A DNA stretch of 64,000 nt from Candidatus Proruminimicrobium quisquiliarum (lineage in GTDB: Bacteria > Elusimicrobiota > Endomicrobiia > Endomicrobiales > Endomicrobiaceae): the NCBI GenBank assembly GCA_018433245.1, contig JAHDRN010000007.1, positions 124,001 through 188,000 of the forward strand, written 5' to 3'. The notes below the pieces were generated by a model that did no database searches, was not told where the DNA came from, and saw only the letters and a program-made list of their open reading frames with translations. This document shows, piece after piece, positions 1-64,000 of the stretch (the stretch's first letter is position 1; every line of letters begins with the position of its first letter). Made by a program: the position numbers and the translations under genes.

Positions 1-358
1 AATTTGTTTTATTTAATATGCCATCAATAAAATCATTAGCCGGTTTATTTGATATTTCTATCGGTAAACTACCGGGATTTATATTTTTATTTAAATCTTC
101 ATAATTATCTTTGTCATTTAAATACAATTTTATTTTATTAAAATTTTTATCCGAACTAAAATTTAAAAGAACTTCTTTTGCCAAAACGGCACTTCCTTTG
201 TTGCCGTCAGATGCGATACCTTTTCCTGCAAACGGTTCAATTATGGCAATGTTATCATATGGACTATTTAACATTACTGAAAGGTATCTTTCTAAATATT
301 TTTTATAAACTTCCAACTTCTCCTTGCTGTGATAATTAATTTTATTGTTCTTATCCAT
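1..358 (-). CDS. TcmP-like (three-Cys-motif partner) protein, partial
   Basis: Reading the minus strand from the ATG at 358 gives an open frame that runs off the left edge (119 codons visible, C-terminus missing). The visible part contains KLEVYKKYLERYL followed by IAIIEPFAGKG and GSAVLAKEVL. This pattern (K...Y...YL, then an 'i.DgFAGpG...GSp..A' block) is typical of the N-terminus of TcmP proteins, a methyltransferase-like family usually found beside a 'three-Cys-motif' (phage Gp37/68-like, DUF5131) partner in mobile or accessory DNA. The partner would have to lie outside the window. No Shine-Dalgarno precedes the start, and the -10 box sits directly in front of it. The family call is from recognition of the motif only; the protein's biochemical role is not established. 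Confidence 0.6.
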   Translation of the reverse strand, partial: MDKNNKINYHSKEKLEVYKKYLERYLSVMLNSPYDNIAIIEPFAGKGIASDGNKGSAVLAKEVLLNFSSDKNFNKIKLYLNDKDNYEDLNKNINPGSLPIEISNKPANDFIDGILNKTN

Positions 359-364
359 TTTTTG

Positions 365-394
365 ATTATACCATACAAATGTATATTTTGTCAA
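365..394 (-). promoter_or_regulatory. Sigma-70 promoter of the TcmP-like gene, leaderless
   Basis: On the minus strand TTGACA (389-394) and TATAAT (365-370) are both perfect consensus boxes with an 18-nt spacer. Only six bases separate the -10 box from the ATG at 358-356, so transcription should begin at or next to the A of the start codon. No ribosome-binding site fits in between. Confidence 0.75.
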
Positions 395-442
395 TATGTT
401 TTTTAATTACACATAAAGCATTATACCAAAATAAATTTCATA

Positions 443-473
443 TTGAATAAAAGATTTATTTTTTTTGTATAAT
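443..473 (+). promoter_or_regulatory. Probable promoter of the M48 lipoprotein gene
   Basis: TTGAAT (443-448) and TATAAT (468-473) are separated by 19 nt, slightly longer than ideal. The -10 box lies inside the 5' extension of the open frame, which argues that translation starts later, at the ATG at 504. Confidence 0.5.
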
Positions 474-503
474 CCTTATATGCAGATTATTATGGGGGAG
501 AAA

Positions 504-1304
504 ATGTTAAAAATTTTAAGTCTTTTTGCTGTTATAGGTTTATTCTTAAGCGCCTGTACAACTGTTCCGATGACGGGCAGAAAACAAGTATCTTTAATTT
601 CAAATTCAGAGTTAACTTCGCTAAGCGATCAGGAATACAAACAGATTATCAGTACATCCCAAATTGAAAAAGGCACGAAAAATGCACAGATGGTAACTGA
701 AGTAGGGCAAAAAATAGCAAAAGCCGTTGAAGAATTTTTTACGGAAACAAATCAAGCGGATAAAATATCTGAATTTGCATGGGAATTTAATCTGATAAAA
801 GACGATAAAACTGTAAACGCTTTTTGTATGCCGGGCGGCAAAATAGTAGTTTATACGGGTATTCTTCCTGTTACTAAAAACAAAGAAGGGCTTGCCGTAG
901 TTATGGGACACGAAGTTGCCCATGCTATTGCAAACCACGGTGCGGAACGAATGAGCCAGCAGATGCTTGCAGGAGCAGGACAAACGGCTCTCGGATATGC
1001 CACTCAGGAACAATCTGAACAAACAAAAATGCTTATCAATACAGCTTACGGCGTAGGCGCACAGGTAGGGCTTTTACTCCCTTATTCAAGACTGCATGAA
1101 TCGGAAGCAGACCACATAGGGCTTATTCTTATGGCAAAGGCAGGTTATGACCCAAAATATGCCGTAACTTTTTGGACCGATATGAGTAAACTGAGTGCCG
1201 GAAATAAACCTATGGCTCTTTTATCAACTCATCCATCTGATGACAAAAGAATAGAAGATATCAAAAAACTTTTGCCGGACGCTTTAAAATACTACAAAAA
1301 ATAA
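504..1304 (+). CDS. M48-family metalloprotease, lipoprotein
   Basis: This is a 266-residue zinc metalloprotease of the M48 family, of the small periplasmic lipoprotein type (related to LoiP/YcaL). A hydrophobic signal ends in the lipobox LSAC with the lipidated cysteine at residue 18. The HEVAH zinc motif is at residues 136-140 and the third zinc ligand lies in ESEAD at 199-203. The open frame can be extended upstream to a TTG at 465, but that segment carries the -10 box; the ATG at 504 has GGGGGAG just before it and begins the signal peptide. It probably cleaves misfolded or outer-membrane proteins in the periplasm. It stands alone, divergent from the TcmP-like gene. Physiological substrates cannot be read from sequence. 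Confidence 0.85.
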   Translation: MLKILSLFAVIGLFLSACTTVPMTGRKQVSLISNSELTSLSDQEYKQIISTSQIEKGTKNAQMVTEVGQKIAKAVEEFFTETNQADKISEFAWEFNLIKDDKTVNAFCMPGGKIVVYTGILPVTKNKEGLAVVMGHEVAHAIANHGAERMSQQMLAGAGQTALGYATQEQSEQTKMLINTAYGVGAQVGLLLPYSRLHESEADHIGLILMAKAGYDPKYAVTFWTDMSKLSAGNKPMALLSTHPSDDKRIEDIKKLLPDALKYYKK

Positions 1305-1340
1305 ACTAATACAATTGTCTGCTGCACTGATTTTTTTGAT

Positions 1341-1369
1341 TTGACTTTTTTATTTCATTGTTCTATAAT
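1341..1369 (+). promoter_or_regulatory. Promoter of the arsR-permease operon
   Basis: TTGACT (1341-1346) and TATAAT (1364-1369) are separated by exactly 17 nt. This is a strong sigma-70 type promoter placed 36 nt upstream of the arsR-like ATG. Confidence 0.8.
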
Positions 1370-1389
1370 TCCAGAACAATAGAATTATA
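1357..1389. promoter_or_regulatory. Putative ArsR operator (inverted repeats over the -10 box)
   Basis: ATTGTTCT (1357-1364) and AGAACAAT (1373-1380) form a perfect 8-bp inverted repeat with an 8-nt spacer that covers the -10 box. A second pair, TATAATTC (1364-1371) and GAATTATA (1382-1389), is interleaved with it. The position is what one expects for autorepression by the ArsR-like protein encoded immediately downstream. The sequence shows the symmetry; binding is inferred. Confidence 0.7.
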
Positions 1390-1404
1390 AAGGAGTTAAA
1401 AAGC

Positions 1405-1689
1405 ATGAACGAAAATCAGATAACAGCCGTTTTTGACGCCCTGTCGCAAACAACAAGGCTTAAAGTGTTTAAACTTCTTATAGATAACAGCATAGAAGGC
1501 ATTTGCCCCTGCAACATTGCCGAAAAACTAAAAATACCGAGAAATACCCTTTCCTTTCATTTGTCTTTATTGACAAAGGTCGGTCTATGCGAATATAAAA
1601 AAACAGGAAAAACGCTGATATACAAACCCAAATGCGAAGTTATAAAACAAATATCATGTTATTTGTTGCAAAATTGCTGTTCAAAATAA
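1405..1689 (+). CDS. ArsR/SmtB-family metalloregulator
   Basis: This 94-residue winged-helix repressor starts at an ATG with AGGAG ten bases upstream. The N-terminal FDALSQTTRLKVFKLL is the classical ArsR opening, and IPRNTLSFHLSLLTKVGL is the recognition helix. Candidate metalloid ligands are the CPC pair (EGICPCNIAEKL) at about residues 34-36 and the C-terminal NCCSK cysteines. It heads an operon with a permease and a thioredoxin-like protein, and its promoter carries an inverted repeat, so autoregulated derepression by arsenic, antimony or another soft metal is likely. The exact inducer cannot be told from sequence. Confidence 0.85.
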   Translation: MNENQITAVFDALSQTTRLKVFKLLIDNSIEGICPCNIAEKLKIPRNTLSFHLSLLTKVGLCEYKKTGKTLIYKPKCEVIKQISCYLLQNCCSK

Positions 1690-1701
1690 GGAGCATTTTT
1701 T

Positions 1702-2667
1702 ATGTTTAAAGTATTTACATATTTTGCCGACTGGTGTATTTTAAAAATGGGGCTTGATATAAACTCGCATCTTGGAGCATCAGTTCATTTTTTTATTGAA
1801 GACATAACAAAAATATTTTTACTTATATATATATTGATATTTATAATATCGCTGTTCCGCTCGCAGATATCGCCCGAAAAAGCAAGAGAGTATCTGTCCG
1901 GAAAAAAAAGATGGTACGGTTATTTTTTGGCTGTATTTCTCGGAATTATAACGCCTTTCTGTTCATGTTCGTCAATTCCGTTGTTTATAGGATTTCTTTC
2001 GGCCGGAATTCCGTTCGGCATAACAATGGCTTTTTTAATAAGTTCGCCTTTGGTAAGCGAAATAGCGACCGTTCTGCTTATAGGAATGCAGGGCGCAGGT
2101 CCCAAAATAGCGGCGATATATGTTATTATCGGTTCCGTTATAGCTTTAACAGGAGGCTTTCTTGCAGATTTTTTCCGTTTGGAAAGATTATCGTCATATA
2201 AGCCTGCCGTAATCAAAATCAACGAATATGAACGATCTTCAACAAAAGAAAAAATTATAGAATTAATAAAATACGCGCATTCTTTCGCATTTGACACAAT
2301 AAAAAATATAGGATTATACGTTATTATTGGTCTTCTTGCCGGAGCAATAATACACGGGTACATACCGCAGGAATTTTTACTTAAATATTTAGGCAGAGAA
2401 AACATTTTCGCCGTTCCTTTTGCAGCCGTAGTCGGGATACCGATGTACGCAAACCACGTAAGTGTAATTCCCGTTATACAGGCGCTGCTTCTTAAAGGCG
2501 TGCCGGTCGGCACGGCATTGGTTTTATTAATGAGCATTACGGCTATTTCGCTTCCCGAAATGATAATGCTTAAAAAAGTATTAACATGGAAAATGATAGG
2601 CTTGTTTGCAGCATATCTTTTGGTTTCGTTTATAATTGTCGGCTATGTTTTAAATTTTATAATTTAA
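1702..2667 (+). CDS. Permease of the ArsP/DUF318 family
   Basis: This 321-residue protein has about eight hydrophobic membrane segments and belongs to the ArsP-type permease family. The hallmark TPFCSCSSIPLFIGFLSAGI places a CSC pair at residues 87-89, followed by LISSPLVSE. A cytoplasmic charged loop lies around residues 160-190 between the two membrane halves. Family members export trivalent organoarsenicals or related thiol-reactive compounds. The ribosome-binding site AAGGAG overlaps the arsR stop, giving tight coupling. Its position between an ArsR regulator and a small redox protein supports a metalloid resistance role. Substrate identity is inferred from family and context. Confidence 0.85.
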   Translation: MFKVFTYFADWCILKMGLDINSHLGASVHFFIEDITKIFLLIYILIFIISLFRSQISPEKAREYLSGKKRWYGYFLAVFLGIITPFCSCSSIPLFIGFLSAGIPFGITMAFLISSPLVSEIATVLLIGMQGAGPKIAAIYVIIGSVIALTGGFLADFFRLERLSSYKPAVIKINEYERSSTKEKIIELIKYAHSFAFDTIKNIGLYVIIGLLAGAIIHGYIPQEFLLKYLGRENIFAVPFAAVVGIPMYANHVSVIPVIQALLLKGVPVGTALVLLMSITAISLPEMIMLKKVLTWKMIGLFAAYLLVSFIIVGYVLNFII

Positions 2668-2679
2668 AGGGGAAAAACT

Positions 2680-2931
2680 ATGAATATTAAAATTTTAGGC
2701 GCGTGCTGCAGCAGATGTGAAACGTTAAAAAATTTAACGGAAAGCGCTTTAAAAGATTTGGAAATTGAAACAAAAGTTGAAAAGATTACCGATATTGAAC
2801 AGATAGCTGCTTACAATATTTTAAGTCTGCCGGCGCTTGTAATTGACGAAAAAGTCATAATTGCGGGAAAAGTTCCGAAACTTGACGAAATTAAAGAAAT
2901 TTTGAAAAAACACAATGAAACAAAAAAGTAA
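2680..2931 (+). CDS. Small thioredoxin-like (redox-active disulfide) protein
   Basis: This 83-residue protein resembles the 'small redox-active disulfide protein 2' thioredoxin family. The N-terminal strand runs into GACCSRCETL, giving a CxxC pair (C10-C13) with an extra cysteine at C9; the cis-proline region is SLPALVID. It follows the permease by 12 nt with its own AAGGGG ribosome-binding site. In many anaerobes this protein is paired with ArsP-type permeases and ArsR regulators; it may reduce or deliver a thiol-bound substrate to the permease. The additional cysteine next to the CxxC could serve as a metal or metalloid ligand, which is inference. Confidence 0.8.
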   Translation: MNIKILGACCSRCETLKNLTESALKDLEIETKVEKITDIEQIAAYNILSLPALVIDEKVIIAGKVPKLDEIKEILKKHNETKK

Positions 2932-3037
2932 TTTTAAAAATTTAACAAAACAAAAAAAGGTTACATATTCAATGACCAAGAATTTGTTTTCAAAAAAACT
3001 GAAAGTTAAATCTTTTAAAGAAACAAAGAAAAAATAA
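2915..3037 (+). CDS. Possible 40-residue basic ORF after the redox protein
   Basis: An ATG at 2915 opens a 40-codon frame that overlaps the end of the thioredoxin-like gene by 17 nt and ends at 3037. The product is very basic (about fifteen lysines) with no cysteine and no recognisable domain. There is no convincing ribosome-binding site, so expression would depend on coupling. In such A-rich DNA a run of lysine codons can arise by chance, so this may be non-coding. Confidence 0.2.
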   Translation: MKQKSNFKNLTKQKKVTYSMTKNLFSKKLKVKSFKETKKK

Positions 3038-3038
3038 T

Positions 3039-3449
3039 TTATTTTTCTTCCTTAACTCCAAGAAGCAGGTTTATCATTTTTTTATTGCCTTTCTCAACGG
3101 CAATATTTAAAGGTGTTTCGTGGTAAGCGTCCGTAACATTCAGATTGGCACCCTTACTGATTAACATTTTAGCCATCTCAACATTATCGTCCGATACTGC
3201 AAAAAATATGGCAGTTTTTTTTTCACTGCCGCCGACAGCATTAACATCTGCACCGTTTTCAATCAACATTTTAGCAATTTCAATATTGTTTTTTTTAACT
3301 GCCGAAATTAATGGAGTAACCCCGTGTTTTGGATTACTGTTTATATCAGCAACTGATTTACATTGAGATTTATTGTCTTCCGCAAAACTTAGAGTTACAA
3401 AACCAAACATCAAACAGGCAAAAACAATTAAAAGACTTTTCTTAACCAT
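3039..3449 (-). CDS. Exported ankyrin-repeat protein
   Basis: This 136-residue protein has a signal peptide (KK then a hydrophobic stretch, cleavage probably after SFA at about residue 23) followed by three ankyrin repeats. The repeat cores TPLISAV..AKMLIENGADVN, TAIFFAV..AKMLISKGANLN and TPLNIAV..INLLL are easy to see. Periplasmic ankyrin proteins act as protein-binding scaffolds or inhibitors. The start has TAGGAG six bases upstream. It follows the two-TM sensor-like gene by 10 nt and is probably cotranscribed with it, which suggests the two work in the same compartment. Partner and function are unknown. Confidence 0.8.
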   Translation of the reverse strand: MVKKSLLIVFACLMFGFVTLSFAEDNKSQCKSVADINSNPKHGVTPLISAVKKNNIEIAKMLIENGADVNAVGGSEKKTAIFFAVSDDNVEMAKMLISKGANLNVTDAYHETPLNIAVEKGNKKMINLLLGVKEEK

Positions 3450-3459
3450 TTTTTATCTC

Positions 3460-4473
3460 CTATATTTTTATTGCTTCAATTATAATACCGATAAATATTT
3501 TTTGTTCATTTTTCACAGGATTAATTTCAATTTTCAGATTTTCAGATTTAAAATAAACTTTTTCCTGTTTTTCCAAAACAGCTGAAATATGTTTTATTAT
3601 GTCGGCATTATTTACTGCGTTAAAAACATGGGTGTTTATATTTTTATCTCCGAAGAGAATACTGTTTTTGTCCGCACAATAAATTATTTTTGCATTACTG
3701 TCCAAAATTGCGAAAACATCGTATTGAATATGCATATAATGTTGCGCAACATAGGCAAGCAGTTGTTTGCTTAAATTTGAATTATCATTAATTGTATTTA
3801 AATCATTGCTGAGATTATTAACGTCAACCATAACCATATCAACTAATTGCGAATATATTGTTTTTGGCATTTTATCTTTCATAGACAGCGCTTTTTTTGT
3901 TTTATTAAACGGAACTAAAAAGAAAAATTTTGACAGATAATACATTAAGAATGAAAATATTAACGACAATACAAAAGAGAATACGTATAATTTTATTTTC
4001 CATCCGTTTAACTTAGTCAAAATATTTTGGGCTGAAATAACGGCAAATAAAGTATTCGTATCGTCAATGTAAATTGAATATAAAAAACCTGCTGAGTTTG
4101 AAAGGGGGGTAATACCTGATTGTTCTGAAACAGCGTTTTGATATATCGGTTCGCTGTATTTCTTGTTCCATTTGGAAGAATCGTTATGAATAACAACCGT
4201 TAAATCTTTATTAAGTATAAAACTTTCAGTAATATTATTTAATTTTGATAATTTATTTATTGAATACAACAATCCTATATCATCTGATTTTGAAAATGAT
4301 GTTTTAATCTCCGGAGCTATTGAATTAACTACAGATACGGAATAATCTTTAAGATAATTCATAGATTCTTTTAAATTATGTCTGTAAAGAATCTCAATGA
4401 CAAAATATGATATCCCTGCCGTTATAAAAAAAACTATTAACGATAAAAAAATAATATTTCTTTTCATTTTCAC
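3460..4473 (-). CDS. Two-TM sensor-like membrane protein, no output domain
   Basis: This 337-residue protein has the topology of a transmembrane sensor: TM1 at about residues 6-27, an extracytoplasmic region of roughly 135 residues, TM2 at about 160-186, then a cytoplasmic region. The extracytoplasmic part (EPIYQNAVSEQSGI, AGFLYSIYIDD) resembles single CACHE-type ligand domains, and the C-terminal FAILDSNAKIIYCADKNS has a PAS-like pattern. No histidine kinase, GGDEF, EAL or methyl-accepting domain follows, so output is not apparent. GGAG lies five bases before the ATG. It leads a two-gene unit with the ankyrin protein. I do not recognise the family. Confidence 0.65.
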   Translation of the reverse strand: MKMKRNIIFLSLIVFFITAGISYFVIEILYRHNLKESMNYLKDYSVSVVNSIAPEIKTSFSKSDDIGLLYSINKLSKLNNITESFILNKDLTVVIHNDSSKWNKKYSEPIYQNAVSEQSGITPLSNSAGFLYSIYIDDTNTLFAVISAQNILTKLNGWKIKLYVFSFVLSLIFSFLMYYLSKFFFLVPFNKTKKALSMKDKMPKTIYSQLVDMVMVDVNNLSNDLNTINDNSNLSKQLLAYVAQHYMHIQYDVFAILDSNAKIIYCADKNSILFGDKNINTHVFNAVNNADIIKHISAVLEKQEKVYFKSENLKIEINPVKNEQKIFIGIIIEAIKI

Positions 4474-4618
4474 TCCATGATTTTAGTATAAAATTTGTCT
4501 TTATGCCACTTTTATCACGTTTTTTGCATCTAGTAGTTTCGCCTAAAAGCACGAATGCTTTTGTTTTTATACCACGTTAGCATATCTAGTTGTTTGCCTT
4601 TAATTCGTTTCGTCTTAA

Positions 4619-4788
4619 TGCCACTTTCAGCGTGTCTATGAGCGCAGTGTTTTTTACTGTAAAAACTTAAAACAGATAAGTTTTTAAACTCACTTGTCCG
4701 AAGAAAAATCCGTTTCAATATGCTGTAAGGATTTTTCAAGTTGTGAGTTGTACTGTAAAAAACACAAGCGAATACGCTGCTTGTGGCA
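4619..4788. repeat. Imperfect 170-bp inverted repeat with nested hairpins
   Basis: Successive arm segments pair in order: TGCCAC (4619-4624) with GTGGCA (4783-4788), CAGCGT (4628-4633) with ACGCTG (4774-4779), GTGTTTTTTAC (4647-4657) with GTAAAAAACAC (4755-4765), AACTCAC (4687-4693) with GTGAGTT (4743-4749), and GAAAAATCC (4703-4711) with GGATTTTTC (4729-4737). The left arm is longer because it contains an extra hairpin, AAAAACTT (4661-4668) against AAGTTTTT. Each arm segment is a perfect match. The origin is unknown: a decayed MITE-like element or a structured RNA are both possible. Confidence 0.75.
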
Positions 4789-4797
4789 GATTTTTTG

Positions 4798-4905
4798 GTT
4801 ACTTTTTCATCTACTGGAAAAAGTAACTTTAACTTTTGCTAAAGAAAAAAGTATGTTGCCGTGAGTCAACCACTCACACTTTTTTGTCTCGAGACAAAAA
4901 GTAAC
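4798..4905. repeat. 108-bp element bounded by GTTACTTTTT inverted repeats
   Basis: The ends GTTACTTTTT (4798-4807) and AAAAAGTAAC (4896-4905) are perfect inverted repeats. Inside are a local 11-bp hairpin (4798-4808 with 4817-4827), a two-part hairpin AAAAAAGT/ACTTTTTT (4845-4852, 4878-4885) enclosing GTGAGT/ACTCAC (4861-4866, 4872-4877), and a 20-bp palindrome centred on TCTCGAGA (4881-4900). The strands can fold in competing ways. No coding sequence is present. Confidence 0.75.
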
Positions 4906-4952
4906 ATCTATTATTTAAAAGAACTTAACTGTTTAAAGAGATAGGAATAAAA

Positions 4953-6992
4953 CTATCTCCACGGATAAAATTCCGTTTCAGATTCCCTTGTTCCGTCCTT
5001 TTTCAGAAATGTCGGAACATTTGTTTTTAATTCAAATCTGAAAAACAGACTCCAGTAATCTTCTCTTAAACGGAATACAGAACCTAAATTGAAACAGTGC
5101 ATATCTCTGTAAAGTTTAAATTCGTGATCGTTGCCGCTCCATATCATATCCTTATATTTGCAGCTGTTTCTTATGCTGTAGTCAACTCTCCATTTTGAAT
5201 TGATCCAAAAACCTATGCCTGTAACCATATCAATGTCATCGGGACGGTAATCGTAATAAAAACCGGCAAGCGTAAAATAAAATTTTTCAAGCTGCCCGAA
5301 TTTTGTATCAAGCTGTAAAGAGTTTAATTTGCACGGTTCCAGATCCTGCTGCTGTCTCATATACACGGTAATTTTTGAACTTGGCGCATAGGTAAGTTCG
5401 TTAATAAGCGGATACCAGTGTTTATAACTTGAAGAATTAATGTTTCTGAAATCATAACCGGTATAATTTCTCAAAACCATGCTTGAAGTCAAATACATAT
5501 AATTATTAAACAGCAGAGTATTTGACTCAAAACCGCCGTCATCAACCCGGCTTGAAGAATCATGAACAAACGAAGCGTCCATAGTCTGAAGTCTGTATTT
5601 GAGATTATAAGCAAGGTTCCAGTCCATCCATCCGGTCAGCCTGTATCTTGCGTTCAACGACCCGTACAATCTTGTTAAATCGGTTATAGTGTCATCATCC
5701 GGATTTTTGTTTGAATAAACATCCTCTTTAACGCCAAGCGCAGGCTTTAAAGTAAATCTTTTTGTTATTCTGTAATCTTTTGTAAGGTTATAGTCAAAAC
5801 CTGCAAACTGGTAATTAAAATCTGTTGTGCTTGTGGAATAAACAAATTCATATCTGGTTCTGTTTTCAAAATTAAACGTAAAATTATTTGTAACGCCGTA
5901 CGCTTTTTTAGGATATATTGAATAGTATATCTGAGGAAGCAAAAAATATGAAGACGACGTAATTTTATCCTGAATATTATAAACCTGGTATAATTCCGTT
6001 AAAACTCTTAAATTTGAAGCCGGACTCTGTCTGGTCGCGGAAAAATATGACCTTCTCTGGTTTGATACTCTGTTCCAGTTATCCTGCTGGTAAATATTAT
6101 TAAAATATGAATCGCTCTGGAATTCGGCATGAGCCTGTATAGTCCACAAATCGTTAATATTTTGACGGTATGAAGGCTGCAGCATCCATCTTTGCGAATT
6201 ATTTTTCTTGTCAAAGATGCTGTATGAATATACCGAAGCCATTATTTTGTCTTTTATGTTATATGAAAGTTCAAGCCCTATTCCTTCGCCGAAACTGCCC
6301 AGATAATCAAGAGAAAGTTTTGAGTCAAATTCTTTTGTAAATCTGTATTTCAGGGCAAGTTTAAGAGCCGCTCCGCCCTCATTGCTGTATCCCGGTTCTA
6401 TTTCATATCTGAAAGGATCGTCGTCGTTTAGTTTTCTGGTATATTTCGGAAAATAAAATACGGGAACTCCACCCACATAATATACAGCTTTTGAAATAGT
6501 TATTTTTTTATCAACGACAAATAATCCGTTTTTTGCGTAAGCGTAATGGTGCGGGTTGTCAAGGTCGCAGTTTGAAATCGTAACATTTTCTATTTTATAA
6601 GTGTCGGATGAAATTTTGTACATCTTTTCGGCTCTGAAAAAGATGGGGGAAGAACAGCCGAAAGTGTTTGTCATTTCACCCTGCTGTTTATCCATATCGT
6701 ATCGGACTTTATCGGTAAAAATAGTATTGCTTGATTCGGCTATGGACACATTTCCCTGCGCGTCCAATTGTTTTACCTGTATTTTGATTTCTATATTGTC
6801 CGCTTTTAAAACCTTGCCGAGCCAGTCAAGCTGAACGTTGCCCGACGCGGTAACCAAGCCGCTTTCCTGCTGGTAGGTAACGGTATCGGCTTTCATCTCA
6901 ACTTCATAACAGTACAGATTGGCGGCAGAAATAAAAAATAAAATAACACCGCAAATAAATGAATGTAATAATTTTTTTTGAATTGTCGGCAT
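4953..6992 (-). CDS. lptD: LPS-assembly protein LptD (OstA family)
   Basis: This 679-residue outer-membrane protein inserts lipopolysaccharide into the outer leaflet. A signal peptide (residues 1 to about 28) precedes an OstA-like beta-jellyroll domain (about 30-135, with DTVTYQQESGLVTASGNVQ). The LptD signature follows: ISNCDLDNPHHYAYAK then GGVPVFYFPKY; cysteines at 113 and 142 could form a structural disulfide. The remaining ~480 residues are alternating aromatic beta-strands of the barrel, ending in a charged tail. It is shorter than enteric LptD (~780). It is the last gene of an accD-folC-ROK-lptD run with 3-nt spacing to its upstream neighbour. A weak hairpin (4938-4959) overlaps its stop. 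Confidence 0.88.
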   Translation of the reverse strand: MPTIQKKLLHSFICGVILFFISAANLYCYEVEMKADTVTYQQESGLVTASGNVQLDWLGKVLKADNIEIKIQVKQLDAQGNVSIAESSNTIFTDKVRYDMDKQQGEMTNTFGCSSPIFFRAEKMYKISSDTYKIENVTISNCDLDNPHHYAYAKNGLFVVDKKITISKAVYYVGGVPVFYFPKYTRKLNDDDPFRYEIEPGYSNEGGAALKLALKYRFTKEFDSKLSLDYLGSFGEGIGLELSYNIKDKIMASVYSYSIFDKKNNSQRWMLQPSYRQNINDLWTIQAHAEFQSDSYFNNIYQQDNWNRVSNQRRSYFSATRQSPASNLRVLTELYQVYNIQDKITSSSYFLLPQIYYSIYPKKAYGVTNNFTFNFENRTRYEFVYSTSTTDFNYQFAGFDYNLTKDYRITKRFTLKPALGVKEDVYSNKNPDDDTITDLTRLYGSLNARYRLTGWMDWNLAYNLKYRLQTMDASFVHDSSSRVDDGGFESNTLLFNNYMYLTSSMVLRNYTGYDFRNINSSSYKHWYPLINELTYAPSSKITVYMRQQQDLEPCKLNSLQLDTKFGQLEKFYFTLAGFYYDYRPDDIDMVTGIGFWINSKWRVDYSIRNSCKYKDMIWSGNDHEFKLYRDMHCFNLGSVFRLREDYWSLFFRFELKTNVPTFLKKDGTRESETEFYPWR

Positions 6993-6995
6993 CTG

Positions 6996-7937
6996 TTAAT
7001 TTTTGGCAAGCATCGCGGCTCCGGCGACTCCGAGTTTGTTCGTATATTTTGATACGACAATCTTACAGGAATCAACGGCGCTTTTAAACGCTCTTTTTTT
7101 TATTTTTTTATAAACCGGTTTATAAAATTCATTGCACGCTTTGCTTATTCCGCCGCACAATATTATATGATCCGGATTTATAAAATTAATTATGCCGGCA
7201 AGAAGAATGGCAAGTTTTTCGCCGGCTTCCGCCCACACGATTTTAGCGACTTTATCGCCTTTTGAAGCCGCAAGAGATAAAATCTTAGGCGTTATTTTAA
7301 ACTCGTCGTTATCGGCAAGTTTAAGTATATTGTATGATTTGTGTTCTTTCATAAGCTGCAAAGCTCTTCTTACAAGATATTTTGCGCCTATGTAAGTTTC
7401 AGCGCAGCCTCTGTTTCCGCAATTGCATCTGTTGCCTTCCGGCTCAACTGTCATATGCCCTATTTCTCCGGCCGTGCCGCTTGTTCCGGTATATAGTTTT
7501 TTATTTAAAATCATTCCTCCGCCGACTCCCGTTCCCAAAGTAACGCATACTATATTAGTTGCTTTGCCGTCTAAATCAAGCCAAAAAGCGCCGAGGCTTG
7601 CGGTATTTGCGTCATTATCAACAAAAACTTTTTTGCCGGTCAATTTTTCCATTTCTTTTTTTAGCATTACGTTTTTCCAGTTAGGCAGGTTGGGGGAAAA
7701 TCTTAAAACGCCTTTTTTTGAATCAACGTCGCCGGCAATGCCTATCCCTATGGTTTTAACTTTTTTATAATGTTTCATATTCTTCAGTGAAGAAACGATA
7801 TCTTTTATAATCTTTGACGGTTTTGCCTGAATATCCGTATCTAAAACGATTTCTTCAATAATGACAGCTTTGTCATTGACGACGGCAATTTTAATCTGGG
7901 TTCCGCCCAAATCTATACCTAAGTAAAATTTAGCCAT
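6996..7937 (-). CDS. ROK-family glucokinase-like sugar kinase
   Basis: This 313-residue protein is a ROK sugar kinase. The ATP phosphate motif GIDLGGTQIKIAVV is at the N-terminus, VDNDANTASLGAFW and TLGTGVGGGMI are in the middle, and the ROK zinc site GHMTVEP...CNCGNRGCAE supplies one histidine and three cysteines. It most likely phosphorylates glucose to glucose-6-phosphate, but ROK kinases for N-acetylglucosamine or mannose look similar. The start overlaps the end of folC by 8 nt, so the genes are translationally coupled. A glucokinase would fit with the glycogen phosphorylase encoded elsewhere in the window. Confidence 0.85.
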   Translation of the reverse strand: MAKFYLGIDLGGTQIKIAVVNDKAVIIEEIVLDTDIQAKPSKIIKDIVSSLKNMKHYKKVKTIGIGIAGDVDSKKGVLRFSPNLPNWKNVMLKKEMEKLTGKKVFVDNDANTASLGAFWLDLDGKATNIVCVTLGTGVGGGMILNKKLYTGTSGTAGEIGHMTVEPEGNRCNCGNRGCAETYIGAKYLVRRALQLMKEHKSYNILKLADNDEFKITPKILSLAASKGDKVAKIVWAEAGEKLAILLAGIINFINPDHIILCGGISKACNEFYKPVYKKIKKRAFKSAVDSCKIVVSKYTNKLGVAGAAMLAKN

Positions 7938-9207
7938 TTTTGTCCTCTGTAAATTTTAATATTGCGCCTGCCAGATAAAACGAACCGACGGCAACGGCAA
8001 CATCGTTATCTTTAAATTTTTTAAAACATTCTTTGACGCTTTTAAACTTTAATATCTTTGCGCCGTCAATATATTTTGCAAATTCTTTTTCAAGCGTTTT
8101 TGTATCAACAGCTCTTTCGCTGCCTATGTCGGGCAGATATACTTCTACGGCGATTTGCGATATTTTTTTTACGATATTTTTATAATCTTTCTCTCGCATT
8201 ACAGCAAAAATAATTTTTCTTTTCTCTTTTGCAAACGGACTTTTTTTATACGACTCCAAAAAATTAGAAACAGCCTGCAAATTATGAGCGCCGTCTATCA
8301 AAAGTTTTATCTTTTTACCGTATCTGTTTACGGTTTTTATGTCAAATCTTGCTGTCCATTTTATATTTTTTAAAACGCTTTTAAGTCGGTTAAATTTTAT
8401 ATCATAGCCTTTTCGTTTAAGCAGTTCGCAGACGCATAAAGCAACAGCCGAATTGTAAACCTGCGCATTACCCAAAAGCCCCAGAGTAAAATAAAATTTA
8501 GCGCCCGGTCCGTTATATTTTATTTTCTGGCAAATTTTCCGCCAGTCATAAGATATTTCTTCGGCCGAAAAATCCGAGCCGAACGAATAAAGCTCGGCTT
8601 GTTTCCGTTTTGCAACGGATAAAATTTTATTTAACGCCTCTTTCGGCATAAAACCGCAGACGACCGGAACGTTGTTTTTTATAATTCCGGCTTTTTCAAA
8701 CGCTATATCAGACAAAGAACTTCCCAGAATTTCCGTGTGGTCAAGCCCTACGCTTGTTATAACGCTTACTTCGGGCGTTATTACATTTGTGGCGTCAAAA
8801 CGTCCGCCGAGACCCGTTTCCAAAACGGCTATATCAACTTTTTTCAGCGTAAAATATATTAACGCTAACGCCGTAATATGCTCAAAAAAAGTCAGTCCGC
8901 ATTCTTTTGAAAGCTTTTCGTATTTCTTATCTATATTTTTTAAATCAGTATCTTTTATATATTGAGAATTTATCCGTATTCTTTCGTTTATTTTTACAAT
9001 ATGGGGAGATATATATAATCCCGTTTTATATCCTGACGCAGTTAATATTTCAGATAATAACTTTGCCGTTGAGCCTTTGCCGTTTGTTCCGGCTATATGA
9101 ATATATTTTAATTTTTTATATTCAATTCCGGATTTGAACAGAAAATCTTCAATCCTTTCAAGTCCGGGTTTCATGGTCTTATATTCGTTTACTTTTTGAA
9201 AAATCAT
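7930..9207 (-). CDS. folC: Folylpolyglutamate/dihydrofolate synthase
   Basis: This 425-residue Mur-ligase family enzyme adds glutamate to dihydropteroate or tetrahydrofolates using ATP. The P-loop [15 protein letters not shown], the substrate loop [28 protein letters not shown] and the C-terminal [11 protein letters not shown] are all present. It overlaps accD by 4 nt (ATGA type) and the ROK kinase by 8 nt. The accD-folC pairing is common in bacteria. Length is normal for the family, and nothing suggests loss of either activity. Confidence 0.92.
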
Positions 9208-10010
9208 TTTTTTGAAACAAAAAACTTCAATATATTGGTCAATGTGTCTTTTAAATGTTTTCTTTCAACGACAATATCAACCATACCGTGTTTCATTAGA
9301 AATTCCGATAACTGAAACCCTTTGGGCAGCTGCTGTCTTATAGTCTGTTCAATAACTCTGGGACCGGCAAACCCGACCAGAGCGGCCGGCTCGGCTATTA
9401 TAACGTCGCCTAGCATAGCAAACGAAGCGGCGACTCCGCCTGTTGTCGGATCAGCCAAAAGCGATATATACGGAAGTCCTTTTTCTGAAAGTTTGGCAAG
9501 CGCGGCCGAAGTTTTAGCCATCTGCATAAGAGACATTATGCCTTCCTGCATTCTTGCTCCGCCGGAAGAAGAAACTATAATGACCGGCAATTTCTTTTCT
9601 ATGGCCTTTTCTATCATTCTTACGATTTTTTCGCCTACGACAGAACCCATGCTGCCGCCCATATATTCAAAATCCATAACGGCTATCATTACGCGAAATC
9701 CGTTTATTTTTGCCTCACCGGTAACAACAGCGTCTTTTGTTTTGTAAGAATCTTTTTTCTCGGCATATCCGGGAAAACCCAAAAAATCAATAGGTTTTAA
9801 ACTTGAATCAGTTTCTTTAAAAGAATCTTTATCTGTCAATAAAGCTATTCTTTCCTGCGAATTCAGCCTTACGTAATACCCGCATTTCGGGCATACCATA
9901 TAATTTTCAACAAAATCTTTTTGAAATATAATCTGTTCGCATTTCTTACACTTTGTCCAAAGCCCCTCGGGCAAATCTTTCTTATTTGAAACCACGGCAT
10001 TAGCCATCAT
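9204..10010 (-). CDS. accD: Acetyl-CoA carboxylase carboxyltransferase beta subunit
   Basis: This 268-residue subunit transfers the carboxyl group from biotin to acetyl-CoA, the first step of fatty acid synthesis. The N-terminal zinc ribbon is visible as CKKC and CPKC ([20 protein letters not shown]) after the typical LPEGLWTKC. The crotonase-fold core includes [11 protein letters not shown] and [12 protein letters not shown]. The open frame extends seven codons upstream, but GGGGG lies eight bases before the ATG at 10010, which I take as the start. It is the first gene of its operon. The alpha subunit and biotin carrier are not in this window. Confidence 0.92.
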
Positions 10011-10060
10011 ATAACAGACCCCCAAAAACACATATATCTGTAAAATTAAAAGACGTACAA

Positions 10061-10089
10061 ATTATACAAGATTATTAATAACAATTCAA
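10061..10089 (-). promoter_or_regulatory. Promoter of the accD-folC-ROK-lptD operon
   Basis: Minus-strand TTGAAT (10084-10089) and TATAAT (10061-10066) are separated by 17 nt. The distance to the accD start is about 50 nt. Confidence 0.7.
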
Positions 10090-10117
10090 AATAAGAAGTC
10101 TTTGCCTGCAATTGTAT

Positions 10118-10588
10118 TTATTTATTTTTTAAATCACTTGTACAGTTCGGACATTTGACGGCGTTTATGTTTATAACCGAATAACAAAACGGACATTCTT
10201 TTGTGGTTGCCGGAGCCGGTGCTTCCTGTTTCGGCTCTTCTTTCAGTTTATTTATCACTTTCAGCAAAGCAAAAATCGCAAAAGCCACAATCGTAAAAGT
10301 TATTATGCTGTTAATAAAAAAACCTACGTTAAGAGTATTTGCTCCGGCCGCTTTGGCTGCTTCAATTGAAACATAAGGGCCTGCATCGGCGGCTCCTTTT
10401 TTTAAAACTATAAACCAATTGCTGAAATCAATATTGCCCAGAATAATACCTAACGGCGGCATTATGATGTCGGCCACAAGCGAATTTACTATTTTTGTAA
10501 AAGCGCCTCCTATTATGATACCGACAGCCATGTCAAGAACGTTTCCGCGCGATATAAATTTTTTAAACTCTTCTATAAAACTTTTCAT
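10118..10588 (-). CDS. mscL: Large-conductance mechanosensitive channel with C-terminal zinc ribbon
   Basis: This 156-residue protein is an MscL channel, which releases solutes on hypo-osmotic shock. The N-terminal amphipathic helix (FIEEFKKFISRGNVLDMAVG) and TM1 (IIIGGAFTKIVNSLVADIIM) are canonical, and TM2 is at about residues 72-98 (FFINSIITFTIVAFAIFALL). Instead of the usual charged helical tail, the C-terminus ends in CPFCYSVININAVKCPNC, a small zinc-ribbon of two CxxC pairs. GGAGG lies upstream of the ATG. It is a single gene ending just upstream of the accD promoter. Confidence 0.93.
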   Translation of the reverse strand: MKSFIEEFKKFISRGNVLDMAVGIIIGGAFTKIVNSLVADIIMPPLGIILGNIDFSNWFIVLKKGAADAGPYVSIEAAKAAGANTLNVGFFINSIITFTIVAFAIFALLKVINKLKEEPKQEAPAPATTKECPFCYSVININAVKCPNCTSDLKNK

Positions 10589-10657
10589 TTAAAGCCTCCT
10601 CTTTTTATATTTCCGTATATTTTAGCAAAAATAAAGCTAAATAAAGCATAAAAAACA

Positions 10658-10686
10658 TTGACACAAAAAAGTATATTTTATAGACT
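10658..10686 (+). promoter_or_regulatory. Promoter of the polyamine-dksA-panD-sigma run
   Basis: TTGACA (10658-10663) and TAGACT (10681-10686) are separated by 17 nt, giving a leader of about 27 nt before the nspC ATG. It is the only clear promoter seen for the seven tightly spaced genes that follow. Confidence 0.7.
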
Positions 10687-10719
10687 TACTAATCCTTATT
10701 TTTTATTATTATAAAAAAA

Positions 10720-11823
10720 ATGAAAATACAGACACCTTATTATTTAATTGACGAAAAAAAATTACTGGAAAACCTGAAAAAAATAAAATACGTCCGCGAA
10801 AAATCCGGAGCAAAATCCGTGTTGGCGTTAAAATGTTTTTCAACGTGGTCCGTTTTTAAATTAATGTCAAAATATATGGACGGAACGACCAGCAGTTCTC
10901 TTTACGAAGCAAAACTCGGTTATGAAACTTTCGGCAAAGAAGTTCATGCTTACAGCGTGGCCTATCCCGAAAATGAAATAAAAGAATTAAAAAAAATATC
11001 AACGAAAATAATTTTCAATTCCGTTTCACAGTTAAACAAATATTATAAAGATGTTAAAAATAAAAATCTGGGATTGAGGGCAAATCCGCAGATAAGCTAC
11101 AGTCATTTTGATTTGGCAAATCCGGCAAGAAAAAATTCGCGGCTCGGAGTGATAAACAAAAACGATATTTTAAAAAACATAAATAAAATAAAAGGATTAA
11201 TGTTTCATTTTAATTGTGAAAACGACGACGCAAAAAATCTTGAAAAATCTTTTAACTATATCGGCGCCAAATACGGCGAAATATTAAAAAAATTGGAATG
11301 GGTAAGTTTCGGCGGCGGAATTTATTTCACAAAAAAAGGATATGATCTGAAAAAATTCATTTCACTGTTAAAAAATTTTTCCGGCAGATACGGCGTGCAG
11401 ATATATTTGGAACCCGGCGAATCTTCAATAACAAATTCCGCGCAGCTTCACACTACCGTTTTGGATGTTATCAAAAACGGTAAAAACATCGCGATAATTG
11501 ACGCGTCAACAGAAGCGCATATGCTTGATTTGCTTATATATAATACTCCGGCAAAAATTAACACTGACAAAAAAAACAAATACGAATATATCGTGGCCGG
11601 AAGAAGCTGTCTTGCGGGAGACGTATTCGGAACTTATAAATTTAAAAAACCTTTAAAAATCGGTGATAATATTGTAATATCTGATGTTGCCGGTTATACA
11701 ATGGTAAAGAAAAACTGGTTTAACGGGCTTCCGATGCCTGCGATAGCCGTAAAAAGATTAAACGGAAAAACTGAAATTATAAGACGGTTTGACTATACCG
11801 ATTTTAAGAAAAATTTATCATAG
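10720..11823 (+). CDS. nspC: Carboxynorspermidine/carboxyspermidine decarboxylase
   Basis: This 367-residue PLP enzyme of the alanine racemase-fold decarboxylase family removes the carboxyl group from carboxyspermidine or carboxynorspermidine. The PLP lysine lies in VLALKCFSTWSVF near residue 43, and HFNCEN, VSFGGGIYF and LEPGESS are family landmarks. AGRSCLAGD near the C-terminus provides the active-site cysteine and aspartate of the dimer interface. The ATG at 10720 has no obvious Shine-Dalgarno but lies shortly after a good promoter. It is followed after 21 nt by the dehydrogenase that makes its substrate, giving an aspartate-semialdehyde based route to spermidine that does not need S-adenosylmethionine. 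Confidence 0.92.
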   Translation: MKIQTPYYLIDEKKLLENLKKIKYVREKSGAKSVLALKCFSTWSVFKLMSKYMDGTTSSSLYEAKLGYETFGKEVHAYSVAYPENEIKELKKISTKIIFNSVSQLNKYYKDVKNKNLGLRANPQISYSHFDLANPARKNSRLGVINKNDILKNINKIKGLMFHFNCENDDAKNLEKSFNYIGAKYGEILKKLEWVSFGGGIYFTKKGYDLKKFISLLKNFSGRYGVQIYLEPGESSITNSAQLHTTVLDVIKNGKNIAIIDASTEAHMLDLLIYNTPAKINTDKKNKYEYIVAGRSCLAGDVFGTYKFKKPLKIGDNIVISDVAGYTMVKKNWFNGLPMPAIAVKRLNGKTEIIRRFDYTDFKKNLS

Positions 11824-11844
11824 ATAAAGGGGGCACCGATAGAA

Positions 11845-13080
11845 ATGAAAAAAAATGTTCTTGTTATAGGCGCAGGCGCCGTAGCCCATGTAGCTTGTCA
11901 TAAACTGGCAATGAATAACGATTCTTTCGGAAAAATTTACATCGCTTCAAGAACATTGAAAAACTGCGAAGAAATACTTGAAAGCATTAAAAGAAAGAAA
12001 AATTATAAAGTCCCTTCAAATAAAATAACCGCAAAACAAATAGACGTTTTTAACATTGAAGAAACAATTAAATTAATAAAAGAATTAGATATATCAATAG
12101 TACTAAATCTCGCGAGCGCTTTCTGCAATATGTCAATACTTGAAGCCTGCATTGAAACAGGAGCGGCTTATTTAGATACAGCAATACATGAAGATCCTGC
12201 AAAAGTCTGCGAAGATCCGCCATGGTATGCAAACTACGAATGGAAAAGAAAACCGAGATGCGAAGAAAAAAAAGTTACCGCGATTTTAGGAATCGGATTT
12301 GATCCGGGAGTTGTAAACGCTTACTGCGCGCTTGCATTGAAACATCATTTTGATAAAATTGCAACAATAGACATAATGGACGTAAACGCCGGCAGCCACG
12401 GCAAATATTTTGCAACAAATTTTGATCCCGAAATAAATTTCAGAGAATTTAGCAAAGTATGGACGTGGATTGACAAACAGTGGGTTTCAAAACCGGTACA
12501 CGCCGATAAACTTATATATGATTTCCCGGTAGTAGGGGAGTTTCCCGTTTATCTTACGGGACATGACGAACTTCATTCTCTTTCAAAAAATATTCCGGCT
12601 AAATCAATAAGATTCTGGATGGGATTCGGAGACCATTACATAAATGTGTTTTCTGTATTAAAAAATCTGGGACTGCTCTCGGTACATCCGGTAAGAACAG
12701 CCGAAGGCATTGAAGTCGTTCCGTTAAAAGTAGTAAAGGCTTGTCTGCCAAATCCGAAATCTCTGGCTCCAAATTATACGGGCAAAACCTGCATAGGATG
12801 CCTTATAAAAGGCAAGCAGGGCGGAAAGAACAAAGAACTTTTTATTTACAACATCTGCGACCACAAAGAATGTTACAACGAAGTTGAATCGCAGGCAATA
12901 AGCTATACTGCGGGAGTTCCGCCTGTAGTAGCCGCGCTTTTAATAGCAAACGGAACATGGGACGTCAAAAAAATGGTCAACATTGAAGAACTTGATCCAG
13001 ATCCTTTTTTGGATTTGCTTGAGAAAAACGGATTAAAAACGGAAATTTCAATAAACAGACAGTCAAATAAATTTATTTAA
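11845..13080 (+). CDS. Carboxynorspermidine/carboxyspermidine synthase (saccharopine dehydrogenase family)
   Basis: This 411-residue NAD(P)H enzyme condenses a diamine (putrescine or diaminopropane) with aspartate beta-semialdehyde to form carboxyspermidine or carboxynorspermidine. The Rossmann motif VLVIGAGAVAHVACHK is at the N-terminus, followed by YIASRTLKNC. ILGIGFDPGVVNAY and MDVNAGSHGKYFATNF are typical of this branch of the saccharopine dehydrogenase family, as opposed to lysine biosynthesis enzymes. A GGGGGCACC element precedes the start. It is flanked by the matching decarboxylase and a basic amino acid decarboxylase, which fixes the pathway assignment. Which diamine is used cannot be told. 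Confidence 0.9.
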   Translation: MKKNVLVIGAGAVAHVACHKLAMNNDSFGKIYIASRTLKNCEEILESIKRKKNYKVPSNKITAKQIDVFNIEETIKLIKELDISIVLNLASAFCNMSILEACIETGAAYLDTAIHEDPAKVCEDPPWYANYEWKRKPRCEEKKVTAILGIGFDPGVVNAYCALALKHHFDKIATIDIMDVNAGSHGKYFATNFDPEINFREFSKVWTWIDKQWVSKPVHADKLIYDFPVVGEFPVYLTGHDELHSLSKNIPAKSIRFWMGFGDHYINVFSVLKNLGLLSVHPVRTAEGIEVVPLKVVKACLPNPKSLAPNYTGKTCIGCLIKGKQGGKNKELFIYNICDHKECYNEVESQAISYTAGVPPVVAALLIANGTWDVKKMVNIEELDPDPFLDLLEKNGLKTEISINRQSNKFI

Positions 13081-13092
13081 GGTAAATTTAAA

Positions 13093-14556
13093 ATGAATAA
13101 TAAACAGCAGTTGAAAACGCCGTTATTTGATACTCTTTTGGAACATGCAAAAAGAAACGTCGTTTCTTTTCATACTCCCGGACATAAAAACGGAAGAGGT
13201 ATTGACAAAAAACTGAAAGATTTTACGGGTCCTGATATTTACGGGCTTGACGTAACCGTTTTTGACGAAGTTGATTCCCTTCACGATCCGGTAGGTCCGA
13301 TAAAAAAAGCTCAGGAATTAATGGCTAAAGCCTACGGCGTTGAACATTCTTTATTTCTTGTAAACGGAACATCCGTCGGAAATATAGCGATGTTTTTATC
13401 CGCATGCGATCCGGGCGATTCAATAATAATTTCAAGAAGTTCTCACAAATCAATAATGGCGGGCGTTATTCTTTCGGGAGTATGGCCTATATGGATACAG
13501 CCTAAAATAGAACAGAATCTTGATATAATATTTAATTCAACCTATGATCAGGTAAAAAACGCTCTTGATACATATCCTGAATCCAGAGCCGTTTTTGTAA
13601 CGTGTCCTACTTATAACGGCGTAGTTACCGAAATAAAAAAAATCGCCGAACTTTGTCACAGAAGAGGCAAAATTCTTCTTGTTGACGAAGCGCACGGGCC
13701 GCATCTGAAGTTCCATAAAGATTTGCCTATGTCGGCAGTGGATGCCGGAGCGGATTTAGTAGTACAGTCCACCCACAAAATACTTTCGGCGTTATCTCAG
13801 GGTTCGGTGCTGCATTTTAATTCAAAACTTGTTGATGTTAACAGAGTCAAAAAAATAGTATCAATGCTTCAAACCACAAGCCCTAGTTATTTTACTCTGG
13901 CAAGCCTTGATGTTGCAAGGAAACAGGCTGTATCTCAGGGAAGCGCAATGCTTTCAAAAGTAATGGCCGCAGCTGAATGGGCAAGAAAAGAAATTAACCA
14001 CAACATACCTAATATGAAATGTTTTACCAGAGCCGAAATGAACCAGATGGGTTTTGACCTTGACGTAACAAAAGTTACAATAAACGTTACAAAAACCGGA
14101 TTATCCGGATACGAAGTTGATGCCATTCTTGCAAAGGAATACAATATACAGGTTGACTGTTCGGATACGTTTAATTTAATAGCTATAATGGGAATAGGTT
14201 CTGATAAATCCGACGTTGTTGCGCTTGTAAACGCATTAAAAGACATAAGTAAAAAATATAAAGGAACGCAAAAAAACTGGATATTAAAAATTCCTTCTCT
14301 TTCAACCGAAATGGTTATGACACCAAGAGAAGTTTTTTTATCACACGATATAAAGAAAATTCCTTTAAATAAAGCCGTCGGACATGTTTCCGCACAGACA
14401 TTGACGCCTTATCCTCCGGGGATACCGGTTGTCATCCCGGGAGAAAGAATAACGCAGGAAATATGCAAATACCTGCTTGATATGGCGGCAAAAGGAATCA
14501 GAATAAGCGGGCAGGAAGGCGAAAAATTAAAAATGGTAAAAGTTTTTGCCAATTAA
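13093..14556 (+). CDS. Orn/Lys/Arg decarboxylase (aspartate aminotransferase fold)
   Basis: This 487-residue PLP enzyme belongs to the short Orn/Lys/Arg decarboxylase class (like Bacillus SpeA/YaaO). FHTPGHKNGRG is at the N-terminus, DVTVFDEVDSLHDP and LVNGTSVGN follow, and the PLP lysine is in VQSTHKILSALSQGS. The C-terminal domain contains PYPPGIPVVIPGE. It lacks the N-terminal wing of the large inducible decarboxylases. Its product would be agmatine, cadaverine or putrescine, the last feeding directly into the carboxyspermidine enzymes encoded upstream. If it is an arginine decarboxylase, agmatine-to-putrescine enzymes must exist elsewhere. Substrate is not resolved. Confidence 0.88.
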   Translation: MNNKQQLKTPLFDTLLEHAKRNVVSFHTPGHKNGRGIDKKLKDFTGPDIYGLDVTVFDEVDSLHDPVGPIKKAQELMAKAYGVEHSLFLVNGTSVGNIAMFLSACDPGDSIIISRSSHKSIMAGVILSGVWPIWIQPKIEQNLDIIFNSTYDQVKNALDTYPESRAVFVTCPTYNGVVTEIKKIAELCHRRGKILLVDEAHGPHLKFHKDLPMSAVDAGADLVVQSTHKILSALSQGSVLHFNSKLVDVNRVKKIVSMLQTTSPSYFTLASLDVARKQAVSQGSAMLSKVMAAAEWARKEINHNIPNMKCFTRAEMNQMGFDLDVTKVTINVTKTGLSGYEVDAILAKEYNIQVDCSDTFNLIAIMGIGSDKSDVVALVNALKDISKKYKGTQKNWILKIPSLSTEMVMTPREVFLSHDIKKIPLNKAVGHVSAQTLTPYPPGIPVVIPGERITQEICKYLLDMAAKGIRISGQEGEKLKMVKVFAN

Positions 14557-14605
14557 AATAAAAAGGCAGCCAAATAAAATAAGCAAAATTTCCGGGGGAG
14601 TCAAA

Positions 14606-15223
14606 ATGGGAAAAATGACTAAAAAAGCCTCAAAGAAAAAAACTGTAAAAAAAGTTTTAACAAAAAAAACAGTTAAAAAAAACGTCGTTGCAAAAAAAAC
14701 GGCTGTAAAGAAAATTATAAAAAAGAAAACGTTAAAAAAAGCTGCAAATAAAAAAATCGTTAAAAAAAACGTCGTTGCAAAAAAAGCGGCTGCAAAGAAA
14801 ATTATAAAAAAGAAAACGTTAAAAAAAGCTGCAAATAAAAAAATCGTTAAAAAAACGGCCAAAAATAAATTAAACCAAAAAGATTTGTTAAAGCTGAAAA
14901 AAATTCTTCTTGAAAAAAAAGTTTCTATAATGAATAAATTAAATTCTAGAAAACTGGCCGAAACGGACACCGAAATCGGAGACGAAGCCGATACTGCCAC
15001 GCAAAATAACGAAAGAGAAATCCAGTTTGAACTTGACGAAATAAGCGCGATAGCAATAAAAGATATTGATAACGCCCTTGCAAAATTTAACGTAGGCACT
15101 TTCGGACTCTGCGAATGCTGCGGTTCGCCGATATCGGTTAAAAGATTACATGCAATGCCGTGGGGAAGATACTGCATTGAATGCCAGACTGAAGCAGAAA
15201 AAAACGCAAGCAAGCAGCAATAA
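14606..15223 (+). CDS. dksA: DksA/TraR-type zinc finger protein with lysine-rich tandem-repeat tail
   Basis: This 205-residue protein ends in a DksA-like module. The acidic tip DEADTATQNNERE (the DxxDxA motif) is near residues 129-141, and the zinc finger CECCGSPI...CIEC is near 166-190. Such proteins bind the RNA polymerase secondary channel, often with ppGpp, to adjust transcription. Ahead of it are about 90 residues made almost entirely of K, A, V, I and T, including a 29-residue unit repeated twice. I chose the ATG at 14606 because GGGGGAG lies just before it; the longer frame would begin with TTG. The basic tail resembles histone H1-like tails and may bind DNA or RNA. It sits between polyamine and pantothenate genes. 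Confidence 0.85.
   Translation: MGKMTKKASKKKTVKKVLTKKTVKKNVVAKKTAVKKIIKKKTLKKAANKKIVKKNVVAKKAAAKKIIKKKTLKKAANKKIVKKTAKNKLNQKDLLKLKKILLEKKVSIMNKLNSRKLAETDTEIGDEADTATQNNEREIQFELDEISAIAIKDIDNALAKFNVGTFGLCECCGSPISVKRLHAMPWGRYCIECQTEAEKNASKQQ
14672..14845 (+). repeat. 87-bp tandem duplication inside dksA
   Basis: Positions 14672-14758 and 14759-14845 are two copies of an 87-bp unit (29 codons), and a third copy begins at 14846 but diverges after about 11 bases. The copies differ only around the ACG GCT GTA / GCG GCT GCA codons, changing Thr and Val to Ala. The duplication preserves the frame. Confidence 0.95.
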
Positions 15224-15257
15224 TTACACCGGCAAATTAGACTTTGGAGATAAAAAA

Positions 15258-15599
15258 ATGAAGTTTGTATTAAGTTCAAAAATTTTTAAGGCAACTGTAA
15301 CGGAAGCAAATTTGGAATATACCGGAAGCATAACGATTGATTCCGAATTAATAGACAAAGCCGGACTTTGGGTAGGGGAAAAAGTTCTCGTGGTAAGCAA
15401 TACTTCAGGCACAAGACTTGAAACATACGTTATAGCAGGCCAGCCCGGTTCAGGAGTTATATGCATGAACGGAGCGGCGGCGCATCTTATAAAGAAAGGC
15501 GAAGTAATTATTATTATGGGATTCCAACTTTCGGATAAACCTATAAATCCAAAATATGTGTTTGTTGACGAATATAATAAATGTACAAAAGTACTTTAA
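15258..15599 (+). CDS. panD: Aspartate 1-decarboxylase (pyruvoyl enzyme)
   Basis: This 113-residue proenzyme makes beta-alanine from aspartate for pantothenate and CoA synthesis. It self-cleaves between G23 and S24 in YTGSITID to form the pyruvoyl cofactor. The conserved CMNGAAAHLIKKGE is in the C-terminal half. The open frame is longer upstream, but GGAG at 15246-15249 is eight bases from the ATG at 15258, and residues from there match the family exactly. It sits between dksA and a sigma factor gene in the same run. The window also encodes CoaB and CoaC, two later steps of CoA synthesis. Confidence 0.95.
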   Translation: MKFVLSSKIFKATVTEANLEYTGSITIDSELIDKAGLWVGEKVLVVSNTSGTRLETYVIAGQPGSGVICMNGAAAHLIKKGEVIIIMGFQLSDKPINPKYVFVDEYNKCTKVL

Positions 15600-15617
15600 T
15601 TACGGGGAGTTTTTACT

Positions 15618-16520
15618 ATGGTAATTGATCCGTTGCATTCATATTTTGAAGAACTCAAAACTATAAAGCCGGCAAACCAAAAAGAATACGAGGACCTTTG
15701 GAAAAAAGCGAAAAAAGGCGATAAAAAAGCTTTTAACAGGCTGATTGAGTTAAATTACTGTCTTGTAATTCCGATAGCAAAAAGATTTTCAAAAAAAGGC
15801 GTTGATTTTATGGACCTTATTTCCGACGGGAATATGGGTCTTGTCAGAGCCGTTGAAAAATTTGATACAAAAAAAAATACGAAATTTTCAACATACGCGA
15901 CATATTGGATAGAACAGTTTATAAGAAAATCCATTGAAGACAATTCAAAAACCATAAGAATTCCTTCTTATATGTTTGACATTATCAATAAGTGGAAAAA
16001 AATCAGAAACCAGCTTCTTGGCAATTTAGGCAGAGAACCTTCCATAAAAGAAATAGCCCATAAAATGAAAATATCAATAGATCAGGCAAATGAAATCAAT
16101 AAAACGATTTTTTCTGTTGACAATATTGATTCTTTGGATTCAACTATTAATGAAGACAGCGAATCATCAAAAAAAGACACTCTTAAAGACACGATTTTAA
16201 AAACTCCCGAAGCAATAACCGAGATTATAAGAAATTCAAATAACGTCCAGAAAGCTTTGGATTTTCTGCCGGAAAGAGAAGCCGAAATTATAAAACTCAG
16301 ATTCGGACTGGGCGGAATTGCCCACTGCTCTCTTGACGAGGTAGGTAAAAAATTCAAACTTTCAAGAGAAAGAGTAAGGCAGATTGAATTAAAAGCTTTT
16401 CAGAGACTAAAAGGTATTTTCATTAAATTAAAACTTGCCGAAAAATCAGATGTTGACAAACTTATTCTTGATCAGAGAGAATCAAGGTTTGCCGATATTC
16501 AAAAAGACAGGAGAATATAA
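15618..16520 (+). CDS. Sigma-70 family RNA polymerase sigma factor (short, group 1/2 type)
   Basis: This 300-residue protein has sigma regions 1.2 to 4 without a region 1.1. Region 2 is seen as GVDFMDLISDGNMGLVRAVEKFD and FSTYATYWIEQFIRKSIED; region 3 begins TIRIPSYMFDIINKW; region 4 contains LDEVGKKFKLSRERVRQIE. It is shorter than typical RpoD and is best viewed as an RpoS/RpoD-like factor; I cannot decide whether it is the primary or an alternative sigma. It follows panD by 18 nt with a GGGGAG ribosome-binding site and overlaps apt. Linkage to dksA and polyamine genes suggests a growth-state or stress regulatory role, which is inference. Confidence 0.88.
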   Translation: MVIDPLHSYFEELKTIKPANQKEYEDLWKKAKKGDKKAFNRLIELNYCLVIPIAKRFSKKGVDFMDLISDGNMGLVRAVEKFDTKKNTKFSTYATYWIEQFIRKSIEDNSKTIRIPSYMFDIINKWKKIRNQLLGNLGREPSIKEIAHKMKISIDQANEINKTIFSVDNIDSLDSTINEDSESSKKDTLKDTILKTPEAITEIIRNSNNVQKALDFLPEREAEIIKLRFGLGGIAHCSLDEVGKKFKLSRERVRQIELKAFQRLKGIFIKLKLAEKSDVDKLILDQRESRFADIQKDRRI

Positions 16521-17047
16521 TGCAGAATTTAATAGAAAAATTAAATAAAACTATGCGCGATGTTGTTGATTTTCCGTCAAAGGGCATTATTTTTAAAGAT
16601 ATTACACCCATTCTTGCGGATATAAATCTCTATAACGAAATAATTGATATTTTGGCATCACAATATAAAAATAAAAATATTTCAAAAGTTGTAGGGCTTG
16701 AATCAAGAGGTTTTATATTCGGCATTTCTATTGCTCAAAAATTAAATCTTCCGTTCATTCCTATAAGAAAAAAAGGAAAACTTCCTTATAAAACTATTTC
16801 AACAAGCTATGCTCTTGAATACGGAACTGCCTCTATTGAAATTCATACCGATGCAATAAATGAAGGGGAAAACATTCTTATAGTTGACGATTTGCTTGCA
16901 ACAGGCGGAACGGCTTCCGCGGCGGTTGAATTGATAAAACAATTAAAAGGCAATGTAACTGCTTGCGTTTTTCTTACGGAATTGTTATTTTTAAACGGTA
17001 AATCTAAGTTAAAAGATATTGAAGTTTTCTCAATTTTGAAGTACTAA
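16520..17047 (+). CDS. apt: Adenine phosphoribosyltransferase
   Basis: This 175-residue enzyme salvages adenine to AMP using PRPP. The PRPP-binding motif ILIVDDLLATGGTASA and the N-terminal DFPSKGIIFKDITPIL are diagnostic, as is VVGLESRGFIFG. Its ATG overlaps the sigma gene stop (TAATG), so the two are translationally coupled. It is the last protein gene of the run; tRNA-Arg begins 10 nt after its stop. Adenine is a by-product of methylthioadenosine metabolism, though the polyamine route here does not generate it. Confidence 0.94.
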   Translation: MQNLIEKLNKTMRDVVDFPSKGIIFKDITPILADINLYNEIIDILASQYKNKNISKVVGLESRGFIFGISIAQKLNLPFIPIRKKGKLPYKTISTSYALEYGTASIEIHTDAINEGENILIVDDLLATGGTASAAVELIKQLKGNVTACVFLTELLFLNGKSKLKDIEVFSILKY

Positions 17048-17056
17048 TCGCAAAAT

Positions 17057-17130
17057 GCCCTGGTAGCTCAACTGGATAGAGCAGATCCGTCCTAAGGATA
17101 AGGTTGGAGGTTCAACTCCTCTCTGGGGCG
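17057..17130 (+). tRNA. tRNA-Arg (anticodon CCT)
   Basis: A 74-nt cloverleaf folds by hand: acceptor GCCCTGG with CTGGGGC (one G-T at each of two positions), D arm GCTC/GAGC, anticodon stem ATCC/GGAT with a G-A at the top, loop GTCCTAA with anticodon CCT at 17091-17093, variable loop AGGTT, T arm GGAGG/CCTCT with loop TTCAACT, and discriminator G at 17130. The CCA end is not encoded. It reads AGG codons, which are used in this AT-rich genome. Confidence 0.93.
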
Positions 17131-17501
17131 TTTTGAGTTCTTTTGAATTTATGCTGCGTTAAAAATTTGTTCGGATACCTCGGAGCTCCGCTCCTTTACA
17201 GTATACTCTCACAAATTTTTGCCTTGTCTAAATTCAAAATTACCTCAAAACTGCGTATATTTTGAACTTTTTAAAATTACTTCGGTTCGTCTCAAACTGA
17301 TAAATCTCTAACGGCAACTACAAAAAAACAAATTTTTGCCTTGTCTAAATTCAAAATAAACTTCGTTTTGCTATGCAAATCCGCCCAAAATCACAAAACT
17401 GCGTACCTGCTTCTGCAGACTCGTTCAAAAGAAAATCAAAAATATTCAAATATACTTGAAAAATCGGATATATTTATGTATTCTTTCCTAAATTATCATA
17501 T
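17131..17501. repeat. Repeat-rich non-coding region after tRNA-Arg
   Basis: No gene is seen in these 371 nt. A perfect 30-nt direct repeat occurs at 17211-17240 and 17328-17357 (begins ACAAATTTTTGCC and ends AATTCAAAAT). A partial inverted copy lies at about 17146-17170 (AAAAATTTGT). A second pair, CAAAACTGCGTA, occurs near 17246 and 17393, and GTTTTGAG (17130-17137) is the reverse complement of CTCAAAAC (17244-17251). The pattern suggests a decayed element that inserted at the tRNA 3' end, but no integrase or second tRNA 3' fragment was found. Confidence 0.7.
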
Positions 17502-17996
17502 ATGAATAAAAAAACATTAAACTTAATCCAAGCGGTTATTCTTTTGCCTTTCATGGTTATTTGTGTTATTCCGGCACTTATTCTCTTATTTACAAAATTT
17601 CGAATTATAGATGTATCTATAATGTTTTTTGTTGCTTTAGTACTATTTCTTATAGGCATTTTCTTTGCTGTTTGGACAGTTTATCTGTTTTGGTCAAAAG
17701 GCAACGGAACTCCCGGGCCTTGGGCTCCGCCAATAAATCTGGTTATAGAAGGACCATACAAATATACTAGAAACCCTATGATCACAAGCGTTCTGTTTAT
17801 GTTACTTGCCCTGTCAATCTTTTTCTTATCTTTTGGCATCTTTATTTGGTTTATAATCTTTTTAGCTGTTAATATCATATATTTGCGCCTAGTTGAAGAG
17901 AAAAAATTAAAAATCCGTTTTGGTGAAGAATATATAAAATATAATAAATCAGTCCCGATGTGGATTCCAAGTCTAAAACCATATAAAAAACAGTAA
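17502..17996 (+). CDS. Isoprenylcysteine/phospholipid methyltransferase-family membrane protein
   Basis: This 164-residue integral membrane protein belongs to the ICMT/PEMT-like methyltransferase superfamily. Three or four hydrophobic segments are followed by the family motifs EGPYKYTRNPM and EEKKLKIRFGEEYIKY, which bind S-adenosylmethionine and substrate near the membrane. Bacterial members are often of unknown substrate; lipids, amines or small molecules are possible. It is a single gene between the post-tRNA repeats and a bidirectional terminator. A TCATAT-rich stretch precedes the ATG and no good Shine-Dalgarno is visible. Confidence 0.82.
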   Translation: MNKKTLNLIQAVILLPFMVICVIPALILLFTKFRIIDVSIMFFVALVLFLIGIFFAVWTVYLFWSKGNGTPGPWAPPINLVIEGPYKYTRNPMITSVLFMLLALSIFFLSFGIFIWFIIFLAVNIIYLRLVEEKKLKIRFGEEYIKYNKSVPMWIPSLKPYKKQ

Positions 17997-18103
17997 TACT
18001 TATTTCACTATTTTTTATAATAATACCATAAAAAGTATAATTTATTCATGCATGTTTAAAAAATAATGTGAGATACGATAAAATTATATTATATAAGATA
18101 TTA

Positions 18104-18137
18104 AAAAAACCGGCACATGTAAATGTACCGGTTTTTT
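18104..18137. terminator. Bidirectional hairpin terminator
   Basis: AAAAAACCGG (18104-18113) pairs perfectly with CCGGTTTTTT (18128-18137), with a small inner ACAT/ATGT stem. It lies between the convergent methyltransferase gene and the beta-barrel fragment, giving a U-tract on both strands. Confidence 0.85.
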
Positions 18138-18159
18138 AATTTAAAGCAGATTTTCTTTA

Positions 18160-18537
18160 TTAAAAATCAAATCCGTAATAGAAATTAACACTTAAAATAC
18201 TTATATTTTGATCTCTTATTGAATCAGGCTCATTACCGTCAATTCCGGAAGAAGTATATCTCAATTCTCCGCCGGTAATATTGCCTGTTTTAGTTCTCCA
18301 GTTTGCGCCTATACCGATTACGTAACAACCGCCGCTTCCTGAAGCATCTGCACTTTCGCCATTAACTTTTACAGTATATGACGCGCTTCCAAATCCTATT
18401 CCGACAGGCACATAAAATCTTGTCTCCTCTTTCGGACCGTTTAAATATATGTGAGTTAAAAGCAGAAAATTTGCAAAAATAGTAGACTGGTTTACTTCAA
18501 TATTGGTGCTTGTGTCTGTCTTCGGCAAAATAACCAA
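18160..18537 (-). pseudogene. C-terminal fragment of an outer-membrane beta-barrel protein
   Basis: The 125-codon frame begins at a TTG with a stop just three codons upstream and no signal peptide or ribosome-binding site. The sequence shows alternating hydrophobic strands typical of a small porin-like barrel: RFYVPVGIGFGSASYTVKV, CYVIGIGANWRTKTG, GELRYTSSGI and a final ISILSVNFYYGFDF. The terminal F-x-Y-x-F pattern is the classical C-terminal barrel signature recognised by the BAM complex. The N-terminal part is absent from all frames upstream, so this looks like the remnant of a deleted gene. It could alternatively be a very short unprocessed barrel. Confidence 0.65.
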
Positions 18538-19029
18538 TCCAAATTATGATCTATTACAAAATTTAATAACAATTTCTCAATTTTTTTTTATAAATTTAAA
18601 TTTTACTACACAACAATGTGAATGCTAATGTATAACTATTAAAATAAAATATCAATTGTATTGAAATTTATATTTATAATTAAGAATAATCTAGCTGTAT
18701 TTAATAAATCACTTTAATGTTAACCATTTTCAAAAACACCCTATGAACTTAACATAATATATCTTATCGGAACTATATTTTTTGCGTTTTTTTGAGTTTT
18801 TGGCAATTTTTTTTGAATTTTATTTTTTAGAAAATAACAATTAGGAAAAAATGAAATTAAAAAACAAATTTTAAAATGGTCAAAATAAAATGGAATGTGT
18901 TGATTTTTAATATACCACAAAAGGTATAATTAATTTTTAAGAAAAAATTAAATTTTTGAATTTTTGAAAAAATAAAAAATCAGGAAAGAAGAAAAATTAA
19001 AGTATGGAAAAAACCTGTAAAAAGCCAAT
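18538..19029. other. AT-rich gene-poor stretch
   Basis: About 490 nt of extremely A/T-rich sequence contain no supportable gene on either strand. The only structure noted is TATACC/GGTATA (18912-18929) around ACAAAA. The ATG-led minus-strand frames upstream of the barrel fragment stop after a few codons, so the missing N-terminus is not hidden here in another frame. Confidence 0.6.
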
Positions 19030-19078
19030 AAAAATAAAAAAATCCCCCAGAAAAGTTTTTTTAAAAAAAACCGGAGGA
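19030..19078 (-). terminator. Terminator of the HAD phosphatase/glycogen phosphorylase unit
   Basis: On the minus strand TCCTCCGG (19071-19078) pairs with CTGGGGGA (19043-19050) with two G-U pairs, extended by an inner T8/A7 stretch, and is followed by a run of T residues interrupted once. It begins 4 nt after the stop of the HAD gene. Confidence 0.75.
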
Positions 19079-19082
19079 TCTT

Positions 19083-19733
19083 TTATTTTTGTAAGAAATT
19101 TAAAATATCGGAAGGTTGGGAAGCTATAAAAGACGGAGAATTTGCTTCTATTTTAGCTCTGGCAGAATAGCCGTATAAAACCGCAATTGTTGAAATACCG
19201 GCCGATTTACCGCATAAAATATCATTTATCCCGTCTCCGACCATAACAGTATGGTCTTTTTTTACTTTAAGTTCTTTTATTATTGAATTTATGGGCAGAC
19301 AACTCGGTTTTTTTTCAGGAAAAGTATCCCCTCCGCATATTTTTATAAAATATTCGGCTAATCCGAGTTTTTCTATTATTTTTTTAGTATATACTTCTGT
19401 TTTATTGGAAAGAACCGCTTTTTTTATGCCTGGCAGCGCATTAAGCATATCAAAAATACCCGAATATACGTAAGTCGTATCCAAAAGATGCTCTGAATAA
19501 TACTCATTAAAAATTAAAAAAGCGTTTTGCTTATCTTCTTTTGATAATTCATTAGGCAAAACGGAATCTATAAGCCTGCGTATTCCGTTTCCAAGATATG
19601 AGGCTACTTCTGCCGAATTTATATCAGAAAGGGTATATTTTCTTCTTATAAAGTTTACAGCTGCCGTCAGATCGTCCTTTGAATCAACCAAAGTCCCGTC
19701 CAAATCAAATATCATCAGCTCGATTGTTTTCAT
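19083..19733 (-). CDS. HAD-superfamily phosphatase (phosphoglycolate phosphatase-like)
   Basis: This 216-residue protein is a HAD hydrolase with an alpha-helical cap. Motif I is MIFDLDGTLVDSKDD, motif II is AVLSNKT, the motif III lysine is in PEKKPSCLPI, and motif IV is MVGDGINDILCGKSAG. The best match is the Gph/PGP type, which dephosphorylates 2-phosphoglycolate or similar small sugar phosphates, but substrate is not determined by these motifs. It follows the glycogen phosphorylase gene by 10 nt and is probably cotranscribed, hence a sugar-phosphate substrate such as a beta-hexose phosphate is plausible. Confidence 0.85.
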   Translation of the reverse strand: MKTIELMIFDLDGTLVDSKDDLTAAVNFIRRKYTLSDINSAEVASYLGNGIRRLIDSVLPNELSKEDKQNAFLIFNEYYSEHLLDTTYVYSGIFDMLNALPGIKKAVLSNKTEVYTKKIIEKLGLAEYFIKICGGDTFPEKKPSCLPINSIIKELKVKKDHTVMVGDGINDILCGKSAGISTIAVLYGYSARAKIEANSPSFIASQPSDILNFLQK

Positions 19734-19743
19734 AAATCTGATA

Positions 19744-22350
19744 TTAAAACCATTTAATTAAACCGGGAATATACTCAATTACTCCCATATATTGCGGAAC
19801 AACCCTTACTATATACCCGCAATGTCCCACTTTATTTGTTTCTATTTCAATTTCGTATATATACGATCCGTCATTTTCTTTTGATATCATTTTCATGTTA
19901 TTGTATTCTTCATCGCTCATAACATGTTTGGAATCTAAATAACCCAGACACAACTGGACAAAAACGTCTTCATTATCTATCTGGCCCAAGAACACTTTTG
20001 CCTTTATTTTCATTTTATTTTTCATTTTAATGTTGTATCCGTTCATATCGTCCGACATATTTACAATTGAAACTTTAGGCCAGTTGGTTTCAATTTTGTC
20101 CTGCCAGACTGTTTTCTTTTTTGCGATTTCAAAATTATTTTCCTGCATTTTTATCGTATCAACCATTGAAGGAATATAGAAATTTTTAGTATATTCTTCT
20201 ATCATTCTGTTTGTGTTAAATTTAGGACCGATCGTCTGCATGCAGTTTTTCATTTTCTGTATCCAGCCTCTCGGCAAATTATCCTGTCCTCTTTTATAAA
20301 ACAACGGTATTATTTCTTTTTCAAGCATTTCATACATAGATCTGCTTTCAACTTCATTCTGATACTCTAAATCAGGATAAGTTTCGGTTGAGCCTATAAT
20401 CCAGCCGTTGTCTCCGTTATATCCTTCGCACCACCAGCCGTCTAAAACGCTGAAATTCAATACTCCGTTTACAGCCGCTTTCATGCCGCTGGTTCCCGAA
20501 GCTTCTTCCGGTCTTAAAGGGTTATTAAGCCATACATCCACGCCCTGCACAAGATAATGAGCTACGTTCATGTCATAATCTTCCAAAAATACAATTTTAA
20601 ACCTAAGTTCGGGGTCTGCCGCAAGTTTTATTATACTTTTAATAATTTCTTTTCCTTTATCGTCTTTAGGATGAGCTTTACCGGCAATTATAATCTGGAC
20701 CGGCATTTCCTTATTTAAAAGAATCTTTTTTATTCTGTACAAATCTCTGAATATCAAATTGCCGCGTTTATACGTGGCAAATCTTCTTGCAAAACCTATA
20801 GTTAAAGCTTCCGGATCAAGTATTTCATCGGCATATTTTACGGCCTGTACCGATACTCCTCTTCTTTCCAACTGAAGTTTAAGTCTGTGTCTTGCGAACG
20901 AAACCAGTCTTTCTTTTCTTCTCTCGTGGCTTCTCCAAAGTTCGGCATCAGGAATATTTGCCACGCGCTGCCATAAAGTCTGGTCTGCCGGCTCATCTTT
21001 CCAGTCGCTGCCCATATATCTGTCAAACAGACCGGCAAATTCATAAGACAGCCAAGAATTTGTATGAATTCCGTTTGTAATATGACTAATAGGAATTTCT
21101 TTTCTAGGCAATTCAGGCCAAATATTCTGCCATATCTGCCTTGATACCGTCGCATGCAGCCTGCTTACGCCGTTTGCTTTTCCGCATGCTTTTAACGCAA
21201 GTATTGTCATTGAAAAATCTTTTTCATACGTTTCTGTTTTAAAATCGCGTCCCAAACTTAAAAACTGCTCTTTGTTTAAGCCTAAATGCCTATAAAGAGG
21301 CTCAAAATAAGTGGCTACCAAATTCGGAGAAAAAACTTCATTGCCGGCCGGAACAGGAGTATGCGTCGTAAACACGCAAGTTGCTTTTACAACTTTCTGA
21401 GCTTCTTTAAAAGACAGCTTTTTGTCATCCATTAAAATTCTTATTTTTTCCAAAAGCAAAAATGCAGAATGCCCTTCGTTTATATGAACAACCGAAGGCT
21501 CTATATTCAAAGCTTTAAGAACCTGCACTCCGCCGACTCCCAAAAGTTTTTCCTGCTTTATTCTCATTTCTTTGTCGCCGCCGTACAATTCACCGGTAAT
21601 CAGTCTGTCTTCCGGCAAATTTTCCTGACAATCCGTATCCAGAAGATACAAAGAGACTCTTCCGACTTTTATTTCCCAGACTCTGGCATAAACTTTCGGA
21701 GATGACGGCAAAGAAATAGTTATTAACAAAGGAAAACCGTCTTCTTTTGTCAATAAACGCATTGGCATTCTGTAAAAATGGTTTATGGCATATTCTTCCA
21801 TTTGCCATCCGTCGTTAGTTAAATACTGTTTAAAATAGCCGTTTCGGTAAAGCAAACCTATTCCTACCAGAGGAAGCCCCATATCGCTTGCCGATTTCAA
21901 GTGGTCTCCGGAAAGAACACCCAAACCGCCGGAATATATCGGAAGGCTTTCATGTATTGCGAATTCCGTGGAAAAATAGGCTATTTTTTTATCTTTATAT
22001 TCAGGAAATGTTTCATCAAACCATGTCGGCATAGTGAGATATTTATCCAAATTTTCTTTTACTCTTTTCATATGCGATATAAAACTGTCGTCTTCCGACA
22101 ATTCTTCAAAACGAGACTGGCTTACTCTGCCAAGCATAGCCTTCGGATTATGATAAACGTCTTCCCATACGTCTCTGTCCAGTCTTCTGAATAATTCTAT
22201 GGCGTCGCTGGTCCAGCACCACCATAAATTTTCGGTTATTTCAAGAAGCTCTTTTAATTTTTCAGGAACTTTGGGAATTACCACAAAACCTTTGGCTTTT
22301 GTAGACACAAAAGTTTCTTGATTTTCATTAAATAAATCTTTATTTATCAT
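19744..22350 (-). CDS. glgP: Alpha-glucan (glycogen/starch) phosphorylase
   Basis: This 868-residue GT35 enzyme releases glucose-1-phosphate from glycogen. It is the Thermotoga/archaeal-like form with an N-terminal DUF3417 region (NLWWCWTSDAIELFRRLD) followed by FSTEFAIHESLPIYSGGLG. HINEGHSAF and TTHTPVPAGNEVF lie in the active-site region, and the PLP lysine is in EASGTSGMKAAVNG near residue 620. The N-terminal allosteric phosphorylation tail of animal enzymes is missing, as expected. A C-terminal extension of about 100 residues follows the catalytic core. It starts with GGAG eight bases upstream and leads a two-gene unit with the HAD phosphatase. Confidence 0.93.
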   Translation of the reverse strand: MINKDLFNENQETFVSTKAKGFVVIPKVPEKLKELLEITENLWWCWTSDAIELFRRLDRDVWEDVYHNPKAMLGRVSQSRFEELSEDDSFISHMKRVKENLDKYLTMPTWFDETFPEYKDKKIAYFSTEFAIHESLPIYSGGLGVLSGDHLKSASDMGLPLVGIGLLYRNGYFKQYLTNDGWQMEEYAINHFYRMPMRLLTKEDGFPLLITISLPSSPKVYARVWEIKVGRVSLYLLDTDCQENLPEDRLITGELYGGDKEMRIKQEKLLGVGGVQVLKALNIEPSVVHINEGHSAFLLLEKIRILMDDKKLSFKEAQKVVKATCVFTTHTPVPAGNEVFSPNLVATYFEPLYRHLGLNKEQFLSLGRDFKTETYEKDFSMTILALKACGKANGVSRLHATVSRQIWQNIWPELPRKEIPISHITNGIHTNSWLSYEFAGLFDRYMGSDWKDEPADQTLWQRVANIPDAELWRSHERRKERLVSFARHRLKLQLERRGVSVQAVKYADEILDPEALTIGFARRFATYKRGNLIFRDLYRIKKILLNKEMPVQIIIAGKAHPKDDKGKEIIKSIIKLAADPELRFKIVFLEDYDMNVAHYLVQGVDVWLNNPLRPEEASGTSGMKAAVNGVLNFSVLDGWWCEGYNGDNGWIIGSTETYPDLEYQNEVESRSMYEMLEKEIIPLFYKRGQDNLPRGWIQKMKNCMQTIGPKFNTNRMIEEYTKNFYIPSMVDTIKMQENNFEIAKKKTVWQDKIETNWPKVSIVNMSDDMNGYNIKMKNKMKIKAKVFLGQIDNEDVFVQLCLGYLDSKHVMSDEEYNNMKMISKENDGSYIYEIEIETNKVGHCGYIVRVVPQYMGVIEYIPGLIKWF

Positions 22351-22391
22351 TTTTGTCTCCGTTAGGGGCAGTATGTTTTAAGACCCTATCT

Positions 22392-22420
22392 ATCGTATAA
22401 ACTTATATACATTTTGTCAA
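22392..22420 (-). promoter_or_regulatory. Promoter of glgP
   Basis: Minus-strand TTGACA (22415-22420) and TACGAT (22392-22397) have a 17-nt spacer, giving a leader of about 35 nt before the glgP ATG. Confidence 0.65.
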
Positions 22421-22526
22421 GAAATTTGCATACGGTAAAACATAAAAAATACAATACGACGGCGCTTATAATTTCTATAAATTAATTCGCCGTTGGCTGT
22501 TTGCCTGCCTTACTTAACAGCTATAC

Positions 22527-22555
22527 TTTACAAATTAAATAAAAAAGAGTAGATT
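22527..22555 (+). promoter_or_regulatory. Promoter of the small zinc-ribbon gene
   Basis: TTTACA (22527-22532) and TAGATT (22550-22555) have a 17-nt spacer. The region between this and the divergent glgP promoter carries an ACGGCG/CGCCGT inverted repeat (22459-22464, 22488-22493) of unknown role. Confidence 0.6.
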
Positions 22556-22602
22556 ATATATGCAAGCAGTAAAAATGTAAGCATATTTTGCGGAGGTTCA
22601 CA

Positions 22603-22752
22603 ATGGCAGAAGCAAGATGCATGAAGTGTAAAAAACAGGTAGAAGTAAAAAACGCCGAAGAAACTATTATGAAAAACGGTATGAAAGCCGTTAAAGGCGT
22701 TTGCCCGGATTGCGGAACAAAAGTTTTCAAAATTCTCGGGAAAAGCAAATAA
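22603..22752 (+). CDS. 49-residue zinc-ribbon protein (DUF5679-like)
   Basis: An ATG at 22603, with GGAGG at 22592-22596, opens a 49-codon frame. The protein has two CxxC knuckles, RCMKC near the N-terminus and VCPDCG in the second half, separated by a lysine-rich segment with two AV/NG repeats, consistent with a single zinc ribbon of the DUF5679 type. It has its own promoter and its own terminator, so it is a monocistronic, deliberately expressed small gene. Function of this family is unknown; nucleic acid binding is a reasonable guess. Confidence 0.85.
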   Translation: MAEARCMKCKKQVEVKNAEETIMKNGMKAVKGVCPDCGTKVFKILGKSK

Positions 22753-22759
22753 ATTAGAT

Positions 22760-22806
22760 GGAGCTAACCATATATAAGTTTTAATTTTATATTGTTAGCT
22801 CCTTTT
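22760..22806 (+). terminator. Terminator of the small zinc-ribbon gene
   Basis: GGAGCTAAC (22760-22768) and GTTAGCTCC (22794-22802) form a perfect 9-bp stem, prolonged inside by ATATAA/TTATAT, and are followed by TTTT. It lies 7 nt after the stop codon. Confidence 0.85.
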
Positions 22807-22840
22807 CTATTTACAATTTAAAAAAAGGATTTACTTTCAC

Positions 22841-24991
22841 ATGAGCGCTCAATCAATCATTAATTGGATATCAAACGACTTAACCATAAATCCGGCGCAG
22901 GTTTCGGCTACGGCCGCAATGCTCGGCGACGGGGATACGGTTCCTTTCATTTCAAGATACAGAAAAGAACGCACCGGAAATCTTACGGAAACAGAAGTCA
23001 GAAACATCGCCGACAAACTTCAATATTACATAGAACTTGAAACAAGAAAAGAAACTATTTTAAAAAGCATAGAAGACCAAAAAAAATTAACTCCGGAACT
23101 GAAGGTTCAAATAGAGGAATGTAAAGAAAAACAAAAACTTGAAGACATTTATCTGCCTTTTAAACCGAAAAAAACCACAAAAGCGACAATCGCAAAGGAA
23201 AAAGGACTTGAACCGCTTGCAAACGAAATTCTCGCGCAGAATATTCTCGTAGGCAAAGGAAACCGGGATGAAATTGTTTCTAAATATTTAAACAAAGAAA
23301 AAGGAATTGAAACGGCAAAACAGGCGTTAGACGGAGCGATAGATATAATTGCCGAACAAATATCCGATACGGCGTTAATACGAGGTTTAATAAGAAATCT
23401 TATATTAAATACCGGCGTTATAAAATCAAAAGTTAAAAAAGGGCTTGAAGACCAGAAAACAAAATTTGAAATGTATTATAATTATTCGGAACCCGTTAAA
23501 TCAATCGTATCTCACAGAATTCTGGCAATACGCCGCGGAGCAAAAGAAGAAATTTTATCATGGAAAATAGAAATAGATAACGAAGACGCCATAAATATAA
23601 TTTCATCAAAAATCGTAAAAACAAACATGGCTTTATTTTACCCTGAAATTTTTACTGCCATGAAAACGGCTTTTGAAAAATATCTTTATCCGTCGCTGCA
23701 GGTTGAAGTATTTTTAACCAAAATGGAAGAAGCGGATAAAGAAGCTATTAATGTTTTTGCCACAAACGCAAAAAACTTGCTCCTTGCTTCCCCTGCCGGG
23801 CATAAAACGATAATGGGAGTTGATCCGGGTTTTAGAACAGGATGTAAAGTCGTCGTAATAGACAGAATAGGAACTTTCAGAGAATATAAAGCAATATTTC
23901 CTCATGAACCTATGTGCAGGTTCCAGGAATCGCAGGATACTATAGTTGCAATGATAAAAAAATACGGAGTTGAACTTATAGCGATAGGAAACGGCACAGC
24001 CTCAAAAGAAACAAACCAGTTCATAAGCAAAGTTTTGAAAAATAACAATCTTACTGCAAAAGCCGTTATTGTAAGCGAAGCGGGAGCTTCCGTTTATTCG
24101 GCTTCCCCCCTTGCGGTAAGCGAATTTCCGGATTTAGACGTAACGGTAAGAGGAGCCATAAGCATAGCGCGCAGACTTCAGGATCCGCTTGCGGAACTTG
24201 TAAAAATAGATCCTAAATCAATAGGCGTCGGACAATACCAGCATGACGTCAATCAAACCCATCTGAAAAAAATTCTGGATGATACGGTTGAATCCTGCGT
24301 AAACTACGTAGGAGTTAATCTTAATTCATCCTCTGCGGAACTTTTAAGCTACGTTGCCGGAATAGGTAAACTTGCGGCAAAAAATATTGTACAATACAGA
24401 ACAAAAGTCGGATTGTTCAATAATAAAAACGAACTTTTGGATGTTTCGGGGCTGGGACAAAAAACTTTTACGCAATGCGCCGGTTTTTTGAGAATTCCGA
24501 AAGGAGACCACCCTCTTGACAATTCGGCGATACATCCTGAAAATTACGTTATAGTTGAAAAAATGGCGAAAGATCTGTCGGTTCCTTCTGAAGAATTGGT
24601 GGGAAATCAGACGCTTGTTGCAAAAATAAACATAAAAGATTACGTAACCGATACTGTAGGAACGCTTACATTAAATGATATAATTGCAGAACTTAAAAAA
24701 CCCGGTGTTGATCCGAGAAAAGATTTTTCTTCAACCGAATTCAGCGCCGAGATAAATTCTATTGAAGATTTAAAAGAAGATATGGTTCTTGACGGAACAG
24801 TAACAAACGTAACGAATTTCGGAGCTTTTGTGGATATAGGCGTCCATCAGGACGGGCTTGTTCATATATCAAAACTCAGCAGTAAGTTTGTTTCAAATCC
24901 TCACGACGTAATATCTGTAGGAGAAACGGTAAAAGTAAGAGTAATAAAAATTGACACCGAACTTTCCAGAATAAGTTTGGAAAGAATTTAG
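22841..24991 (+). CDS. tex: Tex-family RNA-binding transcription accessory protein
   Basis: This 716-residue protein is the bacterial Tex, related to eukaryotic Spt6. The order is the helical N-terminal domain (PFISRYRKERTGNLTE), a YqgF/RNase H-like domain starting MGVDPGFRTGCKVVVID near residue 325, helix-hairpin-helix segments (YVAGIGKLAAKNIVQYR, DVSGLGQKTFTQCAGFLRI), and a C-terminal S1 domain (GTVTNVTNFGAFVDIG). It binds nucleic acid and affects transcription or RNA turnover. It follows the small zinc-ribbon gene after its terminator and precedes yajQ by 11 nt, so tex-yajQ form a unit. Confidence 0.94.
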   Translation: MSAQSIINWISNDLTINPAQVSATAAMLGDGDTVPFISRYRKERTGNLTETEVRNIADKLQYYIELETRKETILKSIEDQKKLTPELKVQIEECKEKQKLEDIYLPFKPKKTTKATIAKEKGLEPLANEILAQNILVGKGNRDEIVSKYLNKEKGIETAKQALDGAIDIIAEQISDTALIRGLIRNLILNTGVIKSKVKKGLEDQKTKFEMYYNYSEPVKSIVSHRILAIRRGAKEEILSWKIEIDNEDAINIISSKIVKTNMALFYPEIFTAMKTAFEKYLYPSLQVEVFLTKMEEADKEAINVFATNAKNLLLASPAGHKTIMGVDPGFRTGCKVVVIDRIGTFREYKAIFPHEPMCRFQESQDTIVAMIKKYGVELIAIGNGTASKETNQFISKVLKNNNLTAKAVIVSEAGASVYSASPLAVSEFPDLDVTVRGAISIARRLQDPLAELVKIDPKSIGVGQYQHDVNQTHLKKILDDTVESCVNYVGVNLNSSSAELLSYVAGIGKLAAKNIVQYRTKVGLFNNKNELLDVSGLGQKTFTQCAGFLRIPKGDHPLDNSAIHPENYVIVEKMAKDLSVPSEELVGNQTLVAKINIKDYVTDTVGTLTLNDIIAELKKPGVDPRKDFSSTEFSAEINSIEDLKEDMVLDGTVTNVTNFGAFVDIGVHQDGLVHISKLSSKFVSNPHDVISVGETVKVRVIKIDTELSRISLERI

Positions 24992-25002
24992 GAGGTTTTA
25001 AG

Positions 25003-25500
25003 ATGGCATCAACATTTTCATTTGACGTGGTATCGGAAGTAAATTTTATGGAAGTTGAAAACGCAATCAACCAAGCTCAAAAAGAATTGGCCCAAAGATT
25101 TGACTTTAAAGGCTCAAAATCTTCAATTGATTACAACAAAACCGACAAAAAAATAACTCTCATAGGCGATGATGATTTTAAACTAAAAGCTCTCATAGAC
25201 ATTGTAGACGGTAAATTTGCCAAAAGAGGAGTATCTCTTAAAACATTGAATTATAAGCCGAAAGAGCAGGCGTTTGAAGGGACGGTAAGACAGGTTATAG
25301 AACTTATAAGCGGGCTTCCTTCCGATAAAGCGAAAGAACTTTCAAAACTCATAAAGGATTCAAAAATAAAAGTTAATACACAGATAGAAGGTTCAAAAGT
25401 AAAAGTTTCATCCGCAAAAAAAGATGATTTACAGGCAGTAATCGCATATTTAAAAACCGCAAATTTCTCGCTTCCGCTTCAGTTTACTAATTACAGATAA
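25003..25500 (+). CDS. yajQ: YajQ-family nucleotide-binding protein
   Basis: This 165-residue protein has the complete YajQ fold, opening with STFSFDVVSEVNFMEVENAI and containing QRFDFKGSKSSIDY and LSKLIKDSKIKVNTQIEG. Family members bind nucleotides, tRNA or cyclic di-GMP. It has an AGGAGG ribosome-binding site and follows tex closely. A strong bidirectional terminator lies between it and the convergent rpsI. Confidence 0.93.
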   Translation: MASTFSFDVVSEVNFMEVENAINQAQKELAQRFDFKGSKSSIDYNKTDKKITLIGDDDFKLKALIDIVDGKFAKRGVSLKTLNYKPKEQAFEGTVRQVIELISGLPSDKAKELSKLIKDSKIKVNTQIEGSKVKVSSAKKDDLQAVIAYLKTANFSLPLQFTNYR

Positions 25501-25520
25501 AATTTATTCATTAAAAAATA

Positions 25521-25554
25521 AAAAAAGCCTCTCTGAAAACAGAGAGGCTTTTTT
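25521..25554. terminator. Bidirectional hairpin terminator between yajQ and rpsI
   Basis: AAAAAAGCCTCTCT (25521-25534) and AGAGAGGCTTTTTT (25541-25554) are a perfect 14-bp inverted repeat with a 6-nt loop GAAAAC. It provides a U-tract for both convergent transcripts. Confidence 0.95.
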
Positions 25555-25567
25555 GATATGTAAAAAA

Positions 25568-25963
25568 TTAACGTTTTGAGAATTGGAATCTTTTTCTTGC
25601 TTTCGGTCTTCCCGATTTTTTTCTTTCAACCATTCTTGAATCTCTTGTAAGCAACCCTTCTTTTTTAAGGGTATCTTTCAATGCGGGATCCAATTCAAGT
25701 ATTGTTCTGGCTATGCTGTGGCTTACAGCTCCGGCTTGTCCCGAAACACCGCCGCCGTAAACATTTATGTAATAATCGTAACTCTTCATACTAGGCCAAA
25801 ATTCAAAAGGTTTTAAAGCGATTTTTTTATGTCTTTCCAAACCGCCGAAATATTCATCAATGCTTTTATCATTTATAACAATTTTACCGCTGCCCTTAGA
25901 TGTTAAAACTCTTGCTACAGCATTTTTTCTTCTTCCTGCCGTCAAATAACCCGCATTACTCAT
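25568..25963 (-). CDS. rpsI: 30S ribosomal protein S9 (uS9)
   Basis: This 131-residue protein matches uS9: TAGRRKNAVARV at the start, GGGVSGQAGAVSHSIARTIL in the middle, and the basic C-terminal tail ending KKSGRPKARKRFQFSKR that reaches toward the P-site tRNA. It follows rplM by 22 nt in the universal rplM-rpsI order. GGAG precedes the ATG. Confidence 0.96.
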   Translation of the reverse strand: MSNAGYLTAGRRKNAVARVLTSKGSGKIVINDKSIDEYFGGLERHKKIALKPFEFWPSMKSYDYYINVYGGGVSGQAGAVSHSIARTILELDPALKDTLKKEGLLTRDSRMVERKKSGRPKARKRFQFSKR

Positions 25964-25985
25964 CTTTTTATATCTCCTAATTTAA

Positions 25986-26411
25986 CTATTTTTCAATTTG
26001 CGCCTGGTGCGTATGTTCCGCGCCTTTAAATAATTTCATGCGCGTCATTTGTTTATCAGCCAACTTATTTTTCGGCAACATCCCTTTTACGGCAAGACGA
26101 AACGCTTTATCCGGATTTTCAGCCATCAATTTTGAATAAGGAACCAACTTTCCGCCTCCGGGATATCCCGAGTAAGAAAAAGCCGTTTTCTGTTCAAGTT
26201 TTTTTCCGGTTAAAACCATTTTTGAAACATTTGTAAGCACCACAAAATCTCCGCAGTCAACGCTTGACGCATAAATCGCTTTTCTTTTGCCGGTCAATAA
26301 CGTCGCAACTCTTACAGCCAATCTGCCTAAAACCTGACCTTCAGCATCTATAAAATGCCATTTTCTGTTTATTTCTTCCGCTTTCGGAAGATAACTCTTA
26401 CCGTTCTTCAT
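25986..26411 (-). CDS. rplM: 50S ribosomal protein L13 (uL13)
   Basis: This 141-residue protein is uL13, opening KSYLPKAEEINRKWHFIDA and containing GRLAVRVATLLTGKRKA and YSGYPGGGKL. The start at 26411 is preceded by AAAGGTGG, and a consensus promoter lies 36 nt further upstream. It is the first gene of the rplM-rpsI pair. Confidence 0.96.
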   Translation of the reverse strand: MKNGKSYLPKAEEINRKWHFIDAEGQVLGRLAVRVATLLTGKRKAIYASSVDCGDFVVLTNVSKMVLTGKKLEQKTAFSYSGYPGGGKLVPYSKLMAENPDKAFRLAVKGMLPKNKLADKQMTRMKLFKGAEHTHQAQIEK

Positions 26412-26446
26412 TTTATGAAAACCACCTTTAATATATTGAGTTTATG

Positions 26447-26475
26447 ATTATATATTTATTTATTAAATAAGTCAA
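26447..26475 (-). promoter_or_regulatory. Promoter of rplM-rpsI
   Basis: Minus-strand TTGACT (26470-26475) and TATAAT (26447-26452) are separated by 17 nt. It lies directly downstream of the ahcY stop, so the ribosomal genes have their own promoter. Confidence 0.8.
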
Positions 26476-26482
26476 ACGTATT

Positions 26483-27745
<1,263 letters not shown>

Positions 27746-28924
27746 TTATCCTTTTTTTAATTTTGATATCTCTTTTTTAAGTTCTGCGACCTTGTTTAAT
27801 TTTTCCCATTTAAATTCGTTTCGGCCGAAATGTCCGTATGCCGCAGTTTTTGCAAATATAGGTTTTCTTAAATCCAAATATTTTATTATTCCCTGAGGAG
27901 TTAAAGGAAATATTTTTCTTACTACCGGCACCAGTAAATCTCCCGGAATTTTACCCGAATGATGAGTGTCAACCATTACTGAAACAGGCTCCGCTATTCC
28001 TATTGCATAAGCAAGCTGAACCGTACATTTATCCGCAATGCCGGATGCAACTATATTTTTTGCGATATGTCTTGCCATGTAACATGCGCTTCTGTCAACT
28101 TTTGTTGAATCCTTACCTGAAAACGCTCCGCCTCCGTGCGCAGCCATTCCGCCGTATGTATCAACGATTATTTTTCTGCCCGTAAGCCCGGTATCTCCCA
28201 AAGGACCGCCGACTACGAATTTTCCCGTCGGATTAATATGAATTTTTGTGTTTTTATCTATCCATTTGCCAACCACGGGTTTGATAATTTTATCAAAAAT
28301 TTCCTTCTTTGATTTTTCGGTTATATGTTTTCCCGTTTTATCCAGAATTTCATCGGTATGCTGGGATGATATAACGACGGCCTCAACCCTGTAAGGCTTC
28401 CAATTTTTGTATTCTACGGTAACCTGTGATTTCCCGTCAGGCCCCAAATATTTTAAAATTCTTTTTTTTCTGACATCCGTAAGTTTCATCGCAAGTTTGT
28501 GAGCAAGCATTATCGGAAGCGGCATCAATTCCGGCGTTTCCTTGCAGGCAAATCCTATCATTAATCCCTGATCGCCGGCTCCGCCGGTATCAACGCCCTG
28601 CGCAATATCGGGAGACTGAGTATTTATAACATCCATTATTTTGCATGTATTAATGTCAAAACCGTATTTTGGATTTGTATATCCTATTCCCTTTACCGCG
28701 TTTTTTATGACTTTCATTTTATCTATTTCGGCAGTTGTCGTGATCTCGCCGCCCACTATCAAAAGCCCGTTGGATGCAAAAGTTTCGCATGCCACTCTGG
28801 CTTTGGGATCTTTTGCAACTATCGCATCAAGTATACTGTCTGAAACTACATCGCATAATTTATCCGGATGGCCTTCAGTAACCGATTCCGATGTAAATAA
28901 CCATCCGCCTGTGTTTTTTGCCAT
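27746..28924 (-). CDS. metK: S-adenosylmethionine synthetase
   Basis: This 392-residue enzyme makes SAM from ATP and methionine. [20 protein letters not shown] is at the N-terminus, [12 protein letters not shown] is the ATP motif, and [19 protein letters not shown] is the phosphate loop. Length is typical. It lies 13 nt after the nucleotidyltransferase gene and 3 nt before ahcY. Confidence 0.96.
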
Positions 28925-28937
28925 AATTCTCCCCTTT

Positions 28938-29960
28938 TTACTGCATATTAAATAATAAACCGTTATATACGGATAATTTATCAGGAACGTCAGTTCCTAT
29001 TACGCTTGAATACAATTTAACTTCTTTTCCGACTTTTACATTTGACCATATAATTGAATTTTTAATTATTGACCCGTCATTAATTTGAATATTATCGCCG
29101 ATAACGGTGCCGTCTTCAATTATAACATTTTTGCCGATAAAACAATTTGCGCCTATTACGGATTTTCCTATAAATCTAACTGTTGCATCAATTTTGCAGT
29201 TTTCTCCGGATAGGACATTTGTATTTTTTATTTTTGAACCGTCTATATTTATTTTGACAATTCCTTTTAACGCGTCGCAGGTTCCCTGTTTGTATTCACC
29301 GATATTTCCTATATCCGTCCAATATCCGTTCATCAGATAGGCGTATATCGGTTTTTTAAGTTTTAAAAGTTTCGGCCATAAGTCTTTGCCGAAATCATAA
29401 ACTCCGTCCGGAATATATTTAAATATCTCAGGCTCAAATATATAAATGCCTGTGTTTACCGTATCAGAAAATACGGAACTCCAGCTTGGTTTTTCAACAA
29501 AATCGACAATCCTGTTTTTTCTGTCTGTTATCGTAACTCCGTATTCAAATTTTGAATCTATTTTTTTTAAAACCATTGTCGCCAACGCCTTTTTCTTCTT
29601 ATGAAACTCAACTGCAGAAGTAATATCAATATCCGACAAACCGTCTCCGGACATAACAATAAAAGTCGAATCAAAAAAATCCTTGCATTTTTTTAATCCG
29701 CCTGCGGTTCCCAATAAATTTTCTTCTTTTGAATATGAAATATTGACGTTAAATTTTTCGCCGTTTCCGAAATAATCCGCAATCATTTCGGGCATAAAAT
29801 AAAGATTCATCATGATATTTGAAATATTATGTCTTTTCAGATTATCAATGGTATGGGCCATAACCGGTTTGTTTACCAAAGGTATCATCGGTTTGGGGAG
29901 TTCAAAAGTTAAAGGCCTGAGTCTTGTTCCTACTCCGGCTGCCAAAATAAAAGCTTTCAA
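28938..29960 (-). CDS. Sugar nucleotidyltransferase (NDP-sugar synthase)
   Basis: This 340-residue protein has the nucleotidyltransferase signature [20 protein letters not shown] at the N-terminus and [10 protein letters not shown] for the metal site. The C-terminal ~100 residues are hexapeptide-type left-handed beta-helix repeats ([37 protein letters not shown]). The architecture fits mannose-1-phosphate guanylyltransferase or a glucose-1-phosphate uridylyl/thymidylyltransferase-like enzyme; the sugar cannot be assigned. It leads an operon with metK and ahcY, which have no obvious link to it. Confidence 0.85.
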
Positions 29961-29991
29961 TGTAAAATTCCCGTTAAATAAATTATTAAGT

Positions 29992-30021
29992 ATTATATAA
30001 TTATTTAACCTTTTTTTTCAA
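29992..30021 (-). promoter_or_regulatory. Promoter of the nucleotidyltransferase-metK-ahcY operon
   Basis: Minus-strand TTGAAA (30016-30021) and TATAAT (29992-29997) have an 18-nt spacer, about 32 nt before the start codon. No SAM riboswitch fold was recognised in the short leader. Confidence 0.6.
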
Positions 30022-30061
30022 CACAATCAACAAAAAACAAAATTAAAAAATTATTGACGTT

Positions 30062-30090
30062 TTGACATAAAAATTTTTATTTTATAGATT
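30062..30090 (+). promoter_or_regulatory. Promoter of the exported flavodoxin gene
   Basis: TTGACA (30062-30067) and TAGATT (30085-30090) have a 17-nt spacer. The leader to the ATG at 30180 would be about 80 nt, with AGAAAGAG as a weak ribosome-binding site. Confidence 0.7.
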
Positions 30091-30179
30091 AATGCAGATA
30101 GTTCAAAATAAAATTAGCTCATACAAATAATATATGCTTCTAATGAATTACAAATATTTAATCAGAAAGAGAATTTAAT

Positions 30180-30767
30180 ATGTTCAAATCTTTATTCCTG
30201 TTTTTTGCTACGACATTATCGTTATCATTATTATTTTGCCAAACATCAGAAGCCGAAAATATCAACAACCGCGATTTTGGAAAAATTTTGGTCGTTTACT
30301 ACTCTCTTTCAGGAAATACTAGAACAATTGCTTTAACAATTAAAGAAAAAACTAATGCAGATATATACGAAATCAAGACAGAAAATGAATATCCCGGTTC
30401 TCCGATGATATATATTACAGCAAAAAAACAAATGAATCCGAAAAATTATCCGAAATTAAAAAATGATAATATCCCCGATATTAACAAGTATGATTTAATT
30501 TTTATCGGCGGTCCTGTTTGGTGGTATACGGTTCCCGCTCCCATTCTTTCCTTTTTATCGCAAACTGATTTCAAAGGTAAAACGGTAGTTCCTTTTGCAA
30601 CGCACGGCGGAAATTACGGTAAGTTTTTTGAAGACTTTGAATCTAAAATAAAAAATGCAAAAGTTATAAGAGGACAAGAATTTAAAAAAGTTTTAAAAAC
30701 GGATAAAAATCTTCTTGATAAAAAAATATCGGACTGGCTTGCGACCTTCAATGAAAAAGAACTATAA
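30180..30767 (+). CDS. Flavodoxin with signal peptide
   Basis: This 195-residue protein has a 25-residue hydrophobic signal sequence (ending near TSEAE) followed by a flavodoxin domain. The FMN phosphate loop is VVYYSLSGNTRTIA, the second FMN loop GGPVWWYTVPAP contains the isoalloxazine-stacking tryptophan, and PFATHGGNYGKFFEDF is the third. Flavodoxins are normally cytoplasmic electron carriers, so export of this one is unusual. A cysteine near the end of the signal (LLFCQT) is not a convincing lipobox. It is monocistronic. A periplasmic or surface redox role is an inference. Confidence 0.83.
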   Translation: MFKSLFLFFATTLSLSLLFCQTSEAENINNRDFGKILVVYYSLSGNTRTIALTIKEKTNADIYEIKTENEYPGSPMIYITAKKQMNPKNYPKLKNDNIPDINKYDLIFIGGPVWWYTVPAPILSFLSQTDFKGKTVVPFATHGGNYGKFFEDFESKIKNAKVIRGQEFKKVLKTDKNLLDKKISDWLATFNEKEL

Positions 30768-30863
30768 TTAAAAATTGAAATGTTAAAAAATTTAAACATC
30801 AATTGATATTATGCCGCATTTAATATTTTTTTTATTTTACCCGTTATATTTATAAAAAAAACA

Positions 30864-30892
30864 TTGATATAATTCTTTTTTTGTGTTAAAAT
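30864..30892 (+). promoter_or_regulatory. Promoter upstream of the M23 peptidase gene
   Basis: TTGATA (30864-30869) and TAAAAT (30887-30892) have a 17-nt spacer and would start transcription only about 4-5 nt before the ATG at 30904. An overlapping extended -10 (TGATATAAT, 30865-30873) would give a leader of about 24 nt, also without a Shine-Dalgarno. Confidence 0.5.
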
Positions 30893-30903
30893 TTATTGCG
30901 TTT

Positions 30904-31839
30904 ATGAAGAAATATTTCAGATCTATCATCGCTGAATTAAAAAGAAAAACAACTGTAATTTTTATTCATCACGGAAAAATCAAACCTATCAAATTAAACT
31001 TCTCTCTTTTGTTTATATTGATATTCGGGTTTTCGTGGACTTTGCTGACTTTATGGGCGGGTTTTATTTCCGGCCGGCATATAGATTACGTAAAAATTAA
31101 AGCCGATAACGAAATAATGAAAGTCCGCATGCTGTTTTTCTCGGATGAAATAAAAAAATCAAAAGAAATGCTTGCCCAAATCAAACAAAACGACGAACAG
31201 ATAAGATCTCTTCTGGCAATGAATTCAAAAAAAGCAATCATTGAAGAAGGATTAGGATACGGCGGCCCGACTCCGATAGAATCAAGCGCATTATCAACAA
31301 TATTATCAGGAAACTTCAATAAATTTTCATATCAGGATATAATAAACCAGTCTCTCGGCTTATTTGAAGAATACAAATTTACGTTAAAAAGTTATTCGGA
31401 AGTGATGATGCACATAAACGCTCAAAGAATAAAATTCCGATATACTCCTTCAATGTGGCCTTGCGAAGGAGTTATTTCATCACCTTACGGTTTCAGAACT
31501 CATCCGATTTTCGGATACAGGTTCTTTCACTCGGGAATAGATATAGCAAACATGAAAGGCACTCCTATTTATTCAACCGCTGACGGCACCGTAATTCTTG
31601 CGGGAAGAAAAACAGGATACGGAAATGTTATAGTCGTTCAGCACAGCAATTTATACAGAACGGTATACGCTCATCTTTCCAAGATTCTTGTTATAAAAGG
31701 CGAGTCCTTAACAAAAGGACAAATGATAGCAAAAATGGGAAGCACAGGCAGATCTACGGACAACCACCTTCATTATGAAGTCCATTTCCGAAAAAAACCT
31801 GTAAATCCGATAAAATTTTTAAGCAGTTATTTAAAATAA
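30904..31839 (+). CDS. Membrane-anchored M23 peptidase (LytM-type)
   Basis: This 311-residue protein has a short basic cytoplasmic N-terminus, one TM (about residues 35-58), a coiled-coil stretch, and a C-terminal M23 endopeptidase. The zinc site is HSGIDIANMKGTPIYSTADG with HLHYEVHF downstream, and both catalytic histidines appear intact. Its opening (FIHHGKIKPIKLNFSLLFIL) is typical of the envelope M23 proteins of shape modules. I use the ATG at 30904; the open frame begins at a GTG at 30883 inside the promoter. Bactofilin and SurA_N-like genes follow closely, suggesting a peptidoglycan-trimming machine positioned by bactofilin. Confidence 0.88.
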   Translation: MKKYFRSIIAELKRKTTVIFIHHGKIKPIKLNFSLLFILIFGFSWTLLTLWAGFISGRHIDYVKIKADNEIMKVRMLFFSDEIKKSKEMLAQIKQNDEQIRSLLAMNSKKAIIEEGLGYGGPTPIESSALSTILSGNFNKFSYQDIINQSLGLFEEYKFTLKSYSEVMMHINAQRIKFRYTPSMWPCEGVISSPYGFRTHPIFGYRFFHSGIDIANMKGTPIYSTADGTVILAGRKTGYGNVIVVQHSNLYRTVYAHLSKILVIKGESLTKGQMIAKMGSTGRSTDNHLHYEVHFRKKPVNPIKFLSSYLK

Positions 31840-31862
31840 ACAAAACAGGACCAAATATAAAG

Positions 31863-32243
31863 ATGACCAAAAAAAATAAATTTGATACAATTGAAACGTT
31901 TATAGGACAAAATACGGTATTAAACGGCAATATTTCAACCGAAAAAACAATAAGAATTGACGGAAAAATGACGGGCAATATTGAAAATTCGGCAGGCGTG
32001 ATTATAGGAGACGCCGCGTCGTTAAAAGGCGATATCAATTCAAATTATGTTCTTGTAAGCGGCACTGTTGAAGGCAATATCACTGCTACGGAATATGTTG
32101 AATTGTTTAATAAATCTAAAATTATCGGAAATATTCAAACAAAAATGATATCAATAAGCGAAGGTGCCGTATTTGAAGGAAGAAGCTTAATGCTCAATAA
32201 CGGCGAAAATTCAACTGTTAATACTGAAAAAGAGGCTGACTAA
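31863..32243 (+). CDS. Bactofilin
   Basis: This 126-residue protein has the DUF583 bactofilin core: IETFIGQNTVLNGNISTEKT, IRIDGKMTGNI, GVIIGDAASLKGDINSN, VSGTVEGNITATEYVELF and IIGNIQTKMISISEGAVFEG, a series of short beta-helix strands. Bactofilins polymerise without nucleotide and serve as membrane-linked scaffolds for peptidoglycan enzymes. It lies 23 nt after the M23 peptidase and 1 nt before the SurA_N-like gene. Pairing of bactofilin with M23 enzymes controls cell curvature in other bacteria (Helicobacter CcmA-Csd1). Confidence 0.93.
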   Translation: MTKKNKFDTIETFIGQNTVLNGNISTEKTIRIDGKMTGNIENSAGVIIGDAASLKGDINSNYVLVSGTVEGNITATEYVELFNKSKIIGNIQTKMISISEGAVFEGRSLMLNNGENSTVNTEKEAD

Positions 32244-32244
32244 A

Positions 32245-32910
32245 ATGATAAATTTCTTAATAAAACACAAAATTAAAATTTTTTTAATAACAATTCTCGG
32301 TTTTTTTGCCGGAACTTTCGTAGGATTCGGCAGTTATTTATTCGGAGAAAAAAATTATTTTGATACGGTTGCGGTAGTCAACGGGTATAAAATTCCCTAC
32401 AAAATATATTATGCTTTGTATAATAATACGATTGATGTCGTAAGAAAATCAAATCCCGATGTTACTGACGATACGGCAAAAGAAATACAGTCAAATATCA
32501 TAAATACGCTGGTTCTGGACGAAATATTATGGCAGCAGACAAAAGATTACGGTATTATTGTTTCCGAAGAAGAACTTGCAATGGATATACGCAGCCATAA
32601 ATATTTTCTTAATGAAGAAGGAATCTTTGACCCGAGATACTATTTTAATGTTCTTAATAATTTAAGACTGACGCCGAAAGAATTTGAAAATATGAGAAAA
32701 AAACAGATTGCGGCACATAAAATGAAAATTTTAATAGCTTCCGCAGTTTCCGACATAAGCGAATCCGAATTTTCAGGTCTGAAAAATGAAAATCCGAAAA
32801 TTACAAAAGATTATGTTTTGCAGACGAGAAACAATGAAATCTTAAATGACTGGTTTGATAAAATAAGAAAAGAAACTTCGGTAAAAATAACTATGGACAA
32901 TAAAATTTAA
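32245..32910 (+). CDS. Membrane-anchored SurA_N-like chaperone domain protein
   Basis: This 221-residue protein has one N-terminal TM (about residues 12-33) then a region like the N-terminal domain of SurA/PpiD chaperones: VAVVNGYKIPYKIYYALYNN, then helices with NTLVLDEILWQQTKDYGIIVSEEEL. No parvulin PPIase domain follows, so it is probably a chaperone-only anchor. It is the third gene of the M23-bactofilin set and ends 8 nt from the convergent maf gene. It may help export or folding of the peptidase or an outer-membrane partner, which is inference. Confidence 0.75.
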   Translation: MINFLIKHKIKIFLITILGFFAGTFVGFGSYLFGEKNYFDTVAVVNGYKIPYKIYYALYNNTIDVVRKSNPDVTDDTAKEIQSNIINTLVLDEILWQQTKDYGIIVSEEELAMDIRSHKYFLNEEGIFDPRYYFNVLNNLRLTPKEFENMRKKQIAAHKMKILIASAVSDISESEFSGLKNENPKITKDYVLQTRNNEILNDWFDKIRKETSVKITMDNKI

Positions 32911-32917
32911 ACGTCTG

Positions 32918-33481
32918 TTATTTAATATTTATTGAAAATCTTTTCAGTTCTTTCCGCAGTTTAACATAAGGAAGCCCGACGACCGTAAAATAATCTCCGC
33001 ATATTTTTTCAACAAAATTATCGTTTTTATCCTGTACCGCATAAGCGCCGGCTTTATCCATATGTTTTCCCGCAAGAGTTTTAAGTTTTTCTTTGCCGAG
33101 TTTTTTCATTTTGACTTTCGCAGCATCATAAAACACTATTGATTTTTCGGGACTTAAAATCGCAACGCCGGTATAAACCTTATGTATGCTTCCGTTTAAT
33201 TTTTTTAAAATTTCATCCGAATGTCCGCAGTTTTTCGGCTTGCCTATTATTTTTCCGCCTAAAACGACAATCGTATCGGCAGATATTATAACGCTGTTTT
33301 TAAATGCTCTGCGGACATTTTCAGCTTTTTGCAAAGCAAGATCTTTTACAATAGCCGAAGGTCTTTTACAATTTGAAACTTCTTTGATTCTGCTGGGGTG
33401 TATTTTAAATTTTAGTCCCCATTTTTTTAACAATTGAATACGCCTCTCCGATGCCGATGCAAGTATGATTTTATTTGTCAT
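32918..33481 (-). CDS. maf: Maf-family nucleoside triphosphate pyrophosphatase
   Basis: This 187-residue enzyme hydrolyses non-canonical or excess nucleoside triphosphates. ILASASERRIQLLKKWGL is the signature opening, ISADTIVVLGGKIIGKP is the metal site, and KAGAYAVQDKNDNFVEKICGDY is the C-terminal motif (here KAGAYAVQD then GDYFTVVGLP). It overlaps the DUF4321 gene by 11 nt and is the last gene of a three-gene minus-strand unit. Confidence 0.92.
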   Translation of the reverse strand: MTNKIILASASERRIQLLKKWGLKFKIHPSRIKEVSNCKRPSAIVKDLALQKAENVRRAFKNSVIISADTIVVLGGKIIGKPKNCGHSDEILKKLNGSIHKVYTGVAILSPEKSIVFYDAAKVKMKKLGKEKLKTLAGKHMDKAGAYAVQDKNDNFVEKICGDYFTVVGLPYVKLRKELKRFSINIK

Positions 33482-33737
33482 ATATTTTCCTGAATATAAA
33501 AGCGGATAAGATGACTCCGACCAAAGACATTACGTTTAATTTCAGCATACAGCCGAACGTAATTTGAACTATTCTTAAATCAAACGTGGACGGCATAAGA
33601 CCTGCGGACAAATCTTTTATAAATAAATCCTTCATTGCTCCTGACGGCAAAACTATTGAAATCAATTCTCCCAAAAAAGACCCCAGTAAAGCTCCTACGA
33701 CTAACACGATTATTAACATTATCGGGTTTTTTAACAT
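33471..33737 (-). CDS. DUF4321 membrane protein
   Basis: This 88-residue protein has two hydrophobic segments, the first GALLGSFLGELISIVLP with glycines typical of DUF4321 and the second LNVMSLVGVILSAFIF at the C-terminus, separated by STFDLRIVQITFGC. It overlaps maf by 11 nt. The maf-DUF4321 pairing is common in several phyla. Function is unknown. Confidence 0.82.
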   Translation of the reverse strand: MLKNPIMLIIVLVVGALLGSFLGELISIVLPSGAMKDLFIKDLSAGLMPSTFDLRIVQITFGCMLKLNVMSLVGVILSAFIFRKIYDK

Positions 33738-33741
33738 ATAC

Positions 33742-34065
33742 TTATCTCCTTGAATCTGTTATATTTGCTATCCACTTTAAATATTCGCAATTGCCGTCCG
33801 ATATATCAAACGATACAATTTCGGGAACTTCATACGGATGATTTTTTTTCACGACATTTATTATTTTTTTAAATTTATTTTTAACGCTTTTGCATATTAG
33901 CAATTGTTCGTCGGACTTACAAATTTTCCCCTTCCACCAATAAGAAGATTTAACAGAAGAAATTATACTCACGCATGAAACAAGCTTATTAACAAGCAGT
34001 TGTTCCGCAATAACTTTTGATACTTTTTTACCCGGAGTCGTAATAAATATCGTTATATACTTCAT
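33742..34065 (-). CDS. cutA: Divalent-cation tolerance protein CutA
   Basis: This 107-residue protein is CutA: ITIFITTPGKKVSKVIAEQL, LVNKLVSCVSIISSVKSSYWWKGK is split around the trimer core, and KKNHPYEVPEIVSFDI is the conserved C-terminal part. The open frame extends six codons upstream through a TATAAT sequence, so I take the ATG at 34065. It leads a unit with DUF4321 and maf. CutA trimers bind copper in vitro but their role is debated. Confidence 0.9.
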   Translation of the reverse strand: MKYITIFITTPGKKVSKVIAEQLLVNKLVSCVSIISSVKSSYWWKGKICKSDEQLLICKSVKNKFKKIINVVKKNHPYEVPEIVSFDISDGNCEYLKWIANITDSRR

Positions 34066-34113
34066 TTTAGAATGATTATACAATAATATTTTTAATATTT
34101 ATACTTTCGGCGG

Positions 34114-34143
34114 TTGACTTATATATTGCAAATTTGCTTAAAT
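34114..34143 (+). promoter_or_regulatory. Promoter of the riboflavin operon
   Basis: TTGACT (34114-34119) and TTAAAT (34138-34143) have an 18-nt spacer. Transcription would start near 34150, right where the FMN aptamer begins. Confidence 0.65.
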
Positions 34144-34150
34144 GTTTTCA

Positions 34151-34286
34151 GTTCTTCGGGGAAGGTGAAATTCCTTACCGGTAGTAAGCCGGATTTTCCG
34201 GCAAGCCTACGACTCCGTTTTGATAAAAACGGATTGAATCTGTGAAAATCAGATGCCGACGGTAAAGTCCGGATGATAGAAGAAAC
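34151..34286 (+). promoter_or_regulatory. FMN riboswitch (RFN element) aptamer
   Basis: The conserved RFN blocks are present in order: CTTCGGGGAAGGTGAAATTCC, ACCGGTAGTAAGCC, GCCTACGACTCCG, then TTGAATCTGTGAAAATCAGATGCCGACGGTA (written here in pieces), AAAGTCCGGATGATAGAAGAA. The P1 helix pairs GTTCTTC (34151-34157) with GAAGAAAC (34279-34286). FMN binding should cause premature termination through the hairpin just downstream, shutting off ribD-ribE-ribBA-ribH. Confidence 0.96.
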
Positions 34287-34309
34287 AATATACGGCAGTC
34301 TTATTTATA

Positions 34310-34347
34310 CCCCGAAGTTATTTTATAACTTTGAGGTTTTTTATTTT
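34310..34347 (+). terminator. Riboswitch expression-platform terminator overlapping the ribD start
   Basis: The stem runs from CCCC at 34310-34313 through GAAGTTAT to its partner ATAACTTTGAGG ending at 34336 (one C-A mismatch), followed by TTTTTTATTTT. The 3' side contains GAGG (34333-34336), the only good ribosome-binding site for ribD. So the same hairpin can stop transcription and hide the ribosome-binding site. Confidence 0.85.
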
Positions 34348-35428
34348 GAAAGCGTTAAATGAAAAAGATTTAATCAAATTGACTTTTAAACTCGCAAAAA
34401 AAGGATTGGGTCAAGTTTATCCTAATCCTCTTGTAGGCGCTGTTCTTGTAAAAAACGGCAGAATAATATCAACCGGCAACCATAATTTTTTCGGAGGACA
34501 TCATGCGGAAGACGAAGCCATAAGCGCGGCCGGGAAAAATGCCGAAGGGTCAGTTTTATACGTAAATCTTGAACCTTGCAACAACTGGGGCAAACGTCCG
34601 CCATGCAGCGATCTGATAATAAAATCAAAAATAAAAAAAGTTGTTTGTTCAATGCCCGATCCGAATCCTAAGACATGCGGACTGAGTTTAAAAAAACTGC
34701 GCGCAAACGGAATTGAAGTCATCTGCGGAATTCTTGAAAAAGAAGCAAAAAAACTGAACAAGCAATATATAGAACACATAAAAAAAACAAAACCGCATAT
34801 AACTATAAAATACGCAATGTCGGCTGACGGAAAAATCGCTTCAAAAACGGGCGACTCCAAATGGATAACCTCTGAAAAATCCAGAGATTTTGTCCACAAA
34901 TTAAGAACAAAATACGATGCGATCATCGTAGGAACAAATACCGTTATAAAAGACAATCCCGTTCTGTCAAGCAGAAACAAAGGCAAAAATCCGGTAAGAG
35001 TGTTATTTGATAAAAATCTTTCCATACCGGAATATTACAACGTTATAGACGGAAACATCCCTACAATAATATTCCATGACTTATCCGCGGATAAAATACC
35101 GTCTTATTTCATTAAACCGCGCGTTAAGCTTATTCCTGCGGATTTTAAACTCATTGAAAATGATTTTAACTGCGTAATAACAAAACTCAACGATTTATCA
35201 TTAAAAAGGATTTTAATTGAAGGAGGCGGAACTCTTAACGCATCCGTTCTTGCAACAGGCAAAGTAAGCGATATGTATATTTTTACGGCTCCGGTAATTA
35301 TAGGCGGAAAAGACGCCGTAACTCCCGTTGAAGGAAACGGAGTCTCAAAAGTATGCGAAGGCCTGAAGTTTAAAAAAATGAATTTTAGAAAAATAGGAAC
35401 CGATATTTTAATACGGGGTACATTCTGA
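34346..35428 (+). CDS. ribD: Bifunctional diaminohydroxyphosphoribosylaminopyrimidine deaminase/reductase
   Basis: This 360-residue enzyme performs the second and third steps of riboflavin synthesis. The deaminase zinc site is HHAEDEAI and EPCNNWGKRPPCSD; VYPNPLVGAVLVKNG is the N-terminal landmark. The reductase half begins near residue 150 (ITIKYAMSADGKIASKTGDS). No in-frame ATG is near the start; I choose the TTG at 34346, nine bases after GAGG, although an upstream TTG at 34331 is also open. The 'NNWGK' residues replace the more common SHYGR. It is the first gene of the operon under the FMN riboswitch and overlaps ribE by 1 nt. Confidence 0.93.
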   Translation: MKALNEKDLIKLTFKLAKKGLGQVYPNPLVGAVLVKNGRIISTGNHNFFGGHHAEDEAISAAGKNAEGSVLYVNLEPCNNWGKRPPCSDLIIKSKIKKVVCSMPDPNPKTCGLSLKKLRANGIEVICGILEKEAKKLNKQYIEHIKKTKPHITIKYAMSADGKIASKTGDSKWITSEKSRDFVHKLRTKYDAIIVGTNTVIKDNPVLSSRNKGKNPVRVLFDKNLSIPEYYNVIDGNIPTIIFHDLSADKIPSYFIKPRVKLIPADFKLIENDFNCVITKLNDLSLKRILIEGGGTLNASVLATGKVSDMYIFTAPVIIGGKDAVTPVEGNGVSKVCEGLKFKKMNFRKIGTDILIRGTF

Positions 35429-36054
35429 TGTTTACCGGAATAATAGAAGATATAGGAAAAGTAAAAAAATTTTCTGATTCCCGACTGACGATTGAAACGT
35501 CTCTTGACGACATAAAAACCGGCGACAGCATAGCCGTTAACGGCGTATGCCTTACCGTGACTTCTATTGAAGGGAATTTTTTATCTTTTGATTACAGCCC
35601 GACAACGGCCGACATAACCAATATTTCCATTCTAAAAAAAGATTCTCCGGTAAATCTTGAAAGAGCTTTAAAATTAAATTCAAGAATGGGCGGGCATATA
35701 GTATCCGGACACATAGATACGACTGCGCAAATAACGGATATAAAAAATTCCGGAAGATTTTATATTATATCCTTTGATTCAAATGAGCTTATAAGAAAGT
35801 ACGCCGTAATCAAGGGATTTATAGCAATTGACGGCATAAGCCTTACAATATCTGAAATTAACGACAATTCTTTTTCGGTTACAATGATTCCCGAAACATT
35901 TAAAAGAACGGTTTTTAATTCAAAAAAAATTAAAGATACCGTAAATATTGAAATTGACGTGCTTGCAAAATATACAGAAAAGATGCTTTTGAACAAAAAC
36001 AAACAAAACAAGGATATAACCGTAGATTTATTGAAAGAAAACGGATTTATTTAA
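35428..36054 (+). CDS. ribE: Riboflavin synthase alpha chain
   Basis: This 208-residue enzyme dismutates two lumazine molecules into riboflavin. Both halves of the duplicated fold are visible: MFTGIIEDIGKVK, SIAVNGVCLTV, and in the second half GHIVSGHIDTTAQI and AIDGISLTISEI. The ATG shares a base with the ribD stop. Length is normal. Second gene of the riboflavin operon. Confidence 0.95.
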   Translation: MFTGIIEDIGKVKKFSDSRLTIETSLDDIKTGDSIAVNGVCLTVTSIEGNFLSFDYSPTTADITNISILKKDSPVNLERALKLNSRMGGHIVSGHIDTTAQITDIKNSGRFYIISFDSNELIRKYAVIKGFIAIDGISLTISEINDNSFSVTMIPETFKRTVFNSKKIKDTVNIEIDVLAKYTEKMLLNKNKQNKDITVDLLKENGFI

Positions 36055-36066
36055 AGGCGGATAATT

Positions 36067-37299
36067 ATGAAAACAACGGAAAAATTTAAATTTGCGACAA
36101 TTGAAGCGGCGGTAAAAGACATTAAAAAAGGCAAAATGATTATAGTAGTTGATGATCCCAACAGAGAAAATGAGGGAGATTTGGTATGTTCGGCCAAAAA
36201 AGTCACTCCTCAGATAATAAATTTTATGACTAAATTCGGCAGAGGGCTTGTCTGCGTTCCGGTAAAGGGAGACAGACTTGATAATCTTGAAATTAAAACG
36301 GTTGAAAAAAAACACGGAGTAATATCGCATGATAAAATAAGCTGTGCGTTTACCGAATCGGTTGATTATAAAAACGGGACTTCAACAGGAATTTCGGCTT
36401 ACGACAGGGCAAAAACAATAAGAGCCATTGCCGACGGCGCAAGCAAACCTTCCGATTTTGAAAGACCGGGACATATTTTCCCTTTGAGATACAAAGAAGG
36501 CGGCGTTTTGGTAAGAGCGGGACATACAGAGGCTTCGGTGGATCTTGCGCTTCTTGCCGGGCTTGACGGTTCGGCGGTAATATGCGAAATAATGAATGAC
36601 GACGGCACGATGGCAAGACTTCCGGATCTTTTGATATTCGCAAAAAAACATAAACTGAAAATCATAACAGTTGAAGAACTGATTAAATACAGAAGAACAA
36701 CCGAAAAACTGGTAAAAGAAGCAGTAACCGTGAACTTCCCCACTAAATACGGCAATTTTACGCTTTCTCTTTTTGAAGACAAAATAAAAAAAGAAACGCA
36801 TCTTGCAATAATAAAAGGAAACGTCAGAAACAAAAAAAACGTTCTTGTAAGAGTTCATTCTTCATGTGAAACAGGCGACATTTTTCACTCTTTAAAATGC
36901 GACTGCGGCCAGCAGCTTGAACAAGCCTTAACAATGATAGAAAAAGAAGGGCTCGGCGTAGTTTTGTACATGCATCAGGAAGGAAGAGGAATAGGACTTA
37001 CAAATAAATTAAAAGCTTATAAACTTCAGGAAGAAGGAATGGATACCGTTGAAGCAAACGTAGCTCTCGGTTTTGCCCCTGATTTAAGAGACTACGGAGT
37101 CGGCGCCCAGATTTTATGCGAACTCGGCATATCAAGCATACGCCTTATGACAAACAATCCGAGAAAAATAATAGGTTTAAACGGATACGGATTAAAAGTT
37201 ACGGGCAGAGTTCCGATAGAAATACCGTCAAATAAAATTAACAGACGCTATCTTAAAACAAAAAAAATTAAAATGGGTCATTTTTTTAATGAATTTTAA
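36067..37299 (+). CDS. ribBA: Bifunctional DHBP synthase/GTP cyclohydrolase II
   Basis: This 410-residue fusion carries 3,4-dihydroxy-2-butanone 4-phosphate synthase (residues 1 to about 205: VVDDPNRENEGDLV, RPGHIFPLRY, RAGHTEASVDLA) and GTP cyclohydrolase II (RVHSSCETGDIFHSLKCDCG with the three zinc cysteines, then HQEGRGIGLTNKL). It makes both starting materials of the pathway. It lies 12 nt after ribE and 15 nt before ribH. Confidence 0.95.
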   Translation: MKTTEKFKFATIEAAVKDIKKGKMIIVVDDPNRENEGDLVCSAKKVTPQIINFMTKFGRGLVCVPVKGDRLDNLEIKTVEKKHGVISHDKISCAFTESVDYKNGTSTGISAYDRAKTIRAIADGASKPSDFERPGHIFPLRYKEGGVLVRAGHTEASVDLALLAGLDGSAVICEIMNDDGTMARLPDLLIFAKKHKLKIITVEELIKYRRTTEKLVKEAVTVNFPTKYGNFTLSLFEDKIKKETHLAIIKGNVRNKKNVLVRVHSSCETGDIFHSLKCDCGQQLEQALTMIEKEGLGVVLYMHQEGRGIGLTNKLKAYKLQEEGMDTVEANVALGFAPDLRDYGVGAQILCELGISSIRLMTNNPRKIIGLNGYGLKVTGRVPIEIPSNKINRRYLKTKKIKMGHFFNEF

Positions 37300-37314
37300 A
37301 AGGAGAAAACTAAA

Positions 37315-37776
37315 ATGAAAACAATTAACGGTCAGTTAAACTCATCGGGCAAAAAATTCGCGCTTGTCGTATCAAGATTCAACGAATTTATCACAAACAA
37401 ACTCGTTTCCGGATGTATCGACATGCTTGTAAGACACGGAGCAAAAGAAGAAGACATTACGGCAGTATGGGTGCCGGGCGCTTTTGAAATTCCGGCTGTT
37501 GCAAAAAAACTTGCCGAATCTTCAAAATATGACGCTATAATATGTTTAGGCTGCGTTATAAGAGGCTCAACTCCTCATTTTGATTACGTTTCAGCCGAAG
37601 TATCAAAAGGCGTAGCTTCGGCAGGTATATCAAGCAAAGTTCCGGTTGTTTTCGGAGTTCTAACCACTGACAGCATTGAACAGGCGATAGAAAGAGCGGG
37701 AACAAAATCGGGCAATAAAGGAAGCGATGCGGCTTTAACAGCTATAGAAATGGTAAGTTTGTATTCACAGATTTAA
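37315..37776 (+). CDS. ribH: 6,7-dimethyl-8-ribityllumazine synthase
   Basis: This 153-residue enzyme joins the two pathway branches. [45 protein letters not shown] and [23 protein letters not shown] are all characteristic. AGGAG precedes the ATG. It is the last gene of the riboflavin operon and converges with htpX; no clear terminator was found in the 57-nt gap. Confidence 0.95.
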
Positions 37777-37833
37777 TCATTTGCCATAAAGATATTTTTG
37801 AAGAAAAATTACAAATGCGATGGTATATAAGCA

Positions 37834-38817
37834 TCAATCTGCCGAAATACCATCCATCTGTTCAAGAGCCTTGATTCTGTCAGCAACGGGCGGATGTGTA
37901 GAAAATAATCCGTGAAGCGAATCAAAAATATTAATCCCCTCTTTTAAAGGGCTTTCAATGCACATTGCAGACATTATTTCTTTCCCGTCAAATGACTCAA
38001 CTCTCGGGTTAGAGCTTATTTTTTTTAAGGCAGAAATCAACCCTTGCGGATTTCTGGTAATTAGAGCAGCACCTGCATCAGCCTGATATTCTCTTCTTCT
38101 TGATACTGCAAGTCTGATTATCGGAGCAATTAATGTCCCATAAATATATAAAATAAGCCCGGCAATAAGAAATATTAAAGCTCCTTTATTTTTTCCTCCT
38201 CTGCCTCTAACTGAAACTCTCATTAATAAACTGCCTGCAAGCGTAAAAAAACCAATGACTAAAATTATAATCATCATAAGTTTCGTATCGCTATTTCCTA
38301 TATGAGACATTTCATGGGCGATAACACCTTCAAGTTCAGATTTTTCTAACTTTTCAATAATACCTGTTGTTAATACTACATAAGCATTTTCCGGGTTTCG
38401 TCCTGTGGCAAAAGCATTTAATGCAGGCGTATCCATAATATAAACCTGTGGCATTGGAAGTCCGGCGGTTATCGCTATATTTTCAACTAATCTTATAATT
38501 TCTTTATCTGTTGTCTGATCGGCTTGCCTTGAATTTACCAATGATAATATAAAATTATGACCTGAATAAAAGGAAATCAAAGTCCATATTGATGACAATA
38601 CAATAATAACTGCAAAAATATATAAAAAATAAATATTTATATTCTGTAAGACCGAAACAACAGATATCTGATTTTGTGATTGGCCGGTACTGCCGTTAAT
38701 ATATAAAAAAACAAACAAAGAAGCATAAGTCATAACGGCAAGACTTAAAGGAAACAATGCTATTAAAAAGATTGTTTTTCTTTTGTTACTGTCTATAAAA
38801 TCGTATGTTGTTTTCAT
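37834..38817 (-). CDS. htpX: HtpX-like M48 membrane protease
   Basis: This 327-residue inner-membrane zinc protease degrades damaged membrane proteins. Two TM segments occur before residue 85, the zinc motif HEMSH is at residues 168-172, further TMs follow at about 178-200 and 208-235, and the third ligand is in RRREYQADAGAA. STHPPVADRIKALEQM is the typical C-terminal element. It lies 3 nt after lemA, the usual partner gene. This is the second M48 protease of the window, the first being the lipoprotein at 0.5 kb. Confidence 0.92.
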   Translation of the reverse strand: MKTTYDFIDSNKRKTIFLIALFPLSLAVMTYASLFVFLYINGSTGQSQNQISVVSVLQNINIYFLYIFAVIIVLSSIWTLISFYSGHNFILSLVNSRQADQTTDKEIIRLVENIAITAGLPMPQVYIMDTPALNAFATGRNPENAYVVLTTGIIEKLEKSELEGVIAHEMSHIGNSDTKLMMIIILVIGFFTLAGSLLMRVSVRGRGGKNKGALIFLIAGLILYIYGTLIAPIIRLAVSRRREYQADAGAALITRNPQGLISALKKISSNPRVESFDGKEIMSAMCIESPLKEGINIFDSLHGLFSTHPPVADRIKALEQMDGISAD

Positions 38818-38820
38818 TTT

Positions 38821-39387
38821 TTAAAACGATACTTTAACAGGATTTTTGGCAGCCTGTTCGTTTTCGTCAAGTTCAAAAAATTTCTGTTTTTCAAAATTAA
38901 ACATATTTGCGACTATATTGCTCGGGAAAAGTTCAATTTTTGTATTCAACGACAATACGTTTGCATTATAAAATCTTCTTGACGCCTGAATTTTATTTTC
39001 AGTATCCACAAGCTCTCTTTGTAATTCCAAAAAATTAACGTTTGCTTTTAAGTCCGGATAATTTTCACTTAATGCAAACAATGATTTTAACGTACCGCTT
39101 AATATATTTTCCGACTTTGCCTGTTCTTCTATTGAGGCTTTATTGGCAGCCATTGCCATATTTCTTGCCTGAATAACGGCTTCAAGAGTATTTTTTTCAT
39201 GCGCGGCATATCCTTTTACGGTTTCAACAAGATTAGGAATCAAATCATATCTTCTTTTTAACAAAACTTCTATATCACTCCATGCTTCCTGCACTCTGTT
39301 TCTTAATACTATAAATCTGTTGTATGTAGACCACAAAAATAAACCGATAATAACTAAGAGCGCAACTATTACTAATAATGTAATCAT
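38821..39387 (-). CDS. lemA: LemA-family protein
   Basis: This 188-residue protein has one N-terminal TM (IGLFLWSTYN region) and the helical LemA domain: RVQEAWSDIEVLLKRRYDLIPNLVETVKGYAAHE, seen here in pieces, then ENYPDLKANVNFLELQRELVDTENKI and RRFYNANVLSLN. AGGGGGG precedes the ATG. lemA-htpX pairs are widespread; LemA may assist the protease in the envelope. A TATAAT at 39438-39443, inside the end of priA, may serve this pair. Confidence 0.92.
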   Translation of the reverse strand: MITLLVIVALLVIIGLFLWSTYNRFIVLRNRVQEAWSDIEVLLKRRYDLIPNLVETVKGYAAHEKNTLEAVIQARNMAMAANKASIEEQAKSENILSGTLKSLFALSENYPDLKANVNFLELQRELVDTENKIQASRRFYNANVLSLNTKIELFPSNIVANMFNFEKQKFFELDENEQAAKNPVKVSF

Positions 39388-39437
39388 TTTCCCCCCTATT
39401 ATTCTGTTTCTTATTTCAGAATTCCGTTAACACCGTA

Positions 39438-39443
39438 ATTATA
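39438..39443 (-). promoter_or_regulatory. Possible -10 box for lemA-htpX
   Basis: Minus-strand TATAAT spans the last bases of priA, about 50 nt before lemA. The best -35 candidate is TTGGAA with a 19-nt spacer, so this promoter is weakly supported. Confidence 0.35.
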
Positions 39444-41424
39444 GCAAATCGCTCGGGTCCAATTCCAAACTAATATATGTTTCTGTCGGTATTTTCAAAT
39501 CTGCAATTTGTTCTAAAATTTCTTTTATTTCGTGCTTTTTGCCTTTTAAAATTATCTGCCATCTGTATGTTCCGTTTTGTTTTGCAATATATGCCTGAGA
39601 CGGGCCCAACAATGTTATCTTATAACCTGACTTATCTATTTTTTCCTGCAAATAAACGTATACTTCTTTGATAAAATCCAATGTTTTTTTATCGTCTTTA
39701 TTTCTTACCGTCACTTTTGCAATATCGCAAAAAGGCGGATATTTTAATTCTTTTCTGAATTCTATTTCTTGTCCGTAAAATTGTTTATAATTGTATTCTT
39801 TTGCATTTACCAATGCATAGTTATCAAGATATTTTGTCTGTACTAAAACTTTGCCTTTAATATCCGCCCTTCCGCATCTTCCGGCAACCTGTGTAATTAA
39901 TTGAAAAGTTTTTTCAGACGAACGAAAATCCGGCAGATATAAAGATGTGTCGGCATCAACAACGCAAACCAGAGATATTCTTGAAAAATCAAAACCTTTG
40001 GCAACCATTTGAGTCCCGAGTAAAATATCATACTCTTCGTTTTTTATGCCTTCATAAACTTTAGAATATACTTCTTTGCTTGTGGCAGTATCGGCATCTA
40101 ATCTGAATATTTTTGAATGAGGAAGAATTCGTTTTAATTCTTCTTCAACTCTTTGTGTACCCACTCCGAAAACTGTAAATTCTTTCCCTCCGCATTTATT
40201 ACATTTTATCGGAAATTTTATTTCAGACCCGCAGTAATGGCATTTTAATATTTCGGGTCTTTTATGATATACCATTGAAACGGAACAATTTTGACACTGG
40301 TAAACCGTATCACATTTTTTACACATCAAAGTCGGAGAGAAACCTCTTCTGTTTAAAAAAACTATGATTTGCTCACGTCTTGCCAAAGCCTGTTTGATGG
40401 CTGAAATCAATTTATTTGAAAATACGGATCCTTTGTTTTTTATATCCTTCAAAGATATCATTTCTATTACAGGCATTTGTTTATTATCTATTCTTTTTGG
40501 AAGTTCTAATAGTTTTAAATGTCCGTCAATACTTTTTTTGTATGTTTCTATGGCAGGCGTAGCTGAACCTAAAACACATACGGCATTATTGTATTTTGCG
40601 CGCCATAATGCAATCTCTTTTGCATCATAACACGGTTTATTGTCTTGTTTATATGTTGATTCATGTTCTTCATCTATTACTATTAAGCCTAAATTTGTAA
40701 AAGGTAAAAAAATTGCAGACCTGGCGCCTATTACAATCTTTGTATCTCCTGTTCTGACCGAATCAAATATTTTATACTTTTGTATCATTGATACGCCGCT
40801 GTGCCACAATGCAACAATATCTCCGAATCTTTTCTTAATAATACTTATAAACTGGGGCGTCAGGGCAATTTCGGGAAGTAAAAAAATAGCCGTTTTGTTA
40901 TTGTCCAGTGTTTTTTGAATAGCTCTTAAATAAATTTCAGTTTTACCGGAACCGGTTACTCCGTGCAGCAAAAAATTTATATTTTTATTTACGGATATCG
41001 CATCATATATTTTATCCAACGATTCTTTTTGATATTCGGTAACTTTAAAGTTCGGATTCTCTATTTTTGTTTTTTTACTGTTTTTTTTTGATATTTTTCT
41101 TTTCGGAATTTTCATTGATACAGGAACTATCGTTGAAAGAGCTTCCCCGAGTGAACAAAGATATGTTTTTGACAGCCAACCTGCCATTTCCTTCATTTCT
41201 TTTGAAATAACCGGTTCGCTGTCCAACACTTCGGTAATATCTTTTAATTTTAATTTATTGTCATTTATTTCCTTTATATCAATTGCATATCCTGTGAGAA
41301 TTCTGTTCCCAAAAGAAATCTTTATTCTTCTGTCTATTATTTTTTCGGAATTCAAATCAGACGCAAACGTATAATAAAATGATTTATTTAAAGGAATGGG
41401 AATAACGACTTCAACAACTTTCAT
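39439..41424 (-). CDS. priA: Primosomal protein N' (replication restart helicase)
   Basis: This 661-residue superfamily 2 helicase restarts stalled replication forks. The 3'-DNA-binding domain is N-terminal, the Walker A is LHGVTGSGKTEIYLRAI, Walker B is VIDEEHESTYKQD, and a zinc-binding insert has paired CxxC motifs (CKKC, CQNC, CHYC, CNKC). VGTQRVEEELKRILP and QVAGRCGRAD are helicase motifs V-VI. It overlaps nothing but is 1 nt from udg. Length is typical for a compact PriA. Confidence 0.94.
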   Translation of the reverse strand: MKVVEVVIPIPLNKSFYYTFASDLNSEKIIDRRIKISFGNRILTGYAIDIKEINDNKLKLKDITEVLDSEPVISKEMKEMAGWLSKTYLCSLGEALSTIVPVSMKIPKRKISKKNSKKTKIENPNFKVTEYQKESLDKIYDAISVNKNINFLLHGVTGSGKTEIYLRAIQKTLDNNKTAIFLLPEIALTPQFISIIKKRFGDIVALWHSGVSMIQKYKIFDSVRTGDTKIVIGARSAIFLPFTNLGLIVIDEEHESTYKQDNKPCYDAKEIALWRAKYNNAVCVLGSATPAIETYKKSIDGHLKLLELPKRIDNKQMPVIEMISLKDIKNKGSVFSNKLISAIKQALARREQIIVFLNRRGFSPTLMCKKCDTVYQCQNCSVSMVYHKRPEILKCHYCGSEIKFPIKCNKCGGKEFTVFGVGTQRVEEELKRILPHSKIFRLDADTATSKEVYSKVYEGIKNEEYDILLGTQMVAKGFDFSRISLVCVVDADTSLYLPDFRSSEKTFQLITQVAGRCGRADIKGKVLVQTKYLDNYALVNAKEYNYKQFYGQEIEFRKELKYPPFCDIAKVTVRNKDDKKTLDFIKEVYVYLQEKIDKSGYKITLLGPSQAYIAKQNGTYRWQIILKGKKHEIKEILEQIADLKIPTETYISLELDPSDLL

Positions 41425-41425
41425 A

Positions 41426-42157
41426 TTATCTCTGTTTTAAATAGGCCAGAACTTCTTTCATATCCTGCCATGTATCTTTTTTTAAATTTGGATTTCTAAG
41501 CAATGCGGCAGGATGAAATGTCGGCATTAATTTTATGCCGTTATATATCTTAAATTTGCCTCTTAAATTACTTATGGTTTCTTCTGTATTCAACAAACAT
41601 CTTGTAGAAGATGAGCCTAACGTTATTATAACTTTAGGAGTAATTAGTTCAATTTGTTTATCAAGATAAGGCTTACATGTTTCCATTTCTTCCTGCGTAG
41701 GAGGTCTGTCATTATTTGTTAACTCGGGATTTGAAGGATCTTTCATCGGATGACATTTAACTATATTTGCAATATATATAGACTGCCTTGTATATCCCAT
41801 AGCTTCAATAATTTTATCAAGCAATGCCCCTGCGCGCCCTATAAAAGGTTCGCCTTTATGATCTTCTTTAAAACCGGGGCCTTCGCCGACAAACATAATT
41901 TCCGCATTCGGGTTTCCTACACCGAATACAAAATTCAACCTCGTTTTACCGAGAGAACATTTTTTGCAATCGCATATTTTTTTTCTGAATATTTCCAATA
42001 ATTCACCGGCAGACTGTACACGTTTTTGTTCTTTTAGTTTTCCCATGTCAGGCTTAGAAATTTCTTTATCTGCAAAAATTTCATTTTCTCCCCAATTTTT
42101 ATGTTCATTAATTGCCGTTTTAGCAAGTTTTATAAGATTCAATTTTGATGATTTCAT
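41426..42157 (-). CDS. Type 4 (Fe-S) uracil-DNA glycosylase
   Basis: This 243-residue enzyme removes uracil from DNA. Motif A is GEGPGFKEDHKGEPFIGRAG (GEGPG and the F/I-GRAG element), motif B is TFHPAALLRNP. Four cysteines, in CDCKKCSLGKTR, VKCHP and ETCKPYL, match the Fe-S ligands of family 4 enzymes. About 60 N-terminal residues precede the core. Its start overlaps the end of coaB by 38 nt, an unusually long overlap, so a start at the downstream ATG (MGKLKEQKRV) is possible. Confidence 0.9.
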   Translation of the reverse strand: MKSSKLNLIKLAKTAINEHKNWGENEIFADKEISKPDMGKLKEQKRVQSAGELLEIFRKKICDCKKCSLGKTRLNFVFGVGNPNAEIMFVGEGPGFKEDHKGEPFIGRAGALLDKIIEAMGYTRQSIYIANIVKCHPMKDPSNPELTNNDRPPTQEEMETCKPYLDKQIELITPKVIITLGSSSTRCLLNTEETISNLRGKFKIYNGIKLMPTFHPAALLRNPNLKKDTWQDMKEVLAYLKQR

Positions 42158-42764
42158 TAATAATCTCTTTTGCTACGTATTGTTTTGTGCCGCGTCCAAG
42201 TTTCTTTTCTCTTCCGTCCGCAAACAACAAAACGGGATTTGATTTGTCTGACGATATTGTTTCCGGTCCGTTAGCGACAATCATATCAAGTTTTTTTTCT
42301 TTCAGTTTTTTCGCCGCATATTTAATAACATTATCGGATTCCAGAGCAAATCCGGCTACGGTTTTAAAACCCTTATGTTCCGCGACGTATTTTATTATAT
42401 CCTGATTTTTTTTAAGTTTTAAATTTAATATATTTTGATTTTTCTTTATTTTTACTTTAGAAAATGAAACCGGCTTATAATCGGCAACTGCCGCGACACC
42501 GATAAAAATATCTGCAAATTTCAGATTTTCCTTTACCGCTTTAAACATTTCTTCTGCGCTTACAATATTTATTACTCTGCATTTTTTTGATGTTTTTATT
42601 TTTGACTCGGAGGGGCCCTTAACAACAATCACGTTAAAACCTTTTTTTAACGCCGTTTCAGTTATTGCCTTTCCCATTTTACCGGAAGAGGCGTTTGAAA
42701 TAAATCTGACGGGATCTATATATTCTCTGGTAGGTCCTGATGTTATAAGAATCGTTTTTGTCAT
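42120..42764 (-). CDS. coaB: Phosphopantothenate-cysteine ligase (stand-alone CoaB)
   Basis: This 214-residue enzyme attaches cysteine to 4'-phosphopantothenate. LITSGPTREYIDPVRFISN and ASSGKMGKAITE are the nucleotide-binding hallmarks, and GVAAVADYKP is the dimerisation/active-site loop. In most bacteria this is fused to CoaC; here the two are separate adjacent genes 12 nt apart, as in some Firmicutes. It overlaps udg at its 3' end. Confidence 0.9.
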   Translation of the reverse strand: MTKTILITSGPTREYIDPVRFISNASSGKMGKAITETALKKGFNVIVVKGPSESKIKTSKKCRVINIVSAEEMFKAVKENLKFADIFIGVAAVADYKPVSFSKVKIKKNQNILNLKLKKNQDIIKYVAEHKGFKTVAGFALESDNVIKYAAKKLKEKKLDMIVANGPETISSDKSNPVLLFADGREKKLGRGTKQYVAKEIINEIIKIESYKTC

Positions 42765-42776
42765 AGATTTTTAATC

Positions 42777-43322
42777 TCAGGCAATTTCTTCAATTATTGT
42801 TTCTGCTATGGTTTCAACTGATGCTAAGTTACCGTTGCCTATAATTCCGCAGGCAAGTTTTCCGGTTTTAGGTTCCACAAATTTATAACCGTAATCTTTC
42901 AGCATCATTATGTTTTTCTGAGTAGCCTGATGTTCAAACATATTGGTATTCATCGCTGGACAAACAAGAACTTTAGCTTTAGTAGCAAGAACCGTGGCAC
43001 AGACAAGATTGTCGGCAAAACCGTGCGCGAGTTTTGCTATAGTATTTGCCGTAGCCGGAACGACAACAACAATATCCGCTTTCTGCGCAAGCGAAACATG
43101 TTCAATATCCCATGATGATGTATCAAACATATCGTGATAAACTTTATTGTTTGACAAAGTCTGAAACGTAAGAGGAGAAACAAACTTTTTTGCATTTTCG
43201 GTCATAACGCAGAAAACTGCGGCATCCATTGCAGTGAGCTTTCTGACCAAATCGCACACTTTATATACGGCAATGCCGCCGCAAACAGCCAATATTACGT
43301 TTTTACCTTTAAGGGTTGCCAT
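42777..43322 (-). CDS. coaC: Phosphopantothenoylcysteine decarboxylase (stand-alone CoaC)
   Basis: This 181-residue FMN-dependent HFCD-family flavoprotein decarboxylates 4'-phosphopantothenoylcysteine. VCGGIAVYKVCDLVRKL, the active-site histidine in IEHVSLA, VVPATANTIAKLAHGFADNL, and the PAMNTNM and GKLACGIIG motifs are all present. It follows rpoZ by 2 nt and precedes coaB. With panD at 15 kb it supplies parts of CoA synthesis. Confidence 0.92.
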   Translation of the reverse strand: MATLKGKNVILAVCGGIAVYKVCDLVRKLTAMDAAVFCVMTENAKKFVSPLTFQTLSNNKVYHDMFDTSSWDIEHVSLAQKADIVVVVPATANTIAKLAHGFADNLVCATVLATKAKVLVCPAMNTNMFEHQATQKNIMMLKDYGYKFVEPKTGKLACGIIGNGNLASVETIAETIIEEIA

Positions 43323-43324
43323 TA

Positions 43325-43579
43325 CTATTTTTCTTCCTGCTTAACCGTCTTTACTATTTTTTTCTTTTTCAAATCTTCAATTTCAGCCATTACTTCCTTA
43401 GTGTTTCTTGTAAGCACGTCTCTCACGGCTTTATCCAGAAGCTGAGTCTGGGAAAGATTTTTATATCCTTCCTCGTCTTTTTTTAATTTTAGCCATTCAA
43501 TTGCGAGTTTTACAATTTCATATTTTCCCATTTTTGACTCAAAAAACACCTCATCTAAAGCTCTTTCAACTGCACTCAT
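43325..43579 (-). CDS. rpoZ: RNA polymerase omega subunit
   Basis: This 84-residue protein lies between gmk and coaBC, the classical rpoZ position. Sequence support is modest: KYEIVKLAIEWLKLKKDEEG matches the 'kfelv..a..RA..l' helix of omega, followed by QLLDKAVRDVL and a charged lysine/glutamate-rich tail. The usual RAR residues are replaced (IEWLKL). Omega assists assembly of the beta' subunit. Assignment rests largely on synteny. Confidence 0.75.
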   Translation of the reverse strand: MSAVERALDEVFFESKMGKYEIVKLAIEWLKLKKDEEGYKNLSQTQLLDKAVRDVLTRNTKEVMAEIEDLKKKKIVKTVKQEEK

Positions 43580-43589
43580 TACCCGCTCC

Positions 43590-44183
43590 TTAAAATATTA
43601 TTTTATTTCTTTTTATTGATAATCTTTCGGCTTTAACAACCGCTTTTACATTACTGATGCTTTCTTTGAGTTTGTCATTAATTATCAAATAATCGTATTT
43701 ATGAACGTATTTTATTTCTTTTCTCGCGTTTTCAATTCTTGTTTTGATTGTTTTAACAGAATCCTTATTCCTTTTTATAAGTCTGTTTTTCAATTCTTTC
43801 AAAGTAGGAGTCATTATAAACAGCATTAACGCATTTTTGTATTGTTTTTTTATATTCAAAGCGCCTTGCACGTCTATATCAAGAAGAACATCTCTCCCCT
43901 TTGACAAGGCTCCGCGCAATATTTTTTTGCTTGTTCCGTAATAATTGTCATGTACTTTTGCCCACTCAATAAATTTCCCGGACTTAATATCCCGTTTAAA
44001 AGTTTTTTCATCAACGAAAAAATATTCTCTTCCGTTTTTTTCTCCGGCTCTGGGAACTCTTGTCGTAGTGGAAACCGAATAAACTATATTCTTGTCATCT
44101 TTTATTATGGCGTCGCAGATGCTGGTTTTCCCGGCGCCTGACGGAGCCGACACAATAATAATCATACCGTATTTTTTATTCAT
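43590..44183 (-). CDS. gmk: Guanylate kinase
   Basis: This 197-residue enzyme phosphorylates GMP to GDP. The P-loop IVSAPSGAGKTSICDAII, TTRVPRAGEKNGREYFFV, and LLDIDVQGALNIKK are diagnostic. Its ATG overlaps the yebC stop (TAATG). It leads into rpoZ and coaC. Length is normal. Confidence 0.95.
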   Translation of the reverse strand: MNKKYGMIIIVSAPSGAGKTSICDAIIKDDKNIVYSVSTTTRVPRAGEKNGREYFFVDEKTFKRDIKSGKFIEWAKVHDNYYGTSKKILRGALSKGRDVLLDIDVQGALNIKKQYKNALMLFIMTPTLKELKNRLIKRNKDSVKTIKTRIENARKEIKYVHKYDYLIINDKLKESISNVKAVVKAERLSIKRNKIIF

Positions 44184-44932
44184 TATACGCTGAATTTTTC
44201 CATATCTTCTTTGGAAATATCAAAATTGGCAAAAACATTTTTTACGTCGTCGTATTCTTCAAGTTCATCCATAAGTTTTATCATATGTTCCGCGTCTTCA
44301 CCCGTAAGTTTTACGTATGTCTGCGGAATCATTGAAACTTCAGAATTTGAAATCGGTATATTTTTTGCGGCAAGAGCATTTTTTACAGCTTCAGTTTGTT
44401 CGGGTTTTGTATAAATTTCATAAATTTCGTCTTCAACCGAAAAATCTTCCGCACCGTTTTCAAGAGCAAGCGTCATAATCGTATCTTCATCGGAACTTGA
44501 TTTGTCTACCGATATGTATCCCTTTCTTGAAAACATCCAGCCCACGCATCCTGATTCACCGAGATTTCCGGAATGTTTTGAAAATATTTTTCTCATTTCC
44601 GCGGATGTTCTGTTTTTGTTATCAGTTGTCGTTTCAACGATTAACGCAACACCTGCAGGCCCGTATCCTTCGTATGTTATTTCTTCATACATAACGCCCG
44701 GAATTTCACCGGTTCCGCGCTGTATGGCTTTTTTTATGTTATCCTGAGGCATATTGGCTTCTCTTGCATCGCTTATTGCCTTTCTTAATCTGGCATTGTT
44801 CTCGGGATTACCTCCGCTTTCTTTTGCAGAAACAACGATTTCCCTGATAATTTTTGTAAATACCTTACCTCTTTTTGAATCTGTTGCAGCTTTTTTATGC
44901 TTAATACTGGCCCACTTATTATGACCTGACAT
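44183..44932 (-). CDS. yebC: YebC/PmpR-family transcription/translation factor
   Basis: This 249-residue protein opens MSGHNKWASIKHKKAATDSK and contains NMPQDNIKKAIQRGTGE and YEGYGPAGVALIVE, all typical of YebC. Members act as regulators or help ribosomes through proline stretches. GGGG precedes the ATG at 44932; the two extra upstream codons in the open frame begin with TTG. It is 13 nt after the MORN-repeat lipoprotein gene. Confidence 0.93.
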   Translation of the reverse strand: MSGHNKWASIKHKKAATDSKRGKVFTKIIREIVVSAKESGGNPENNARLRKAISDAREANMPQDNIKKAIQRGTGEIPGVMYEEITYEGYGPAGVALIVETTTDNKNRTSAEMRKIFSKHSGNLGESGCVGWMFSRKGYISVDKSSSDEDTIMTLALENGAEDFSVEDEIYEIYTKPEQTEAVKNALAAKNIPISNSEVSMIPQTYVKLTGEDAEHMIKLMDELEEYDDVKNVFANFDISKEDMEKFSV

Positions 44933-44945
44933 AATCAAACACCCC

Positions 44946-45863
44946 TTAATATCTTATTTTAAAAATTTGTTTTCCCGTTCCGTCAAACGCCGTTCTTGAA
45001 ATTCGTCTGCCGTTGCTGTAGACATCTATATACAACGGAATTTCAGAATTATTGTTGCTGTATATTTTTGTTTCGCCGTCTAATTTTCCGTCTTTATATT
45101 TTTCTATTTTATTAATAGCGCCATCTTCATAATATATTCTTGTTTCGCCGGCAAGTTTGGCGTTAGCGTAATTGTATTCTTTCATCAATATACCGTTTGA
45201 AAAATATTCTTTGCTGTATCCTTCTTTTTTGCCGTTATAATATTCGGTTTCGGTTTTGACAGTTCCCGTAACAAAAAACTCCTTGTAAAAACCGTCCAAT
45301 ACGCCGTTATAATACTGCGCGGAAGTTAAAAGAGTTCCGGTAGGAGAATATTTTCTTAATTTCCCGTTTAAAAGATTATTTTTATAAACCGCTTCGCTTT
45401 TTTTGTTTCCGTTATCGTAATATTCCAAAACCTGGCCTTCAAGCACTCCGTTTTTGTAATTTTTTACGTATTCTAAATTCCCGTTTGGATAATATTTTTT
45501 ATTGACGCCTTCAAGTTTTCCGGCATTGTAATTAATTTCCGCCACAAGTTTTTTGTCCATGTCATATTGCTTTACCAAACCTTTCGGCGTTTCGCCCTCA
45601 AATAAAATAACTTTTCCGTTTTTATCCAATTTTTCTTTGGCAACGACTTTATCATTAACTACATATTCATATTCTCTTGGAATGCCGTTTGTCACAAGAA
45701 CAAGTCTTTTTTCGGTATAAAAAGGATCTTCCGATGCAATCTGATCGCCGGGTTCTGTTACGGATATAGGAAAGGATTCTTCTTTAGGTTTTTGGGTTGA
45801 AGAACATGAAAATAAAGCAAATAAAGAAAAAAATGCAGTAAACAATAACAGTAAACTTCTCAT
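44946..45863 (-). CDS. MORN-repeat (YwqK-like) lipoprotein
   Basis: This 305-residue protein has a signal sequence with the lipobox FALFSC (Cys20) and about nine 20-24-residue MORN-type repeats. The repeat core Y.NG...G...YY.NG..K is clear in NKKYYPNGNLEYVKNYKNGVLEG (shown here only by pattern), VLEYYDNGNKKSE, and GETRIYYEDGAINKIEKYKDG. Such proteins form elongated beta-hairpin ladders that bind lipids or partner proteins; 'antitoxin YwqK' is a misleading database name. It starts at the last base of atpC, so it is cotranscribed with the ATP synthase. Its function is unknown. Confidence 0.85.
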   Translation of the reverse strand: MRSLLLLFTAFFSLFALFSCSSTQKPKEESFPISVTEPGDQIASEDPFYTEKRLVLVTNGIPREYEYVVNDKVVAKEKLDKNGKVILFEGETPKGLVKQYDMDKKLVAEINYNAGKLEGVNKKYYPNGNLEYVKNYKNGVLEGQVLEYYDNGNKKSEAVYKNNLLNGKLRKYSPTGTLLTSAQYYNGVLDGFYKEFFVTGTVKTETEYYNGKKEGYSKEYFSNGILMKEYNYANAKLAGETRIYYEDGAINKIEKYKDGKLDGETKIYSNNNSEIPLYIDVYSNGRRISRTAFDGTGKQIFKIRY

Positions 45864-46294
45864 TATTTAGCACCTCTGTTTCTGTTTTTTATTTTATTTT
45901 TATCAAACATTTTAAGTTCCAAAATCGCTTTCTGCAAATTATGCTCGTTTATTGCCGAATTTAAAATATCTTTTTTCTTGAGCTGCTCTTCCGCATATTT
46001 TTGAGCCTGAATTATCTTCTGTTCATCCAATTCTTCGGATCTTACGGCAAAATCGGATATTATGCTTGCGACATTGCCCGATATCTCAAGAAAACCGCCC
46101 ATTATGGAAATAAACTTCTTTTTCCCTTCGCTTTCTATCTCTACCTGCCCTCCCGATAATTTTGTTATTAAATCGGAATGTTCAGGAAGAATTGTTATTA
46201 TACCACTTTCAGTTGGCAATGTCATCTGTGATACTTCGCCGCTGAAAACAGTACCTTCGGGAGACAGTATATCTAATTTAAACAGTTTTGTCAT
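45863..46294 (-). CDS. atpC: ATP synthase epsilon subunit
   Basis: This 143-residue subunit has the N-terminal beta-sandwich (LDILSPEGTVFSGEVSQMTLP, TILPEHSDLITKLSGGQVEI) and a C-terminal helical hairpin (EELDEQKIIQAQKYAEEQLKKK). The C-terminal helices are complete and extend in a basic tail, so inhibitory regulation of ATP hydrolysis is possible. It follows atpD by 13 nt. Confidence 0.93.
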   Translation of the reverse strand: MTKLFKLDILSPEGTVFSGEVSQMTLPTESGIITILPEHSDLITKLSGGQVEIESEGKKKFISIMGGFLEISGNVASIISDFAVRSEELDEQKIIQAQKYAEEQLKKKDILNSAINEHNLQKAILELKMFDKNKIKNRNRGAK

Positions 46295-46307
46295 TGGATT
46301 TTACCTG

Positions 46308-47738
<1,431 letters not shown>

Positions 47739-47748
47739 TTATAATCTT

Positions 47749-48591
47749 TTAACTTATAAGACCGTTTGCCAAATCAAGAATTTCATTAGTAATTCTTTCC
47801 TGCCTTGATTTATTATAAACTGTCGTCAAAAAACCCGAAATTTCATTCGCGTTTTCTTTTGAATTGCTCATTGCCTGCATTCTGGCCGCCTGTTCGGACG
47901 CATAAGCGTTCATGATCATATCATAAAACTCAACTTTAAAATAATACGGCAAAAGACTTTCAAAAACTTCTTTCGGAGAAGGTTCAAATATATGAATACC
48001 TTTATCTACAAAAGTTTTATCTATTGATATTGGAGCAAGAATTTCGGTTAAGGGATTTTGCACTATACGGTTTTTAAAATTAGTATAAACAACTTCAACC
48101 GAGTCTATTTTATTTTGTGAATGGTAAGTTTCTATCAATTTCAGCATATGCGCAAATTCGGAATATTTAGGAAAAGTTGTACCCATATTGAAAGACGCTA
48201 TAACGTTAAATCCTCGTTTAACGCAAAACATCTGGGCCTTCTTTCCTACTGTAACGACATAATCTTGCTTAGAAACTTTTGAAACAAATTCGGAAAATAA
48301 ATTCGCAAGAAGCCCTCCGCATAAACCTTTGTCAGGCGAGAGTATATAAACTAGTTTTTTACCTGTTGCCGATTCTTTTTTAAAAAAAGAATTTTCTATT
48401 TCGTTGCCGTGTTTTGTCAAAAGTTTTTGCACAACTGTTTTTACTCTCTGCGCATACGGTCTGTTTTTTTCAACGGCCGTTTGGGCTTTTTTTATTTTGG
48501 ATGCGGCTATCATTTCCATAGCCTTTGAAATCTGCGCTATATTATCAGCCGTTTTTATTCTTTTTTTTATCTGCTGCAAACTTTCAGCCAT
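47749..48591 (-). CDS. atpG: ATP synthase gamma subunit
   Basis: This 280-residue rotor shaft subunit starts MAESLQQIKKRIKTADNIAQISKAMEMIAASK, seen in pieces, and ends MQAMSNSKENANEI...RQERITNEILDLANG, the conserved antiparallel coiled coil. I choose the ATG at 48591; the open frame runs six codons further upstream. It lies between atpA and atpD. Confidence 0.94.
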   Translation of the reverse strand: MAESLQQIKKRIKTADNIAQISKAMEMIAASKIKKAQTAVEKNRPYAQRVKTVVQKLLTKHGNEIENSFFKKESATGKKLVYILSPDKGLCGGLLANLFSEFVSKVSKQDYVVTVGKKAQMFCVKRGFNVIASFNMGTTFPKYSEFAHMLKLIETYHSQNKIDSVEVVYTNFKNRIVQNPLTEILAPISIDKTFVDKGIHIFEPSPKEVFESLLPYYFKVEFYDMIMNAYASEQAARMQAMSNSKENANEISGFLTTVYNKSRQERITNEILDLANGLIS

Positions 48592-48612
48592 TTTGTCCTC
48601 AAAAAACAATTT

Positions 48613-50127
48613 TTAAATAACGGTTTTTTTGCACTCTTCTATTCTTTTTTTAAGTTCCGAAAGAGTAGTCTCGTCAAGTTTTTTATTTCCCGATATTTTT
48701 GTCACAAGTTCTTTGTAATTAGTTTTTATAAAATCAATTATTTTTCCTTCTATTTCCAAAACTCTCTCTATCGGAACGTCATCCATGCAGCCCGAAGTAG
48801 CCGAATATATCGCTATTACTTCCGAAACTTCGTCATAAGGCTGATATTGAGGCTGTTTTAAAATTTCCGTCAAAACTTTTCCCCTGAGGAGTTTTTTTAA
48901 CGTATCGTCGTCAAGATCGGAACCGAACTGCGCAAAGCTCTGCAGTTCTCTGAATTGCGACAGTTCAAGCCTTACGGGCCCTGCAAGCTGCTTCATAGGC
49001 TTAGTTTGAGCTGCTCCTCCTACTCTTGAAACAGATAATCCCACATTTAAAGCCGGCCTTATTCCTGCGTTAAACAAATCGGCTTCAAGATATATCTGCC
49101 CGTCGGTAATTGATATGACGTTTGTAGGAATATAAGCGGACATATCGTTTCCCTGCGTTTCTATAATAGGAAGGGCGGTTAAAGTGCCGCCTCCGTTTTT
49201 ATCCGAAAGTCTTACGGCTCTTTCCAAAAGTCTTGAATGCAGATAAAAAATATCTCCGGGATATGCTTCTCTTCCGGCAGGTTTTCTCAATAAAAGAGAC
49301 AATTGTCTGTAAGCCCAGGCGTGCTTTGTCAAATCATCATAAACTACAAGAACGTCCTCTCCTTTATCTGCAAAGTATTCTCCGATCGCACATGCGGCAA
49401 AAGGAGCTATATACTGCAAAGAGGCCGTATCCGACGCCGTAGCCGAAACGATTATAGTATAATCAAGCGCCCCTTCTTCTTTGAGTTTTGCGACTATTCT
49501 GGCCACATTTGATCTTTTCTGACCTATGGCGCAGTAAACGCATATTACTTTCTTAAGTCCTAGGTCCAGCTTTTTCTGGTTTATTATAGTATCTATGGCA
49601 ATGGCGGTTTTTCCCGTATTTCTGTCGCCTATAATAAGCTCTCTCTGTCCTCTTCCTATCGGGATCATCGCATCAATAGCTTTTATTCCTGTTTTTATAG
49701 GTCTGTCAACCGGGCTTCTTTCTATTATACCGGCCGCTATTTTTTCAAAAGGATACAATTTGCCGTCGTCTATTTTCAATTCTTTTTCGTCAAGCGGAAG
49801 TCCTAAAGGGTCTATTACTCGTCCTATCAGTTTCTCGGAAACTTTTATACCGAGAATTGTTCCTGTTGTAGTAACTTTCATTCCTCTTGTAACTTCAATA
49901 TCGGACAAAAGCACTATATAAACGGCATCCTCGTCTAAATTTAACACAAGTCCTTTCGCCTTATTTTCAAATTCAACTTCTTCGCCGTATCCTACGCCGG
50001 AAAGGCCCGTAGCCCTTACAATCCCGTCTCCTACGGTATCAACCGTTCCGTAATTGACAAGCTCCGGACTGATGTCGGCGGAATTAAGTTTTTCTTCAAT
50101 TTGTTTTATAAGTTCTTCTGGTTTCAT
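48613..50127 (-). CDS. atpA: ATP synthase alpha subunit
   Basis: This 504-residue subunit has the P-loop GDRNTGKTAIAIDTII, YCAIGQKRSNVARI, and LLLRKPAGREAYPGDIFYLHSRLLERA in pieces. The N-terminal ~25 residues normally dock on the delta subunit's helical bundle; here they are MKPEELIKQIEEKLNSADI, amphipathic as usual. It overlaps atpH by 4 nt. Confidence 0.96.
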   Translation of the reverse strand: MKPEELIKQIEEKLNSADISPELVNYGTVDTVGDGIVRATGLSGVGYGEEVEFENKAKGLVLNLDEDAVYIVLLSDIEVTRGMKVTTTGTILGIKVSEKLIGRVIDPLGLPLDEKELKIDDGKLYPFEKIAAGIIERSPVDRPIKTGIKAIDAMIPIGRGQRELIIGDRNTGKTAIAIDTIINQKKLDLGLKKVICVYCAIGQKRSNVARIVAKLKEEGALDYTIIVSATASDTASLQYIAPFAACAIGEYFADKGEDVLVVYDDLTKHAWAYRQLSLLLRKPAGREAYPGDIFYLHSRLLERAVRLSDKNGGGTLTALPIIETQGNDMSAYIPTNVISITDGQIYLEADLFNAGIRPALNVGLSVSRVGGAAQTKPMKQLAGPVRLELSQFRELQSFAQFGSDLDDDTLKKLLRGKVLTEILKQPQYQPYDEVSEVIAIYSATSGCMDDVPIERVLEIEGKIIDFIKTNYKELVTKISGNKKLDETTLSELKKRIEECKKTVI

Positions 50128-50480
50128 AAGTTCTCTCTTATATCTTTCATTATTTTTTCAATCATGCCGGATACAGTATAATCAAGTGAATAATCGCCGA
50201 AATTTATTTTTATTCCGGCGCCAATCTCTTCATCACGTCTGACAAAAACAATTCTTTTGCCGGGAAATTTACCGTAAATTTTATTTTTTGCGGCTTCGGT
50301 TAACTCTCCTGCATGTTTTACGACTACGGTCTTTTGTCTTTCGGCATTATTTATATATCTTAAAAAAAGTTTCATGTCCGATTTTGACATATTGTCAAAA
50401 ATCCATTTTACTGCATCATCGGACACGTCTCCGCTTTCAACTATTAAGTCAGCCAGTTTTTTAATTTGTTTCTTCATCAT
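50124..50480 (-). CDS. atpH: Shortened ATP synthase delta subunit
   Basis: This 118-residue protein occupies the atpH position between atpF and atpA. Its C-terminal part (ELTEAAKNKIYGKF...VRRDEEIGAGIKINFGDYSLDYTVSGMIEKI) matches the C-terminal domain of delta/OSCP, including the 'GaGi.i..Gd...D.Sv.g.l..l' signature. The N-terminal helical bundle, about 105 residues in normal delta (total ~178), is reduced to roughly 55 residues. The frame is intact, overlaps atpF by 20 nt and atpA by 4 nt, so this is a short gene and not a broken one. How it bridges F1 and the peripheral stalk is an open question. Confidence 0.8.
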   Translation of the reverse strand: MMKKQIKKLADLIVESGDVSDDAVKWIFDNMSKSDMKLFLRYINNAERQKTVVVKHAGELTEAAKNKIYGKFPGKRIVFVRRDEEIGAGIKINFGDYSLDYTVSGMIEKIMKDIRENL

Positions 50481-50982
50481 AATCGGTCTTCTCTATTTTT
50501 TCAACGGCCTTTGATAAAATCGCCGATTTTTCCTGCTCGGTAAAAATTTCAGAAAGCACTTTTGAAACTATCTTATGGGAAATATCAACAGACATTTTTC
50601 CTATTTTTCTGCTTGTTCTTTCAAATTCTTCAAGCGCCTGTTTTTTAGCTTCGTCAACTATAACCGAAGACTGTTTTTTTGCATCTTCAACGCTTTTGTC
50701 TTTAAGAATCTGGGCGGTATTTTTTGTATTTTCCAAAATCTTGTCGGCATCGGTTTTGGCGGCTCTCAAAATTTCATTTTTCTTTTTATCAGCTTCGTTT
50801 AAAGTTTTTTTGGCTTTTTCCGCATCTTCAAGACCCTGCCTGATTATTCTGTTTCTCTCGTCAAGCATAGCCATTACCGGCTTATATAAAAAAAACTTCA
50901 AAAGAAAAAAGACTATAAGGAAATTTAGAATCTGCCCTATAAACAAATCAGTTTCTAATCCGAATAAATTTAATATATCCAT
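50461..50982 (-). CDS. atpF: ATP synthase b subunit
   Basis: This 173-residue peripheral stalk protein has one N-terminal TM (FIGQILNFLIVFFLLKFFLY) and then a long alanine/lysine/glutamate-rich helix (LEDAEKAKKTLNEADKKKNE) ending in a delta-binding C-terminus. Only one b-type gene is present, so the stalk is probably a homodimer. It overlaps atpH by 20 nt. Confidence 0.92.
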   Translation of the reverse strand: MDILNLFGLETDLFIGQILNFLIVFFLLKFFLYKPVMAMLDERNRIIRQGLEDAEKAKKTLNEADKKKNEILRAAKTDADKILENTKNTAQILKDKSVEDAKKQSSVIVDEAKKQALEEFERTSRKIGKMSVDISHKIVSKVLSEIFTEQEKSAILSKAVEKIEKTDYDEETN

Positions 50983-50988
50983 AATTTT

Positions 50989-51991
<1,003 letters not shown>

Positions 51992-52046
51992 TCTATATAT
52001 TCCTTATATATGCTAATTCCCAGCTACTGCCGACAAACAATTTGCG

Positions 52047-52075
52047 ATTTTACTATTATGGCAAATTCTTGTCAA
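52047..52075 (-). promoter_or_regulatory. Proximal promoter of the atp operon
   Basis: Minus-strand TTGACA (52070-52075) and TAAAAT (52047-52052) have a 17-nt spacer. The sequence downstream of the -10 reads CGCAAATTG. It lies about 56 nt before the atpB start. Confidence 0.75.
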
Positions 52076-52209
52076 TAATATGATTTTTTGTGTTCGGTAT
52101 TTTTATAACTTGGCGGTTTTTTATTGTAATCCGAAAAACAATGAAAAAACAATAAAACATCAGTAATACCATACTTCATTGTATTGTAAACCGACTTATC
52201 TCATTTGAG

Positions 52210-52238
52210 ATTCTACTATTATAAAAAACCGTTGTCAA
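52210..52238 (-). promoter_or_regulatory. Distal promoter of the atp operon, near-copy of the proximal one
   Basis: Minus-strand TTGACA (52233-52238) and TAGAAT (52210-52215) have a 17-nt spacer. ATTATTGACA before and ATAATAGTARAATCNCAAAT around the -10 are shared with the proximal promoter 163 nt away, while the 10 nt between the boxes differ. Confidence 0.7.
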
Positions 52239-52291
52239 TAATCAGAATACACTTTCATAAGACAAAAAAAACGCCAAAATAAATAATAATT

Positions 52292-55200
52292 TTATTCTTC
52301 GCCGTATTGCAGACTTGTAGACTGTTCTCCCAATAAATTTTCAAGTTCTTTTAAACAATCGTCGCTGTATTTTACATTATATTCGGTTTCAATTAAATAA
52401 TCTCCGTTCTGATAATCTTTAATATCCAAAAAAACTTTTGATTTGCCGGGATATTTTTTAAGTATTTCTATTATTTTTTCGGATAATTCGTCATCCAATA
52501 AAATATCTGAAACATGTACATGAAGAGAACCCAAATTAGGAGTATATTTCTTTTTTGCTTCATCAATCGTATACATTTCCTCAACAACTATCTGTCTTTT
52601 TCCCTGTTTATTAAGCAATTTTCCTTTTATAACAGTTATATTTTTTTCGTTCAGATACTTGCCGAGTCTTTCAAATGTTTTCGGAAACATAACGCATTCA
52701 ATGTCTCCATATAAATCAGCGGCCACGAAACTGGCAAATTTCTTTTTTTCTTCTTTTGTCACTAACATCCTTACTGATGTAATCATACCTGCAATACGTA
52801 TGATTTTCGCGGTAGCCAAGCTGTTATTTTCAGGCGGCATCGGTATTCTGTCAAATCTATACTGTGAAAAAGCGATTAAATCTCTTTTGTATTTATCAAG
52901 CGGATGCCCTGAAACATAAAAATCCAAAACTTCCTTTTCATATTCAAGAGACAGCGATTCTTCCAAAGGTTCTGTTTTTTTAAACGCCGATGAATTTTTT
53001 TTACTTAAAGTTTCTTCCGGTTCAAATAAAAAACCCTGGTCGGAATCGGCATTTTTCTTATTTTTTGCCGCTGCTGAAAGCGCTTCTTCCATGCTTTCAA
53101 GTATATCTGCCCTGACCTGAAGCTTATTCTTGCCGAAACCGTCAAACGCTCCCGCTTTGGCAAGCGATTCTATTGTTTTTTTATTAACCGTAGTTAAATC
53201 AACTTTTTCAAGAAAATCTTCAAAAGAAGAAAATTTTCCGTGTTTTTTTCTTGCTTCGGCGATTGCGTCCGCAGGCGTTTCGCCGACATTTTTTACGCCG
53301 ACCAGCCCGTATCTTATATTTTTGCCTTCAACCGAAAATTTTCCTTCCGAAAACTGTACGTCCGGAGGCAAAACTTTTATGCCGAATGTTTTGGCGTCTT
53401 CTATATATGAAACTAACTTTTTTTCTTCCCCTTCTTTCGCTTTTGACGATCCTACTTCCGAATTCATCATGGCAGTCATAAATTCAAGCGGATAATGAGT
53501 TTTCAAAAAAGCAGTCTGATAAGCGACATAGCCGTATGCCGCAGAATGTGATTTATTAAATCCGTATCCGCCGAATTTTTCCATATTATCGTAAATTTTG
53601 TTTGCAATTTGTTCGTCTATTTTTTTATTTTTGGCGCCTTCTATGAACTTCGCTCTCTGCTTTTGTATTTCTTCCGGTTTTTTCTTCCCCATGGCTTTTC
53701 TGAGCCCGTCTGCTTCTCCGGGAGTAAAACCTCCTACAGCCATAGCCATCTGCATAACCTGTTCCTGATAAACTATACAGCCGTAAGTGTTTTTTAATAT
53801 CGGTTCCTGCAAAGGATGATCATAAGATATATTTTTTCTCCCGTGCTTGCAGTCAACAAAAATTTCCGGCATGTGAGCATCCATAGGACCCGGTCTGTAC
53901 AGGGCTATTAAAGCAATAATATCGTCTATATTTGTAGGTTTTAATCTTTTCGTTAGATTTCTTATTCCGTCAGATTCAAGCTGAAATACACCGTAAGTCT
54001 TGCCTTCCTGCAATAATTTGTAAGTTTTCTTATCTTCCAAATCTATTTTATTTACGTCAAAATTTTTATCTTTTAATCTTATAAGTTTTACCGCTTCGTC
54101 TATGATGGACAAAGTTTTAAGACCCAAAAAATCAACTTTCAACAATCCGAGATTCGGCAAAGTATTTCCGTCATACTGGGTTGTGACTATGTCTTTTGAT
54201 CCTTTTGCAAGAGGAGAATAACGCCTTATGTCCTCAGGTGCTATAACCATACCTGCGGCATGAACTCCTGTATGTCTTTTGATGCCTTCAAGTTTAGCCG
54301 ATATTTTTATAAGTTCGGCTATTTTTTCGTCGCTTTTGATAATTTTTTGCAGCTCTTCGGAATTTGTCTTTGCCGCGCCGATAGATAATCCGTTGGGAAT
54401 CGCGTTTGCGATTTTTTGGCCTTCCGAAGGAGAAAATCCCATCGCTCTGGCAACGTCTTTAACAACCATTTTTGCTTTCATTGATCCGTATGTTATTATC
54501 TGCGCGCAGTTATTGTGTCCGTATTTATTGCGAACATATTCAATAACCTTATCCCTGCCGAAATCTGCAAAATCAATATCAAGATCAGGCATTGTTCTTC
54601 TGTCCGGATTTAAAAATCTTTCAAAAAGCAGATCATATCTCAAAGGACAGATATCGGTTATGCCCAAAGTGTAGGCAACTATTGAACCGGCGCCGGACCC
54701 TCTTCCTGGTCCTACCGGTATGCCGTTGTCTTTTGCATATTTTATAAAATCCCAAACAATTAAAAAGTATGAATCAAAACCCATCTTTTTAATGATATTT
54801 AATTCGTGTTCTAATCTGTCTACATGCTCTTTTTTTACTTCAGAATATCTCTTTTTCAATCCTTCCCTGCATAATTTTTCCAGATATGTATCGGGAGTAA
54901 ATCCTTCGGGAACGGTATAATTAGGAAGCAAAAATTGGTCTTTCTTAATGAGTAAATCCGTTTTATCCGCGATTATAAGCGTATTCTTTACCGCTTCGGG
55001 AATATATGAAAAAGTTTCAATCATTTCCTCCGGAGGTCTGTAATAAAACAAATCTGAACCGAATCTCATTCTGTCAGGATCGGTCACAAGTTTATTCGTA
55101 TTTATGCATAACAATACGTCATGATAATAAGCGTCCTCTTTTTTCAGGTAATGGCAGTCGTTTGTAGCAACAAGAGGAATCATCGTTTTTTTTGAAAGTT

Positions 55201-55792
55201 CAATTAAAGGAGCTATTATTTTTTTTTGATCTTCAAGCCCGTTATCCTGAATTTCAAGATAAAAATTATCGGTTCCGAATATATCTTTATAAAAATTAGC
55301 GGTTTCGACGGCTTCTTTTGTATTGCCGTCCAGCAGTAAACTTGAAACTTCTCCGGCTATACAGCCGGAAAGACAGACGAGTCCTTTTGAATATTTAGCC
55401 AGCAGTTCTTTGTCTACTCTTGGTTTTGAATAAAACCCTTCTGTAAACCCGAGACTTACCAGCATCATAAGGTTGTGGTATCCTTCCATGTCTTTTGCAA
55501 GAAGAACAAGATGATGATATCCGCCGGTTTCTTTTGTTTTGTCATGTCTTGATTTTTTTGCTACATAAACTTCGCAGCCTATGATCGGTTTAATTCCGTA
55601 CTCTTGACATCCCCAATAAAATTCCATAACCCCGTACATATTGCCGTGATCTGTAATGGCAAGAGCCGGCATTTTATATTCTTTTATAAGCTGAAATAAT
55701 TCTCCGGGTTTGCCGTCTTTAGTCAAACGGACGGAGCCGTCCAAAAGAGAATATTCGGTATGATTGTGTAAATGAACAAATTCAGACGCCAT
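52292..55792 (-). CDS. dnaE: DNA polymerase III alpha subunit
   Basis: This 1166-residue replicative polymerase opens with the PHP domain (FVHLHNHTEYSLLDGSVRL), has GPGRGSGAGSIVAYTLGITD, the catalytic aspartates in MPDLDIDFADFGRD, and GYGFNKSHSAAYGYVAYQTA. The tandem HhH and the OB-fold (IAGMITSVRMLVTKEEKKKF) follow. No 3'-5' exonuclease is inserted, so this is the DnaE type. It is the last gene of the minus-strand run that begins with the Bat genes and starts 69 nt after rsfS. Confidence 0.95.
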   Translation of the reverse strand: MASEFVHLHNHTEYSLLDGSVRLTKDGKPGELFQLIKEYKMPALAITDHGNMYGVMEFYWGCQEYGIKPIIGCEVYVAKKSRHDKTKETGGYHHLVLLAKDMEGYHNLMMLVSLGFTEGFYSKPRVDKELLAKYSKGLVCLSGCIAGEVSSLLLDGNTKEAVETANFYKDIFGTDNFYLEIQDNGLEDQKKIIAPLIELSKKTMIPLVATNDCHYLKKEDAYYHDVLLCINTNKLVTDPDRMRFGSDLFYYRPPEEMIETFSYIPEAVKNTLIIADKTDLLIKKDQFLLPNYTVPEGFTPDTYLEKLCREGLKKRYSEVKKEHVDRLEHELNIIKKMGFDSYFLIVWDFIKYAKDNGIPVGPGRGSGAGSIVAYTLGITDICPLRYDLLFERFLNPDRRTMPDLDIDFADFGRDKVIEYVRNKYGHNNCAQIITYGSMKAKMVVKDVARAMGFSPSEGQKIANAIPNGLSIGAAKTNSEELQKIIKSDEKIAELIKISAKLEGIKRHTGVHAAGMVIAPEDIRRYSPLAKGSKDIVTTQYDGNTLPNLGLLKVDFLGLKTLSIIDEAVKLIRLKDKNFDVNKIDLEDKKTYKLLQEGKTYGVFQLESDGIRNLTKRLKPTNIDDIIALIALYRPGPMDAHMPEIFVDCKHGRKNISYDHPLQEPILKNTYGCIVYQEQVMQMAMAVGGFTPGEADGLRKAMGKKKPEEIQKQRAKFIEGAKNKKIDEQIANKIYDNMEKFGGYGFNKSHSAAYGYVAYQTAFLKTHYPLEFMTAMMNSEVGSSKAKEGEEKKLVSYIEDAKTFGIKVLPPDVQFSEGKFSVEGKNIRYGLVGVKNVGETPADAIAEARKKHGKFSSFEDFLEKVDLTTVNKKTIESLAKAGAFDGFGKNKLQVRADILESMEEALSAAAKNKKNADSDQGFLFEPEETLSKKNSSAFKKTEPLEESLSLEYEKEVLDFYVSGHPLDKYKRDLIAFSQYRFDRIPMPPENNSLATAKIIRIAGMITSVRMLVTKEEKKKFASFVAADLYGDIECVMFPKTFERLGKYLNEKNITVIKGKLLNKQGKRQIVVEEMYTIDEAKKKYTPNLGSLHVHVSDILLDDELSEKIIEILKKYPGKSKVFLDIKDYQNGDYLIETEYNVKYSDDCLKELENLLGEQSTSLQYGEE

Positions 55793-55861
55793 TTTTTCCT
55801 TTATGGTATGCCGATTTTATTTTGAATGCGCTGCATTTAAAATTAAAAGCGGCGTTATTTA

Positions 55862-56317
55862 TTATATTTTTGCTTTGCTTCTATAGATTTTCTTTTTAGA
55901 AATTTTACTTTTAAGCGTTTTCTTTTTCGTAGCGAATTTTTTTATTGCAGTCTTTTTAACTTTTGCTTCTTTAGTCCGGCTGCCGTAAGCGTTCCAAATT
56001 TTTTCAAGATTGTACTTTGCTCTGACGTCAGGATGCATAACGTGAACCAAAAGTCCGCCGAAATCAATAACTTTCCATGTCTGTGACGAACAGCCTTCTC
56101 TTCTTACCGGCATAACGCCGAAATCATATTTTAGAGATTTTTCTATTTCATTTGTTATGGCATTAATCTGAGGAACGGAAGAAGCGGTAACTATGACAAA
56201 ATAATTAGCAATGGCTGTCTGACCGGTTACGTCAATAATAATAACGTTTTCGCCTTTCTTGTCTTCCGCAATTTTTTGAGCCTGTTTTGCCAATTTCAAA
56301 AAATCAATTTTTACCAT
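55862..56317 (-). CDS. rsfS: Ribosomal silencing factor with lysine-rich tail
   Basis: This 151-residue protein has the full RsfS domain (NVIIIDVTGQTAIANYFVIV, SSQTWKVIDFGGLLVHVMHP, YNLEKIWNAYG) ending near residue 112, followed by a tail of about 38 residues rich in lysine (KKTAIKKFATKKKTLKSK). RsfS binds ribosomal protein uL14 and blocks subunit joining in starvation. The basic extension is not part of the standard family and may bind rRNA. It lies 15 nt after the LytR_C gene. Confidence 0.92.
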   Translation of the reverse strand: MVKIDFLKLAKQAQKIAEDKKGENVIIIDVTGQTAIANYFVIVTASSVPQINAITNEIEKSLKYDFGVMPVRREGCSSQTWKVIDFGGLLVHVMHPDVRAKYNLEKIWNAYGSRTKEAKVKKTAIKKFATKKKTLKSKISKKKIYRSKAKI

Positions 56318-56332
56318 AACTGTCTCCTATTT

Positions 56333-57403
56333 TTAGTTTATTTTATCAAGTTTGTCATATAAAATACAATCATTGCCCAGCAAAACCGTCATATCGGCAA
56401 AAGGTTTCGGATTTGCACTTACCAATATCTCTCCGCATCCCAGCAGATTAACTATCTCATTTGATTTTTCCGGATTATTTATCATATCTAAAACAACCGT
56501 AAATTTATTTTTGCGCGATTCGTTTCCCCAATAAAAAACGTCAAATGAATTCTTTCTCAAAAGATTTACCGCTTTTTCCGCCAGCCTGTTTTTATTTGAA
56601 GAATTCAAAACTTGAAGATTTATTTTTTCGGCTTCATTATCCGGATAAGTTCCGTTAAGCATCTCAATTACTCTGTCAAAAGCTTCTTGGTCTATTTCAG
56701 TTCTGTTTCTTCTTATCACGGTCGGCATGTCAATAAACATAATATCTTTTCTCGTGTTGATGTTTTTTATTATTCGGTAAATCTGTACTAAATCAACCGG
56801 TTTAAAATCGGTCTGAATAATAATATTTTTATTTTTTAAAAATTTTATTATCTCGGGGATCAAACTTCTGTTAATATTTGACACTGTGTATTTAATTATT
56901 TTGATACTCGTTATTACGCCGTTTAAATGATTTCTGGAATTCAAAGCGATATAAAAACAGCTGTTGCCTAATTTCTTTTTCATTTCGCATTCATTTAATA
57001 ATTTCAGAAAAGCATTCAGCGAGTCGGTATCGGAATAAACGTAATAATCTATCTCAACCATGCCCTTAAAAAGATTTGCAACCTCCCGTTTAATAAAATC
57101 AATCCTGTTTGGGTTGCTTTGTCTGAAAAATAATTCTTTTAGAGTTCTTGTTTTTAATTTTTTACGTAAAATCGCAGTATTTTCGTTTATAAATAAAATT
57201 TGAACGCGTTTTTTAAGCGGATTATATTGGCACAAAGCGATCTTCAATGTGCCCGGATATGTTTTAACGCTGCCTTCAACAAAGATTAAAACGTTAATCG
57301 TTTTTCCGGCATATATATATTTTGACACATCTGAAACATAATAAATCAGAGATGAAACCGCAATTAATAAAAAAACAAAAAACAGAATAATTTTTTTAAG
57401 CAT
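56333..57403 (-). CDS. Degenerate LCP-like protein with LytR C-terminal domain
   Basis: This 356-residue protein has one N-terminal TM (about residues 4-23), a region resembling the LytR-CpsA-Psr fold (INVLIFVEGSVKTYPGTLKIALCQYN), and a C-terminal LytR_C domain from about residue 265 (INLQVLNSSNKNRLAEKAVNLL, ADMTVLLGNDC). The arginine and aspartate residues of active LCP phosphotransferases (RSDTI, PRDT) are not conserved; FINENTAI replaces them. It probably has lost transferase activity and acts as a binding protein. It lies between yqeK and rsfS, a position commonly occupied by LCP proteins. Confidence 0.75.
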   Translation of the reverse strand: MLKKIILFFVFLLIAVSSLIYYVSDVSKYIYAGKTINVLIFVEGSVKTYPGTLKIALCQYNPLKKRVQILFINENTAILRKKLKTRTLKELFFRQSNPNRIDFIKREVANLFKGMVEIDYYVYSDTDSLNAFLKLLNECEMKKKLGNSCFYIALNSRNHLNGVITSIKIIKYTVSNINRSLIPEIIKFLKNKNIIIQTDFKPVDLVQIYRIIKNINTRKDIMFIDMPTVIRRNRTEIDQEAFDRVIEMLNGTYPDNEAEKINLQVLNSSNKNRLAEKAVNLLRKNSFDVFYWGNESRKNKFTVVLDMINNPEKSNEIVNLLGCGEILVSANPKPFADMTVLLGNDCILYDKLDKIN

Positions 57404-57407
57404 TTAT

Positions 57408-57968
57408 TTATTTATTATAATAATTCCATATACTTACGATATCTGGGTGCAGCACTTTATATTTTGAAACAACATACTGAATTTTATTTTGCATAACAAA
57501 TTTAAAAGTCCGGTTCAAATCTCCGTATAAGATATCGTGTTCCATATTAAATTTTAATTTCCTGTCCGGAGACAAAGCATCGGCTATAAAAATTATTTTT
57601 TCCGCATTGCTCATATTGATTCTTCCTACCGTATGGTATTTAACGGCATTGAGTATTTCCGTGTTTTTTACGCCGAATTTCTTTTTTGCTATATCTTCCG
57701 ATATATACGCATGCAGTATCTGAGGCGCATATTTTAATATAAACGGATAATATTTTATTTTAACCTTATTAACGCTTATATAATTTTTTGATTCGTCGGC
57801 CGTCATCCATTTTCCGCAGTCATGCAAAAGAGCCGCTATTTGTATGTTATAAACATCTTCATTATAATTTGCCGCTAATTTTGAAGCCAATTCATAAACC
57901 TGTAACGTATGCTCGTATCTTTCGGTTTTCAAATGTTTATACAAATAATCAAAAATTTCATTTTCCAT
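57408..57968 (-). CDS. yqeK: YqeK-type HD-domain hydrolase (Ap4A hydrolase)
   Basis: This 186-residue protein carries the HD motif in YEHTLQVYELASKLA and AALLHDCGKW, then HAYISEDIAKKKFG and AVKYHTVG. YqeK proteins are symmetrical diadenosine tetraphosphate hydrolases. Its start overlaps nadD by 11 nt, the usual arrangement. The run nadD-yqeK-LCP-rsfS is conserved in many bacteria. Confidence 0.9.
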   Translation of the reverse strand: MENEIFDYLYKHLKTERYEHTLQVYELASKLAANYNEDVYNIQIAALLHDCGKWMTADESKNYISVNKVKIKYYPFILKYAPQILHAYISEDIAKKKFGVKNTEILNAVKYHTVGRINMSNAEKIIFIADALSPDRKLKFNMEHDILYGDLNRTFKFVMQNKIQYVVSKYKVLHPDIVSIWNYYNK

Positions 57969-58539
57969 ATAATTTTTTTTCCTTAATATATTTTAAAACT
58001 TCTTGCGGAACCAGTTTTTCAATATCAGCCGCATTATTTTTAATCATATCTCTGATTTGCGTTGATGAAATGTTCTTCATGAAAAATTCCGAAAAAACGG
58101 CATATTTACGGTATTTACTGTTCAAGTCAATTATGACATCCGGCCTTTTCATCACTAAAAAACCGTATTTTTCGGCTATATATTCAGGTTTTTCCCATTC
58201 GTCCAATTGATTAAAAGTATCGGAACCTATAATTAATTTTAAGATATCTTTATAATATTTTTTCTGTAAATAATCCAACGTTTCAAATGAATAAACAATT
58301 CGTCTGTTTTGAATTTCAAAAGCATCAATTAAAAATTTACAGTTATTTTTTACCGCCAATGAAAGCATGTTAAGCCTGTCTTGCGATGAAGCTTGCAGTC
58401 TTAATTTATGCGGCGGCAAATATGAAGGAATGAAAATAACAAAATCCAATCCGAATTGGGCAACGGCTTGCTGAGCGGCCTCAATATGAGCGTTATGAAC
58501 GGGGTCAAATGAACCTCCGAATATTCCTATTTTACGCAT
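57958..58539 (-). CDS. nadD: Nicotinate-nucleotide adenylyltransferase
   Basis: This 193-residue enzyme makes deamido-NAD. GIFGGSFDPVHNAHIEAA holds the HxGH-type site (here HNAH), FIPSYLPPHK is the nicotinate-mononucleotide region, and NISSTQIRDMI is the ISSTxIR motif. It abuts batE and overlaps yqeK. Confidence 0.94.
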   Translation of the reverse strand: MRKIGIFGGSFDPVHNAHIEAAQQAVAQFGLDFVIFIPSYLPPHKLRLQASSQDRLNMLSLAVKNNCKFLIDAFEIQNRRIVYSFETLDYLQKKYYKDILKLIIGSDTFNQLDEWEKPEYIAEKYGFLVMKRPDVIIDLNSKYRKYAVFSEFFMKNISSTQIRDMIKNNAADIEKLVPQEVLKYIKEKKLYGK

Positions 58540-59274
58540 TTATATTATCTCCAACGAATTCTTGTCCATCCAACCGCTGAATCCGTCCAACATAAGCTTC
58601 ACGTTAACCCATTTACCTAATTCAGACAAAATAACGACCTTTCTGCCGGCATAAACTTCAAAAGCCGTTTCTTCGGTTTTAACAGGCTTGTTTCTTACAG
58701 GTGCATCCGTAAGAATTACGGCTTCCCGCATTATGCACTCTTGGTTAAATTTAACATAAAACAAAGCTCCGCTCAATGCAAATAACGCCGAAAATAAAAT
58801 TATGCCTTTAAAAAATATTTTTTCTTTTTTCAAACAATATAGTCCGAAACAAAGACACAGAAACATAAACAATACGGATGTTATTACGGTTATTTCATTT
58901 AAAGAAACCAATAAAGACATTTCCTGAATTATAAATTCAGCCGTATTAGGTTCAGGTTCTTTTGCCAGTTCGGCCAAAAGTTTTCTGTTATAACGTATAT
59001 CTTTATCTCTGGGAGCAAGGCGCAAAGCTCTTTCCTCGTTCAGAGAAGCTCTTCCGATATCGCCTGTTTTATAATAAGCATTCGCTAAATTGTGATATAT
59101 ATAAGGATTACAAAGTCCCTGCATAATCATAATCTCATACTCTTTTATAGATTCATTATAATTACCCTGGCTGTAAAAAGACATCGCTTTATTTATCCGG
59201 TCATTATTTGTCTCAGCCGCGCAAACGGGCAAAACGCACAATAACAATAAAAAAAATATCAGTATTTTATTCAT
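58540..59274 (-). CDS. batE: BatE-like TPR-SH3 membrane protein
   Basis: This 244-residue protein has a signal peptide (residues 1-19), about two TPR units (AMSFYSQGNYNESIKEYE, YHNLANAYYKTGDIGRASLNEERAL), two TM segments at roughly 128-150 and 157-173, and a C-terminal SH3-like domain (APVRNKP...GRKVVILSELGKWVNVKL). This is the typical BatE layout. It lies 1 nt after batD. Bat proteins were named for Bacteroides aerotolerance but their biochemical role is unclear. Confidence 0.87.
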   Translation of the reverse strand: MNKILIFFLLLLCVLPVCAAETNNDRINKAMSFYSQGNYNESIKEYEIMIMQGLCNPYIYHNLANAYYKTGDIGRASLNEERALRLAPRDKDIRYNRKLLAELAKEPEPNTAEFIIQEMSLLVSLNEITVITSVLFMFLCLCFGLYCLKKEKIFFKGIILFSALFALSGALFYVKFNQECIMREAVILTDAPVRNKPVKTEETAFEVYAGRKVVILSELGKWVNVKLMLDGFSGWMDKNSLEII

Positions 59275-59275
59275 A

Positions 59276-60931
59276 TTATTTTTTTTCTTTTATAATGTAT
59301 TTTGTCTTATAATATATCTTATTCATTTCCAAAATATCAGCTTTGACCGATTTGAATTTATAAATTTCGCATTCTTTTAAAACATCGGATATGTTTTTAA
59401 TAAATTCCGGTTCATCACCGGCCTTTTTAAGATTTATTTCTATTTCATTTTTTGACATATTTAAATATTCTATGTTAGTTTTTGACCTTAAAAACATTTT
59501 AACCGCATACTCCAAACACGTATAAAAATTTATTTGTTCTTCTTTTCGTAAATAGTCATACGAATTTTTAAGATAATATTCCGCTTTTTTGTACGCCTTT
59601 ATTTTTTGAATCTTTTCATAATCTCTTTGCATATAGATTATAACAATTCTGTATACGAAAGAAGATACGGCAAATAATAAAAACAAACTCAGAAGCGACA
59701 TAAAAAACTTGTTTTTAACAAGATATTTTTTGTATTGTTTGGCATAAACAACGTCTTTTACCGGTTTTAAATTTTTTTGTATAACGAATTCCTCTCCGGT
59801 TTGCTCATCCTGCCGCGCAGCGGCGTCGTATGTCTCGCTGTTTACGTCAAAAAATATCGCTGAAGATTTAATAACGACATAATTTTTCAGATCGGGATCA
59901 AAATAAGAAAAAGTAATTTCCGGAATATTTTTTTGTCCGCTCATTAACGGAATAAGAACACACTGGAATTTTTTAGAACTTATGACGGGATCATTTTCAA
60001 CTTTAACAAAAGTGGCGTATTTTTTTATATCGCTTGATAATTCAAAAACGGGTTCGGCTATGGAATTAATATTGCCGTTGCCTTTTATATTTATTGACAA
60101 ATTAACGGGTTCGTTGATTTTTACGCTCTTTTTATTAACGGAAGATGATATATAATATTTACCGACCGCACCGGTAAAGTTTTCCGGAATATTTTTTTGC
60201 GGGAGAGGGAAAATTTTTATTTTTATCGGATTGGTTTTGAAAGAGTATTTATTGCTGCCGTTTAAGTATTTTACATCAACAACCGAAGGATCAATTATTA
60301 TAATGCCGTCTCTCATAGGATAGAGACGCGTTGTTACGGTAAATGTGAAATAATTTTCGCCATTTATAAGTTCATATCCGCTTTTTATATCCGATTTGGT
60401 TTTCCAAAAATCTCTAAACATCGGAAGAAGATAATTCGGATTTGAAGCTAAATTATACCTTGTTGCGAATTCAAGAGTATAATATACCTGCTGGTTCACA
60501 TATGCGGCATTTGTATCAGTGTATGCTTTAACAAAAGTGTTTACATCGCTGGCTGTATAGACTGCCTGTGATACTTTAGTTTTATTGACTTTTATTTCTA
60601 TCGGATTTGAAACAATTTCATTTTTATCAGAATCATAAACAGTTATTGCGGGTATTGTAAAAAAACCGTATGTTTTAGGAGTTATTACGTATTCATAAAC
60701 ATATTTTTTACCGTTTTTTATGTAATCTTTTCTTGATAAAATTAAAAAATCTTCTATTTTAGGCAGTTTAAAATTATCAGAATTTTTAACATTCTGCGCT
60801 ATTTCAACAACCAACTTAATGTTTTCGCCTTCAAAAATCTCTCTTTTATCAAGCGAAACATCCAAAATATCATTGCCAAAAACAAAAGCCGGTATTAATA
60901 AAACAAATAATAAAATAAATTTTTTCAGCAT
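59276..60931 (-). CDS. batD: BatD family protein
   Basis: This 551-residue protein has a signal peptide (ending near FVFG) and a series of beta-sandwich domains: DVSLDKREIFEGENIKLVVE, then YVNQQVYYTLEFATRYN and VNEPVNLSINIKGNGNINSIAEP-like repeats, in pieces. A TM near residue 415 (FFMSLLSLFLLFAVSSFVY) and a cytoplasmic helical tail of about 110 residues complete it. The gene follows the large coiled-coil gene without a gap. BatA/B VWA proteins and MoxR would lie beyond the right edge, if present. Confidence 0.87.
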   Translation of the reverse strand: MLKKFILLFVLLIPAFVFGNDILDVSLDKREIFEGENIKLVVEIAQNVKNSDNFKLPKIEDFLILSRKDYIKNGKKYVYEYVITPKTYGFFTIPAITVYDSDKNEIVSNPIEIKVNKTKVSQAVYTASDVNTFVKAYTDTNAAYVNQQVYYTLEFATRYNLASNPNYLLPMFRDFWKTKSDIKSGYELINGENYFTFTVTTRLYPMRDGIIIIDPSVVDVKYLNGSNKYSFKTNPIKIKIFPLPQKNIPENFTGAVGKYYISSSVNKKSVKINEPVNLSINIKGNGNINSIAEPVFELSSDIKKYATFVKVENDPVISSKKFQCVLIPLMSGQKNIPEITFSYFDPDLKNYVVIKSSAIFFDVNSETYDAAARQDEQTGEEFVIQKNLKPVKDVVYAKQYKKYLVKNKFFMSLLSLFLLFAVSSFVYRIVIIYMQRDYEKIQKIKAYKKAEYYLKNSYDYLRKEEQINFYTCLEYAVKMFLRSKTNIEYLNMSKNEIEINLKKAGDEPEFIKNISDVLKECEIYKFKSVKADILEMNKIYYKTKYIIKEKK

Positions 60932-63900
60932 TTACCAGTCTCTCTGATTCGCATCAATTTCCTGTCCTTTTATTTTTTTATCATTTTGAGGCTTATCCAT
61001 ATCGCCGTAAAAATTCAAAACACGGTTTAAATCCTGATTACCTATTTTCTGTCCTTTCACATCTTTATTTTCATCGGCGACGGGTTCATTCTGTTCCGAA
61101 TCAAAATCCGCGTCCAAATCCGACATTTCAGCCATTGATTTTGAAAAATCATCGGAAAGTCTGTTTTTTTCAGTTTTTAACTCTTCTTCGGATTTTCTTA
61201 ATTTGTTAAGTTTGGCGTCGGCTTCGGCAACCTTATTTCCGTATTCCCGAGATTCTTGTTCCATATTTTTATGTTTCGCCTTAATTTCATTAATTTCGTT
61301 TGAATTCAATGTTCGTCCGGCTTGAAGTCTCTGATCCATTGTTTTGATCAATTCTCTTTCGGCATTTTTCATTTTTTCTTTTATATTTTCATTTTTATTT
61401 TCACTGTATTGTCTTTTTAATCTTTCCATTTCTCTTTCAAGTTCCGCCTGCTTTTTTAAAATCCGGTCTAATTTTTCCTTCTCGCTTTTTAATTTTTCTT
61501 GTTGTTTCTTTAATTCGGCGCTTAAAATATCTTTCTCGCTGTTTGCCCATTTTTGTCCGTGCTCGGCTTTCTGTCTGTTTTTTTCGGTCTCCATCTGTTC
61601 TTCTTTATTTTTATCAAGCTGTTTATTTATATCTTTTATATTTCTCTGTATGTTCTGCATTTGTTTCTTTAATGCCGCCGCTCTTTTGGCATTTTCGCTA
61701 TCCTGAATTTTATTCTCGGGTTTTTCTTCCTGAATTTCATTTTTTATTTTTAGATTTTGTTTAAGATTTTTTATGTTTTCTTCCAGCATTTTTTGCTGCT
61801 GCAGTAATTTATTGTTTAATTTTCTTGTTTCTTCCTGCTGTTTTTTCAACTTGTTTGCCGCGGCTTCCAACTGCTCCTGCTTGATTTTATTGTCTTCCGG
61901 ATTAACGCCGGATTTATTCTGATTGCGCCACATCTCATTCATTATGCTTTCTTTAGATTTGGCATTAAGCATATTTATCTTTTGTTCATTTATCTCTTTT
62001 ATTTTATTTTTGTTTTCATTTATCGCATCCTGAATAAATTTCTGCTCTTTTTCCAACCTTTCAAACTTTTTAATGCTTTCTTCTTTTCTGTTTTCGTTTA
62101 ACTCGGTTATTTTATTTTCTTCATTTTCTATTGATTTTTTTATTTCATTCAACCGTTTTGCTTTTTGCCTTAAATTTTCAAGTTTTTTTTGAGCCTGTAC
62201 TTTTTCTTTTAAACTTCTGTTTGTCGATTCAAGCTGCGTAAGAAGTTCTTTTTGTTCCCGGTTAATTTGAATTTGTTCAGTTTCCAATGCGTTTTTTTCT
62301 TTTTCAAGTTCATTCATATTCTTTCTGATGTCAAAATCACTCGTTTTGTCAATTTTATATTCATTTAAGTCCGCGCGTTTGTCATTATTTATCATATTTT
62401 CAAAAGAACGTTTTTTTTGATTTTCAAGAATATTTTGAAAATCATCTTTCGCATCTTCAAAATCCGTTGTTGCTTGTTTCTCCAAATTTTCCGTATTTTC
62501 CTGCAAATACTGTTTATTTTTTATTAAATCTTCTTTAATTTTATTGTCTTTTTCTTTTATTATTGCGTCTTCCAGCAATTGCATCTGCCGCTTATTGTTT
62601 TCAATTTGTTTTTCAATAAGCCTTTTTTCCTCATTTTTAGCTTTTGCAAGTTTCATATCAATATTTTCATTGAATTTTTTTTCGGCAAGATTTTGTTTGT
62701 CAGATATTTTTTTCAAATCTTCCTGATTAGCGTCTTTGTTTAAAATCGTTTTTTCAAGTTCATATTTATTGTCTTGAACCTGCTCCGATTTTTTTTCATC
62801 GGTTTTTTGCTGTAAAATATTTTCCAACTCTTTCGTTTTTTGCTGCAATTTTTCATTCAACTCATTCTGACGCCGCAAACTTTCCGTATTACGGTTATAT
62901 TCTTTCGCCATTTCGTCTTTGAAATCTTTCATACCTTTCTTAATCTTTTGAATAAGTTCATGCCTTTGCGATTCTATATTATATTTATCTTTTTCAATGG
63001 ATTTTTCCTGGATTATTAATTCATTGATTTTTTCATTCTTACTCTGTTCGTCAGGCATTTTTTCAATAGACTTCCTTTGAGAATTCAATTTCATTTGCTT
63101 ATTCAAAACTTCATCATAAGCTGCTTCCAACTCTTTTTTTTGTCCGCTCAAAGAAACGGATTCCTGTTGTTTTTTTAATATATTATCTATTTGAGAGTCA
63201 ATTTGCCGCCTGTATTTTTCAATCTCGTTTTTTTGTATTAAATTTTGTTTTTCAAGGAGGGACAATACATCGTTCTCTATTTTAACTTTTGATTTCTCAT
63301 CCAATAATTCGCGGAATTTTTCAACATTTTCTTTTTGTTTTTCGTTTAGTTGATTCTGCATATCAAGTTTATTTTTTTCGCCGGATAATATTTCATCGTA
63401 CTCTTGCATTGTTTTATCTCCGGCTATATTATCCAATTCGACTGCATTATTTTTTAAAACTTCCAATTGTTTGTTATAATTTTTATTCAGCAGTTGTTTT
63501 TTATCCGCTGCCATTTTCTGTATCAATGCGTTATTGTCAATCTGTTGTTCGTATCTGAGCATTTGAGGAATATTTTTATTGATATTTTCATAATTTTTCT
63601 GCTTTAAAATATCGTCGTGCTTTATATATGTATCATTTAATTCTTTCGAAGCGTCTTCCATTTTTTTTGCAGTTTCCAGTCGGTGGGTTACAAAATTTTC
63701 CTTTATATCAAGTATATTTTTTTCAAATTCGTTTTTTATATTTATACGCTGTTTCTGCAGCGACTCTATATTATTTTCAAGTCTGTCGATTTCCTGTTGT
63801 TTTAAAAGTTTTTTATTTAACATATCGTTTAATTCGTTTTGCAGATTGTTTTTTGCCGCAATCTCCTGAACAGAATTAATTTTATTTTCAATATCAGTTT

Positions 63901-64000
63901 TCTCAGCATCCATTTGGTTAAGAGAATTTACCGCTTCCTGCCTTTGCCGCATAAGCTGTTTTTCGTCATTAATATTTTTTTGCAAAATATTTTTATTAAT
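60932..64000 (-). CDS. Giant coiled-coil protein of the Bat locus, partial
   Basis: The open frame continues past the right edge, so the N-terminus is missing and the visible 1,022 codons are a minimum. Almost the whole sequence is made of K, E, N, Q, L, I and D in heptad-like patterns, with no cysteine and no TM segment in the visible part. Repeating phrases such as KKLLKQQEIDRLENNIE and LEKQNLIQKNEIEKYRRQ show a long helical rod. The C-terminus changes character: acidic MSDLDADFDSEQNEP, then NQDLNRVLNFYGD and a basic end finishing RDW. It abuts batD. I do not recognise a family; DUF4175-like or SMC-like rod proteins are only loose analogies. Confidence 0.85.
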   Translation of the reverse strand: MNKNILQKNINDEKQLMRQRQEAVNSLNQMDAEKTDIENKINSVQEIAAKNNLQNELNDMLNKKLLKQQEIDRLENNIESLQKQRINIKNEFEKNILDIKENFVTHRLETAKKMEDASKELNDTYIKHDDILKQKNYENINKNIPQMLRYEQQIDNNALIQKMAADKKQLLNKNYNKQLEVLKNNAVELDNIAGDKTMQEYDEILSGEKNKLDMQNQLNEKQKENVEKFRELLDEKSKVKIENDVLSLLEKQNLIQKNEIEKYRRQIDSQIDNILKKQQESVSLSGQKKELEAAYDEVLNKQMKLNSQRKSIEKMPDEQSKNEKINELIIQEKSIEKDKYNIESQRHELIQKIKKGMKDFKDEMAKEYNRNTESLRRQNELNEKLQQKTKELENILQQKTDEKKSEQVQDNKYELEKTILNKDANQEDLKKISDKQNLAEKKFNENIDMKLAKAKNEEKRLIEKQIENNKRQMQLLEDAIIKEKDNKIKEDLIKNKQYLQENTENLEKQATTDFEDAKDDFQNILENQKKRSFENMINNDKRADLNEYKIDKTSDFDIRKNMNELEKEKNALETEQIQINREQKELLTQLESTNRSLKEKVQAQKKLENLRQKAKRLNEIKKSIENEENKITELNENRKEESIKKFERLEKEQKFIQDAINENKNKIKEINEQKINMLNAKSKESIMNEMWRNQNKSGVNPEDNKIKQEQLEAAANKLKKQQEETRKLNNKLLQQQKMLEENIKNLKQNLKIKNEIQEEKPENKIQDSENAKRAAALKKQMQNIQRNIKDINKQLDKNKEEQMETEKNRQKAEHGQKWANSEKDILSAELKKQQEKLKSEKEKLDRILKKQAELEREMERLKRQYSENKNENIKEKMKNAERELIKTMDQRLQAGRTLNSNEINEIKAKHKNMEQESREYGNKVAEADAKLNKLRKSEEELKTEKNRLSDDFSKSMAEMSDLDADFDSEQNEPVADENKDVKGQKIGNQDLNRVLNFYGDMDKPQNDKKIKGQEIDANQRDW

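Follow-up and report, generated by a model that had tools for sequence, protein, structure and literature searches.

A giant BatC with a long helical region in the Bat operons of a few Elusimicrobia genera

The gene directly ahead of batD on the reverse strand of the window (the whole 64,000-nucleotide stretch of DNA analyzed here) encodes a constrained, giant variant of a known subunit, BatC, which is limited to a few Elusimicrobia genera. BatC is the small TPR subunit of the MoxR–Bat membrane complex (Bacteroides aerotolerance operon). The rod protein is BatC itself, with the rod as an internal expansion rather than an added Bat component.

The rod gene and its operon

The window part of the gene, batC-rod, comprises 1,022 codons without cysteine, is rich in Lys, Glu, Asn and Gln, and ends in ...QRDW (Table 1). 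The initial annotation had described a Cys-free, K/E/N/Q-rich minus-strand frame, open to the window edge and joined to batD with zero gap; both points were reproduced when the frame at 60932–64000 was re-derived, with the stop codon (60932–60934) directly abutting the batD ATG at 60931. The window (G000:C23:124001–188000) belongs to a 276-kb contig that runs on past the window edge, and the contig extension that the annotation had proposed gave both the N-terminus (anchor and TPRs) and the upstream moxR, DUF58 and VWA genes. The complete ATG gene (L004:2933–7264(−), equivalent to window 60932–65263, with residue 1 at position 65263, beyond the window) encodes a protein of 1,443 residues, P0001. 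The lack of a membrane segment, also noted initially, holds for the in-window part and not for the full protein, which has one at its N-terminus.

Table 1 Features of the Bat operon in the window, with the basis for each assignment
Feature	Position	Strand	Basis
batC-rod, residues 422–1443 + stop	60932..64000	−	open frame to window edge
Giant helical region, in-window residues 422–1405	61049..64000	−	periodicity, coil score, AlphaFold2 helix, conservation
BatC C-terminal tail KIGNQDLNRVLNFYGDMDKPQNDKKIKGQEIDANQRDW, residues 1406–1443	60935..61048	−	same tail in BatCs, terminal-Trp statistics
batD, 551 aa	59276..60931	−	PF13584, E = 3.7e-29; starts on base after batC-rod stop codon
batE, 244 aa	58540..59274	−	signal-like start, TPR, two hydrophobic segments, SH3-like end

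The operon is complete and runs in one direction in the order moxR–DUF58–320 aa–batA–batB–batC-rod–batD–batE, the rod gene occupying the batC place between batB and batD and sharing its first 8 bases with the end of batB. Pfam identified DUF58 (E = 8e-69), moxR (AAA_3, E = 6e-66) and, as VWA proteins, BatA and BatB; the genes before moxR were judged by eye to be proA-like and aconitase-like. The 320-aa gene between DUF58 and batA (L004:9268–10227(−)) is without a match in Pfam or NCBIfam and has counterparts at the same place in the family operons seen.

Residues 1–150 of P0001 hold a hydrophobic N-terminal segment and TPRs (Pfam), and can be aligned with the normal-sized BatCs of the family. 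A profile built from the TPR region of family BatCs, P0001 included, matches P0001 with E = 1.8e-48, and phmmer comparison of P0001 with short BatCs gave a best E of 1e-22. P0001 did not match NCBIfam NF047507 (TPR_BatC_Lepto) at E ≤ 0.01; the short BatCs of Bacteroidota and of the window's family do match this model, all under its curated cut-off of 175 bits. Run against solved structures, the TPR profile picked out generic TPR proteins. At 1,443 aa the protein falls outside the usual BatC size, which is typical and not defining. Because it combines an anchor and TPRs at its N-terminus with the batB/batD position and the BatC tail, P0001 is identified as BatC; these same features bear out the earlier suggestion of a replaced or extended BatC. 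The notion that a rod protein of its own was added to the operon has to be abandoned, as the rod lies inside BatC, between its conserved ends.

Structure, distribution and constraint of the helical region

P0001 is laid out as the TPR head, a variable linker (~200–260), a block (~296–390), a helical region from ~379 and the tail. The block, EVVRPEKVINPKKII...KSKYVYEHEDII, is the best-conserved stretch of rod-BatC, ~90% identical within genus g1 and present only in G000, G064, G061, G062 and G070 among the 77 family genomes. The helical region extends for ~1,030–1,035 residues between the conserved ends, and the rod is composed of 16.7% K, 14.5% E, 11.6% N, 9.3% L and 8.8% Q, with no Cys. It is alpha-helical and largely coiled-coil. 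The hydrophobic periodicity of P0001 is 3.60 residues, ~7 SD above shuffled rods (3.5–3.65 residues and 7–10 SD over shuffles for the four intact rods), and a COILS-type score, calculated with a reconstructed scoring matrix, assigns 67% of the rod to coiled coil against 28 ± 6% in shuffles (67–72% against 28–35% for the four rods). The AlphaFold2 model of residues 284–1443 (mean pLDDT 59, pTM 0.23, 6 sequences) is almost all helix from 377 to 1385; it places turns near 465, 736 and 905, in stretches where the local pLDDT is about 80 or higher. The coiled-coil rod of the initial annotation stands as to its helical periodicity and coil score; an unbroken single rod cannot be read from the AlphaFold2 model, which is too weak and contains turns.

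Intact rod-BatCs were found in four genomes from two genera (G000, 1,443 aa; G064, 1,455 aa; G061, 1,507 aa; G062, 1,563 aa). Genus g13 has partial copies at contig ends: an in-frame stretch of 1,597 codons in G070, with a frame break near the contig start, and the last 168 residues in G075. A BatC head on a 3.4-kb contig of G074 is most like these g13 partial copies. Unfused BatCs other than the rod forms measure about 200–480 aa, those compared here spanning 214–480 aa. Among the matches listed from 297 Bacteroidota genomes, BatC frames are 197–333 aa when unfused, with none above 333 aa, and 540–631 aa as fusions; in the window's phylum most BatC frames are 200–640 aa, longer frames outside the rod genomes having been assigned in bulk to other TPR proteins.

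The block-to-tail length is 1035, 1042, 1083 and 1087 residues in the four intact rods and 1,499 in G070, and the rods of g1 and g11 align nearly without gaps at ~30% identity. The extra residues of G070 comprise 41 just after the block and ~405 in the rod, at P0001 842–932. The G070 rod also contains three tandem 216-nt (72-codon) copies (L208:2118–2765), apparently recent in-frame growth; duplication in frame can thus lengthen a rod. DNA repeats that might trace the origin of the window's own rod were sought, and only weak pairs were found, clear tandem copies being confined to G070. Between G000 and G064, dN/dS is 0.156 for the rod and 0.10 for the TPR part, compared with 0.18 for batD, 0.19 for batE, 0.10 for batA and 0.06 for moxR (dS is 1.0–1.7, partly saturated). 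The rod is under purifying selection.

Cells with a rod operon have also retained an ordinary Bat system. The second operon of the window's genome (L192:2238–9538, G000:C13) contains moxR, DUF58, a 289-aa gene, batA, batB, a 223-aa BatC ending in NGKTW and batD, with no adjacent batE; second operons were also found in G064 and G061. A tree of DUF58 sequences unites the rod operons in a single clade (100/100), whose sister group consists of the ordinary anchored-BatC operons of genera g2–g10; the second operons group with g13/g14. Gene order links the rod operon to a g5 operon with a 421-aa BatC, and together with the tree this indicates that the rod evolved within an operon lineage that was already established.

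Three further observations concern the Bat loci of the family. In g11, the nadD–yqeK interval just downstream of batE (L036:2665–6896 and L037:2270–6492) encodes a further BatC-like protein of 1,103–1,104 aa, with a TPR head, a ...QVKNDW tail and a weaker coil score, and a 304–306-aa protein with a signal-like start; neither has a match in NCBIfam. In second-type operons of g13 and g11, an extra protein of 418–912 aa with a signal-like start sits between DUF58 and the next bat gene (L046:735–3347, L055:9417–12155, L194:9689–10945). The nearly complete genomes G045 and G048 (genus g4) gave no BatC match at 1e-9, suggesting that the Bat operon has been lost from them.

The terminal tryptophan and the topology of BatC

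The last ~38 residues of P0001, ...RVLNFYGDMDKPQNDKKIKGQEIDANQRDW, match the ends of short BatCs, such as ...LNYYNEADKNSNKLKNRNKKPLINQPQEDW. BatCs ending in ...(D/N)W occur in named Bat loci of Bacteroidota, Cloacimonadota, Firestonebacteria, Omnitrophota, Verrucomicrobiota, Chitinispirillia, Lentisphaerae and others. A terminal Trp, mostly as DW, closes 74 of the 77 complete BatCs located after a VWA gene and 25/25 BatB–BatC fusions (a count that leaves out the window's own gene, which has a chance VWA-like motif), confirming the resemblance to a BatC xxDW tail that the initial annotation had suggested for the RDW end; two of the three BatCs without it lie on the same contig, which ends just past them. 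In all, 116 of the 1,441 ORFs in these loci end in Trp, of which ~107 are BatCs or fusions, compared with about 9 of the ~1,330 other ORFs, and all 42 rows of an alignment of fusions and BatCs end in W. By these comparisons the Trp tail is old, common to the BatCs of many phyla and near-universal. The open-access literature, which most subscription journals stand outside, yielded no description of a BatC tail or a giant BatC. The near-universal BatC tail is the wider lead to come from the giant protein, and the (D/N)W end provides a small, testable handle.

Natural BatB–BatC (VWA–TPR) fusions bear on the topology. Between VWA and TPR, 21 of the 25 have two hydrophobic segments; in every fusion in which the first two segments were both found, the loop joining them is rich in Lys/Arg, and the later pair usually encloses a basic loop. 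As basic loops are cytoplasmic by the positive-inside rule, VWA and TPR would lie on the same, periplasmic side, and from the single anchor of unfused BatC it follows that its TPR, rod and tail should be periplasmic too. The topology of the fusions thus argues strongly for a periplasmic location of all three. A periplasmic Bat complex has been proposed for Bacteroides fragilis, according to PMC3557215. In Foldseek the VWA half of a fusion matches Bacteroides BatB (3IBS) and the aerotolerance-related 4JDU. In the AlphaFold2 model of a natural fusion the final 14 residues have no fixed place (pLDDT <50), so the model gives no docked position for the tail, a point against the docking role proposed below.

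Proposed role and comparison with known systems

We consider it probable that, in the BatC of the divergent operon, the short Q/N/D/K-rich linker became a giant helical spacer while the anchor–TPR head and the putative docking tail were kept. The TPR head would sit with BatA, BatB, BatD and BatE at the inner membrane, the tail would be a docking peptide received by a VWA site or TPR groove of a Bat partner, and the rod would serve as a spacer or scaffold with which head and tail could act at separate places; alternatively, the rod may link neighboring Bat complexes along the membrane or peptidoglycan. Of the schemes considered, we infer that this arrangement of head, docking tail and spacer or scaffold is the most likely. 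A straight helix of 1,035 residues would measure ~150 nm, far more than the width of the periplasm, so the rod must follow the envelope, double back on itself or form bundles. The tail is a plausible ligand in the light of two cases from elsewhere: kinesin light chain TPRs bind Trp-acidic peptides (PMC6505310), and the VWA MIDAS sites of MoxR-partner proteins have been proposed to bind acidic residues of their target (PMC13036017). The principle shared with kinesin light chain is a TPR reading a Trp/Asp peptide, here proposed for the BatC tail; kinesin light chain differs in being an unrelated eukaryotic system, and binding of the BatC tail is a proposal by analogy.

With >1,000 conserved residues between them, head and tail would seem to be separate modules. 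This reading matters while the function of the Bat proteins "remains elusive", as PMC3557215 puts it; according to the same paper, deletion work in Leptospira biflexa found no role for Bat in oxidative stress. In a bolder version, which we regard as improbable, rod-BatCs would connect Bat complexes in a head-to-tail fashion and so build a helical lattice in the periplasm, an envelope scaffold running along the membrane or peptidoglycan, the DW tail of each rod-BatC being bound by the TPR or VWA of its neighbor.

The rod could instead have formed through nearly neutral growth of an elastic K/Q/N/E-rich linker by in-frame duplication and act just as a short linker does. The wide variation of linker length in the family (about 80–290 aa), the mostly coil-like character of the BatC linkers of genus g5 and the tandem copies in G070 are what such growth would leave. 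We nevertheless hold it to be unlikely, as the rod dN/dS (0.16) is comparable to that of batD and batE, the length is nearly fixed between g1 and g11 despite their low identity, and a separate block, highly conserved within g1 and confined to rod-BatC genomes, stands beside the rod. Somewhat better placed, though still doubtful, is a rod folded as one long antiparallel hairpin, or as several hairpins in series, so that the tail comes back to the TPR head while the outer end of the rod contacts a distant target. The three locally confident AlphaFold2 turns point this way, as does the placing of all ~405 extra G070 rod residues near the rod middle, as for a freely lengthening tip; however, the pTM is too low for packing to be read, and the middle may just be the least constrained part of any rod. 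An independent coiled-coil protein of the cytoplasm, such as SMC or DUF4175, present in the Bat operon by chance, would explain a low-complexity coil without Cys, of a kind common to many unrelated coils. The initial annotation had named such a domain at the N-terminus, or relatives with the rod unlinked to Bat genes, as evidence against its own proposal; TPRs are the sole Pfam matches, the anchor and tail are those of BatC, and all four intact copies stand in the same operon, so this explanation is refuted for practical purposes.

Giant spacer BatC, the reading we prefer, shares with ordinary BatC its position between batB and batD, the N-terminal membrane segment, the TPRs and the C-terminal DW tail; it differs in being ~5 times as long, in having a helical rod for the short Q/N/D/K-rich linker and in the extra block at 296–390. 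The TPR half of BatB–BatC (VWA–TPR) fusions, including that of Leptospira biflexa (PMC3557215), has the same DW tail. Unlike P0001, the fusions are joined to VWA, are 541–758 aa long and are without a rod. Other helical spacers of the periplasm, TolA domain II among them, likewise combine a membrane-anchored long helix with a conserved C-terminal end. Pfam finds no TolA or Tol-Pal domain in P0001, and the likeness of rod-BatC to TolA domain II is by analogy only, the rod being several times longer.
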